The notes beneath the pieces are model-generated. The model made no database searches. It was not told the origin of the DNA and worked only from the letters and a program-made list of their open reading frames with translations. DNA of 41,235 bases from a bacterium (lineage in GTDB: Bacteria; JACRDZ01; JAQUKH01), in the NCBI GenBank assembly GCA_040754625.1, contig JBFMCF010000040.1:1-41235 (forward strand). The letters run 5' to 3'. Within the stretch, counting starts at the first letter, position 1, and every line of letters begins with the position of its first letter. The translations under genes were made by a program, and so were the position numbers. This document shows, in pieces, positions 1-41,235 of the stretch.

Positions 1-1176
1 GAACATAACGGCAAAATAACAACAATAAGAATAGAATCCGCGTATGAATTTGAAGAAGACACCACGTGGAACGTAACACTCGAACTTTATGCCGGAGACA
101 CAACACTAACCGGTCAATTACTGGACTTTGAGACAATCCAGTTCAACAATCTGCCCGCCAGTTCCTGTGACACGAATACAGGTTATAACAGCACCAATTT
201 AATAATAAACGGCATAGACGATCGGATAGAATTTATAATAAAAAACACAGCGCAAGACGGATACCTGTCGGGACAATACACCCTGAAAGCTTTAATAAAC
301 AAAGACAATTTTGAAACAACCTTAGGCCCTGTTTCATTCAACGTCGACAAATGCGTGACCCCGTTGTCCGGCGATACCCACGGTCCGTTTAAAATTACCG
401 CTGTGGACAGGACGGGCATATGCTGTGAGGGCATCCAGGAACCCGCGATTATTCTGAATAACTATGGGAACGGGAAATCGGCGGCCTTCACATTCGACCT
501 TGTCCAATCAAACAACGACACGACATTCGGAAAAATCAGGGAACTCATACTGAACAGCATAATCTGTACGACACCTGAAACAAGCCCTGTTTATCCGATG
601 GCAACACTGCCGGTAGAAATAGATATTTTTAACAGAGGTAAAAATGTAGATTTAAAAATAAATGAAATAGTGCCGTTCGACTTGACAATTTCGGATATAA
701 TAGATGGCGGGATAAAAAACAATAACGAAATAACCTGGCAATTTAATATGCCGGAAAGCACAACAAAAGATTTAAAATACTATTTATTAATTCCGGATAA
801 TACCCTGCAATACACTTTAATGACAGAAGTAAACTATCTTGATTACGACAGCACCTGGAAGTTCTATAACAATTATCCGCTGGATATAGCCAATACCCAC
901 ACGATGCTTGAATTAATCCAGGAAATAACAGATGAACTAAACAATATGAATTTAAGCCCCGGAGACAGGGAAAAGGCGGGTGCGGTAATAGAAAAGATGG
1001 AAAAAATAAGACTGCGAAACGCGGGGACAAAAAAAGAATATGAGAAAAATATTGAAGATTGTTTAAAGGCGGCAGACAAGTTAACTGATATAGCCGGTGC
1101 GGACATTACTTCGGTCAGGTTAAAACTGGATGAGGTTTTGAGGATAAATGAGGTGTGGTGGAGTAAAACTTTTTAG
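1..1176 (+). CDS. Secreted or surface protein, 3' part of gene (runs off left edge)
   Basis: The reading frame is open from base 1, so the gene begins outside the window; 391 residues are visible. I do not recognise a named family. The first two thirds look like beta-sandwich sequence (alternating Thr, Asn, Asp and hydrophobic residues). One stretch near residues 143-165, with an NNYGNGK motif followed by a hydrophobic strand and FDL, resembles the beta strands of glutamine-amidotransferase-like or adhesion-type extracellular modules, but this is tentative. The last 85 residues are a charged, probably alpha-helical tail (LELIQEITDELNN onward) ending in WWSKTF. No transmembrane segment is visible. 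The following desulfurase-like gene starts 23 bp downstream on the same strand, so they may share a transcript. Function unknown; export is inferred only from composition. Confidence 0.6.
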   Translation, partial: EHNGKITTIRIESAYEFEEDTTWNVTLELYAGDTTLTGQLLDFETIQFNNLPASSCDTNTGYNSTNLIINGIDDRIEFIIKNTAQDGYLSGQYTLKALINKDNFETTLGPVSFNVDKCVTPLSGDTHGPFKITAVDRTGICCEGIQEPAIILNNYGNGKSAAFTFDLVQSNNDTTFGKIRELILNSIICTTPETSPVYPMATLPVEIDIFNRGKNVDLKINEIVPFDLTISDIIDGGIKNNNEITWQFNMPESTTKDLKYYLLIPDNTLQYTLMTEVNYLDYDSTWKFYNNYPLDIANTHTMLELIQEITDELNNMNLSPGDREKAGAVIEKMEKIRLRNAGTKKEYEKNIEDCLKAADKLTDIAGADITSVRLKLDEVLRINEVWWSKTF

Positions 1177-1199
1177 ACAACTCTGGAGTCGGACAAATT

Positions 1200-2363
1200 A
1201 TGTTAAAAAAGAAATTAGTTTATCTTGATAACGCGGCGACATCTTTTCCAAAACCCGGGCAGGTTTACCGGAAGATGGATTATTGCATGCGAAATGTGGG
1301 TGCCAACCCGGGGCGTTCGGGGCATCGTATGGCAATAAAAGCGGACGAGATGATTTACGAGACGCGTGAAACGATAAAAAAATTTTTCAATATGCCCGGT
1401 TCGGAAAACATTGTTTTTACATCCAATGCCACTATGGCATTAAATTTCGGGTTAAAAGGTGTTTTGCAAAAAGGCGATGAGGTTGTTACAAGCTCGATTG
1501 AGCATAATTCGGTTTTCAGGCCGCTGATGCAGTTAAAAAAAAAAGAAGGAGTCAGGGTTACATTCGTCCCTTGTTCAAAGGATGGTTTTCTTGACCCGGA
1601 TGATGTTAAAAAGGCTGTAACCGGAAAGACAAAATTAATTATAGTAAATCACGCGTCAAATGTAACAGGGACAATAACTCCTGTAAGAGAAATTGGAAAA
1701 ATCGCAAAAAAATCGGGGGTTATTTTTTTTATTGATGCCGCCCAGACCGCGGGAAATGTGCCTATTGATGTTCAAGAAGATTATATTGACATGCTTGCCT
1801 GTTCGGGACATAAAAGCCTTTTAGGTCCGCAGGGAACGGGCATTTTATATGTGGGCCCGGGATTAAAATTGAATACGATAATTGAAGGGGGCACCGGCAG
1901 CAGTTCTGAAAGCGAAAAGCAGCCGGAACTTTTGCCTGACAAATTAGAGAGCGGCACGCTTAATACAGCAGGCATAGCCGGGTTGGGCGCCGGCGTAGAT
2001 TTTATTTTAGATACGGGATTAAATGAAATTATCGGCAAAAAATATTTATTAATAAAAAAACTGCTTGATAATTTAAAAAATCTTGAAAAAATCAAAATCT
2101 ATGGACCGGGAGATCCAAAAAAAATTGTCCCGATAGTTTCTTTTAATATAAATTCAATTGACCCGTCTGAAGTCGGGTGTCTTTTGGACGAACGTTTTGG
2201 AATAATGACGAGGGTGGGTCTCCATTGTTCTCCTTTGGCGCATAAAACAATCGGTTCATTCCCGAGGGGAACAGTACGGGTAAGCATTGGTTTTTTTAAC
2301 ACGGAAGAAGATGTCGATTATTTGATAAAAAGCATAAAAAATATTTTAAAAATAAAGACATAA
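1200..2363 (+). CDS. Cysteine desulfurase-like class V aminotransferase
   Basis: PLP-dependent enzyme of the cysteine desulfurase / selenocysteine lyase branch of class V aminotransferases, 387 residues, full length for the family. It opens with the hallmark YLDNAATSFPKP. The PLP-binding Asp is D179 in FIDAAQTAG, the Schiff-base lysine is K205 in SGHKSLLGP, and the likely catalytic cysteine is C343 in GLHCSPLAHK. The loop RVGLHCSPLAHKTIG and the overall length point to the EF2568-type subfamily, which family knowledge links to selenium or sulfur metabolism, rather than to IscS. The next gene (DUF3343) shares one base with its stop codon (TAATG), so the two are translationally coupled. Expected reaction: L-cysteine to alanine with sulfur transfer to a carrier, or the equivalent with selenocysteine. 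The true substrate cannot be read from sequence. Confidence 0.9.
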   Translation: MLKKKLVYLDNAATSFPKPGQVYRKMDYCMRNVGANPGRSGHRMAIKADEMIYETRETIKKFFNMPGSENIVFTSNATMALNFGLKGVLQKGDEVVTSSIEHNSVFRPLMQLKKKEGVRVTFVPCSKDGFLDPDDVKKAVTGKTKLIIVNHASNVTGTITPVREIGKIAKKSGVIFFIDAAQTAGNVPIDVQEDYIDMLACSGHKSLLGPQGTGILYVGPGLKLNTIIEGGTGSSSESEKQPELLPDKLESGTLNTAGIAGLGAGVDFILDTGLNEIIGKKYLLIKKLLDNLKNLEKIKIYGPGDPKKIVPIVSFNINSIDPSEVGCLLDERFGIMTRVGLHCSPLAHKTIGSFPRGTVRVSIGFFNTEEDVDYLIKSIKNILKIKT

Positions 2364-2620
2364 TGGACAAAGAGCTGAAAGAAGAATGTATCCTGGTTTT
2401 TCAAACTACGCATAGAACGCTGCAGGCGGAAAATATTTTAAAAAAAGAGAAGATAAAGATTAAAATTATATTAAAACCCCGTTCAATTACAACTGATTGC
2501 GGCCTGGCGATTAAATTTGACCCTTTAAACAAAGATACAGTCTTAAAAATTATTAAGGATTATAATTTGTCATTAATGGGAATATACGGCAGGAGCGGAG
2601 AAAAATGGATAAAATTATAA
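2363..2620 (+). CDS. DUF3343 protein, putative sulfur/selenium carrier
   Basis: Small protein of 85 residues with the DUF3343 pattern: a beta-alpha start (ILVFQTTHRTLQAENIL), then a basic strand, then a conserved cysteine in TTDCGLAIKF. DUF3343 proteins are commonly annotated as putative Se/S carriers and occur beside EF2568-type desulfurases, as here. The single cysteine C47 is the obvious candidate to accept sulfane sulfur or selenium from the upstream enzyme. The start codon overlaps the desulfurase stop, and the C-terminus overlaps the start of the following cytochrome gene by 16 bp, so three genes are packed as one transcription and translation unit. Role in cofactor delivery is inferred from family and context. 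Confidence 0.8.
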   Translation: MDKELKEECILVFQTTHRTLQAENILKKEKIKIKIILKPRSITTDCGLAIKFDPLNKDTVLKIIKDYNLSLMGIYGRSGEKWIKL

Positions 2621-4134
2621 AAAAGATATCGCGGGAATTATTTATGCTTTTTGTTTTGTTTATTGTTTTTTTAAATTTGCAAAAAGATATTTTTGCAAAG
2701 GATGACCAGAATTGTTCTGAATGCCATGCGCAAAAATATATGCGCAAGTACGACGATGACGGTAAACTGACAGAACTTTTTACGGATAAAGACATGTTTG
2801 ACCATTCCATTCACGCAAAATTGACCTGCCAGACCTGCCATACAAGTGTCAAAAGCACCCCGCACAAGACAGAAGAAATTGAAAAAGTGGATTGCTCGGC
2901 GGAATGCCATATCGATGATACGACTATACCAAAGGCATACCGCCATAAGGCGCAATATGATACGGTGTTCCGCAGTGTTCACGGGGCAAGTTTTGAGGAG
3001 AAAAATGTGTGCGGCTGTCACGACCCTCATCGTATGACGAAAGCGGGAGAATTAAGCTCAAATGAAATTATAAAGGAATGTCTTAAATGCCATAATGATA
3101 TTTATATGATGAAAAAACACAAGGTTTCGATAAAACCGCAAAAAACTTATGCTGATTCAATTCATGGAGAGATAATTAAATTCGGCGACCTTGATGCCCC
3201 AACTTGCAGTTCCTGCCATAATTATCATGATATACGGAGGAAGGATGATCCAAAAGCCACTCTTCATCCCCTCAATCTAATTAAAGTCTGCAAATTGGAA
3301 AATTGCCATCCGAACGCAAGGCCCGCGTTCGCGGAGGGCAGTGTCCATTTTATTTACAGGGGCACAAGAAAAAAAATAATATATTGGACAGAGAAAATTT
3401 TATTTTATATTCTTCTTATTACTGTCTGCGGGATGATGGTCCACTATCTTTCGGATTTTTTAGGTGAAGACGGCGAACGCAGAAAAAGTTTTAATATTAT
3501 AATCAACCTTCTTATTGTTTTTTTTATTGCCGCGAGCGCCGGGGGATATTACTATTTTAATTTTTATAAAAAACTTCCGTTTAAATATGATACTTTTAAT
3601 TTAAGTGCTGAATTCCAGAGTGTATGTTATACATGCCACGGGGAGATTGTGCATAAAAAAAATAAATCTATCAGGGCGTTTATGAACAGGCATACCCGGA
3701 AGATTGTCTGTGAAACGTGCCACCTGAAAAATAATGAGATAGTTGAAAAAGAAAGACTTTTATCTTTGGCCGGTGATGACAGCACCCTCGTAATACAGGA
3801 AAAAGGGGAGATGAAATACCGCTGGTATGACGGAGGCGGGGAAGTTTTGTCGGGCTTGAGGGGTAACGATGGTGATGACAAAGCCAGGATTGTTCCTTAT
3901 CTTGAAAACAGCGGAAAAATGATATTTATTTTGTCGGATAAGGAAGGAAAAATTCCCCCTGGTTTTGCTGTTTCAAAACGGGGCAGGGAATGTTCTGAAT
4001 GCCATCGCAAGGAAGGATTGCTTGATTTTAAGGCGTTAGGTTATTCAGACGCGCGAATAAAGAAATTTGAGGTATTGAATGTTTACAAACGAATGCGTGA
4101 AGGCGAAACATTTTTTCAACAGCAATTATTTTGA
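2605..4134 (+). CDS. Membrane-anchored multiheme c-type cytochrome
   Basis: 509 residues. An N-terminal hydrophobic segment (about 11-27) acts as signal peptide or anchor. Seven standard CXXCH heme sites are visible starting at residues 37, 75, 159, 201, 341, 369 and 463. Three further Cys-His motifs have unusual spacing: CX3CH at 97 (CSAECH), CX4CH at 229 (CKLENCH) and CX1CH at 136 (CGCH). Two transmembrane helices lie near 258-282 and 296-318, splitting the heme region into an N-terminal block and a C-terminal block. If the N-terminal segment is cleaved, both blocks face the same side. The start at 2605 follows a GGAG box. The likely role is electron transfer between the membrane quinone pool and soluble or surface cytochromes such as the giant protein downstream. 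Family not recognised beyond a cytochrome c3/c7-like heme organisation. Confidence 0.85.
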   Translation: MDKIIKKISRELFMLFVLFIVFLNLQKDIFAKDDQNCSECHAQKYMRKYDDDGKLTELFTDKDMFDHSIHAKLTCQTCHTSVKSTPHKTEEIEKVDCSAECHIDDTTIPKAYRHKAQYDTVFRSVHGASFEEKNVCGCHDPHRMTKAGELSSNEIIKECLKCHNDIYMMKKHKVSIKPQKTYADSIHGEIIKFGDLDAPTCSSCHNYHDIRRKDDPKATLHPLNLIKVCKLENCHPNARPAFAEGSVHFIYRGTRKKIIYWTEKILFYILLITVCGMMVHYLSDFLGEDGERRKSFNIIINLLIVFFIAASAGGYYYFNFYKKLPFKYDTFNLSAEFQSVCYTCHGEIVHKKNKSIRAFMNRHTRKIVCETCHLKNNEIVEKERLLSLAGDDSTLVIQEKGEMKYRWYDGGGEVLSGLRGNDGDDKARIVPYLENSGKMIFILSDKEGKIPPGFAVSKRGRECSECHRKEGLLDFKALGYSDARIKKFEVLNVYKRMREGETFFQQQLF

Positions 4135-4145
4135 TTATTTGAGTT

Positions 4146-4348
4146 CGGCAAATTTTTAATTTCAAAATCTCTTTTTGCTTGGCCCGAAACGCATTTCTAT
4201 AAATCTAAGCTCATTTTGGACGATTTCCACAATCCCATCAAGGAGCAAATCAGGAGTCGTGGAAATCGAAATTCCAAAATTTCGCTAAGATTTATAACAA
4301 AAAGCGTTTCTATAGACGCAAAAAGAGACCTTGAAATTAAATTTGCCA
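4146..4348. repeat. Long imperfect inverted repeat filling the intergenic gap
   Basis: The region between the two cytochrome genes folds back on itself almost entirely. The left arm (about 4146-4230) carries, in order, GGCAAATTT, AATTTCAA, TCTCTTTTTGC, GAAACGC, TATAAATCT, ATTTTGG and ATTTCCAC. The right arm (about 4258-4348) carries the reverse complements of each block in mirrored order. The central loop is about 27 nt. The mismatches are clustered between blocks, as in an old palindromic MITE-like element or a long structured RNA. No ORF lies inside. It could act as a transcript-processing or termination element between the two cytochrome genes; this is inference. Confidence 0.85.
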
Positions 4349-4374
4349 AACCAAAGTTGATTACTTAAATAAAA

Positions 4375-7300
4375 ATGAGAAAATTTTACAGGATATTTTT
4401 AATTTTATTTTTTCAAATATTTTTCTTAAGTTTTTTTGTTACCTCTCCTTTTGCCCAGGAACAGCCGGAGCCGGAAAAATCCCAGGAATTGCAAGAACAG
4501 CAACAGCCACAGGAGCCACAGAAACCGCAGGATACGGAGGTTCAAAAACCGCAGGAACAAGCGCCGGCCGCAGTTAAAGAAGAAGCACTTCCTCTTGAGC
4601 AGCAGGACATATCCAATGAAGAATGTGTAAAATGCCATTTTGAAGATGAAATAAACCTGAAATCCGGTTCAGGCACGGATATTATGGAATATAAAGGCGA
4701 AAAATATGTGGCGGACGAAATGATGTGCTATAGCTGCCACGATGGTTCCACTCTGGATAACCGTGCCACCCGGTGGACCGGGCAGCAGCATCCCATGGGA
4801 ATGAAACCCTCTGAAAAGGTAGTTATACCCCCAAAATTTCCCCTTACAAAAGATGGTAAATTATATTGTTGCACATGCCACACCCCTCATGTTGTCCAGG
4901 GGACAAGCAATCTCAGGAAAGAATCAGTTAATTCTTCTTATTGTGAATTGTGCCATACAAAATTAAGCCAGGGAAGAAAGACCGGCGACCATCCGGTAAA
5001 AGTTGTTTTCAGCAAAAAACTTCCAAAAGAACTAGTAGGGACAAATGCCAAAATATCATTGTCAAATAAACCGGGAGAAGAGGGAAAACCAATTATGATA
5101 TGCCAAACCTGTCATGTGGTTCATGGCGCGCCTAAGGGAACGGAAAAGCTCCTTGTAATAGCAAAAAAAGAGAATGGCATATCGGGCCCGCAGCTTTGTG
5201 AAGCCTGCCATGAGGATAATCCCAGCAGAATGGGTTATAAATATGGAACAACCAGCCATTCCATAAATATTATTCCAGGCGAAGAAAGTAAAATTCCTCC
5301 TGAATGGGAACCGGAAAAGAAAAGCATAAAAGGTGATGATGGAAGATTAACATGCAGGACCTGCCATACGCCTCATTTCGCAGTGAAAGAAACACCTATG
5401 CTGGTAATAAATAATAATAACGGTGCGTTATGCCTTAAATGTCATACAAAATACAGTGGCGGGGGAGTGAAAGAAAAAAATACGGGGTCCCATCCCGATA
5501 TGATAAAACCAAAAAAGGATATGAAGATTAGTGACGTTGTCAAATCCCGAATGGAAGATGATATGGTAACATGCAATACATGCCATTCAAATCACAACAC
5601 GGCTGATAATAAATTGCCCCAGAGCCCGAAGGCGTTATTAGTGGGTAACAGTGACGATTCAAATTTTTGTAAAAATTGCCACGAAAAGGATTACAGCGTA
5701 AGCAAAAAAGAAGCGGAAGAGACAGGCAACCATCCAATTAATATCAAAACTGGAAAGGTAAAATATCTGCCGGGGCTGAAGATTGCTGAATTAGGCGGCA
5801 GGTTAAGCAGTGAAAACCAGGTTATTTGCAACAGCTGCCACCGTACACACGGCGGTGTCAAGGGGACGGGTAACCTTCTTGCCTCTGTTGAGGATAATAA
5901 ATTATGCGGCTATTGCCACCAGGATTACGGTGTTGAAGGTCTGGATTTTCGTGTCCGGATAATAGATAGTACAAAACTTGGTTTGCTGAAAAAAGGCTAT
6001 GATTCTTCAGAAATTATTATAGAAAAGGAAGACGCCCATATAGATTTTACTAAAATAATTCCAGGGTCTTCACATCCTGTCAACCGTTCTTCGGAATTTA
6101 TCAAGGTGAATAAGGACATCCTGGATGCAGGCGGGAGATTAGGCAGGGAAAATAAATTAATATGCCATACATGCCATAAATCACACGGCGCTTATAAAAA
6201 TACCGCCAATCTTGTGCTGGAAAATAATAATTCCGGTTTTTGCCTGAAATGCCATAATGACAAAGAACCGGTCCTTCGCAGTGAACACAGCCTGGAAAAA
6301 ATTGCTCCTCTGGATAAAAACATACAGGGCAAAACACAGTCCGAAAGCGGTATCTGCGGGATATGCCATTTGGCACATGGCGGGACAATAACTACGATGT
6401 TTAGCCGTGGAATTGATTCTACCTTAAACGACCCTGTATCACAGATGTGCTTAAGCTGCCATTCAAAAGGAAAGAACGGGGAGAAAAAATTGGCAGGCGA
6501 ATACAGGCACAGCACGAACATTGGAATAGAAGAAACAAACCGGAAAGAAACATTACTGCCTTTATACAATAAATTGGGAGAGATTATACGTGTCGAGCCT
6601 AAAACCCTGAATAAGGATGGATTTGTTACATGCGGGACGTGCCATAATGTTCATCAATGGGACCCTTCGGATAAGAATAAGGGAAGTGTGGAGAATCAGG
6701 AAGGGGACAGCAAAAATAGTTTTTTACGTATGGTTTATAATAAAAAAGATTATAAATTCTGCAGTGAATGCCATACCGGATACGAGGCTGTCGAAGGTAC
6801 GGAACATGATTTAAGGGTTACGGCCCCGAAGGAAAAAAACAGCAGGGGAGAAATCGCGGAAGAAAGCGGAGTATGCGAGAGCTGTCATTATATACATAAC
6901 GGTAACCAGGCAAATATTTGGGCCAAAGAAGTAAAAGGAGATGCCGACACTATAACACTTTTATGCCGTGAAAGCTGCCACTGGCCGGAAAAATCCGGTG
7001 AGAAAAAATTAATCGGGAAATTTTCCCATAGCATTTTCGTCAATATGAAATATTCGGATGGTGAAACAATACTGCCTCTTTTTGATAAGAACGGGAAGGC
7101 CGTTAAAGAAAAAAGACGGGAAGAGAAAAAAAATGAACTTTTAATAACATGCGCGAGCTGTCATAATGTGCATCAATGGGACCCGCAAGACACAACTGCC
7201 GGCAGGGACAAGAAAAATACTGAAGGTACCAGGCTAAATAGTTTTTTAAGAATAAAAGATAAAGAGGAATCAGAATTATGCATGGATTGCCATTCTAACA

Positions 7301-10300
7301 AACCTACATCCAGGACAGAGCATGACCTCAGGGTTGTAGCCAAGGATGAAAAAAATATCAATAAGCAGACTACGCCGGAAAGCGGCATATGCGGTGCGTG
7401 CCACATAATCCATAATGCCAGGGACAGAATTTTATGGTCGAAAGAGTTAGATACAAGTACGGGAAAAGGCGGCTCAATCACAAGAGAATGTGAAAGCTGT
7501 CATATTGAAAAGAAATGCGGCGAAAAAAAACTGATTGGCAAAATCACACATCCGATAGACCGCGGCCTGCCGGGATATGAGGTAGTTCCTACTTTGCCGT
7601 TATATAGTGAAGACGGCAAGAGGATGTGGCCGAAAGAAGAGGAGAAAAATATTTATGGAGATGTGACCTGCGCCACCTGTCATGATGCGCACCAATGGGA
7701 CCCTAATGATAGTTCTTTAGGGCGCAGCGGTAAAAATGAAGAAGGTAATGTATCAAACAGTTTTCTTCGCATGAGAGACGACTCTACATCTGTCCTTTGC
7801 GGGAATTGCCATGTTGAAAACGTATTAATCCTTAATTCTGAACACGATTTAAATATTACCGCGCCTAAGTCAACTAATGTTATCAAGCAGACAGTGAAAG
7901 AATCAGGGCCCTGCGGCGCGTGCCATTTAATTCATAATGGGCTGGAATTAAAACTTTGGGCAAGGATTCCGGTGCTTGTTAAAGATGATCTGATTGCGAC
8001 CCTTTGCCTGAGCTGTCATTCCAAGGGAAATTGCGCGGAGAAAAAACAGACAGGTAAACATTCTCACCCCACAGGAATATCAATTTTTGAAGCCGGATTG
8101 ACCACAAGCCTTCCGCTTTTTAATCCCGACGTTACAAAACGGGTGGATGGGAAAATGTACTGCAACACATGCCATAATGTACATCAATGGGCACCGGGTT
8201 TCCGCGGGCCCGGGGCCGGTGTTAACCTGGACGGCGATGGAACAAACAGCTTCCTGAGACTGCGTAATGATAAAGAATCGACCCTTTGTCTTGATTGCCA
8301 CCAGCTTGAAGCTTTAATGGTCAACACGGACCATGATTTATCAGTAACAATTCCGAATGAACCGAATATTAATAAAGAATTGGTATCCCAGTCCGGTTCT
8401 TGTTCGGCCTGTCATCTTCCGCATAACGGCGGCGAAGCACAAAGATGGGCTAAACCGCTGGGACCGGGCGATGATATTGTGACAAAACAATGCCAGAGCT
8501 GTCATTATGACGGAAAAATTGCGGCGACAAAAGTAGGCGAGCATTCTCATCCTATTAATGTGAAGATTACGAAAAAAGATATGTCAACTTCACTGCCGTT
8601 ATATACAAGAGACGGCAAAATTGATAATGTTGAAGGTGAAATAGGCTGTCTTACCTGCCATTTTGTTCATCAATGGAGCCCGAAACAATATGAAAAACAA
8701 GACAGGGCGTCAGGTATTTTTGATATAGAAAATATAAGCGATAAAATTATGGGAAAGATAGTCCATGTCGCGGAAAAATTTGTTTATGTTGACCCGACTG
8801 GTTTTCCTGCAAGCAGGGAACTTAAGGAAGGTGAGATACTTTCTATTTTGAAAAAGAAGAAAATAGCCGCGAAACTGAAAATTGAAAAGGTAAATCCTTT
8901 TTCTGCAAATTTCAAAATTTTTGCGCAAAGTCTTTCTGTAGACGAAGATGTTGTCCTGGAAGTGGGAGATGAGGTTTTGGATGACCAGAGACTGCAAAAG
9001 GGAATTGAGGGAAACGGGAAAAATAGTTTTTTAAGAAAGATATGTGATGTCTCAACTGCCTTGTGCATGGATTGCCATTATAAATATATCGGGACTATCG
9101 GTTCAGATCATGATTTATCGATAACTGCTCCGACCGCGAGGAATGCTGACGGAAAGACCGTTTTTGAATCCGGCTTGTGTTCGTCATGCCACAGGGCGCA
9201 TGGAGGCAGCGGCCGCGGGATTTCCGCCCAGGCATTGGTCCATGGGCAGCAGGAACAACAAAACCTTCCTGTATTCAGGCCGATTTGTTATGCCTGCCAC
9301 CGTGATTCCGGGGGGTTAGCCGACCAAAAGAAAATTTCCGTTCACCATAAAATCATTAAATATCCGGAATTTAGTAAAGCTATCAGGTTACCGGAAGTCC
9401 CTTTCCCTTTATATAATCAAAATGATTTACCATGGACAGTAAAGGATGAAGACAGGTATGTAAGTTGTGCCACCTGCCATGACCCTCATCAATGGGACCC
9501 CGAAAGAAAGAATACCCGGCATCCTGTTGATCCAAAAACCGGGAAATATATAATACGGGTAGAAGGCGACGATACCAATAGTTTTTTAAGAATGCGTAAT
9601 GACAAATGGCTGATGTGCAATAACTGTCATCTGACGGAAGTTCATTTACACGCGGAGGAGATGCTTAAGAATATCGGCCTCTGGCAAAATTTAGGCAGTG
9701 TAATTTCAGGCGAAGAAGATGGGAAAACAAAAAAAATGGCCTTTTCATCAACTGAAGTTAATAAAACGGTTACAGATACAGTTTCAGCAGTAACAGACAC
9801 GGCTTATGTTGATACAACCGTTAATATTGATACATCCAATATTGTGGAAGCGGAAGATACTACTTTGGACACCGCTTTACAGGAAGACGAACTTGATATT
9901 AAACCCAGTGTTATAGCTTATATTTATGACAGCCCGGTCCGCATTTCAAAAACTTTCCGTATCAGCATTATTTTCAGCGAAATGCTGAATCCTAATGTTG
10001 TTCCTAAAGTTACATTAATAGGCGACGGTAAAAAGTCTCCGGAGGTCCCGGAAGCGGGCGGGGTTTTTGGCACCAATGAAGTTGAAAATGATACTTATAT
10101 AACTCCTCCTATTGTTTTGGATGAAGATATGGGAGGCAATATTACTGTTGTTGTTGAGAATGCAGAGGGTGTTGTTGAAAATAAAATGGACCCTGTTGCA
10201 GACCATACCTTTTTCTTTGATACAAGGCCTGAAACCATGGAGTTTTACCGGACAGCGAAGCTTATTATTAAAGAAGGAAGTTATACGCATTCTCCTGAAA

Positions 10301-11658
10301 TACATCTTTTGATGGAGGCAAAAGGAGCGGTTAAAGTTTTAATCAGTGAAAATGCTGTTTTTAAAAACGCGGTTTGGCAGGATTTTGTCCCTGAAAAGAA
10401 ATTAATGCTTTCAGAAGGGGACGGCGAAAAGATAATTTATGTCAAATATAAGAAAACCGATGAGATTGAAACAGTGCCTTTGAATGTAAAGGTTAATTTA
10501 GTAACTATTAAAAATGAAAGTGAAATCCGCGGGACAATCACTGATAATATAAGATTGACCACCGCGGGAAGCCCTTATATTATCCACGGGCTGGTAAACC
10601 TGCCTGAGGGTTTTTCCATGATAATTGAAAAAGGAGTAAAACTGTTGTTTGAAGATGCGGGGCAGAAAGAGGTTGAAAAAGGGAAATTAGTTGTTGAAGG
10701 AAGCATTATTGTGCAGGGCACTACAAGCATCCCGGTAATTTTTACATCCCGCAAAGATACACCGGCCCCTGAAGATTGGGAGGGTGTTACTATTGTTCGT
10801 TCCAAGGTCCAAAGTTCACTTGAAGGTTTTCAACTGAATTATGCAAAAAATGGGATTTTTCTGGAAGCGGCGCCGGTGTTGATAAAAAACAGTGTTATTG
10901 AAAAGTGTTCGGAATCCGGCATTGTTTGTGCCGGCCGTTCGGACGCCAAAATTACAGAATGTTCTATAATGGAAAATAAGTATGGAGTATCAGTTGAACA
11001 ATCCAATCCTATTATTAATAAAAATACAATTTTAAAAAATAGGATAGGGATTTCCGCCAAGGCGGTTTCCAAACCGAAGATAGCCACGAATACAATTAAA
11101 TTCAACGGGGTCGGGATAAATTGCGAGGAGATATCAAGCCCGTGGATCCTTGACAATTTAATTTCTGAAAACAGCAATGGTATCCGGTGCGCGATTTATT
11201 CGCCGCCGATTATAGCAAATAATGAAATAACGAAAAATAGCGAAAGCGGGATTTATATTGATGAGGCATGCCCGATGGTATTTAAGAATATTATAAAAGA
11301 AAATAAAATTGGTGTCCAGATTGAGAATGATTACCGTAAATTTTTAATCAGTTTCAACAACATAGTTAATAATATCGAATACGCGGTAAAAATGGATAAA
11401 TATATTATGCAGGTAAACGCAATAGATAACTATTGGGGAGCGGAAAGAAGAGAAATAATTTCAAAGTTAATTTCTGACGGGAGTTCAATTAAAGAAGAAG
11501 TGAAAGTGGAAGAAAAAATCGAAGAAAAGACTTTTATCATGTTTGGGGAAAAAGCGGAAGAGGAACCGGAAGAAGAAAACAAAATTAAATTAGGTGTTGT
11601 AAAATTTCTTCCATTCCAGATAGAACAGATAAAGGATGCCGGTATATCACTGGATTAG
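4375..11658 (+). CDS. Giant 38-heme-site cytochrome with C-terminal beta-helix
   Basis: 2427 residues, exported: hydrophobic signal peptide (about 5-26) ending in SPFAQ, then a Gln/Pro/Glu-rich linker to residue 70. Between residues 84 and 1752 I count 37 CXXCH motifs plus one CX3CH (CRESCH, residue 864). Most odd-numbered sites continue as CXXCHxxH, giving paired motifs, with further HP, HD and HS histidines as likely distal ligands. From residue 753 on, a four-heme module with signatures HQWDP, SFLR, EHDL and EKKxxG repeats about 5.5 times. An insertion near 1459-1540 resembles a small SH3-like beta domain. After the hemes come an acidic/Thr-rich linker, an Ig-like segment (about 1845-1960) and a right-handed parallel beta-helix (about 2050-2355) with NosD-like INKNTI, IANNEI and ISFNNI rungs. 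The tail is acidic. No Shine-Dalgarno is visible. Likely extracellular or outer-surface electron conduit; substrate unknown. Confidence 0.9.
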   Translation: MRKFYRIFLILFFQIFFLSFFVTSPFAQEQPEPEKSQELQEQQQPQEPQKPQDTEVQKPQEQAPAAVKEEALPLEQQDISNEECVKCHFEDEINLKSGSGTDIMEYKGEKYVADEMMCYSCHDGSTLDNRATRWTGQQHPMGMKPSEKVVIPPKFPLTKDGKLYCCTCHTPHVVQGTSNLRKESVNSSYCELCHTKLSQGRKTGDHPVKVVFSKKLPKELVGTNAKISLSNKPGEEGKPIMICQTCHVVHGAPKGTEKLLVIAKKENGISGPQLCEACHEDNPSRMGYKYGTTSHSINIIPGEESKIPPEWEPEKKSIKGDDGRLTCRTCHTPHFAVKETPMLVINNNNGALCLKCHTKYSGGGVKEKNTGSHPDMIKPKKDMKISDVVKSRMEDDMVTCNTCHSNHNTADNKLPQSPKALLVGNSDDSNFCKNCHEKDYSVSKKEAEETGNHPINIKTGKVKYLPGLKIAELGGRLSSENQVICNSCHRTHGGVKGTGNLLASVEDNKLCGYCHQDYGVEGLDFRVRIIDSTKLGLLKKGYDSSEIIIEKEDAHIDFTKIIPGSSHPVNRSSEFIKVNKDILDAGGRLGRENKLICHTCHKSHGAYKNTANLVLENNNSGFCLKCHNDKEPVLRSEHSLEKIAPLDKNIQGKTQSESGICGICHLAHGGTITTMFSRGIDSTLNDPVSQMCLSCHSKGKNGEKKLAGEYRHSTNIGIEETNRKETLLPLYNKLGEIIRVEPKTLNKDGFVTCGTCHNVHQWDPSDKNKGSVENQEGDSKNSFLRMVYNKKDYKFCSECHTGYEAVEGTEHDLRVTAPKEKNSRGEIAEESGVCESCHYIHNGNQANIWAKEVKGDADTITLLCRESCHWPEKSGEKKLIGKFSHSIFVNMKYSDGETILPLFDKNGKAVKEKRREEKKNELLITCASCHNVHQWDPQDTTAGRDKKNTEGTRLNSFLRIKDKEESELCMDCHSNKPTSRTEHDLRVVAKDEKNINKQTTPESGICGACHIIHNARDRILWSKELDTSTGKGGSITRECESCHIEKKCGEKKLIGKITHPIDRGLPGYEVVPTLPLYSEDGKRMWPKEEEKNIYGDVTCATCHDAHQWDPNDSSLGRSGKNEEGNVSNSFLRMRDDSTSVLCGNCHVENVLILNSEHDLNITAPKSTNVIKQTVKESGPCGACHLIHNGLELKLWARIPVLVKDDLIATLCLSCHSKGNCAEKKQTGKHSHPTGISIFEAGLTTSLPLFNPDVTKRVDGKMYCNTCHNVHQWAPGFRGPGAGVNLDGDGTNSFLRLRNDKESTLCLDCHQLEALMVNTDHDLSVTIPNEPNINKELVSQSGSCSACHLPHNGGEAQRWAKPLGPGDDIVTKQCQSCHYDGKIAATKVGEHSHPINVKITKKDMSTSLPLYTRDGKIDNVEGEIGCLTCHFVHQWSPKQYEKQDRASGIFDIENISDKIMGKIVHVAEKFVYVDPTGFPASRELKEGEILSILKKKKIAAKLKIEKVNPFSANFKIFAQSLSVDEDVVLEVGDEVLDDQRLQKGIEGNGKNSFLRKICDVSTALCMDCHYKYIGTIGSDHDLSITAPTARNADGKTVFESGLCSSCHRAHGGSGRGISAQALVHGQQEQQNLPVFRPICYACHRDSGGLADQKKISVHHKIIKYPEFSKAIRLPEVPFPLYNQNDLPWTVKDEDRYVSCATCHDPHQWDPERKNTRHPVDPKTGKYIIRVEGDDTNSFLRMRNDKWLMCNNCHLTEVHLHAEEMLKNIGLWQNLGSVISGEEDGKTKKMAFSSTEVNKTVTDTVSAVTDTAYVDTTVNIDTSNIVEAEDTTLDTALQEDELDIKPSVIAYIYDSPVRISKTFRISIIFSEMLNPNVVPKVTLIGDGKKSPEVPEAGGVFGTNEVENDTYITPPIVLDEDMGGNITVVVENAEGVVENKMDPVADHTFFFDTRPETMEFYRTAKLIIKEGSYTHSPEIHLLMEAKGAVKVLISENAVFKNAVWQDFVPEKKLMLSEGDGEKIIYVKYKKTDEIETVPLNVKVNLVTIKNESEIRGTITDNIRLTTAGSPYIIHGLVNLPEGFSMIIEKGVKLLFEDAGQKEVEKGKLVVEGSIIVQGTTSIPVIFTSRKDTPAPEDWEGVTIVRSKVQSSLEGFQLNYAKNGIFLEAAPVLIKNSVIEKCSESGIVCAGRSDAKITECSIMENKYGVSVEQSNPIINKNTILKNRIGISAKAVSKPKIATNTIKFNGVGINCEEISSPWILDNLISENSNGIRCAIYSPPIIANNEITKNSESGIYIDEACPMVFKNIIKENKIGVQIENDYRKFLISFNNIVNNIEYAVKMDKYIMQVNAIDNYWGAERREIISKLISDGSSIKEEVKVEEKIEEKTFIMFGEKAEEEPEEENKIKLGVVKFLPFQIEQIKDAGISLD
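6631..9660 (+). repeat. Tandem tetraheme modules within the giant cytochrome gene
   Basis: Diverged coding repeats. Each unit begins at a CXXCH followed by VHQW, AHQW or PHQW: starts at 6631, 7150, 7669, 8161, 8646 and 9466. The first two units are both 519 bp, the next two 492 and 485 bp, the fifth is 820 bp because of the inserted beta domain, and the last holds only two hemes. Each full unit encodes four heme sites in a fixed order with SFLR before the second and an ESG or QSG stretch before the third. A more diverged unit can be traced upstream. Confidence 0.8.
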
Positions 11659-11664
11659 GTAAAA

Positions 11665-12450
11665 ATGGAATTTGATTCAAATTTATATGATCCGGGTAAT
11701 TCAACAGCGCGATGTTTTGATGCCAGAATAAAGATAATTTTTCTATTTTTTGTATTTATTATTATATTTTTGACAGATACATGGATTAATATTTTTATAT
11801 GTTCTTTATTTTCTTTGTTTATTGTTTTTTTAGGCAGGGTCCCTTTAAGAAAGTTATTCAGCGGCATAAAAACTTGGTTTTTAATAGTTGTTTTTATATG
11901 TATTTTTCCTTCTCTTGTTACTGAAGGCCGGCTGTTTATCAGATTAGGATGGATTAGCATCACTTATGAAGGAATAAGAGAAAGCGGAATGCTTTTTGCC
12001 AAGCTCTTATTGACCTCGCTAAATGCAAAGATTTTAACTGCAACAACAACAATAAGGCAGATTATTTTGGCATTCCAGTATTTTTCTTCTCCTTTGAAAA
12101 TACTTGGTTTTTCATCTGAGGAAATGGGTTTTATTGTAAGTGCCGGGACCGGCTTCATCCATTTTTTTTCAAAAGAAGCCAGGCAGATTACCCAGGCAGG
12201 GACGCTGCGCGGTATTGACTGGGATGTGCGAAGGATTTTAAACCAGCCTTTTAAAATATTATTTTTGATACAGGCGGTAATAACCCGCATGTATACCGTT
12301 GGCTTCCAGATGGAAGAATCTTTAAAAATCTATGGATATAACCAATGTTGTAATAAAACTTCTTTCTATGAACTTAAATATAAAGCGGCGGACTGGATCC
12401 TTGTTTTAGGGATTGTGTTTTTAGGTGCAATTGTTTATTATTTTAATTGA
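11665..12450 (+). CDS. ecfT: EcfT/CbiQ-like ECF transporter transmembrane protein
   Basis: 261 residues, strongly hydrophobic, with about five membrane segments (three in residues 18-95, one weak near 105-125, one at the C-terminus 240-259). The cytoplasmic region between them contains the first EcfT coupling motif as TLRGID. The second motif, normally ARG-like, reads as KIYGYN and is degenerate. In ECF transporters this subunit couples a substrate-binding S component to two ATPases for vitamin or metal uptake. No EcfA ATPase or S component is found in this window, so partners must be encoded elsewhere. It starts 6 bp after the giant cytochrome stop codon, suggesting co-transcription, and its 3' end overlaps rpmB on the opposite strand by 13 bp. 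Substrate unknown; cobalt or another cofactor metal is possible but unsupported. Confidence 0.8.
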
Positions 12451-12626
12451 AGTTTCGCGGCTTTTAAACAACTGGTGCATATAAGAGATTGTCTTGTGTG
12501 CCCTTTTATGGTTATTTTTGTTTTCTGGAGGTTTGGCAGAAAATTGCGTTTAGTTTTATTATGGGCATGACTTACATTGTATCCTTTTAATGTTCCTTTG
12601 CCGCAAATAGCACATGCTCGGGCCAT
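12438..12626 (-). CDS. rpmB: 50S ribosomal protein L28
   Basis: 62 residues, the normal size for bacterial L28. It begins [20 protein letters not shown], with the conserved SHAHNKTKR and RNFLPNLQ segments following. Two CXXC pairs (C5/C8 and C50/C53) make it the zinc-binding form of L28. A strong ribosome binding site (AAGGAG) precedes the start, and a consensus-like promoter lies further upstream. It is the only minus-strand gene in the first 19 kb and converges on the EcfT-like gene, with which it overlaps by 13 bp at the 3' ends. Confidence 0.97.
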
Positions 12627-12673
12627 GTTATAACTCCTTTTTTATTTTTAAATTTCAATGGATATAAAGAAAA

Positions 12674-12701
12674 ATTATATCATAAAAAATAAATGTGTCA
12701 A
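12674..12701 (-). promoter_or_regulatory. Predicted sigma-70 promoter of rpmB
   Basis: Read on the minus strand: TTGACA (plus positions 12696-12701), 16-bp spacer, TATAAT (12674-12679). Both hexamers match consensus exactly. The -35 box lies within the first codons of recG on the other strand. Confidence 0.75.
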
Positions 12702-14762
12702 GAAAAAATAATTAACACAGATATCCAGTATTTAAAGGGTGTTGGCCCTTACAGGGTGGAAATTCTGAACAAACTCGGGATTTTTAATATTATTGATTTG
12801 CTGTATTATATTCCGCGTGACTATGATGATAGAAGTAATATAAAACCAGTTGGTTTTGCCGTCCCCGGAGAGCGGGAAACCGTAAAAGGGATAATTATTT
12901 CGTCAAATGAATTCAGGCCGGGAACGAGGGGGCATGTTCATTCAATCCTTAAGGTCTTGGTCAGGGACGAGACGGGCATCATGGAAGGAATATGGTTTAA
13001 CCAGCCGTATTTGAAAGACACATTTGCTGCCGGCAAAAAGGTGTTTTTTAGAGGAAAGATAGAGATTAACAGGGGGCGTAAGCAGGTAAATTCTCCTGAT
13101 TTTGAACTGATTGATTCAGAAGAAGATGAAAAGTTTTTGGGTATTGCGCCTATTTACCGCCTGAAAGATAATATTTCGCAGAAGCAATTTAGAATTCTTG
13201 TGCGGAATGCGCTGGATAAATATTTAAATATAATTCCGGATTTTTTACCGGATGTTTTAAAAAAAAGAAATAATCTGGTAACATTGAAAGAAGCTTTATA
13301 TAATATCCATTTTCCAAAAGACCTTATTTGTAAAGAGCGCGCGAGGGCGCGCCTTGTATTTGATGAACTTTTCCTTTTTGAGTTTAAATTGGCGCGCCGG
13401 AGGAGAAATTTATCATTAAAACAAGGCATTAAATTTGATGTGAACAATAAATTGATTGAGACCTTTTTAAAAAGCCTGCCGTTCTATTTAACTAACGCAC
13501 AGAGACATGTTCTATCCGAAATTAATAATGATTTGTCAAGCGGAAGAATTATGAGCCGGCTTTTGCAGGGAGATGTCGGGTCAGGCAAAACGGTCCTTGC
13601 GATTTATTCTCTTATCATTGCTTCGGCCTGTAATTACCAGGGCGCGATTATGGCGCCGACAGAGATACTGGCAGAACAGCATTTTAGAAATATCAATAGT
13701 TATTTATCAGGTTTGAACATAAAAACAGGCCTCCTGATTTCAGGTGTTAAAAACAAAAAAGAAATTGAGAAGGGACTGTCCGACGGGACAATTCAAATTG
13801 TTGCAGGGACACACGCGCTTATCCAGGAGAAAGTAAAATTCAATCGTTTAGGTGTTGTTGTGATTGATGAGCAACACCGTTTTGGCGTAGGCCAGCGGAA
13901 CATATTAAGGCAGAAGGGCATCGATTCTCATCTCCTCGTAATGACTGCAACTCCTATTCCAAGGACATTGGCCCTTACCTTATACGGGGATTTAGATTTA
14001 TCCGTGATTGATGAACTCCCCCCGGGCCGGCAGAAAATAATTACCCGCTGGATAAATGAAAACAAAAGGGATTCAGCGTATTATTTCGTGCGCCAGGAGA
14101 TTTCCAGAGGCAGCCAGGTTTATTTTGTTTATCCGTTGATAGAAGAATCAGAAAAGCTGGATTTAAAAGCCGCTTCTAAAATGTATGAACATTTTCAACA
14201 GGACATATTTCCTGATTTGCGGTTGGGCCTTCTTCATGGTAGAATGAAGCCCGAAGAGAAAGATAAAACCATGAATGCCTTCAGGAAAGGTGACATTGAT
14301 ATGCTTGTGAGCACCACTGTAATTGAAGTTGGTGTTGATGTCCCGGGGGCAACAATCATGTTTATCGAGCATGCTGAACGTTTTGGTTTGGCCCAGTTAC
14401 ATCAATTGAGGGGGAGGGTGGGCAGGAGTAAAAACCAGAGTTATTGCATTATTCTGACTTCGGGCAGGATATCCGCTGATGCAAAAAAAAGGATGGATGT
14501 TTTTGTTAAAACCCAAAACGGTTTTGAGCTGGCGGAAGAGGATTTAAAAATGAGAGGCCCTGGTGAATTTTTCGGGACAAGGCAGCATGGCATGCCGGAA
14601 TTTAAAATTGCCGATTTAATTCATGACGCAAAAATTATTCCGCTGGCAAAAAAGGAAGCTTTTGATTTTTTGAAAAATGGAACTTTTGTTAAAAATAATT
14701 ATATTTTATTGATAGAAAAAGAAATTGAACAAAGATATAATAAAAAACCGGAGGCAAATTGA
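12693..14762 (+). CDS. recG: ATP-dependent DNA helicase RecG
   Basis: 689 residues, full length. RecG drives branch migration and fork reversal at stalled replication forks. N-terminal wedge/OB region: LKGVGPYR, then YYIPRDYDDRS near residue 45. Helicase core: Walker A GDVGSGKT at 293-300, MAPTEILAEQH, the RecG-type Walker B box DEQHRFGVGQR, TATPIPRTLALT, and C-terminal helicase motifs STTVIEVGVDVP and QLRGRVGRS. The terminal FFGTRQHGMPEF is typical. There is no clear Shine-Dalgarno; a TATCAT box (12678-12683) lies 9 bp before the ATG, so the mRNA may be leaderless or nearly so. The stop overlaps the TTG start of the next gene by four bases (TTGA). Confidence 0.98.
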   Translation: MCQEKIINTDIQYLKGVGPYRVEILNKLGIFNIIDLLYYIPRDYDDRSNIKPVGFAVPGERETVKGIIISSNEFRPGTRGHVHSILKVLVRDETGIMEGIWFNQPYLKDTFAAGKKVFFRGKIEINRGRKQVNSPDFELIDSEEDEKFLGIAPIYRLKDNISQKQFRILVRNALDKYLNIIPDFLPDVLKKRNNLVTLKEALYNIHFPKDLICKERARARLVFDELFLFEFKLARRRRNLSLKQGIKFDVNNKLIETFLKSLPFYLTNAQRHVLSEINNDLSSGRIMSRLLQGDVGSGKTVLAIYSLIIASACNYQGAIMAPTEILAEQHFRNINSYLSGLNIKTGLLISGVKNKKEIEKGLSDGTIQIVAGTHALIQEKVKFNRLGVVVIDEQHRFGVGQRNILRQKGIDSHLLVMTATPIPRTLALTLYGDLDLSVIDELPPGRQKIITRWINENKRDSAYYFVRQEISRGSQVYFVYPLIEESEKLDLKAASKMYEHFQQDIFPDLRLGLLHGRMKPEEKDKTMNAFRKGDIDMLVSTTVIEVGVDVPGATIMFIEHAERFGLAQLHQLRGRVGRSKNQSYCIILTSGRISADAKKRMDVFVKTQNGFELAEEDLKMRGPGEFFGTRQHGMPEFKIADLIHDAKIIPLAKKEAFDFLKNGTFVKNNYILLIEKEIEQRYNKKPEAN

Positions 14763-15901
14763 TATTGGGCCTGAAAAAAAATATATTGGTATATATTTTT
14801 TTGGCAGTAATTGTTTTTCCTCTCTGCCGGGTTTATTCACAGGCAGGGGCGGACAAGCTTTATTCGGAAAAAATAAAGAAGCAGTATGGTAAAGTATCAA
14901 CTGTTGAAAAAGATTCTATTGTTATTAATCTCGGGTGGGACGATGGAATTATTCCAGGTATGATATTTAAGGTTTTTGACCACGATAATAATCTTGTTAA
15001 CAGATTGGAAGTCAAGGAAATACTGGGGAATAACATTTCCCTGGCTGATTTGTACAGGAAGGAGAAAAGTTTAAAAATAGAAGGCGGCCGGAGAGAAGTA
15101 AAAACAGGGTACGCGGTAGAATTAGAGATTGAAAATTCCGCCACAGTCCCAAACGGCGATGAAGAAATCCAGTTAAAAAGGCTTAAAGACAAAAACTTGC
15201 AGGTTAGAGTTGATGCAATGGATATATTGGCAAGGACCGGGGGGATTAATGTAATACCGGAAATAATTCAAATATTAAATGAAAACTCTGCCGCGGACCC
15301 TGTAAATAAAGAGGGGGAATCCTCACGGCAGAATTCCGGCATAAATTTAAAAAGAAGCGCCTCATGGGCGTTAGGAGAGATATCTTTTCGTGTATTTTCA
15401 CAAATTTTTTTTGAAAGCAAGGACAAAACAGTCCTGGATAAAGAAAAAGAAGGGTTACTATATAAGGTCACAAATATTTTGATTGATTTATGTTCAAGCC
15501 CGGATAAAAATATTTCTTTAAATGCCGCGAGAAATATCGGGCGTTTAATAGCAATAAGGCAGATTTTTGGTTTAAAAAATGAATTTTTGCTGGCTCCCCT
15601 TACTAAAATCTTAATCAAAGAAAATGACAACTATGTAAAACGGGCGTTGATTGATGCCCTGGCTGAATTGAAGGATGAACGGGCGGTTTTTGTTTTACTG
15701 TCAATCTGGGGTGATAAAGACCCTGTGGTAAGGGCGAATGTGAGCTGGGCATTGGAAAAGATAGGTTACCCTGTGGTTCCGTTCTTAAAAGAAATAATTA
15801 ATGACCCGGATGAAGAAAAGAGGAAAGAAGCTGTCCGTGTTTTATTTAAGCTTGGATATAAAACAAAAAAGGTTGGGAATAAGTATGAAATTGCTGAATA
15901 G
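14759..15901 (+). CDS. Exported HEAT-repeat protein with SH3-like domain (short paralogue)
   Basis: 380 residues. TTG start supported by a GGAGG box 5 bp upstream and by overlap with the recG stop. Signal peptide at 7-27 (ends VYSQ). Residues 43-125 form a small beta domain: GKVSTVEK, INLGWDDGIIPGMIFKVF, then a Leu-Glu-Val strand and a KTGYAVELE end. It resembles the C-terminal domain of FlgT-like proteins. From about 135 to 375 are alpha-helical HEAT/PBS-lyase repeats with KDERAVFVLLSIW and DPVVRANVSWALEKIG. The whole mature protein matches the C-terminal third of the next gene's product, so the pair arose by duplication. Probably periplasmic scaffold or binding protein; no catalytic motif seen. 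Confidence 0.85.
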   Translation: MILGLKKNILVYIFLAVIVFPLCRVYSQAGADKLYSEKIKKQYGKVSTVEKDSIVINLGWDDGIIPGMIFKVFDHDNNLVNRLEVKEILGNNISLADLYRKEKSLKIEGGRREVKTGYAVELEIENSATVPNGDEEIQLKRLKDKNLQVRVDAMDILARTGGINVIPEIIQILNENSAADPVNKEGESSRQNSGINLKRSASWALGEISFRVFSQIFFESKDKTVLDKEKEGLLYKVTNILIDLCSSPDKNISLNAARNIGRLIAIRQIFGLKNEFLLAPLTKILIKENDNYVKRALIDALAELKDERAVFVLLSIWGDKDPVVRANVSWALEKIGYPVVPFLKEIINDPDEEKRKEAVRVLFKLGYKTKKVGNKYEIAE

Positions 15902-18900
15902 GTTATTTGGATATTTAATTATTGTTTTATTTTTATTTTTATCTTTTCATAAAGGTTTTGCTGAAACCGAAGTGGACAAAGCAATTGAGCTTCTTTTGAA
16001 AGGCAATGTCCGTGAGAGAGAATACGCGGCGGAGTTTTTAGGAAAGCTGAAGATAAAAAAGGCGGTACCTTTTCTAAAAGATGCGATGGTCAAGGACGAA
16101 AGTTTTCTGGTCCGCCTGGCTTGCGTTTCTTCACTGAATAAATTCGGGGAGGATTATGATGTTGAACTTGTTGAAAAATCCCTGCGGCACGAAGATAAGT
16201 ATGTGAGGCTGAAAGCGGTCAATGTTTTACAGAATTTATCCGAATGGAAAAACAAGGAGATTATTTTTAGTTTATTTAAAGATAAAGATATTGAAGTCAG
16301 GAGAAATATACTTATTACCGCGGGGAAATTAAAAATAAAAGAGGCTTTTGAGCCGCTTGTCCTTATACTGAAAGACCCGGTCCCTGAAAGCAGGGAATCG
16401 GCGGCCATTTCGCTTGGCAGTTTAGGCGACAAAAGGGCGATAAAACCTCTCCTGGAGACATTGGAAGACACCTCCTCAAAAGTGGTAAGGGCGGCGGTCA
16501 TTTCTTTAGGGGAGATTGGGGATGAAGAGATTACAATGCCTATGATAAGAATGCTGGGCCATAAAGATAAATCTGTTCGTTATTTTGCAATAAATATTTT
16601 GGGGAAATTGGGTGATAAAAGCGGTTTCAAGGCGGTCCTCGGGATGGTAAATGATAAGGACCCGAAGGTCAGGTTAGGCGCGGTAAACGTCCTTGGAAAG
16701 TTAAAAATAAAGGAATATATCCCTGTCTTCAAAGAAGTATTGAACGGGGAAACCGATCCCTCTGTAAAATTGGAGGCCGCGAAAAGTTTGGTTTTAATGG
16801 AAGATTATACAGGTTATGATTTAATCAGGAATGAAGTTTTTAATAAAAACACCGATTTGAAGAAAGAAGCGATAGAAATATTAGGGATGATTAAAGATAA
16901 AAGCTCGATATCCACGCTTAAAGATTTATTTTTATATCCAAACCCGGAAATAAAAGAAACTGTTATCTGGTCGCTTGGAGAAATCAAAGACGCCTCTACA
17001 TTTAATTTTTTAATAAAAATACTGAAAGAAGAAAAGGGTTTTACGATTGCCGTTATTGATGCAATAAAAAAATTGCAGGACAAAAGATTGATTCCTTTTT
17101 TAAATGACTTCCTGACTGACGAAAATTTTTTAATCCGGAGGCACGCGGCGCAGGTTTTAGGTAATTTTTCCGACAATAACCCGGAAATCGAAAAAAGGCT
17201 GGTTAATCTTCTATCTGATGATTATCTTGAAGTAAGGCAGGCCGCTCTTGCCACCCTGACTAAATGGGGCAAAAAAATAGATTTTAACCTTTTAAATATT
17301 GCCAGGAATAATTCTGATCCGCTCCGGATAACTGCTATTGCGGCCTTAACAGAATTAAATAATAAAGAGGTGATCCCGATTATACATTCTTTAATCAATG
17401 GAGACTCACCAACGCGGTCTAAATTATTATTGGCATACCAGTTAGCTTCTTTCGGGGATTACAGCGGCAAGAATTTAATAATAGAAGCGGCAAAGTCTGA
17501 GGATTACACTTTAAGAAAACAAGCGGCAGAGTATTCATCCAGATTCATGGATGCCGATATATTTAATGCGCTTTCAGGTCTTATTAAAGATAATAAAAAG
17601 GAGGTTAAGCTGGCGGCTGCAAAAGCCCTCGGGCAGATGTTTGATGAGCGCGCAGTTTTTGCTTTAATGGACAACCTTGTTGTTGAAAATCTGTATCTTG
17701 AAACTGAAATAGATAATTCGTTAGTCCATCTGCAGAATATTTCTATCGATTTTCTCATGAATGTTTTCAAAGATAAAAAATCTTTATCGAAGGAAGATGT
17801 CATCTATATGGAGAGGGTCAGCTCAATTTTAGTCAAAATTGGATTGCCTTCCATTGATAAAATTATTAAGACATATGAAGTCCAGGATATTAATCAAAAA
17901 ATTAATATGACGGCTGTCCTTGTAAGGATCGGAAAAGACAGCTTAAGGCCGCTGGTTAATTACTGGGACGGGAATTTTACCCAGCTAAATAATACGCTGG
18001 TTGATGCTATTACAAAAATATGCATGGATGATACAAAAATATTAATTGACCTTCTGGAAGATGAGATGCTGCAAAATAAGGCTGTAAAACTTATCGCGCG
18101 GTTCCCCTCTAATAAAATTTTAGATTTACTAATTGATAAATTGTATATTACAAGCGGTATGACGCGGATAAAAGTCATTGAATGCTTGAGGGGAATAAGC
18201 GCTGTATCCACGGACAGGTTGATAGCGGATTTAAATAAATCGGACGAAGCAAGACAAATAGTTATAATTGAGGTCCTGGGAGAAATCAGGTCAGAAAAGG
18301 CAGTCGCACCTCTGGAAAAAATAATGGCAGAAACACAAAATATTAAAATCAGGGAATCTGCCGGCCAGGCGGTTGCGAATATTAAAAAAACACTTGCAGA
18401 CATGCAGGGCAGTGATAAATCACAACTGGATAAATTAAAGAAAAAACGCGGCAAAATTTCTATGGTTGAGAAAAATTTTATTTTCACGAATTTAGGATTG
18501 CAGGACGAGGTCAATGTGGGGATGGTTTTTAAGATTTTTGACAATGATAATAATATAGTCAACAAATTGGAAATTACCGAAGTCGTAGGCAATAATACAT
18601 CGATTGGCAAAATACTTGGTAACGCCAAAGTGGAGGTTGGTTATGCCCTGGAAGAAGAATTCAAGGAAGCGGAAGTAAAAGTGACAGATGCCGAAGAAAT
18701 AAAAACACAGCTAGAACGTTTAAAAAGTAATGATCTTTCGGTTAAGGCCAATGCAATCAATATGTTAGGGGGCAAAGGAGATGAAACTGTTCTTCCCGGT
18801 ATTCTTTATTTTTTAGAAGGTAATGGCCGGCAAAAAGACGCCGGGGAGACGTCCGGGGAAGTGGAAAAAGCATGGGTGAATATAAGAAAAAGCGCTGTAT

Positions 18901-19433
18901 GGGCTGCCGGTGAAATAGAATATAAACTGGTTTCAAAAATTTACCAGGAAAGTGGAGAAAAAAAGGATCTAAAAGATAATGAAAAGGAAATGTTAAACAA
19001 AATTACTGATATATTCGTTAAATTATTTCTTAATGAAGACAGTGGTATCCGTCTGGCCGCAGTCAGCAATATTAAAAGATTAATACCGCTAAGGGACGCT
19101 TTTGGCCTGAAAAATGATTTTATTCTTGAACCTTTATGCAGCCTGTTAAATGATCAGGATAATTATACCCAGCGTGCGGTAGTTGAGGCATTAGCGGAAC
19201 TAAAAGACCCCAAAGCTATTCCCTTTTTGGTTAATGTTTGGGATGATGATGATTCCGCGGTAAGGGGAAATGTCGCATGGGCCCTGGAAAAAATAGGAAA
19301 ACCCGCATTGCCCAGTCTGAAAGACGCTTTAAAAGGCAATAATGAAGAAAAAAAACGTTCGGCTGTCACTGTGCTTTATAAACTGGGTTATAAAGTAAAA
19401 AGAAACGGAAATAATTATGAAGTGGTGGAATGA
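15885..19433 (+). CDS. Large exported HEAT-repeat protein (long paralogue)
   Basis: 1182 residues from ATG 15885. I prefer this over the in-frame start at 15801 because it places a clean signal peptide (MKLLNRLFGYLIIVLFLFL, cleavage near FAET) at the N-terminus; it overlaps the previous gene by 17 bp. Residues 30-840 are continuous HEAT/PBS-lyase-type repeats with the recurring AVxxLGxLxD and DxxVRxAA pattern. Around 854-935 is a small SH3-like beta domain (GKISMVEKN, VGMVFKIFDNDNN), followed by a second HEAT block to the end. The last 340 residues align with the whole preceding protein, including the unusual FGLKNDFILEPL and NVAWALEKIG segments. No enzymatic motif is visible. It likely acts as a periplasmic or cell-envelope protein-interaction scaffold. 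Confidence 0.88.
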   Translation: MKLLNRLFGYLIIVLFLFLSFHKGFAETEVDKAIELLLKGNVREREYAAEFLGKLKIKKAVPFLKDAMVKDESFLVRLACVSSLNKFGEDYDVELVEKSLRHEDKYVRLKAVNVLQNLSEWKNKEIIFSLFKDKDIEVRRNILITAGKLKIKEAFEPLVLILKDPVPESRESAAISLGSLGDKRAIKPLLETLEDTSSKVVRAAVISLGEIGDEEITMPMIRMLGHKDKSVRYFAINILGKLGDKSGFKAVLGMVNDKDPKVRLGAVNVLGKLKIKEYIPVFKEVLNGETDPSVKLEAAKSLVLMEDYTGYDLIRNEVFNKNTDLKKEAIEILGMIKDKSSISTLKDLFLYPNPEIKETVIWSLGEIKDASTFNFLIKILKEEKGFTIAVIDAIKKLQDKRLIPFLNDFLTDENFLIRRHAAQVLGNFSDNNPEIEKRLVNLLSDDYLEVRQAALATLTKWGKKIDFNLLNIARNNSDPLRITAIAALTELNNKEVIPIIHSLINGDSPTRSKLLLAYQLASFGDYSGKNLIIEAAKSEDYTLRKQAAEYSSRFMDADIFNALSGLIKDNKKEVKLAAAKALGQMFDERAVFALMDNLVVENLYLETEIDNSLVHLQNISIDFLMNVFKDKKSLSKEDVIYMERVSSILVKIGLPSIDKIIKTYEVQDINQKINMTAVLVRIGKDSLRPLVNYWDGNFTQLNNTLVDAITKICMDDTKILIDLLEDEMLQNKAVKLIARFPSNKILDLLIDKLYITSGMTRIKVIECLRGISAVSTDRLIADLNKSDEARQIVIIEVLGEIRSEKAVAPLEKIMAETQNIKIRESAGQAVANIKKTLADMQGSDKSQLDKLKKKRGKISMVEKNFIFTNLGLQDEVNVGMVFKIFDNDNNIVNKLEITEVVGNNTSIGKILGNAKVEVGYALEEEFKEAEVKVTDAEEIKTQLERLKSNDLSVKANAINMLGGKGDETVLPGILYFLEGNGRQKDAGETSGEVEKAWVNIRKSAVWAAGEIEYKLVSKIYQESGEKKDLKDNEKEMLNKITDIFVKLFLNEDSGIRLAAVSNIKRLIPLRDAFGLKNDFILEPLCSLLNDQDNYTQRAVVEALAELKDPKAIPFLVNVWDDDDSAVRGNVAWALEKIGKPALPSLKDALKGNNEEKKRSAVTVLYKLGYKVKRNGNNYEVVE

Positions 19434-19438
19434 TAAAC

Positions 19439-19461
19439 GCAGGGGCGGGTAATTATCCGCC
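19439..19461. repeat. Partial GCAGGGGC-type palindromic repeat
   Basis: Begins GCAGGGGC like the other copies and contains an inverted repeat GGCGGGTAA / TTATCCGCC (19444-19461, one G-U pair). It sits between the convergent HEAT gene and etfA, and the etfA stop codon lies in the palindrome centre. It may serve as a bidirectional terminator stem but lacks a clear T-run. Confidence 0.55.
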
Positions 19462-20640
19462 TTTAAATTCTTTGATAAGAAGAGGCACGATTTCAAATAA
19501 GTCGCCTACGATTCCATAAGTGGCTATATTGAAAATAGGCGCGTTTGGGTCCTTATTAATGGCAATGATTATATCTGAAGACTGCATCCCTGCAAGATGC
19601 TGGATTGCGCCGGATATCCCGCATGCAATATAAACCTTTGGGGACACTGTTTTCCCTGTTTGTCCGACCTGGTGATAGGAAGAAATCCAGCCCGCGTCGA
19701 CCGCGGCACGGGAAGCACCTACAGTCCCCCCCATCACCTTTGCAAGTTCAAAAAGCATTGAGAAATTTTCCATATTTTTCATGCCTCTTCCGCCGGACAC
19801 AATAATTTCACTCTCCTCAAGATGGACATTTTCCTTTAATTCTTTTGTTATTTTAATAATATTATAAATGGAATTTTCCGTAACGCCCGGGGTAAGCCCG
19901 ATAACTTTACTATTTCTGTTGGAGAAAGGTTCGGCTTTTTTAAACACATGAGGCCTTACTGTAGCCATCTGGGGCCTTCTACGGGGGCATGTAATAGTGG
20001 CCATGATGTTGCCGCCATAAGCCGGCCTTGTTTGTAAAAGCAGCCTTTTTCCCAAATCCAGGTCTATCCCCGTGCAGTCGGCGGTTAAACCGGTTTTAAG
20101 CCGTGCGGCTATCCGCGGGGCAAGGTCGCGTCCGATAGTAGTGGCCCCTATGAGCACAATTTCCGGTTTAATATCTGCAATTAAATCGCAAATTATTTTT
20201 GTATAAGGAAGCGTACGGTATTCTTTCAATTTTATATCAGATGCAAAATAAATAACATCTGCGCCGTATTCAGTTAATTCTTTAATCCTGGTGTTAAGCT
20301 GGTGCCCGATAATTACCGCGGAAAGGTCTTCTTTTAATTTAATGCTTAAATTCTTCCCAAGGTTTAAAAGCTCAAGGGCCACGTTATGGAGTTTATCTTC
20401 GCGCTGCTCGGCAAAAATCAGGATTCCCCGGTGAATATTTTTATCTTCATCAGAAGAATCAGGAATGTCTTTTTCTATTTTTATAGCTCCATAATTGCAT
20501 ACACTTAGGCAGGCATTGCATAATTGGCACTTATCATTAATTTTAACCTTATCACCGGACAATTCCATAGCGCCGTACAAACAGGTGTCAATACACTGGC
20601 TGCATGCGATACAATTTTCTGTTATAATTTTTATTCCCAT
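19453..20640 (-). CDS. etfA: Electron transfer flavoprotein alpha subunit with ferredoxin domain
   Basis: 395 residues. The N-terminus holds two [4Fe-4S] ferredoxin motifs: CIACSQCIDTC with LYGA, and CQLCNACLSVC with NYGA (residues 10-55). An Etf N-terminal Rossmann-like domain follows (KLHNVALELLNLGK onward). The C-terminal FAD domain is intact: SGGRGMKN, GASRAAVDAGW, HQVGQTGKTVSPK, GISGAIQHLAGM and NKDPNAPIFN. Such fused alpha subunits occur in electron-bifurcating or confurcating Etf complexes, for example those acting with acyl-CoA or lactate dehydrogenases. No etfB lies next to it; the upstream minus-strand neighbour is a regulator 14 bp away, so the beta subunit must be elsewhere. The last codons are formed by a palindromic repeat. 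Confidence 0.95.
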   Translation of the reverse strand: MGIKIITENCIACSQCIDTCLYGAMELSGDKVKINDKCQLCNACLSVCNYGAIKIEKDIPDSSDEDKNIHRGILIFAEQREDKLHNVALELLNLGKNLSIKLKEDLSAVIIGHQLNTRIKELTEYGADVIYFASDIKLKEYRTLPYTKIICDLIADIKPEIVLIGATTIGRDLAPRIAARLKTGLTADCTGIDLDLGKRLLLQTRPAYGGNIMATITCPRRRPQMATVRPHVFKKAEPFSNRNSKVIGLTPGVTENSIYNIIKITKELKENVHLEESEIIVSGGRGMKNMENFSMLFELAKVMGGTVGASRAAVDAGWISSYHQVGQTGKTVSPKVYIACGISGAIQHLAGMQSSDIIIAINKDPNAPIFNIATYGIVGDLFEIVPLLIKEFKGG

Positions 20641-20654
20641 AGATGTGATAAAAT

Positions 20655-21002
20655 TTATTTAGAGCCGTATTTGAGTACTGTTTCTGCGACAGTATATATT
20701 TTATCAATGTCTTCGGAAGGTTTATCTTTTAAAAAATAAACAAGTTTCAGTATTTTTTGTTTCTTTTTGTCCTGTTTTATTCCGTCATTTTTTAAATTCA
20801 GGAGTGATTTCAATGACCCCTCAAGATTTTGTTCAATTTCTTTTAGTATTTCGATTGAAGGGCTCCGCAAACCGCGTTCAAGAAGCGAAACATAAGGTGT
20901 AGACACATTTAACCGGTTAGCCAGTTCTTCCTGGCTTAAATTTTGTTTTTCTCTAAGTTCCCTTATTTTGTCTCCAAATTTATTTTTGGCCGCTCTCACC
21001 AT
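20655..21002 (-). CDS. XRE-family helix-turn-helix regulator
   Basis: 115 residues. N-terminal Cro/CI-type helix-turn-helix at about 10-65: IRELREKQNLSQEELANRL, then STPYVSLLERGLRSPSIEIL. The C-terminal 45 residues are charged and probably dimerise or sense a signal; no ligand domain recognised. It is transcribed just upstream of etfA on the same strand and divergently from the LivG-like gene. The AAGGAG ribosome binding site is clear. It probably controls its own operon (with etfA) and perhaps the divergent transporter gene; see the shared GTATATTT sites. Confidence 0.92.
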   Translation of the reverse strand: MVRAAKNKFGDKIRELREKQNLSQEELANRLNVSTPYVSLLERGLRSPSIEILKEIEQNLEGSLKSLLNLKNDGIKQDKKKQKILKLVYFLKDKPSEDIDKIYTVAETVLKYGSK

Positions 21003-21045
21003 TTTGTCTCCTTATTTTAGTTTAAAGTTAGAATTCCGTATATTT

Positions 21046-21074
21046 ATTGTGTAATATTTTTTTATAAAAGTCAA
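21046..21074 (-). promoter_or_regulatory. Predicted promoter of the XRE-etfA operon
   Basis: Minus strand TTGACT (plus 21069-21074), 17-bp spacer, CACAAT (21046-21051). The -35 is near consensus; the -10 matches four of six positions. It lies about 45 bp upstream of the regulator start codon. Confidence 0.5.
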
Positions 21075-21109
21075 CATAAATATTTTTCCCATATGATATA
21101 AGTTTTTAT

Positions 21110-21138
21110 TTGACCGATAATCAAAAATACGGTATATT
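21110..21138 (+). promoter_or_regulatory. Predicted promoter of the LivG-like gene
   Basis: TTGACC (21110-21115), 17-bp spacer, TATATT (21133-21138). The expected transcript start near 21145 is only about 5 nt before the ATG at 21150, and no Shine-Dalgarno is present, so the mRNA would be effectively leaderless. Confidence 0.65.
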
Positions 21139-21149
21139 TTACATTAATT

Positions 21150-21899
21150 ATGTTGAAAGTAAGGAATTTGGAAAAGGATTTTGGCGGGATAAAAGCCGTG
21201 CATAATTGCAGTTTTGAGGTCAAAAAAGGCACAATAACAGGTTTAATAGGGCCAAACGGCGCCGGTAAAAGTACGGTTTTTAACCTTATTTCAGGTATTT
21301 ACACCGCTGACAGCGGAGAAATCTGGTTTAACGGGGAGCGGATTGACGGGTTGAAACCCTATGAGATTTTTAGAAAACGGTTAATGCGGACATTTCAGAT
21401 TTCGCGTGAACTTCAGAAAATGACCGTCCTTGAAAATCTGATGCTTATCCCTTATAATCAATACGGGGAAGATGTGTGGGGAATATGGTTTTACCCAAAA
21501 AGAGTGAAAGCGGAGGAAGAAGAAATAAAAAATAAGGCGCTGGAAGTTTTGGAATTTGTTGAATTGATTCATTTAAAAAATGAATACGCGGAGAATTTAT
21601 CCACCGGGCAGAAGAAACTTCTTGAAATAGCAAGGACGATGATGGCGGACCCTGAAATGATACTGCTCGATGAGCCGGGCGCGGGAGTTAATAAAACATT
21701 AATGAAAAAATTAGTCGAAGATATAAAGAAATTGAACGCAAAAGGCAAAACTTTTTTACTGATAGAACACGATATGGATTTAGTGATGAACCTGTGTGAT
21801 CCGATAATTGTTATGAGTGAAGGGGCAAAATTAACCGAGGGAGCCGCTTCTCAAATTAAATCCGACCCGCGTGTCCTTGACGCTTATCTGGGAGTATAA
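21150..21899 (+). CDS. LivG-like ABC transporter ATP-binding protein
   Basis: 249 residues, complete ABC ATPase of the branched-chain amino acid (LivG) type. Walker A GPNGAGKST at 34-42; signature LSTGQKKLLEIA from 150; Walker B ILLDEPGAGV with D174/E175; H-loop histidine H207 in LIEHDMDLV. The LivG-typical TFQISRELQKMTVLENL is at 81-97. No permease (LivH/LivM), partner ATPase (LivF) or binding protein is in the window, so this is an isolated subunit here. LptB is related but this sequence fits LivG better. The rhomboid gene starts within its stop codon (TAATG), indicating coupled translation. Confidence 0.88.
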   Translation: MLKVRNLEKDFGGIKAVHNCSFEVKKGTITGLIGPNGAGKSTVFNLISGIYTADSGEIWFNGERIDGLKPYEIFRKRLMRTFQISRELQKMTVLENLMLIPYNQYGEDVWGIWFYPKRVKAEEEEIKNKALEVLEFVELIHLKNEYAENLSTGQKKLLEIARTMMADPEMILLDEPGAGVNKTLMKKLVEDIKKLNAKGKTFLLIEHDMDLVMNLCDPIIVMSEGAKLTEGAASQIKSDPRVLDAYLGV

Positions 21900-22567
21900 T
21901 GATTCCTTTAAAGGATGAAAATCCGACAAGAACATTTCCATTTTTTACAATTTTACTGATTTTATTAAATACCGCTGTTTTTTTTTATGAGATGTCCCTG
22001 GGGATTGAAAATGCGCGTATTTTTATCAATAAAATGGGGCTGATACCTTCTGAACTTCTGCGGGGCAGGCATTTACTTGTTAAAAGCCCTGTTCCTGTTC
22101 AGCTAAATATTATTACATCAATATTTTTACACGGGAGCCTGATGCATCTTCTGGGGAATATGCTGTATCTCTGGATTTTCGGCAATAATATTGAGGATTA
22201 TCTGGGACATGCAAAATTTTTGATTTTTTATTTCGCATGTGGTATCCTGGCTACAATTACACATACCGTTGTAAATATTAACTCAAATGTGCCTATTGTT
22301 GGTGCGAGCGGCGCCATTTCCGGGATATTAGGCGCGTATCTTTTGCTTTATCCGCGGGCCAAAATTTTAGTGCTTGTACCGATTTTTATTTTTATACAAT
22401 TTATAAAAATTCCGGCAATAGTTGTTATAGGATTCTGGATTGTTTTTCAATTTTTAAACGGTATTACATCTTTGGGAGTAGGAGAACCTCAGGGTATAGC
22501 GTGGTTCGCGCATATCGGAGGGTTTGCGGTAGGGATTGTGCTTATTAGGATGCTTAAACGGAAATAA
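21899..22567 (+). CDS. Rhomboid family intramembrane serine protease
   Basis: 222 residues with about six transmembrane helices. The catalytic serine is S137 in GASGAISG and the catalytic histidine H205 in AWFAHIGGFAVG. The oxyanion-supporting HLLGN motif (H83, N87) precedes a conserved LWIFGNNIED loop. The start overlaps the stop of the LivG-like gene by one base. Rhomboids cleave single-pass membrane substrates within the membrane; the substrate here is unknown. The long loop after the first helix (SELLRGRHLL to VQLN) is common in this family. Confidence 0.95.
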   Translation: MIPLKDENPTRTFPFFTILLILLNTAVFFYEMSLGIENARIFINKMGLIPSELLRGRHLLVKSPVPVQLNIITSIFLHGSLMHLLGNMLYLWIFGNNIEDYLGHAKFLIFYFACGILATITHTVVNINSNVPIVGASGAISGILGAYLLLYPRAKILVLVPIFIFIQFIKIPAIVVIGFWIVFQFLNGITSLGVGEPQGIAWFAHIGGFAVGIVLIRMLKRK

Positions 22568-22569
22568 TT

Positions 22570-22626
22570 GCAGGGGCAACCCTTGGGTTGCCCAAGAAGG
22601 AGGGCAGGTCAAGACCTGCCCCTACA
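22570..22626. repeat. Two-hairpin GCAGGGG palindromic element (intergenic)
   Basis: Opens with GCAGGGG and closes with CCCCTAC. Inside are two perfect stems with TT or AA loops: GGGCAACCC / GGGTTGCCC (22574-22593) and GGGCAGGTC / GACCTGCCC (22602-22621). It lies between the rhomboid stop and the tyrS ribosome binding site. Its layout matches the copy at 31201-31251. Confidence 0.85.
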
Positions 22627-22636
22627 TTGGGGGAAT

Positions 22637-23866
22637 ATGGACATTAAAAAACAACTGGAAATAATTAAACGCGGCACTGAAGAAATAATTTCCGAAGAGG
22701 AACTTATTAATAAATTAAAGAAAAGCAGGGGCGGGGATACCCCGCCCCTGCGGGTCAAATTCGGCGCTGATCCGACAACGCCGGACATTCATCTAGGGCA
22801 TACTGTGGTCTTGCGGAAATTAAAACAATTTCAGGACTTAGGCCATAAGATTGTTTTTTTGATAGGTGATTTTACGGCCACAATAGGCGATCCAAGCGGA
22901 AGGTCCGTAACACGCCCGCCTATGTCAAAAGAAGATGTGGAGAAAAACGCGAAAACTTATGTCAGCCAAATAGGTAAAATACTGGATTTAAGTAAAATCG
23001 AAATTGTTTATAACGGTGACTGGCTAAACAAAATGAACTTCAGCGATGTTGTTAAACTGGCCTCGCATTATACAGTCGCGAGAATGCTCGAAAGGGATGA
23101 TTTCTGCAACAGGTATAAAAAAGAAGAGCCGATAAGCGTGCATGAATTTTTATATCCTTTGGCGCAGGGCTATGATTCCGTGGAATTAAAAGCTGATATT
23201 GAAATTGGCGGGACGGACCAGAAATTTAATTTACTTGTCGGGCGCGCGCTGCAGAAGGAATATGGACAGGAACCGCAGGTTGTTCTGACACTGCCTTTAC
23301 TGGAAGGCACAGACGGTGTTCGTAAGATGAGTAAAAGCTATGGAAATTATATAGGGATAAATGAACCCCCGAGGGAAATATACGGAAAGATAATGTCTGT
23401 TTCAGATGAACTTATGATGAAGTATTACAAATTATTGACCGATGTCCCCCAAGAAGAATTGGATGAATTAAATGACCAGATGAAAGAAGGCGCGATGAAT
23501 CCTAAATTTATAAAAAGCAGGCTCGCAAAACTTATAATAACCGATTATTATCCGGAAGAAGAAGCGGACAAGGCTGAGATAGAATTCAACGAAATATTCG
23601 CTAAAAAAGGCCGGCCGGATGAAATTGCGGAATTCAGAATATCCCATAGCGGAACTAATTTGCTGGTTGATATTATGGTAAAAAGCGGGCTTGCTTCGAG
23701 CAAAAGTGAAGCAAGAAGGCTTGTCGAGCAGGGCGGGGTAAGTATTGACGGGACAAAAATGACAGATGAAAAATTTGATATTGGAAAATTGGCAGGGGCG
23801 AATAATTATTCACCCCTGCTGAAAGTTGGTAAAAGGAAATTTTTAAAATTAATAATAAAAGATTAA
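22637..23866 (+). CDS. tyrS: Tyrosyl-tRNA synthetase
   Basis: 409 residues from ATG 22637, which follows a GGGGGA box; the longer upstream frame reads through a palindromic repeat and is unlikely. It charges tRNA-Tyr with tyrosine. Class I signatures: HIGH-box variant HLGH at 52-55 preceded by [10 protein letters not shown], the [14 protein letters not shown] loop, [12 protein letters not shown], and [10 protein letters not shown]. The C-terminus carries an S4 RNA-binding domain ([19 protein letters not shown]). Two palindromes sit within the gene in frame: one encodes residues around 30-39 (RGGDTPPL), just before the conserved RVKFGADP; the other lies in the S4 region ([11 protein letters not shown]). 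Both fall in places where homologues are variable. Confidence 0.97.
22725..22751. repeat. Palindromic element inside tyrS (N-terminal copy)
   Basis: Perfect 12-bp inverted repeat GCAGGGGCGGGG / CCCCGCCCCTGC with a 3-nt ATA loop, 27 bp in total, so reading frame is kept. Encodes [10 protein letters not shown] between the KLKK helix and the conserved RVKFGADP strand of the synthetase. Confidence 0.85.
23792..23819. repeat. Palindromic element inside tyrS (S4-domain copy)
   Basis: Inverted repeat GCAGGGGCGAATAA / TTATTCACCCCTGC, 14-bp arms with no loop and one mismatch. Encodes [11 protein letters not shown] near the C-terminus, in frame with the S4 domain. Confidence 0.75.
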
Positions 23867-23879
23867 TTTATTTTTCCAC

Positions 23880-23908
23880 TTGTCATCAATTTATCTCTAT
23901 TATATAAT
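23880..23908 (+). promoter_or_regulatory. Predicted promoter of the serine biosynthesis genes
   Basis: TTGTCA (23880-23885), 17-bp spacer, TATAAT (23903-23908). Expected start near 23915, about 11 nt before the AGAGGAG ribosome binding site of the aminotransferase gene. Confidence 0.7.
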
Positions 23909-23941
23909 ATATATTCAAAACTAACAGAGGAGATGCTGCAT

Positions 23942-25078
23942 ATGAAGAAGAACTATTTATTAACGCCGGGGCCGACAGCGGTTCCGCCGGAAGTCGCTCT
24001 GGAAATGGCAAGGCCGATAATTCATCACCGGACACCGGTTTATGTCGAACTTTTCAAGAAAGTAAATGAATCATTAAAGGCTGTTTTCAGGACAAAACAG
24101 GAAGTTTATGTTTTAACTTCGTCAGGCACCGGCGCGATGGAAGCGGCGGTAGTAAATACCCTTTCAGCCGGAGACACCGTTCTTGTGATAAAGGGCGGAA
24201 AATTTGGAGAGAGATGGGGAAAAATAGCGGAAGCTTACGGCGTGAATGTTATTTATATGGATGTGGAATGGGGCAAGGCGGTCAATCCGGATGATATTAA
24301 AAAACATTTACAGGATAATAAAGCCATAAAGGCTGTTTTTACAACCCTGGTTGAAACTTCTACCGGCGCGAGGACGGATATCAAGGCTGTTGGGAACATA
24401 GTTAAAGATACAGACGCGATACTTGTTGTTGATGCTATCAGCGGGCTTGGTGCTGAAGAATTCCATACAGATGACTGGCATGTTGATATTGCTGTAACAG
24501 GTTCTCAAAAAGCTTTAATGCTGCCTCCCGGCCTGGCGTTTATTTCAGTAAGCAGGAAGGCGTGGAAAATGGCTGAAAAATCTAAACTGCCTAAATTTTA
24601 TTATAGTTTAAAAAAGGCTAAAAAATCTCTGGAAGACGGGGAAACACCTTTCACCTCGGCAATTTCTCTTGTTATCGGCTTAAATAAGTCTTTGTCGATG
24701 ATCCTGGAAGAGGGCCTGGATAATGTGGTTAAAAGGCACGAAAAAATGGGAAAGGCTGTCCGTGAGGCGGCTAAGGCAATGGGTTTGGAACTTTTTGCGC
24801 CTGATGCCCCGAGCAATGCCGTAACACCTGTAAAGGTCCCGGCGGGAATTGACTGCGGTGTATTTATCAAAAAATTGAAGAGCAAATACGATGTTACGAT
24901 AATCGGCGGCCAGGACCATGTAAAAGGTAAAATATTCAGAATAGCCCATCTTGGGTATATGGATGTGTTTGATATAGTAATCGCGATTTCCGCGATTGAG
25001 ATGGTGCTTTTTGAAATGGGATACAAACTTGAATTGGGGAAAGGGACAGGTGCGGCGCAAAAGATTCTAATGGTTTAA
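23942..25078 (+). CDS. Class V aminotransferase, probable phosphoserine aminotransferase
   Basis: 378 residues from ATG 23942. I chose this over the in-frame ATG at 23933 because AGAGGAG is 9 bp upstream of 23942 but abuts 23933. PLP-dependent fold type I enzyme of the serine-pyruvate / alanine-glyoxylate aminotransferase group: LLTPGPTAVPPEV, RTPVYVELF, SSGTGAMEAAV, VVDAISGLGAEE, and the PLP lysine in TGSQKALMLPPG. It is followed 58 bp later by serA, and many bacteria and archaea use this enzyme type in place of SerC. The likely reaction is therefore phosphohydroxypyruvate plus glutamate to phosphoserine. Serine-glyoxylate or alanine-glyoxylate activity cannot be excluded. Confidence 0.85.
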   Translation: MKKNYLLTPGPTAVPPEVALEMARPIIHHRTPVYVELFKKVNESLKAVFRTKQEVYVLTSSGTGAMEAAVVNTLSAGDTVLVIKGGKFGERWGKIAEAYGVNVIYMDVEWGKAVNPDDIKKHLQDNKAIKAVFTTLVETSTGARTDIKAVGNIVKDTDAILVVDAISGLGAEEFHTDDWHVDIAVTGSQKALMLPPGLAFISVSRKAWKMAEKSKLPKFYYSLKKAKKSLEDGETPFTSAISLVIGLNKSLSMILEEGLDNVVKRHEKMGKAVREAAKAMGLELFAPDAPSNAVTPVKVPAGIDCGVFIKKLKSKYDVTIIGGQDHVKGKIFRIAHLGYMDVFDIVIAISAIEMVLFEMGYKLELGKGTGAAQKILMV

Positions 25079-25082
25079 TCTG

Positions 25083-25118
25083 CTTAAACTGTTTGAACCG
25101 TTTAAACGGCTTGAACAA
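25083..25118. repeat. Four tandem 9-bp repeats before serA
   Basis: CTTAAACTG, TTTGAACCG, TTTAAACGG and CTTGAACAA follow one another without gaps, each with the pattern YTTRAAC plus two bases. The central part also forms the palindrome CCGTTTAAACGG (25098-25109). It lies in the short gap between the aminotransferase and serA. Confidence 0.6.
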
Positions 25119-25136
25119 ATATTACAGGAGAAAACG

Positions 25137-26720
25137 ATGGCGAAAATCTTAGTTACAGACCCGATATCCGAAGAAGGGATAAAAATTCTTAAAAATAACA
25201 AAAATCTTGAAGTTGATGTAAAGTTAAAACTGCCTCCTGAGGAAATCAAAAAGATTATCGGGGCATATGAAGGTTTGATTGTGCGCAGTGAAACCAGGGT
25301 GACAAAAGACATTATTTCTGAAGCCTCGAATTTGAAAGTTATCGGCAGGGCCGGTGTCGGGGTGGACAATGTTGATGTTGATGCCGCGACTAAAAAAGGT
25401 ATTGTTGTAATGAACACGCCGGGCGGGAATACCATTTCCGCGGCGGAACATACAATTACATTGCTTTTATCAATGTCGAGAAATATTTCCGCGGCAGACG
25501 CATCGTTAAAAAATAAACAATGGGAAAGAAAAAAATTTACAGGGAGCGAAGTCTATAAAAAGACATTGGCAATCATAGGTTTAGGCCGTATAGGCCGTGA
25601 GGTGGCTAAAAGGGCGCAGGGTATGGGTATGCAGGTTATCGGATATGACCCTGTTCTTTCACAGGATAAAGCAAAGAATTTGGGGATTACGTTGATGAGT
25701 GTTAAGGAATTATTACCCCAGGCGGATTATATTTCACTTCATATCCCTTTAACTTCAGAGACAAAATATTTGCTGGGTTCCAAAGAGTTTGATGTTATGA
25801 AGAAAGGTGTCAGGATAATTAATTGCGCGCGCGGCGGTGTTGTTGATGAAAAAGCTTTATGTGAAGCGATTAAGAATGGGAAAGTGGCGAGCGCCGCGTT
25901 AGATGTTTTTGAAGAGGAACCGCCCTTTAACAGCCCGGTGTTATCCTTGCCACAGATATTGGTTACACCGCATCTGGGCGCATCGACAGAAGAAGCGCAG
26001 TTAAACGTGGCAATCCAGATTGCCGAGCAAATGGTCGATGCCTTTAACGGAAAAATGATCCGGAACGCCGTAAATATTCCTACGCTGGAACCTGAGATAT
26101 TAAATAAACTCAGGCCTCATATTGATTTGGCGGAAAAGATAGGAAAGTTCATTTCACAGGTAAATGAAGGCCATATTGAGGAAGTTTATGTTGAGTATAG
26201 CGGCGAAATCACTTGTTATGACTTAACACCAATTACGCTTTCGGTTTTAATAGGTCTTTTAAAACCGATGCTTTCCGAGACTATTAACTTAGTTAATGCT
26301 CCGGTAATTGCGCAAGAACGCGGGATTAGAATTGTTGAGAGTAAGAGCAGTGAAGAAACTTCCTTTACGAATTTAATTTCTGTTAAAGTTACTACAGATA
26401 AAAAGACAATGAAAGCTTCCGGTTCTCTGATTTCCAGGGGTGAACCGAGGCTTGTTAAAATTGATGACTTTATTATTGATGCGACATTTTCAAAATATAT
26501 GTTTGTTTGTTTTAATATTGATAAACCCGGCGTGATTGGAAAAATCGGCACAATCCTGGGTGAAAAAGCAATTAATATTGCCGGTATGCGGTATGCCCGG
26601 ACCCAAAACGGCGGCCAGGCAATCGCTGTATTTAATGTTGATGAAAATATCCCCGCGATAGTTTTAAAAAAGATTGAACAGGTGGAAGGGATTACTAAAA
26701 CAAAACTTGTTATTTTGTAG
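25137..26720 (+). CDS. serA: D-3-phosphoglycerate dehydrogenase (long form)
   Basis: 527 residues, the long type with an allosteric substrate-binding domain and a C-terminal ACT domain. It oxidises 3-phosphoglycerate to phosphohydroxypyruvate with NAD, the first step of serine synthesis. N-terminal substrate domain: AKILVTDPISEEG, VRSETRVTKD, GRAGVGVDNVDV. NAD-binding Rossmann domain: GLGRIGREVAKRAQGMGM. Catalytic region: INCARGGVVDEKAL and the histidine in TPHLGASTEEAQ. The C-terminal ACT domain (about 455-527) has NIDKPGVIGKIGTILG, suggesting serine feedback control. An AGGAG box precedes the start by 7 bp. It pairs with the upstream aminotransferase. A promoter and a hairpin with T-run follow the stop codon. 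Confidence 0.97.
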   Translation: MAKILVTDPISEEGIKILKNNKNLEVDVKLKLPPEEIKKIIGAYEGLIVRSETRVTKDIISEASNLKVIGRAGVGVDNVDVDAATKKGIVVMNTPGGNTISAAEHTITLLLSMSRNISAADASLKNKQWERKKFTGSEVYKKTLAIIGLGRIGREVAKRAQGMGMQVIGYDPVLSQDKAKNLGITLMSVKELLPQADYISLHIPLTSETKYLLGSKEFDVMKKGVRIINCARGGVVDEKALCEAIKNGKVASAALDVFEEEPPFNSPVLSLPQILVTPHLGASTEEAQLNVAIQIAEQMVDAFNGKMIRNAVNIPTLEPEILNKLRPHIDLAEKIGKFISQVNEGHIEEVYVEYSGEITCYDLTPITLSVLIGLLKPMLSETINLVNAPVIAQERGIRIVESKSSEETSFTNLISVKVTTDKKTMKASGSLISRGEPRLVKIDDFIIDATFSKYMFVCFNIDKPGVIGKIGTILGEKAINIAGMRYARTQNGGQAIAVFNVDENIPAIVLKKIEQVEGITKTKLVIL

Positions 26721-26725
26721 ATGTC

Positions 26726-26754
26726 TTGACAAATATAAAAAGATAGTATATTAT
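26726..26754 (+). promoter_or_regulatory. Predicted strong promoter of purA
   Basis: TTGACA (26726-26731), 17-bp spacer, TATTAT (26749-26754). Expected start is near 26761, a few bases before the hairpin at 26764. Confidence 0.75.
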
Positions 26755-26763
26755 CAGATTTAG

Positions 26764-26794
26764 AAACTCTGGGTATATAACTCAGAGTTTTTTT
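26764..26794 (+). terminator. Hairpin with T-run after serA, inside the purA leader
   Basis: Stem AAACTCTG / CAGAGTTT around a loop GGTATATAACT, followed by a run of seven or more T. It can end serA transcription, but it also lies immediately after the predicted purA transcript start, so it may act in the purA leader. Confidence 0.75.
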
Positions 26795-26824
26795 CTGCGT
26801 ATAGGGGTGGTGGAGAAATTATGA

Positions 26825-26906
26825 ACCCCGCTCTTCCTGGGGATAAAGAAAGAGGAGCAGGGGGAATAATAAGTTTAAACGGTAACTATAGGAGGAAGAG
26901 CGGGGT
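26825..26906 (+). promoter_or_regulatory. purA leader hairpin covering ribosome binding site and start
   Basis: Perfect 14-bp inverted repeat ACCCCGCTCTTCCT (26825-26838) / AGGAAGAGCGGGGT (26893-26906). The right arm includes half of the AGGAGG box (26890-26895) and two bases of the GTG start. A second partner for the left arm, GGAGCAGGGGG (26854-26864), could form an alternative shorter stem. An ATG at 26821 in frame with purA has its own GGAG box. Confidence 0.6.
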
Positions 26907-28179
26907 GAATACAGTAGTAATCGGTACCCAGTGGGGTGATGAAGGAAAAGGCAAGATAGTTGATTTGCTTACGGAAGAGGCAGATTGTGTGGTTCGTTAC
27001 CAGGGCGGCCATAACGCGGGGCATACTGTGGTTATAAAAGGAGAGAAATATATCCTGCATCTTATACCATCGGGGATTATGCATCCTGGCAGAATTTGCC
27101 TTATTGGAAGCGGGGCTGTAATTGATCCGAAGGCCTTATTTAATGAAATTGATATGCTTACAAGAAGGGGTATTAATCTTAAGGGCAGGATTTTTGTAAG
27201 CGAATCAGCCCATGTGATTATGCCTTATCACCAGGCAATAGATGTTTTAACTGAAACAGCAAAAAAGGGTAAAAAAATCGGGACAACAGGATTGGGTATC
27301 GGCCCGGCTTATACTGATAAATACGCGCGTATTGGTATCCGTATAGGTGATTTGTTCGATGAGAGTGTGTTTATAGAGCGGTTGGATTTTAATCTCCGGA
27401 TGAAAAATTTCTTATTGAGAAAAATGTATCGTCATCCCGGGTTCAACAAGAAAAAAATTTTAAAAGAATATCTTGAATACGCAAAACGAATTAAAGAAAT
27501 AGCCTGTGACATTTCTTTATTATTGAACAATTTCATAAATGAGGGTAAAAATATTCTGTTTGAAGGCGCCCAGGGAACCATGCTTGATATTGACTGGGGG
27601 ACATATCCTTATGTGACTTCCTCTAATGCGACTATCGGCGGCTTATTTACAGGATTGGGGATTGATCCTCGGAGAATCGACAGGATAATGGGTGTGTCCA
27701 AGGCTTATACGACCAGGGTAGGTGAGGGGCCGATGCTTACAGAATTTCCGTTAGGGATGCAGGAAAAAATGCGTGATGAAGGCAAGGAATTTGGAGCAAC
27801 TACCGGAAGGCCCAGGCGCTGCGGCTGGTTTGACGCAGTAGTTGTCCGCTATGCAGTGAGGATCAATGGTATAAACGAAATTTGTCTTACAAAACTGGAT
27901 ATCTTGGATAAATTAAAAACAATAAAGGTCTGTACAGGTTACCGTTATAAAAATAAAATTCTAAAGGAATTTCCAGGCCAGATGGGTGTTCTTTCCCTGT
28001 GTAAACCTGTTTATGAAGAACTGCCCGGATGGGAAGAGAGTTTATCAGGGAGAAAGTATTACAATGAACTGCCGGACAATACCAAAAAATACATAAAAAA
28101 AATTGAGGAATTGGTCGGAGTAAAAGTTTCACTTATTTCTGTAGGCGAAGGCCGCGAACAAAGTATTGACAAAGATTAA
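26905..28179 (+). CDS. purA: Adenylosuccinate synthetase
   Basis: 424 residues from GTG 26905, the usual family length (the GTG initiates with Met). It joins IMP and aspartate using GTP to make adenylosuccinate, on the path to AMP. Signatures: GTQWGDEGKGKIVD near the N-terminus with the catalytic Asp and P-loop-like glycines, GGHNAGHTV, IGTTGLGIGPAYTDK, FEGAQGTMLDID, GVSKAYTTRVGEGP and TTGRPRRCGWFD. GTG is preferred because AGGAGG lies 9 bp upstream and homologues begin at this point. An in-frame ATG at 26821 would add 28 residues (MNPALPGDKERGAGG onward) with no family counterpart. Preceded by its own promoter and a structured leader. Confidence 0.96.
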   Translation: MNTVVIGTQWGDEGKGKIVDLLTEEADCVVRYQGGHNAGHTVVIKGEKYILHLIPSGIMHPGRICLIGSGAVIDPKALFNEIDMLTRRGINLKGRIFVSESAHVIMPYHQAIDVLTETAKKGKKIGTTGLGIGPAYTDKYARIGIRIGDLFDESVFIERLDFNLRMKNFLLRKMYRHPGFNKKKILKEYLEYAKRIKEIACDISLLLNNFINEGKNILFEGAQGTMLDIDWGTYPYVTSSNATIGGLFTGLGIDPRRIDRIMGVSKAYTTRVGEGPMLTEFPLGMQEKMRDEGKEFGATTGRPRRCGWFDAVVVRYAVRINGINEICLTKLDILDKLKTIKVCTGYRYKNKILKEFPGQMGVLSLCKPVYEELPGWEESLSGRKYYNELPDNTKKYIKKIEELVGVKVSLISVGEGREQSIDKD

Positions 28180-28194
28180 AACTTGTAGTATCAT
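28166..28194 (+). promoter_or_regulatory. Predicted promoter of the tRNA pair
   Basis: TTGACA (28166-28171), 17-bp spacer, TATCAT (28189-28194), overlapping the 3' end of purA. It leads into tRNA-Lys about 80 nt downstream. Confidence 0.7.
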
Positions 28195-28277
28195 ATATTT
28201 TTTTTAAAACTTAACACTTTCATGCCAAAGGCAGATTCGCCTACGGCGGAGTAACTTTAAAGTTAAAACTATGTTGT

Positions 28278-28353
28278 GGGCCATTAGCTCAGTAGGTAGA
28301 GCACCTGCCTTTTAAGTAGGGTGTCGTTGGTTCGATTCCAACATGGCTCACCA
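28278..28353 (+). tRNA. tRNA-Lys (anticodon TTT)
   Basis: 76 nt including an encoded CCA end. Acceptor stem GGGCCAT pairs with ATGGCTC; D stem GCTC/GAGC; anticodon stem CCTGC/GTAGG with loop CTTTTAA, anticodon TTT at 28311-28313; T stem GTTGG/CCAAC with loop TTCGATT. Confidence 0.97.
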
Positions 28354-28382
28354 TAAATTTTCGCGTAAAGCGAAAATTTATG
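28352..28382 (+). repeat. Perfect hairpin directly after tRNA-Lys
   Basis: 13-bp perfect stem CATAAATTTTCGC / GCGAAAATTTATG with loop GTAAA, beginning at the CCA end of the tRNA. No T-run follows. It may assist 3' processing or be a palindromic repeat. It is followed by AT-rich AAATTCAAAAT-type repeats up to 28460. Confidence 0.7.
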
Positions 28383-28464
28383 GAATTTAAAATTTTAAAT
28401 TCAAAATATAAAATTCAAAATTGTATTTTAAATTTTTCATTTTGATTTTTGAATTTATTCAGGT

Positions 28465-28540
28465 GTCCCCATCGTCTAGTGGCCTAGGACATTGCCCTTT
28501 CAAGGCAACGGCACCGGTTCAAATCCGGTTGGGGACGCCA
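28465..28540 (+). tRNA. tRNA-Glu (anticodon TTC)
   Basis: 76 nt including an encoded CCA end. Acceptor GTCCCCA pairs with TGGGGAC; anticodon loop CTTTCAA between stems TTGCC and GGCAA gives anticodon TTC; T stem ACCGG/CCGGT with loop TTCAAAT. Confidence 0.97.
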
Positions 28541-28542
28541 TA

Positions 28543-28566
28543 ACAAATCCACCTGGGTGGATTTGT
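28543..28566 (+). repeat. Perfect hairpin directly after tRNA-Glu
   Basis: 11-bp perfect inverted repeat ACAAATCCACC / GGTGGATTTGT with a TG loop, three bases after the tRNA CCA end. No T-run. It parallels the hairpin after tRNA-Lys and may mark the transcript 3' end. Confidence 0.7.
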
Positions 28567-28571
28567 AGAGC

Positions 28572-28637
28572 AATCGAAAATCGAAATTTGAAAATCAGAA
28601 TATTTTTTCGATTGCGGTCAAATTTCGATTATCGATT
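28572..28637 (+). repeat. Inverted repeat upstream of the epimerase gene
   Basis: AATCGAAAATCG plus AAATTTGA (28572-28591) is the reverse complement, with one mismatch, of 28618-28637. The left arm also contains CAATCGAAAA, which can pair instead with TTTTCGATTG at 28605-28614. The two folds exclude each other. Confidence 0.65.
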
Positions 28638-28673
28638 TTCATAAAGTAAAACTAATTCAAAAAATAAAATTCT

Positions 28674-29618
28674 ATGCCAAAAATCCTTGTCACCGGCGGG
28701 GCCGGATTCATAGGCTCAAACTTAGCAGATCGTTTAATTGAAGAGGGATATGAAGTAGTTGTAATTGATAATCTCTCCACAGGCTTCCGTAAAAACATCA
28801 ATAAAAAAGCAAAATTTTATAAAGTTGATATCCGGAATAAGAAAAAAATTGATGAAATGTTTGCGAAAGAAAAACCGGATTTTGTCAGTCATCATGCCGC
28901 ACAGATGGATGTGCGAAAATCACTTGAAAATCCTCTATATGACGCGGATGTTAATATTTCAGGGTCCCTGAATATCCTTGAAAATTGCCGGAAATATAAT
29001 GTTAAAAAAATAATCTATATTTCTACCGGAGGAGCGGTGTACGGTGAACCTGAATATCTTCCGGCGGATGAAAAACATCCTATTAATCCTATCAGCCATT
29101 ATGGTGTTTCAAAGCATACCGTAGAACATTATCTTTTTTTATATAATTATATTTATGGTTTAAATTTTACTGTGCTGCGGTATCCAAATGTGTATGGTCC
29201 GAGGCAGAACCCCCATGGTGAAGCCGGGGTTAACGCGATTTTTATAGAAAAAATGCTGAAAGGAGAAGTCCCTGTCATCTACGGGGACGGCGAACAACTG
29301 AGAGACTATATTTATGTCGGGGATATTATTGAGGCCAATGTTTTAGCCTTGTCAAGAGGAGATAAAGGTTTTTATAATATTGGTGCGGGAAGAGGGATTT
29401 CTGTAAACCAGATTTACGCTTTGCTTCAGAAAATAATTAATTTTGCCGAAAAAGCTGTATATGCGAAGGCGAGGCTTGGTGAAATAAACAGGATATTTAT
29501 AGACAGCAAACTCGCGGGCAGGGAACTTGGCTGGTATCCTAGAGTTTCTTTTGAAGAAGGCCTTAAGAAAACAGTAGACTGGTTCAAAAAGAAAAAAATT
29601 GACAAATTTCCCAATTAG
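28674..29618 (+). CDS. NAD-dependent sugar-nucleotide epimerase/dehydratase
   Basis: 314 residues, extended short-chain dehydrogenase of the UDP-glucose 4-epimerase (GalE-like) group. N-terminal NAD motif GGAGFIGSNLADRL, then DNLSTGFRKNI, SHHAAQMDVRKS, the active-site YxxxK as HYGVSKHTVEHYL, RYPNVYGPRQ, and YGDGEQLRDYIYVGD. It probably interconverts UDP-sugars for cell-envelope polysaccharide; UDP-glucose versus UDP-glucuronate or UDP-GlcNAc specificity cannot be assigned. There is no obvious Shine-Dalgarno before the ATG; upstream lies a set of AT-rich inverted repeats. A promoter pointing downstream overlaps its 3' end. Confidence 0.93.
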   Translation: MPKILVTGGAGFIGSNLADRLIEEGYEVVVIDNLSTGFRKNINKKAKFYKVDIRNKKKIDEMFAKEKPDFVSHHAAQMDVRKSLENPLYDADVNISGSLNILENCRKYNVKKIIYISTGGAVYGEPEYLPADEKHPINPISHYGVSKHTVEHYLFLYNYIYGLNFTVLRYPNVYGPRQNPHGEAGVNAIFIEKMLKGEVPVIYGDGEQLRDYIYVGDIIEANVLALSRGDKGFYNIGAGRGISVNQIYALLQKIINFAEKAVYAKARLGEINRIFIDSKLAGRELGWYPRVSFEEGLKKTVDWFKKKKIDKFPN

Positions 29619-29627
29619 TAATAAAAT
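29599..29627 (+). promoter_or_regulatory. Predicted promoter for the small ORF
   Basis: TTGACA (29599-29604), 17-bp spacer, TAAAAT (29622-29627), overlapping the end of the epimerase gene. It would give a leader of about 92 nt before the 21-codon ORF at 29726. Confidence 0.6.
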
Positions 29628-29725
29628 TATATAAGTAATGAAACTTTTTTATTTGAATAAAGTATATTATTTTAGATAAAAATTTTTTCAAGAAACTGAC
29701 TACCTGTGAAAGGAAGGAGGACTAA

Positions 29726-29791
29726 ATGGAGAAAAAGATAAAATACTTTTCACCAAAAATTGTAGCTAGTTCTTATATTCATCCTTGCTGA
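29726..29791 (+). CDS. 21-residue peptide with very strong ribosome binding site
   Basis: ATG preceded by AGGAAGGAGG (29711-29720) with a 5-nt spacer, one of the best Shine-Dalgarno sequences in the window. The peptide starts MEKKIKYFSPK, continues with a short hydrophobic stretch (IVASSYI) and ends HPC. It has its own upstream promoter and a downstream structured terminator, and no plus-strand gene follows, so it is a free-standing unit. The KKxxYxxPKI start resembles leader regions of small modified-peptide precursors, but there is no maturation enzyme nearby. It could also be a truncated remnant. Function unknown. Confidence 0.45.
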   Translation: MEKKIKYFSPKIVASSYIHPC

Positions 29792-29818
29792 TTTTTATAT
29801 TATTAAGCAATTTAAAAT

Positions 29819-29912
29819 AACCTCCATATCAAGCAATTTAAAGTCCATTTTCACAATAATACAGTGATGAAAGTGGGTAAAAGTTTCTCATGTTTGATAT
29901 GGGGGTTTTTTA
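29819..29912. terminator. Bidirectional structured terminator between small ORF and thiC
   Basis: Outer stem AACCTCCATATCAA (29819-29832) / TTGATATGGGGGTT (29894-29907), followed by TTTTT on the plus strand. An inner stem CCATTTTCA (29845-29853) / TGAAAGTGG (29868-29876) is nested inside. AAGCAATTTAAA occurs twice (29805-29816, 29831-29842), once overlapping the loop side of the outer stem. It separates the plus-strand small ORF from the minus-strand thiC 3' end. Confidence 0.7.
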
Positions 29913-31175
29913 TATTTTAACCTTCATTGCACAAAATTCTCCGCACATCGAACATTCTTTCCCGTTTGCTACATTTGATAATGAATGAATAAATTCTGCC
30001 TTTTTCGGGTCGATAGCCATCTGCATTTGTTTTTTCCATGAAAGATTCTTTCGGGCAATTGCCATTTTTTTATCCCAGACTGATGCCAGAGGAATTCCTT
30101 TCGCAATGTCTGCGGCATGGCCGGCAATACGGCTTGCAATTACCCCTTCCTTTACATCATTTACTGACGGCAATTTTAAATGTTCAGCAGGGGTAACATA
30201 GCAAATAAAATCTACACCATAGCTTGCGGCAAGTGCGGCTCCGATGCTTGAAGTAATATGGTCATAACCGGGTGCGACATCCGTAACTAAAGGCCCAAGG
30301 CAGTAAAAAGGCGCTCCTTTTGTATATTTCTTTTCTAATTCGACATTTCTTTTGATCTGATGGATGGGAACATGGCCGGGTCCTTCAATTATGATTTGTA
30401 CACCGTCATTCCATGCTTTTTGGCAGAGTTTACCTAACGTTTTTAATTCCTCAATTTGACCGGGATCGGAGGCGTCAGCGATGCAGCCGGGTCTTAAACC
30501 GTCGCCCAGGCTCAATGTTAAATCATATTTTTTGGCGATTTTTAATAAACGTTCAAAATTTTCAAAAAAAGGGTTTTCTTTTCTATTTTGTTTCATCCAT
30601 GATGCGATAATGGCCCCCCCGCGGCTGACGATTCCTGTGATTCGTTTTTTTTGCTTAAGTTTTTCAAGGACGTACCGTGTTACACCGCAATGTATCGTCA
30701 TAAAATCGACACCGTCTTCAGCTTGTTTTTCTATAACATCGAAAAATAATTCCACAGGGATATCTGTGATATTTTTTCCTTTTTTAGTTGTTTCCTGGGC
30801 GGCCTGGTAAATTGGCACTGTTCCAAACGGGATGGGACAGAGAGAGAGCAATTTTTTTCTTATTTTATCCACATTCCCGCCGCAGCTAAGGTCCATAATT
30901 GTATCTGTGCCTGCATCAATTGCAATTTCCAGTTTTTTAATTTCATTTTTAAGGCTGAAAGCAAGTGGAGATGTGCCGATGTTGGCATTGACCTTTGTGC
31001 GCAGTCCTTCCCCGATGCCGCAGATTTTTATTTTCCGCTTTTTGTTACGCGGGACGGCGATTTTTCCTTCAGCAATTTTTTTACGTATTTCTTCAGGACT
31101 GATTTTTTCGATTCTCGAAAGTTTGATTATTTCCTGTGTAATGATTTTATTGTTAGCTTTTTCTCTTAAAGTCAT
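29910..31175 (-). CDS. thiC: Phosphomethylpyrimidine synthase
   Basis: 421 residues. Radical-SAM enzyme that converts aminoimidazole ribotide into HMP phosphate, the pyrimidine half of thiamine. Recognisable segments: VNANIGTSPL, AGTDTIMDLSCGG, FMTIHCGVTRYVLE, IVSRGGAI, LSLGDGLRPGCIADA, IEGPGHVPIHQIK, GPLVTDVAPGYDHITSSIG and YVTPAEHLKLP. The C-terminal cluster motif is CSMCGEFC, that is CX2CX3C, one residue shorter in the second gap than the CX2CX4C of E. coli ThiC. Last gene of the thiG-thiE-thiDN-thiC operon; a CAGGAG box precedes the start. Confidence 0.97.
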   Translation of the reverse strand: MTLREKANNKIITQEIIKLSRIEKISPEEIRKKIAEGKIAVPRNKKRKIKICGIGEGLRTKVNANIGTSPLAFSLKNEIKKLEIAIDAGTDTIMDLSCGGNVDKIRKKLLSLCPIPFGTVPIYQAAQETTKKGKNITDIPVELFFDVIEKQAEDGVDFMTIHCGVTRYVLEKLKQKKRITGIVSRGGAIIASWMKQNRKENPFFENFERLLKIAKKYDLTLSLGDGLRPGCIADASDPGQIEELKTLGKLCQKAWNDGVQIIIEGPGHVPIHQIKRNVELEKKYTKGAPFYCLGPLVTDVAPGYDHITSSIGAALAASYGVDFICYVTPAEHLKLPSVNDVKEGVIASRIAGHAADIAKGIPLASVWDKKMAIARKNLSWKKQMQMAIDPKKAEFIHSLSNVANGKECSMCGEFCAMKVKI

Positions 31176-31200
31176 TTATGGCTGCTCCTGTTGATTAATT

Positions 31201-31251
31201 GCAGGGGTTTGGTTCATTCGAACCCTGGGGCTTGATAAATCAAGCCCCTGC
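31201..31251. repeat. Two-hairpin GCAGGGG palindromic element in the thi operon
   Basis: Starts GCAGGGG and ends CCCCTGC. Inner stems: GGTTC / GAACC (31211-31224) and GGGGCTTGAT / ATCAAGCCCC (31227-31248, AA loop). Fills most of the 64-bp gap between thiDN and thiC. Same layout as the copy at 22570-22626. Confidence 0.85.
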
Positions 31252-32607
31252 ATCAATATATTTAGTGATTTTTATAATTTTATTTGCGACATCGTCCGGA
31301 TTCCTGCCGAGCACACGAATCATTGGTTCTTTGCCGTCTGCGCCGCGGTCAAAAATGATGTCCGGGATATTTTTAATTTTTTTAATTGCGAAATCTGTCC
31401 CCCATTCGATAGTGCAGCCGTCTTTGAATTTTGTTTCCGGCGGTTCTTTTCTGCGGTTGAATTCAGCTGTTTTAAATTTTAATTTTTTGCAGATATTTAT
31501 TATTTTATCAGAGAATTTTACATTCATGGCCGCCCGGAAAGAAGGATTATGTTTCATCGCCGTCAGAACAACTTTCCCTGTGTGTTTTGAGGCGCCTGGT
31601 TCCGGCGGAGCTAAAATTTTTAATTCGTCTTTAAAACGGATTATTCGTCCCGGGAACCCAAGCACTTCGTTTAAATTGTCCGCATTTTTAAAAGCATAGG
31701 CCAGGTTTGATTGCACCTCGGGAATCAACCCGGCTGTTTGTGCGGTATTTATTTTTTTGACTGCCGCTTTCAGTTCTTCACGCATTAAAAGAACTTCTTC
31801 CTGTCTTTGCATTAAGACAAAATGATTAACAGGGCCGCGGCCTTTTCCCAATTGCATGGAATTTTTTATCGCCATGTGCAGGTAATCGCGGGCCTTTTGG
31901 ACCGCGGTTTCTAATTTTTCTCCTTTTGCAAGGTAAGCGGCGATAGCGGAAGAATATGTGCATCCTGTCCCATGGGTATTTTTTGTCTTGATTCTTTTGC
32001 GGGAAAAAACGATATATTTATTGCCTGTTAATAAAAAATCCCTGCAAGTATTGTTTCTCAAGTGGCCGCCTTTAATCAAAACATTTTTAGCACCTGTTTT
32101 TACTAATTTTTCAGAGGCTTTTATTATTAATTCAAAATTATTTATTTTTATGCCTGTGAGAATTTCGGCCTCGGCGGTATTGGGTGTAATCAGAAAAGCC
32201 TGCGGGATTAATTTTTCTTTTAAAACATTTATCGCGGCTTTTTCCATGAGACGGTTTCCGCTTTTGGAAACCATTACAGGGTCGAGAATAACATTTTTAA
32301 ATTTATATTTTTTAATTATATTTGTGACCGTCTCGATTGTTTCACTATTGGAAAGCATTCCTATTTTTATAAAATCCGGTTTAATGTCGGATATGACCGT
32401 ATCAAGCTGTTCATGGACTATTTTTGCGGGAAGAGGATAAACAGAACTCACTTTTAGAGTGTTTTGGGCGGTAACGGCTGTAATGACGCTAGATCCGTAG
32501 ACACCAAGAGCTGTGAATGTTTTTAAATCGGCCTGGATGCCCGCGCCGCCGCCGGAATCCGAACCGGCAATTGTTAAAACAACTGGAAGAATGTTTTTTT
32601 GTTTCAT
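31240..32607 (-). CDS. thiD: ThiD-ThiN fusion: HMP/HMP-P kinase and thiamine phosphate synthase
   Basis: 455 residues, two domains. Residues 1-262 are ThiD, which phosphorylates hydroxymethylpyrimidine twice: [41 protein letters not shown] and the anion-hole motif [16 protein letters not shown]. Residues about 275-455 are ThiN, the archaeal-type thiamine phosphate synthase: [76 protein letters not shown]. Its ATG overlaps the thiE stop codon (ATGA). ThiDN fusions are known from archaea and some bacteria, usually where ThiE is lacking; here ThiE is encoded next door. The last codons run into a palindromic repeat. Confidence 0.95.
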
Positions 32608-33230
32608 TGTGCAGCTAATTTCTCTACTGTTTCTTTGATATTTTCCGCTTGCAATATTCCAGAAATAACCGCTATTCCATCCGCCCCGGCTTTGACCACT
32701 TCTTCAGCGTTATTTTCTTTTATGCCGCCGATGGCGAAAACCGGCAGCCGGATAGATTTTCTAATATCAGAAAAATTATCGCAGCCGAGTGGTTCTATCA
32801 AGCCCTCTTTTGAAGCAGTATGGAAAATGGGGCCAAGCGTAATATAATCGGCGCCTTTCTCCATGGCGGAAACAGCTTCATTTTTGGAATGTGTCGAAAT
32901 GCCAATAATTTTTTCTTTGCCCATGAGGTGCCTTGCTATATGAAAAGGCAAAGACTGCCACCCGAGATGGACCCCGTCTGCTTCAACAGCCAGCGCAATA
33001 TCAATACGGTCATTTATAAAAAAAAATACAGAATTTCGTTCACAAACAATTTTAATTTGACGGGCAAGCTGAAAATATTCTTTTGCCGGCAAATCTTTCT
33101 CCCGCAGTTGAACAATATCGATGCCCGCGCCGGCTGCCTCTTTGACCGCGTCTATTAAAGGATATCTTGATATTTTTCTGTCTGTAACCAGGCAAATCCT
33201 TGGTTTATTAAAATAATTTTCTGGAAACAT
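32604..33230 (-). CDS. thiE: Thiamine phosphate synthase
   Basis: 208 residues, TIM-barrel enzyme that joins HMP pyrophosphate and thiazole phosphate to make thiamine phosphate. Signatures: [72 protein letters not shown] and [26 protein letters not shown]. Diphosphate-binding Arg/Lys and the Asp metal ligands are in place, so it looks active. It starts 4 bp after thiG and overlaps thiDN by four bases. TenI-like function is possible but the active-site motifs favour ThiE. Confidence 0.94.
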
Positions 33231-33234
33231 ATTG

Positions 33235-34032
33235 TTAATTTATTTTTCCTTCCATCGGGCTTGACGCGTTCGCATACAGTTTTTTTGGTATTCTTCCCGC
33301 AAGAAACGCCTTGCGGCCCGCCTCAACCGCCTGTTTCATTGCTTCAGCCATTAAAACAGGATCTTTCGCTCCCGCGATTGCCGTGTTCATTAAAATACCG
33401 TCGACACCTAATTCCATTGTAATTGCGGCATCTGACGCAGTCCCCACGCCTGCATCTACAATGATAGGAATTTTTATATGCTCGCGCATAATGATAATAT
33501 TATTCCGGTTGAGAATTCCCTGCCCTGAGCCGATTGGCGAGGCCAGGGGCATAATGCAGGCGGCGCCCGCATCGGCTAATTTTTGCGCGGCAATAATATC
33601 GTCATTTGTGTAAGGCATAACAATAAAGCCTTCTTTAACAAGGATTTTTGTCGCCTCGATTAAACGCGATGTATCGGGAAAAAGTGTTTTTTGGTCGCCG
33701 ATTACTTCAAGTTTAACCATCTCGGATAGCCCGGCTTCCCTCCCGAGGCGCGCCGTGCGGACCGCTTCATCAACATTAAAACATCCGGCGGTATTAGGTA
33801 AAATCGTATATTTTTTAATATCAATATAATCAAGCAGTGATTCCTGGGTTTTATCAGTAAGGTTCACGCGGCGGACAGCAACAGTGACAATTTCCGCGCC
33901 TGATTTTTTCAGTGCCTGTGCCATTATTTTGAAATTGGAATATTTCCCTGTGCCGACCAGAAGCCTCGACATAAATTTCTTGCCGCTGATTTCCAAAATA
34001 TCATTTTTTTGTGTGCCTGAATTTTGCGCCAT
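33235..34032 (-). CDS. thiG: Thiazole synthase
   Basis: 265 residues. ThiG builds the thiazole ring of thiamine from deoxyxylulose phosphate, dehydroglycine or glycine imine and sulfur carried by ThiS. Motifs: [38 protein letters not shown], the Schiff-base region [34 protein letters not shown], and [19 protein letters not shown]. First gene of the minus-strand thi operon, with an AAGGAG box upstream. Neither thiS nor thiH/thiO is present in the window. No TPP riboswitch (CTGAGA core) is seen in the 120 bp before it, so control must be different or absent. Confidence 0.96.
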
Positions 34033-34117
34033 TATCTGGAGCTCCTTATTTTTTAGATAATATTATACAACATAAATTTTATTATAGAAAGGATTTGTTA
34101 TAAATAGTAAAATCGGG

Positions 34118-34146
34118 TTGACAAAATACTAAAAACGTTTTATAGT
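34118..34146 (+). promoter_or_regulatory. Predicted promoter of the aromatic amino acid operon
   Basis: TTGACA (34118-34123), 17-bp spacer, TATAGT (34141-34146). The pheA ATG is at 34154, about where transcription should begin, and no ribosome binding site exists between; the transcript is probably leaderless. Confidence 0.75.
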
Positions 34147-34153
34147 AACAGCT

Positions 34154-35221
34154 ATGGAATTAAAAGATTTAAGAAAAAAGATCGATTTGATTGATTCGGA
34201 AATTTTGGAATTAGTGAACAAAAGGACTGATTATGCCCTGAAGATAGGGTCAATAAAAAAATCCAAAGGAATGGATACATATGCGCCGAACAGGGAAAAT
34301 GAAATTATTGAAAGAATTGTAAAACTTAATAAAGGGCCGTTTCCTGATGCCGGGTTAACTGCGGTTTACCGGGAATTAATGTCAGCAACGCGTTTTCTTG
34401 AAAGACCTATAAAGGTAGCTTATATGGGTCCGGAGGCAACGTTTTCCCATCTCGCGGCCCTGAAGAAATTCGGCCAATCGGTAAATTATGTGCCTGTTAA
34501 AACTATAAAAGATGTTTTTGAAGAGGTGGAACGGAAGCGGGTGGATTACGGAGTTGTTCCTATTGAGAATTCAATTGAAGGGGTCATAAATTACACTTTA
34601 GACATGTTTGTTGAATCAAATCTTAAAATTTACGGGGAAATATTGCTGGAAGTGTCGCTTAATCTTCTATCGAATTTCCCAATGAAAAGCATTAAAAAGA
34701 TTTTTTCTCATCCGCAGCCCTATGCGCAATCAAGAAATTGGCTGGAAAATAATTTGCCGGGTGTCCCGCTTATAGAAACAGTGAGCACCACCCAGGCCGC
34801 TTTGATGGCCCAGAAAAATAACTGGTCGGCGGCTATAGCAAGCGAGTTGGCCGGGCAAATGTATGGCTTAAAAACTATTGCCGGAAATATCGAAGATTAT
34901 CCTCATAATTTTACACGGTTTTTAGTAATAAAAGATTCTTGCTGCGAAAAAACAGGCCACGATAAAACCTCTATAGTTTTTTCTGTAAAAGACAAGGTCG
35001 GTGCACTGCACAGTATTCTTGCTCCATTTGCCAGGTATAAGATTAATCTCACCAAAATTGAATCAAGACCGTCCAGAAAAAAAGCATGGGATTATATATT
35101 TTTTGTAGATTTTCAGGGACATAAAGACGAGGAAAAAGCATCTTTATGCCTTTCAAAAGTACATGATCAATGCAATTTTCTAAAAATACTGGGTTCCTAC
35201 CCTGATGCGAAAATAAGATAA
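34154..35221 (+). CDS. pheA: Chorismate mutase / prephenate dehydratase (P-protein)
   Basis: 355 residues with three domains. Residues 1-85: AroQ-type chorismate mutase (LRKKIDLIDSEILELVNKR, NRENEIIERI). Residues 90-270: prephenate dehydratase (VAYMGPEATFSHLAA, VPIENSIEGVINYTLD, STTQAALMA, AAIASELAGQMYGL, and the catalytic TRF in HNFTRFLVI). Residues 275-350: ACT regulatory domain with the phenylalanine-binding ESRP motif. The enzyme takes chorismate to phenylpyruvate and is probably inhibited by phenylalanine. First gene of pheA-aroF-tyrA-aroA. Start at 34154 has no Shine-Dalgarno. Confidence 0.97.
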   Translation: MELKDLRKKIDLIDSEILELVNKRTDYALKIGSIKKSKGMDTYAPNRENEIIERIVKLNKGPFPDAGLTAVYRELMSATRFLERPIKVAYMGPEATFSHLAALKKFGQSVNYVPVKTIKDVFEEVERKRVDYGVVPIENSIEGVINYTLDMFVESNLKIYGEILLEVSLNLLSNFPMKSIKKIFSHPQPYAQSRNWLENNLPGVPLIETVSTTQAALMAQKNNWSAAIASELAGQMYGLKTIAGNIEDYPHNFTRFLVIKDSCCEKTGHDKTSIVFSVKDKVGALHSILAPFARYKINLTKIESRPSRKKAWDYIFFVDFQGHKDEEKASLCLSKVHDQCNFLKILGSYPDAKIR

Positions 35222-35248
35222 TTGTTTTTGCAGGAGACCTGAATTTTC

Positions 35249-35277
35249 TTGCCAGCTTTATTAAAATATTATAAAAT
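35249..35277 (+). promoter_or_regulatory. Predicted internal promoter before the DAHP synthase gene
   Basis: TTGCCA (35249-35254), 17-bp spacer, TAAAAT (35272-35277). Expected start near 35284; the GGAGG box of the next gene is at 35302-35306. Confidence 0.5.
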
Positions 35278-35311
35278 AGTAAAATATTGTGTTATTTAAA
35301 TGGAGGTTAAT

Positions 35312-36325
35312 ATGGTCCTTGTTTTACGGAAAGATATTACTGAGGAACAGATAAAACATATTTGTGAAAAATTAGAAAAATGGGGAATGAAACCTGTTAT
35401 TTCACGCGGGGTTGAAAGGACGGTCATCGGGGCCATCGGAGAAGAGGATGTCCTTCGCGCCCAGCCGCTGGAAGCCATACCGGGTGTTGAGCAGGTCATG
35501 CCGATTTTGAAACCATATAAGATTGCCAGCCGCGAATATAAAAAAGAAAATACAACTATTTCAGTAAATGGTGTTGTTATCGGAGGGAAAAAAATTATTG
35601 TCGGCGCAGGGCCGTGTTCGGTAGAAACTGAAGATCTTTTGATAGAAACGGCAAAGGCAGTTAAAAAAGCGGGAGCAACAATACTGCGGGGAGGGGCTTT
35701 TAAGCCGAGGACATCCCCGTATAGTTTCCAGGGATTAGGAGAGCAGGGATTAAAGTTTTTAGCCCAGGCAAAAAAAATAACCGGACTTCCTATTATAACC
35801 GAAGTTATGGACGCCCGCCAGATAGAAGTTGTGGTGCGTTATGCCGATATAATCCAGATAGGCGCGAGAAATATGCAAAATTTCGAACTCCTCAAAGAGA
35901 TAGGAAAAACAAAAACACCGGTTATTTTAAAACGGGGCATGATGTCGACTGTTGAAGAATTTCTTATGTCGGCAGAATATATTCTTTCACAGGGGAATCT
36001 CGCTGTTATGCTGTGCGAACGCGGGATAAGGACTTTTGAACGGGCCACCAGAAATACACTGGATTTATCATGTGTTCCTGTATTAAAAAGTTTGACCCAT
36101 CTCCCGGTTATTGTTGACCCCAGCCATGGAACCGGCCACTGGAAGTGGGTCAATCCTCTTTCACGTGCCGCTGTCGCAGTCGGAGCGGACGGGCTTCTAA
36201 TCGAGGTGCATCCAAGCCCCGAAGACGCTTATTCGGACGGCGAACAGTCTTTATTACCTGAAAAATTTTCCAAAATGCTTGAAGACTTAAAACCGGTTGC
36301 AAGTGCTGTAAACAGGGAAATATGA
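35312..36325 (+). CDS. aroF: 3-deoxy-7-phosphoheptulonate synthase (DAHP synthase, type I-beta)
   Basis: 337 residues from ATG 35312. I chose this over ATG 35300 because a GGAGG box sits 5 bp before 35312 and lies inside the longer version. It condenses PEP and erythrose 4-phosphate in the first shikimate step. The N-terminal 75 residues form a small ferredoxin-like regulatory domain (MVLVLRKDITEEQI, GVERTVIGAIGEED), as in the Thermotoga-type enzyme. Catalytic core: VGAGPCSVET, LRGGAFKPRTSPYSFQGLGE, TEVMDARQ, IGARNMQNFELL, VILKRGM and DPSHGTGHWKW. The stop overlaps the tyrA start (ATGA). Confidence 0.96.
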   Translation: MVLVLRKDITEEQIKHICEKLEKWGMKPVISRGVERTVIGAIGEEDVLRAQPLEAIPGVEQVMPILKPYKIASREYKKENTTISVNGVVIGGKKIIVGAGPCSVETEDLLIETAKAVKKAGATILRGGAFKPRTSPYSFQGLGEQGLKFLAQAKKITGLPIITEVMDARQIEVVVRYADIIQIGARNMQNFELLKEIGKTKTPVILKRGMMSTVEEFLMSAEYILSQGNLAVMLCERGIRTFERATRNTLDLSCVPVLKSLTHLPVIVDPSHGTGHWKWVNPLSRAAVAVGADGLLIEVHPSPEDAYSDGEQSLLPEKFSKMLEDLKPVASAVNREI

Positions 36326-37224
36326 TAAAAACCCAAAATTCAAAATTCAAAATTAAAAATTATGGTAAAACTATATCTATAATCGGAGTAGGATTAATAG
36401 GGGCTTCTTTAGGATTGGCGTTTAAAAGACTAAAAAAATACAGGGTCACTGGAATCGGCAGAAATATGCAAAAACTGAAATATGCGAAAAAATGCGGGGC
36501 GGTTGATGAAATTAATACTAGTTTTTCGAATGGCGTAAAAGACGCGGATATTGTTGTTTTAGCTGTGCCTGTAATGACCTGCCCGAAGATTGCCGAAGAA
36601 ATAAAGCCTTTTCTTAAAGAAAATGCTGTTATATTTGATGTCGGAAGTACCAAACTGGGAGTTACCGGTTTGCTTACAGGACTGCTCGGCAGGAATTTTG
36701 TCGGTGCTCACCCGATAGCCGGGTCAGAAAAAACAGGGGTCAAATACGCTAATGCAGATTTGTTTAAAAATACTATTTGTGTTTTAACACCTGTCCCCCA
36801 GACTGAAAAAAAGGCCGTAAAAATTGTAAAAGATTTAATGACAGGCATTGGGACACGGATAATAAAGATGTCCCCGTCGGAACATGACAAGATACTGGCT
36901 TTTACAAGTCATCTCCCGCATATTACCGCTGTCAGCTTAGTTAAGCTTTTAGGACCTCTGGAGAACGAAAAACCGCTGGTGAGATTTCTTATCGGGAATG
37001 GTTTTAAGGATACCACAAGGATTTCCGCAGGGTCGCCGGAGGTATGGGTTGATATTTGTAAGACTAACAGGGAAAATCTTATTTATGAATGCGATGAAAT
37101 GACGGGGAATATTGCGGCAATAAAAAAGCTGTTGCAAAAACAGGACTGGGAAACTTTATTTATCGAATTTGACAGGGCAAAGAAACTGAGGGAGACCATA
37201 TCAAATGGAACAATTACGCATTAA
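36322..37224 (+). CDS. tyrA: Prephenate dehydrogenase
   Basis: 300 residues. NAD(P)-dependent oxidative decarboxylation of prephenate to 4-hydroxyphenylpyruvate, for tyrosine. Rossmann motif IIGVGLIGASLGLAFKR, VLAVPVMTCPKIAEE, FDVGSTKLG, GAHPIAGSEKTGVKYA with the conserved His, and LAFTSHLPHITA. No ACT domain. The first 14 residues (MIKTQNSKFKIKNY) are encoded by a CAAAATT tandem repeat and have no family counterpart, since the conserved Rossmann strand begins right after. The start overlaps the DAHP synthase stop by four bases and aroA begins 20 bp before its end. Confidence 0.95.
   Translation: MIKTQNSKFKIKNYGKTISIIGVGLIGASLGLAFKRLKKYRVTGIGRNMQKLKYAKKCGAVDEINTSFSNGVKDADIVVLAVPVMTCPKIAEEIKPFLKENAVIFDVGSTKLGVTGLLTGLLGRNFVGAHPIAGSEKTGVKYANADLFKNTICVLTPVPQTEKKAVKIVKDLMTGIGTRIIKMSPSEHDKILAFTSHLPHITAVSLVKLLGPLENEKPLVRFLIGNGFKDTTRISAGSPEVWVDICKTNRENLIYECDEMTGNIAAIKKLLQKQDWETLFIEFDRAKKLRETISNGTITH
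36334..36361. repeat. CAAAATT tandem repeat at the 5' end of tyrA
   Basis: Three perfect CAAAATT units (36334-36354) followed by AAAAATT. The three units total 21 bp, seven codons (QNSKFKI), so the frame is kept. Similar AAATTCAAAAT sequence occurs in the non-coding gap between the two tRNA genes. Confidence 0.8.
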
Positions 37225-38494
37225 ACCTGTTAAATCGCTTAAAGGATTGATACGGGTCCCGGGGGATAAATCCATATCTCACCGTGCTGTTATAATTGGT
37301 TCAATTGCCAGGGGAGTATCGGAGATAGAAAATTTTCTCGAGGGAGATGATTGTTTAAACACGCTGAATATTTTCCGGAAGCTGGGGATAAGCGCGGAAA
37401 AAAAAGATAAAAAATTATTTATCCGGGGAAACGGCCTTTTTGGGTTAAGAGAACCAGATGATATTCTCGATGTTGGTAATTCAGGAACAACAATCAGGCT
37501 TTTGTGCGGGCTGCTTTCCGGCCAGAATTTCTATTCGGTTTTAACAGGGGATGAATCGATAAAAAAAAGGCCGATGGAGAGAGTGATTAAACCCCTTTCG
37601 GAAATGGGTGCCGGGATTTTTGGAAGGGTAAATAATTCTTATGCTCCGCTTGCGGTTATAGGAAAAAAACTGTACCCGATAAGTTATGTTATGCCCATGG
37701 CCTCAGCGCAGGTAAAATCCGCCATACTTCTGGCGGGGCTTTTAACAGACGGGGACACAGAGGTCACGGAGAAAGTCCCTTCGCGCAATCATACAGAATT
37801 GATGCTTAAATATTTCGGCGCGGGGATTGAAACTAAAGGGCTGAAAATAAAAATAACGGGGAACATCGGCTTAGAGGCAAAAAGGGTGAAAATTCCCGGG
37901 GATATTTCTTCCGCGGCATTTTTCATGGTTGGGGCAAGTATACTGCAGGGTTCGGACCTTGTGATTAAAGATGCCGGGATAAATTTTACCCGCTCCGCAA
38001 TAGTCGAGGTCCTGGAAAAAATGGGTGCGGATATTCAGATTTTGGAGAAGAAAAAAGAATTTGGAGAAGAAGAAACAGCGGACATAAGGATAAAAGGTGC
38101 TTCACTTAAAGGTGTGACTATTGAAGGCGATATTATTCCCCGCGTAATAGACGAGATTCCGGTTTTGGCAATAGCCGGGATTTTTGCAGAAGGTGAAACA
38201 ATTATCCGCGGCGCGGGTGAATTAAGAATAAAAGAAACAGACCGTATTAAAGCAATGAGTATCGAACTAAAAAAAGCAGGCGCGGATATTGAAGAAATGC
38301 CTGATGGTATGATAATCCGCGGGAATCGTGATATCAAAGGATCTGTTTTTGAAAGTTACAATGATCACAGGATGGCAATGTCTTTAGCTATAATGGGCCT
38401 TGGGGCTAAAGGGGAGACTGTAATCAAAAATACGTCCTGCATAAAAACGTCTTTCCCCGATTTCGAAAAGATTTTAGAAGCCGTTTCCGGGTAA
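37205..38494 (+). CDS. aroA: 3-phosphoshikimate 1-carboxyvinyltransferase (EPSP synthase)
   Basis: 429 residues. Transfers enolpyruvyl from PEP to shikimate 3-phosphate, the penultimate step to chorismate. Two-domain inside-out barrel with IRVPGDKSISHRAVI near the N-terminus, DVGNSGTTIRLLCGLL at about 84-99, MASAQVKSAILLAGL, SRNHTELML, DISSAAFFMVGAS, VIDEIPVLAIA with the catalytic Asp, RIKETDRI and SYNDHRMAMSLAI. All expected substrate-binding residues appear present. The start lies inside tyrA (20-bp overlap), so translation is coupled. It supplies chorismate to the PheA and TyrA routes encoded in the same operon. Confidence 0.97.
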   Translation: MEQLRIKPVKSLKGLIRVPGDKSISHRAVIIGSIARGVSEIENFLEGDDCLNTLNIFRKLGISAEKKDKKLFIRGNGLFGLREPDDILDVGNSGTTIRLLCGLLSGQNFYSVLTGDESIKKRPMERVIKPLSEMGAGIFGRVNNSYAPLAVIGKKLYPISYVMPMASAQVKSAILLAGLLTDGDTEVTEKVPSRNHTELMLKYFGAGIETKGLKIKITGNIGLEAKRVKIPGDISSAAFFMVGASILQGSDLVIKDAGINFTRSAIVEVLEKMGADIQILEKKKEFGEEETADIRIKGASLKGVTIEGDIIPRVIDEIPVLAIAGIFAEGETIIRGAGELRIKETDRIKAMSIELKKAGADIEEMPDGMIIRGNRDIKGSVFESYNDHRMAMSLAIMGLGAKGETVIKNTSCIKTSFPDFEKILEAVSG

Positions 38495-38503
38495 TTAAAA
38501 AAA

Positions 38504-39838
38504 ATGATGAATCAATTTGCTCCCAATTCTATGTTTTATGCTACAGGGATGCTTATTTTTTTGATCCTTCTTTTTATTTTGCTTTTTATATTACTGAGTA
38601 TTTTTAAGCGGAGAAGTGTACTTGAAATCATAAACAGTAATCCACAATACAAAGAAGATTTTAAAAGCATCAACCAGGAATTATCGGTTCATATCAACGC
38701 CCTCAAGGAAGCGAACGCAAGAATTTCGGGTCTTTATAATCAGGTGGACAAAACTGCTTTTGAATTAAACAAAAAAGTTGAAGAACTTAAGCGGATTAAT
38801 GAAATTGGAAAAGCCATCAGTTCCTCATTGGACCTTAACGAAGTTCTAGAGACTATTCTTTGGTCAGGGATAGAATGGACCCGTGCGACGCACGGGGCAG
38901 TAATGCTTTTGGACCCTGTAACCAATACACTTGCAATAAAATATGCAATCGGCATTAATTCCGAGACCTTAAATAATTTTAGGCTGAATATAGGAGAAGG
39001 AATTGCGGGATGGGTCATTAAGGAGAAAAAAACAGCAGTGGTTGATAAGGAAACTGATGACCCGAGATTTAAAACATTTAAACCTGGTCTTAATAAAGAC
39101 AATTCACTTTTAGCGGTCCCGCTGATATATCGTGATAATGCCACCGGGGTCCTTAACTTGAGCAGCAGGGATTCAAGAAAAAAATTTACCGAAGAGGATG
39201 TCTCTTTTGTCACTACTATCGCGTCGCACGCGGCTATCGCGATCGAGAACGCCAATCTTTATGAAGGGATGCAGCATAATTATTTTGAGATTATTAAGTC
39301 GCTGGCTTTGACATTGGAAGCGAAAGACCATTACAGCCACGGCCATTCAGAAAGGGTGACTTATTACGCGAAGGAAATTGCAAAGGAAATGCGGCTTCCG
39401 GGGGAAGATGTTAAATTGATAGAGTCCGCGGGTATTTTACACGACATAGGGAAAATCGGGATAAGCGAACAGATTTTAAATAAGAAAAACCCGCTCTCCG
39501 AAGGGGAATGGAAAGTTATTGAAAAACATCCTCTTATGGCTGAAAGTATTATCGAACCGATACATTTTCTGGCGAAGGAACGTTCGATTATACGAAATCA
39601 TCATGAAAGATATGACGGGAAAGGGTATCCGGACGGCCTTGCAGGGGAAGAGATATCAATACATGCGCGTATATTGACCGTGGCTGACGCGTTTGATTCT
39701 ATGACAACGGACCGGCCGTATCGTAAGGCGTTATCTGTTGATGTTGCAATTGAAAGATTAAAAGAGTCCGCGGGCACTCAATTCGATAAAAATGTGGTCG
39801 ACGCCTTCCTTAGATTTTATAATAAAAAATTAGGTTAG
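38504..39838 (+). CDS. Membrane GAF and HD-GYP domain protein, probable c-di-GMP phosphodiesterase
   Basis: 444 residues. One transmembrane helix at 12-34, a coiled coil at about 55-100, a GAF sensory domain at 100-255 (LNEVLETILWSGIEW, GEGIAGWVIKE, LAVPLIYRDNATGVLNL) and an HD-GYP phosphodiesterase domain at 258-444. Metal and catalytic motifs are intact: HSERV, HDIGKIG at 313-319, HHERYDGKGYP at 366-376 and DAFDSMTTDRPYRKAL. HD-GYP proteins hydrolyse cyclic di-GMP or related cyclic dinucleotides. The signal sensed by the GAF domain is unknown. It follows aroA by 9 bp and precedes mtaB by 2 bp; its link to amino acid synthesis is probably only co-transcription. Confidence 0.93.
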   Translation: MMNQFAPNSMFYATGMLIFLILLFILLFILLSIFKRRSVLEIINSNPQYKEDFKSINQELSVHINALKEANARISGLYNQVDKTAFELNKKVEELKRINEIGKAISSSLDLNEVLETILWSGIEWTRATHGAVMLLDPVTNTLAIKYAIGINSETLNNFRLNIGEGIAGWVIKEKKTAVVDKETDDPRFKTFKPGLNKDNSLLAVPLIYRDNATGVLNLSSRDSRKKFTEEDVSFVTTIASHAAIAIENANLYEGMQHNYFEIIKSLALTLEAKDHYSHGHSERVTYYAKEIAKEMRLPGEDVKLIESAGILHDIGKIGISEQILNKKNPLSEGEWKVIEKHPLMAESIIEPIHFLAKERSIIRNHHERYDGKGYPDGLAGEEISIHARILTVADAFDSMTTDRPYRKALSVDVAIERLKESAGTQFDKNVVDAFLRFYNKKLG

Positions 39839-39840
39839 GG

Positions 39841-41112
39841 ATGAAGATAGCTTTAACTACTGTGGGATGCAAATTGAACCAGTATGAAACTTCCGCCATG
39901 TCGGAGTTGTTGAGAGAAAACGGTTTTGAAATTGCCCCTTTTTTTTCTTGCGCGGATTTTTATGTTGTGAATTCCTGTTCTGTGACAAAAAAAGCCGAGC
40001 TTGATACCCGGAAATTTATTAAAAAGGCAAAACGGATCAATCCCCGCGCAAAAATAATAATAACCGGGTGTTGTGCGTCATTGATTGATCCTCTTTCTGT
40101 CGATCTGATACTTAATAATAAACAAAAGACAAAAATAGCCGATTATGTATATAAATTACAAAAAGATGCTCCCTCAAAAACTTTTTCTGGAAAAGAAAAC
40201 ACAGTTTTTTTTCCTTCCTTTAAAACGTTTTTTGAACACAGCCGTGCGTTTATAAAAATCCAGGATGGATGTGATGTCTCATGTTCTTATTGTATTGTGC
40301 CTCAAGTCCGCGGGAAAAGTCAAAGCCAGAAAGAGGATGAAATTTTGGAACAGGCAAAAATATTTATAAACCGCGGGTATAAGGAAATTGTAATCAGCGG
40401 GGTCAATATAGGCGCCTATGGCAGGGATTTTTTCCCGGAAACAAATTTAGCCGGTCTTTTAAAAAAATTAATAGCTATTCCGGGATTAGGCCGTATAAGG
40501 TTAAGTTCAATTGAGCCGCAGGAATTTGACAAAGAATTGTTAGATATCATAAAAGACCCAAGGATATGCCCCCATCTTCATCTGCCGCTCCAAAGCGGTG
40601 ATGATAAAATTCTTGAAGCGATGAGAAGAAAATACCGCGTGAGATATTACCTCTGCTTGATTGACGCCTTGTTCGAAAAAGTGCCGGATTTGAATTTAGG
40701 AACAGATATTATTGCCGGGTTCCCGGGAGAGGGAGATAAAGAATTTAATAACACATTTGAACTTGTCAAGAAAATCCCTTTTGCGTATCTTCATATTTTC
40801 AGGTATTCACAAAGGCCGGGTACAATAGCAGAGTCATTTGACAATCAGGTTGCGGAAAAAATAAAAAAAGAAAGAGCGATGCGGCTTGCGGTGTTAAATA
40901 AAGAAAAAAAAGATTTATACGCGGGGAAATTTTTGAATAAGACCCTCCAGGCCTTTATTGAGAACCGGAGAGATAATAAAACGAAAAGGTGTATAGGGCT
41001 CTCTGATAATTACCTGAGGCTTTATATAAACGGGCCGGAAGAAATAAAGAACCAGATTGTCACGGTAAGAATAACAGGAACCGGTGATAAAATATTTGCA
41101 GAAGTATGCTAG
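39841..41112 (+). CDS. mtaB: tRNA t6A37 methylthiotransferase
   Basis: 423 residues, radical-SAM methylthiotransferase that converts t6A to ms2t6A at position 37 of tRNAs reading ANN codons. N-terminal UPF0004 domain starts TVGCKLNQYETSAM with further cluster cysteines at NSCSVTKKAE and TGCCASL. Radical-SAM motif CX3CX2C in DGCDVSCSYCIVPQVRGKS. Later motifs: ISGVNIGAYGRD, RLSSIEPQEFD, HLHLPLQSGDDKIL and GTDIIAGFPGEGDKEFN. The C-terminal 60 residues form a weak TRAM-like region. GCKLNQYE and the IVP-RG segment favour MtaB over MiaB. The ATG is 2 bp after the HD-GYP stop, with AGG just before it. Confidence 0.95.
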   Translation: MKIALTTVGCKLNQYETSAMSELLRENGFEIAPFFSCADFYVVNSCSVTKKAELDTRKFIKKAKRINPRAKIIITGCCASLIDPLSVDLILNNKQKTKIADYVYKLQKDAPSKTFSGKENTVFFPSFKTFFEHSRAFIKIQDGCDVSCSYCIVPQVRGKSQSQKEDEILEQAKIFINRGYKEIVISGVNIGAYGRDFFPETNLAGLLKKLIAIPGLGRIRLSSIEPQEFDKELLDIIKDPRICPHLHLPLQSGDDKILEAMRRKYRVRYYLCLIDALFEKVPDLNLGTDIIAGFPGEGDKEFNNTFELVKKIPFAYLHIFRYSQRPGTIAESFDNQVAEKIKKERAMRLAVLNKEKKDLYAGKFLNKTLQAFIENRRDNKTKRCIGLSDNYLRLYINGPEEIKNQIVTVRITGTGDKIFAEVC

Positions 41113-41235
41113 CCTAAGTTCCGCAGTTTTAAAATCAAGCTTCTTATTTTTCAAGGGGTTGCGGGTTTTACCCCCTCAAATTCTGCACTACATTTTGTAT
41201 AAAAACCGGACGATTAGGGATCTTTATTCCCAGCC
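41113..41235. other. Non-coding right edge with a weak hairpin
   Basis: No ORF is supported. A short GGGGT (41155-41159) / ACCCC (41170-41174) stem lacks a clear T-run; it could end the aromatic operon transcript or belong to a repeat cut by the window edge. Confidence 0.35.

Follow-up and report, generated by a model that had tools for sequence, protein, structure and literature searches.

We identified a giant multiheme cytochrome whose single chain joins a 38-site heme wire to a pair of Ig-like domains and a right-handed beta-helix. It is encoded in the window (by which we mean the whole stretch of DNA analysed, 41,235 bp), the entire contig C40 of a 2.75-Mb genome that is 98% complete in 138 contigs. 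Since independently assembled relatives have the same fusion, an assembly join is ruled out; from the comparison of these sequences, the fusion is real and conserved. The wire half belongs, as judged by alignment, to a widespread family of 17-38-heme HxW wires. As to its function, we favour, at about even confidence, a wire that bridges the periplasm and whose C-terminal domain tethers or docks the far end in the envelope, over an extracellular anchor.

One chain carries a heme wire, Ig-like domains and a beta-helix

Motif counting in the fused ORF gave 37 CXXCH (from aa 84 to aa 1748) and one CX3CH (aa 864) followed by a heme-free C-terminus, as the first-pass annotation had stated; no CX4CH and no heme site beyond aa 1752 was found, and far fewer than one CXXCH is expected from the composition of the ORF. 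The heme part matches the Pfam models Paired_CXXCH_1 (7e-41), Cytochrome_C7 (1e-34) and MtrC/F II-IV (2e-31). The CX3CH is probably a real heme site, since it is aligned with an ordinary CXXCH in relatives and is likewise a CX3CH in two fused relatives (G001 and G002, below). The four-heme repeats of aa 661-1752 carry CxTCHxxH(Q)WxP, NSFLR and further conserved histidines (Table 1). Besides those of CXXCH, there are about four conserved histidines per four-heme repeat; bis-His ligation therefore fits, and these residues would suffice for all hemes. The wire uses about 46 aa per heme (aa 1-1765).

Table 1. Features of the fused gene and of the membrane cytochrome upstream, in positions of the window
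Feature	Position	Strand	Basis or remark
Membrane multiheme cytochrome, 509 aa, family A (multiheme + TM) fused to family B (TM + triheme)	2605..4134	+	z = 51 and 33 vs L084 genes
Fused gene of 2427 aa, joining a multiheme wire (38 sites) to two Ig-like domains and a right-handed beta-helix	4375..11658	+	one uninterrupted ORF
Sec signal peptide, aa 1-27; cleavage probable behind SPFA; lipobox cysteine absent	4375..4455	+	visual inspection
Q/E/P-rich flexible linker, aa 28-79, weakly constrained (53% identity for aa 1-75)	4456..4611	+	
N-terminal wire part, aa 84-627: seven CXXCH doublets = 14 hemes	4624..6255	+	motif count
C-terminal wire part, aa 661-1752: 24 sites in six four-heme repeats	6355..9630	+	motif count
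CX3CH site CRESCH, aa 864-869	6964..6981	+	CX3CH in G001 and G002 too
Heme-free beta-rich insert within the fifth four-heme repeat, aa ~1440-1545	8692..9009	+	shared with fused relatives of the phylum
Variable linker from wire to C-terminal domains, aa 1766-1840	9670..9894	+	52% identity, dN/dS 0.26
Two Ig/FNIII-like domains, aa 1841-2048	9895..10518	+	structure model, Foldseek
Right-handed parallel beta-helix of the NosD/AlgG/AlgE4 fold, aa 2049-2355; epimerase DPH motif absent	10519..11439	+	Pfam, model, Foldseek, profile search
Lys/Glu-rich C-terminal tail, aa 2356-2427, modelled with low confidence	11440..11655	+	AlphaFold2

AlphaFold2 modelled aa 640-1440 of the wire (19 sites, 40 sequences, without hemes) with a mean pLDDT of 85.6 and a pTM of 0.76. 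Foldseek found no match for this 19-site model, although a heme-rich chain with little secondary structure is a hard case for the program; the heme geometry of the wire is putative. Searching the full fused protein against the PDB with phmmer gave no match either, and no relative of it was found in the viral contigs searched. Profile comparison with solved multiheme cytochromes produced short matches around CXXCH pairs, the best being 7tfs, 9yuq and nitrite reductases; unlike these, the wire is part of one giant chain and has no whole-fold Foldseek match.

At the C-terminus (aa ~2138-2272), Pfam detected Beta_helix (PF13229, 6e-22; 79.6 bits, above the cut-off of 25.9) and NosD (PF05048, 2e-16). 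AlphaFold2, run on aa 1836-2427 with 16 homologues (mean pLDDT 86), predicted two beta-sandwich domains (aa ~1841-2048), then beta-helix rungs ~22 residues apart up to aa ~2350, with a pLDDT mostly of 94-98 in the beta-helix. Foldseek matched the sandwich domains to many Ig/FNIII pairs and the beta-helix best to the right-handed beta-helices of AlgE4 and AlgG, with NosD lower; a profile search of the beta-helix agreed (AlgG, NosD, AlgE4) and gave NosD and AlgG as the nearest solved relatives. Pfam, structure prediction and Foldseek thus bear out the domain order proposed by the first-pass annotation, whose single Ig-like segment corresponds to two Ig/FNIII-like domains. The beta-rich insert and the Q/E/P-rich N-terminal linker are two features beyond that annotation. 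PHROGs gave one marginal match for the C-terminus, to a structural protein.

The fold is that of NosD, AlgG and AlgE4, from which the domain differs in being fused to a cytochrome and in having no epimerase DPH motif. DPH is the catalytic motif of alginate C5-epimerases and is absent after aa 2045 of the fused protein, so an epimerase role is unlikely. More generally, the nearest solved relatives would accord with an enzyme, or with a NosD-like copper/heme maturation factor that helps wire assembly. We consider this very improbable, given the absence of the motif, a score of 30.4 bits for the NCBIfam NosD model (far below its cut-off of 300) and the existence of other wires made without a beta-helix.

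Relatives carry the same fusion

The phylum of the window genome is small, with three other genomes in the set searched. In G001, from the same genus, the chain has 2526 aa, 79% identity to the window chain and 37+1 sites, and the flanks are common to both genomes (cysteine desulfurase, Se/S carrier, 509-aa cytochrome, fusion, CbiQ, RecG). Orthologous fusions occur in two other families of the phylum (G002 and G003). The G002 chain has 37 sites and runs off its contig inside the beta-helix; the G003 orthologue (L044:1651-9266, in a genome labelled 'Candidatus Desantisbacteria' by NCBI) consists of two ORFs 12 bp apart, and the break may reflect a frameshift or a genuine division of the wire. 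A tree built on the wire half groups the window, G001, G002 and G003 orthologues in one clade (support 100/97, bootstrap not settled). A paralogue on contig C83 of the window genome (L031:7972-16485; 2838 aa, 22 sites) has the same wire-Ig-beta-helix order, followed by more Ig units and a SPOR domain (PF05036, 1.3e-6).

An artefact of assembly or gene calling that joined two genes, a risk raised by the first-pass annotation, is thus extremely improbable: nothing in the window points to it, the split in G003 lies within the wire and not at the fusion point, and the same chain with its flanking genes is present in G001, with further fusions in G002, G003 and the C83 paralogue.

Between the window genome (G000) and G001, dN/dS is 0.08 for the beta-helix, 0.05-0.07 for the two main wire parts and 0.23-0.26 for the linkers, values of which the ranking alone is meaningful because dS is near saturation. 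The constraint on the beta-helix is about as strong as that on the wire. This bears on another reading, in which domain shuffling supplied the C-terminal part as a generic structural add-on with no specific role in electron transfer. The genome has 31 PF13229 matches, and the ~200-aa Ig unit occurs several times over in paralogues, in many combinations, as such an add-on might; the strong constraint on the beta-helix, the retention of the fusion across three families and a separate beta-helix beside a wire gene in another phylum (below) nevertheless make it unlikely.

The wire is widespread and follows a conserved set of genes

The family alignment served as query in a scan of 84,980 species genomes of bacteria and archaea; the best 80 of 157 relatives represent 79 distinct loci, to which the following counts refer. 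Outside the phylum of the window there are 71 wire genes with 17-38 hemes, most often 18, 20, 24 or 28. Their chains end at most 87 aa (median 29) past the last heme, and none of the 71 has a C-terminal Ig or beta-helix domain. The 675 aa beyond the last heme of the window protein, against a maximum of 87 in these genes, are therefore its variant feature. The window wire shares about 33-46% identity over ~800 aa with wires of other phyla, together with the CxTCHxxH(Q)WxP and NSFLR repeats. The family also occurs in Gallionellaceae (L071), where no porin was recognised beside the wire.

The order A (multiheme + TM), B (triheme + TM), NHL propeller, wire was found in 39 of the 49 loci with at least 5.5 kb upstream among the same best 80 of 157, and in the loci read a cytochrome b561-type gene lies between A and B. 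We found no description of this operon in the open-licence literature; a published account may exist elsewhere. In L089, L090, L092, L094 and L097, which are labelled Nitrospirota, the entire A-B-NHL-wire set is present twice in tandem, the wires having ~18 and ~20 hemes.

Contig C117 of the window genome carries one complete A-cytb-B-NHL-wire set, whose wire has 34 hemes and no beta-helix. At the window locus itself, A and B are joined in the 509-aa cytochrome and neither a cytochrome b gene nor an NHL gene is present; since the full set is on C117, the window copy may have a specialised role, which counts against the periplasm-bridging reading. The 509-aa cytochrome and the fused wire gene form the same syntenic pair in G001 and G002.

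In the phylum Schekmanbacteria, all 9 genomes searched have the wire and none has it fused. In three of them (G041/L084, G042/L062 and G043/L149), a beta-helix lipoprotein gene of ~350-390 aa stands directly downstream of the wire and is followed by genes for a NapC-type cytochrome, a TPR protein and an octaheme cytochrome; four other genomes of the phylum with longer downstream sequence have no beta-helix gene there. At the other loci among the best 80 of 157 relatives, the extra lipoprotein gene of G001 is the only separate beta-helix gene near a wire. Because one phylum has the domain as a neighbouring gene of its own and another has it within the wire protein, we infer from these three genomes that wire and beta-helix are partners working together.

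A tethered wire across the periplasm is the favoured reading

The periplasm-bridging reading would work as follows. Electrons would pass, in either direction, between the 509-aa cytochrome anchored in the inner membrane and the wire, which would conduct along closely spaced bis-His hemes over much or all of the periplasm. The Ig/beta-helix part would hold the far end, either at the peptidoglycan or at the outer membrane or a partner there; with the far end fixed, electrons would be handed over at a set place. Wire and tether would be one molecule through the fusion.

Several observations argue for this arrangement. BamA/Omp85 was found in the window genome, which is therefore diderm. One end of the wire most likely lies at the inner membrane, since the feeder genes encode inner-membrane electron-transfer proteins. 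SPOR is a peptidoglycan-binding domain, which would place the C-terminal side of the C83 paralogue in the periplasm. We read the beta-helix as an envelope tether because of this SPOR domain and because the separate beta-helix is a lipoprotein among periplasmic-type cytochromes. Counting against a tether, Ig and beta-helix domains are common on cell surfaces, and the separate lipoprotein occurs in three genomes only; no case of a cytochrome tethered by a beta-helix is known to have been put to the test. With regard to length, about 27 hemes have been estimated to cross a periplasm of ~200 Å (Edwards et al., PMC7096707), a number within the 17-38 hemes of the family; by the same estimate, 38 hemes would span about 280 Å, which exceeds the periplasm and counts against bridging.

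The first-pass annotation had instead suggested a dedicated extracellular electron-transfer system, with a beta-helix that binds polysaccharide, anchors the wire in a matrix or recognises a solid acceptor. The connection that it drew with the membrane cytochrome upstream and with envelope electron transfer is supported by the conserved pair in G001 and G002 and the homologous operon in many bacteria; the specifically extracellular part is not supported. A wire outside the outer membrane, with a beta-helix that binds polysaccharide or mineral and so attaches to a matrix, a partner cell or a solid acceptor, is possible but rather doubtful. In its favour, the fold of the beta-helix resembles that of the polysaccharide-active AlgE4 and AlgG, the same genome encodes a cytochrome of ~5559 aa with LamG lectin domains, and the pectin-lyase-like domain of ANME MHC-C has been suggested to recognise partner cell walls (PMC9012536). 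Against it, the window cluster has no porin or other outer-membrane gene (its neighbours are cysteine desulfurase, Se/S carrier, CbiQ and RecG), the conserved partners are of inner-membrane or periplasmic type, the relatives of the beta-helix are lipoproteins among periplasmic-type cytochromes, the C83 paralogue carries SPOR and the epimerase DPH motif is missing.

More tentatively than for the single protein, the family may represent a class of membrane-to-membrane wires, with a length that varies in four-heme steps and a far end locked by a dedicated beta-helix docking lipoprotein, fused into the wire in one small phylum. If true, the fusion would show how giant periplasmic cytochromes are positioned, and what their electron recipient is. 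How the periplasm is crossed, by small shuttles or by one bridging wire, is unsettled, and the wire family is a clear bridging candidate: it is spread over many phyla, accompanied by a conserved feeder module of the inner membrane, and its pattern of fusion and splitting points to the protein at the end of the wire.

Comparison with known systems

An earlier case of a beta-helix sharing its chain with a multiheme cytochrome is ANME MHC-C, a very large protein with a pectin-lyase-like (beta-helix) domain, thought to serve extracellular electron transfer (Chadwick et al. 2022, PMC9012536). The likeness is one of domain content: MHC-C is archaeal with an N-terminal beta-helix, whereas the window protein is bacterial and its beta-helix is C-terminal (aa 2049-2355), behind two Ig-like domains. 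PCC3, a giant periplasmic cytochrome with 21-27 hemes on one chain, has been proposed as a periplasm bridge (He et al. 2017, PMC5566968; PMC10734462), and the window wire is likewise a giant single-chain multiheme cytochrome of similar size. PCC3 clusters, however, include genes for a porin, an inner-membrane protein of ~300 aa and an extracellular cytochrome, while the window cluster has no porin, and PCC3 has 22-39 aa per heme (PMC5566968) against about 46 in the window wire. We rejected PCC3 membership on these two features, porin and residues per heme, which set the wire apart by character and not by sequence.

Compared by description, the locus is like the CbcBA and CbcL-type modules of Geobacter in having a multiheme cytochrome at the inner membrane. 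Those modules combine a multiheme cytochrome with a cytochrome b at the inner membrane and feed extracellular electron transfer; in the window copy, the cytochrome b is missing and two multiheme parts are fused.

Other features of the window and its genome

An imperfect palindrome of ~220 bp (4138-4355; RNA folding z -9.5) separates the 509-aa gene from the fusion gene; the corresponding gap in G001 is about 11 bp. Four more long partial or near-full copies, 87-92% identical, are found in the genome; on this sequence evidence, the palindrome is a MITE-like repeat inserted between the two genes. Upstream (1200-2620) are genes for a cysteine desulfurase family protein, with a high score for a selenocysteine lyase model, and a putative Se/S carrier protein, both kept beside the cytochromes in G001. 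Further downstream (15801-19433), a protein of 1210 aa consists mostly of HEAT repeats and is preceded by another HEAT-repeat protein.

Elsewhere in the genome, contig C83 contains a giant open frame (L032:4744-19998) of 5559 aa that has over 40 heme sites and into which LamG/ConA-like lectin domains are inserted; it adjoins other large cytochromes and looks like an extracellular system. On contig C61 (L034), five beta-helix proteins are clustered, and both of the two that were checked carry WD40-like (PD40) propeller repeats.
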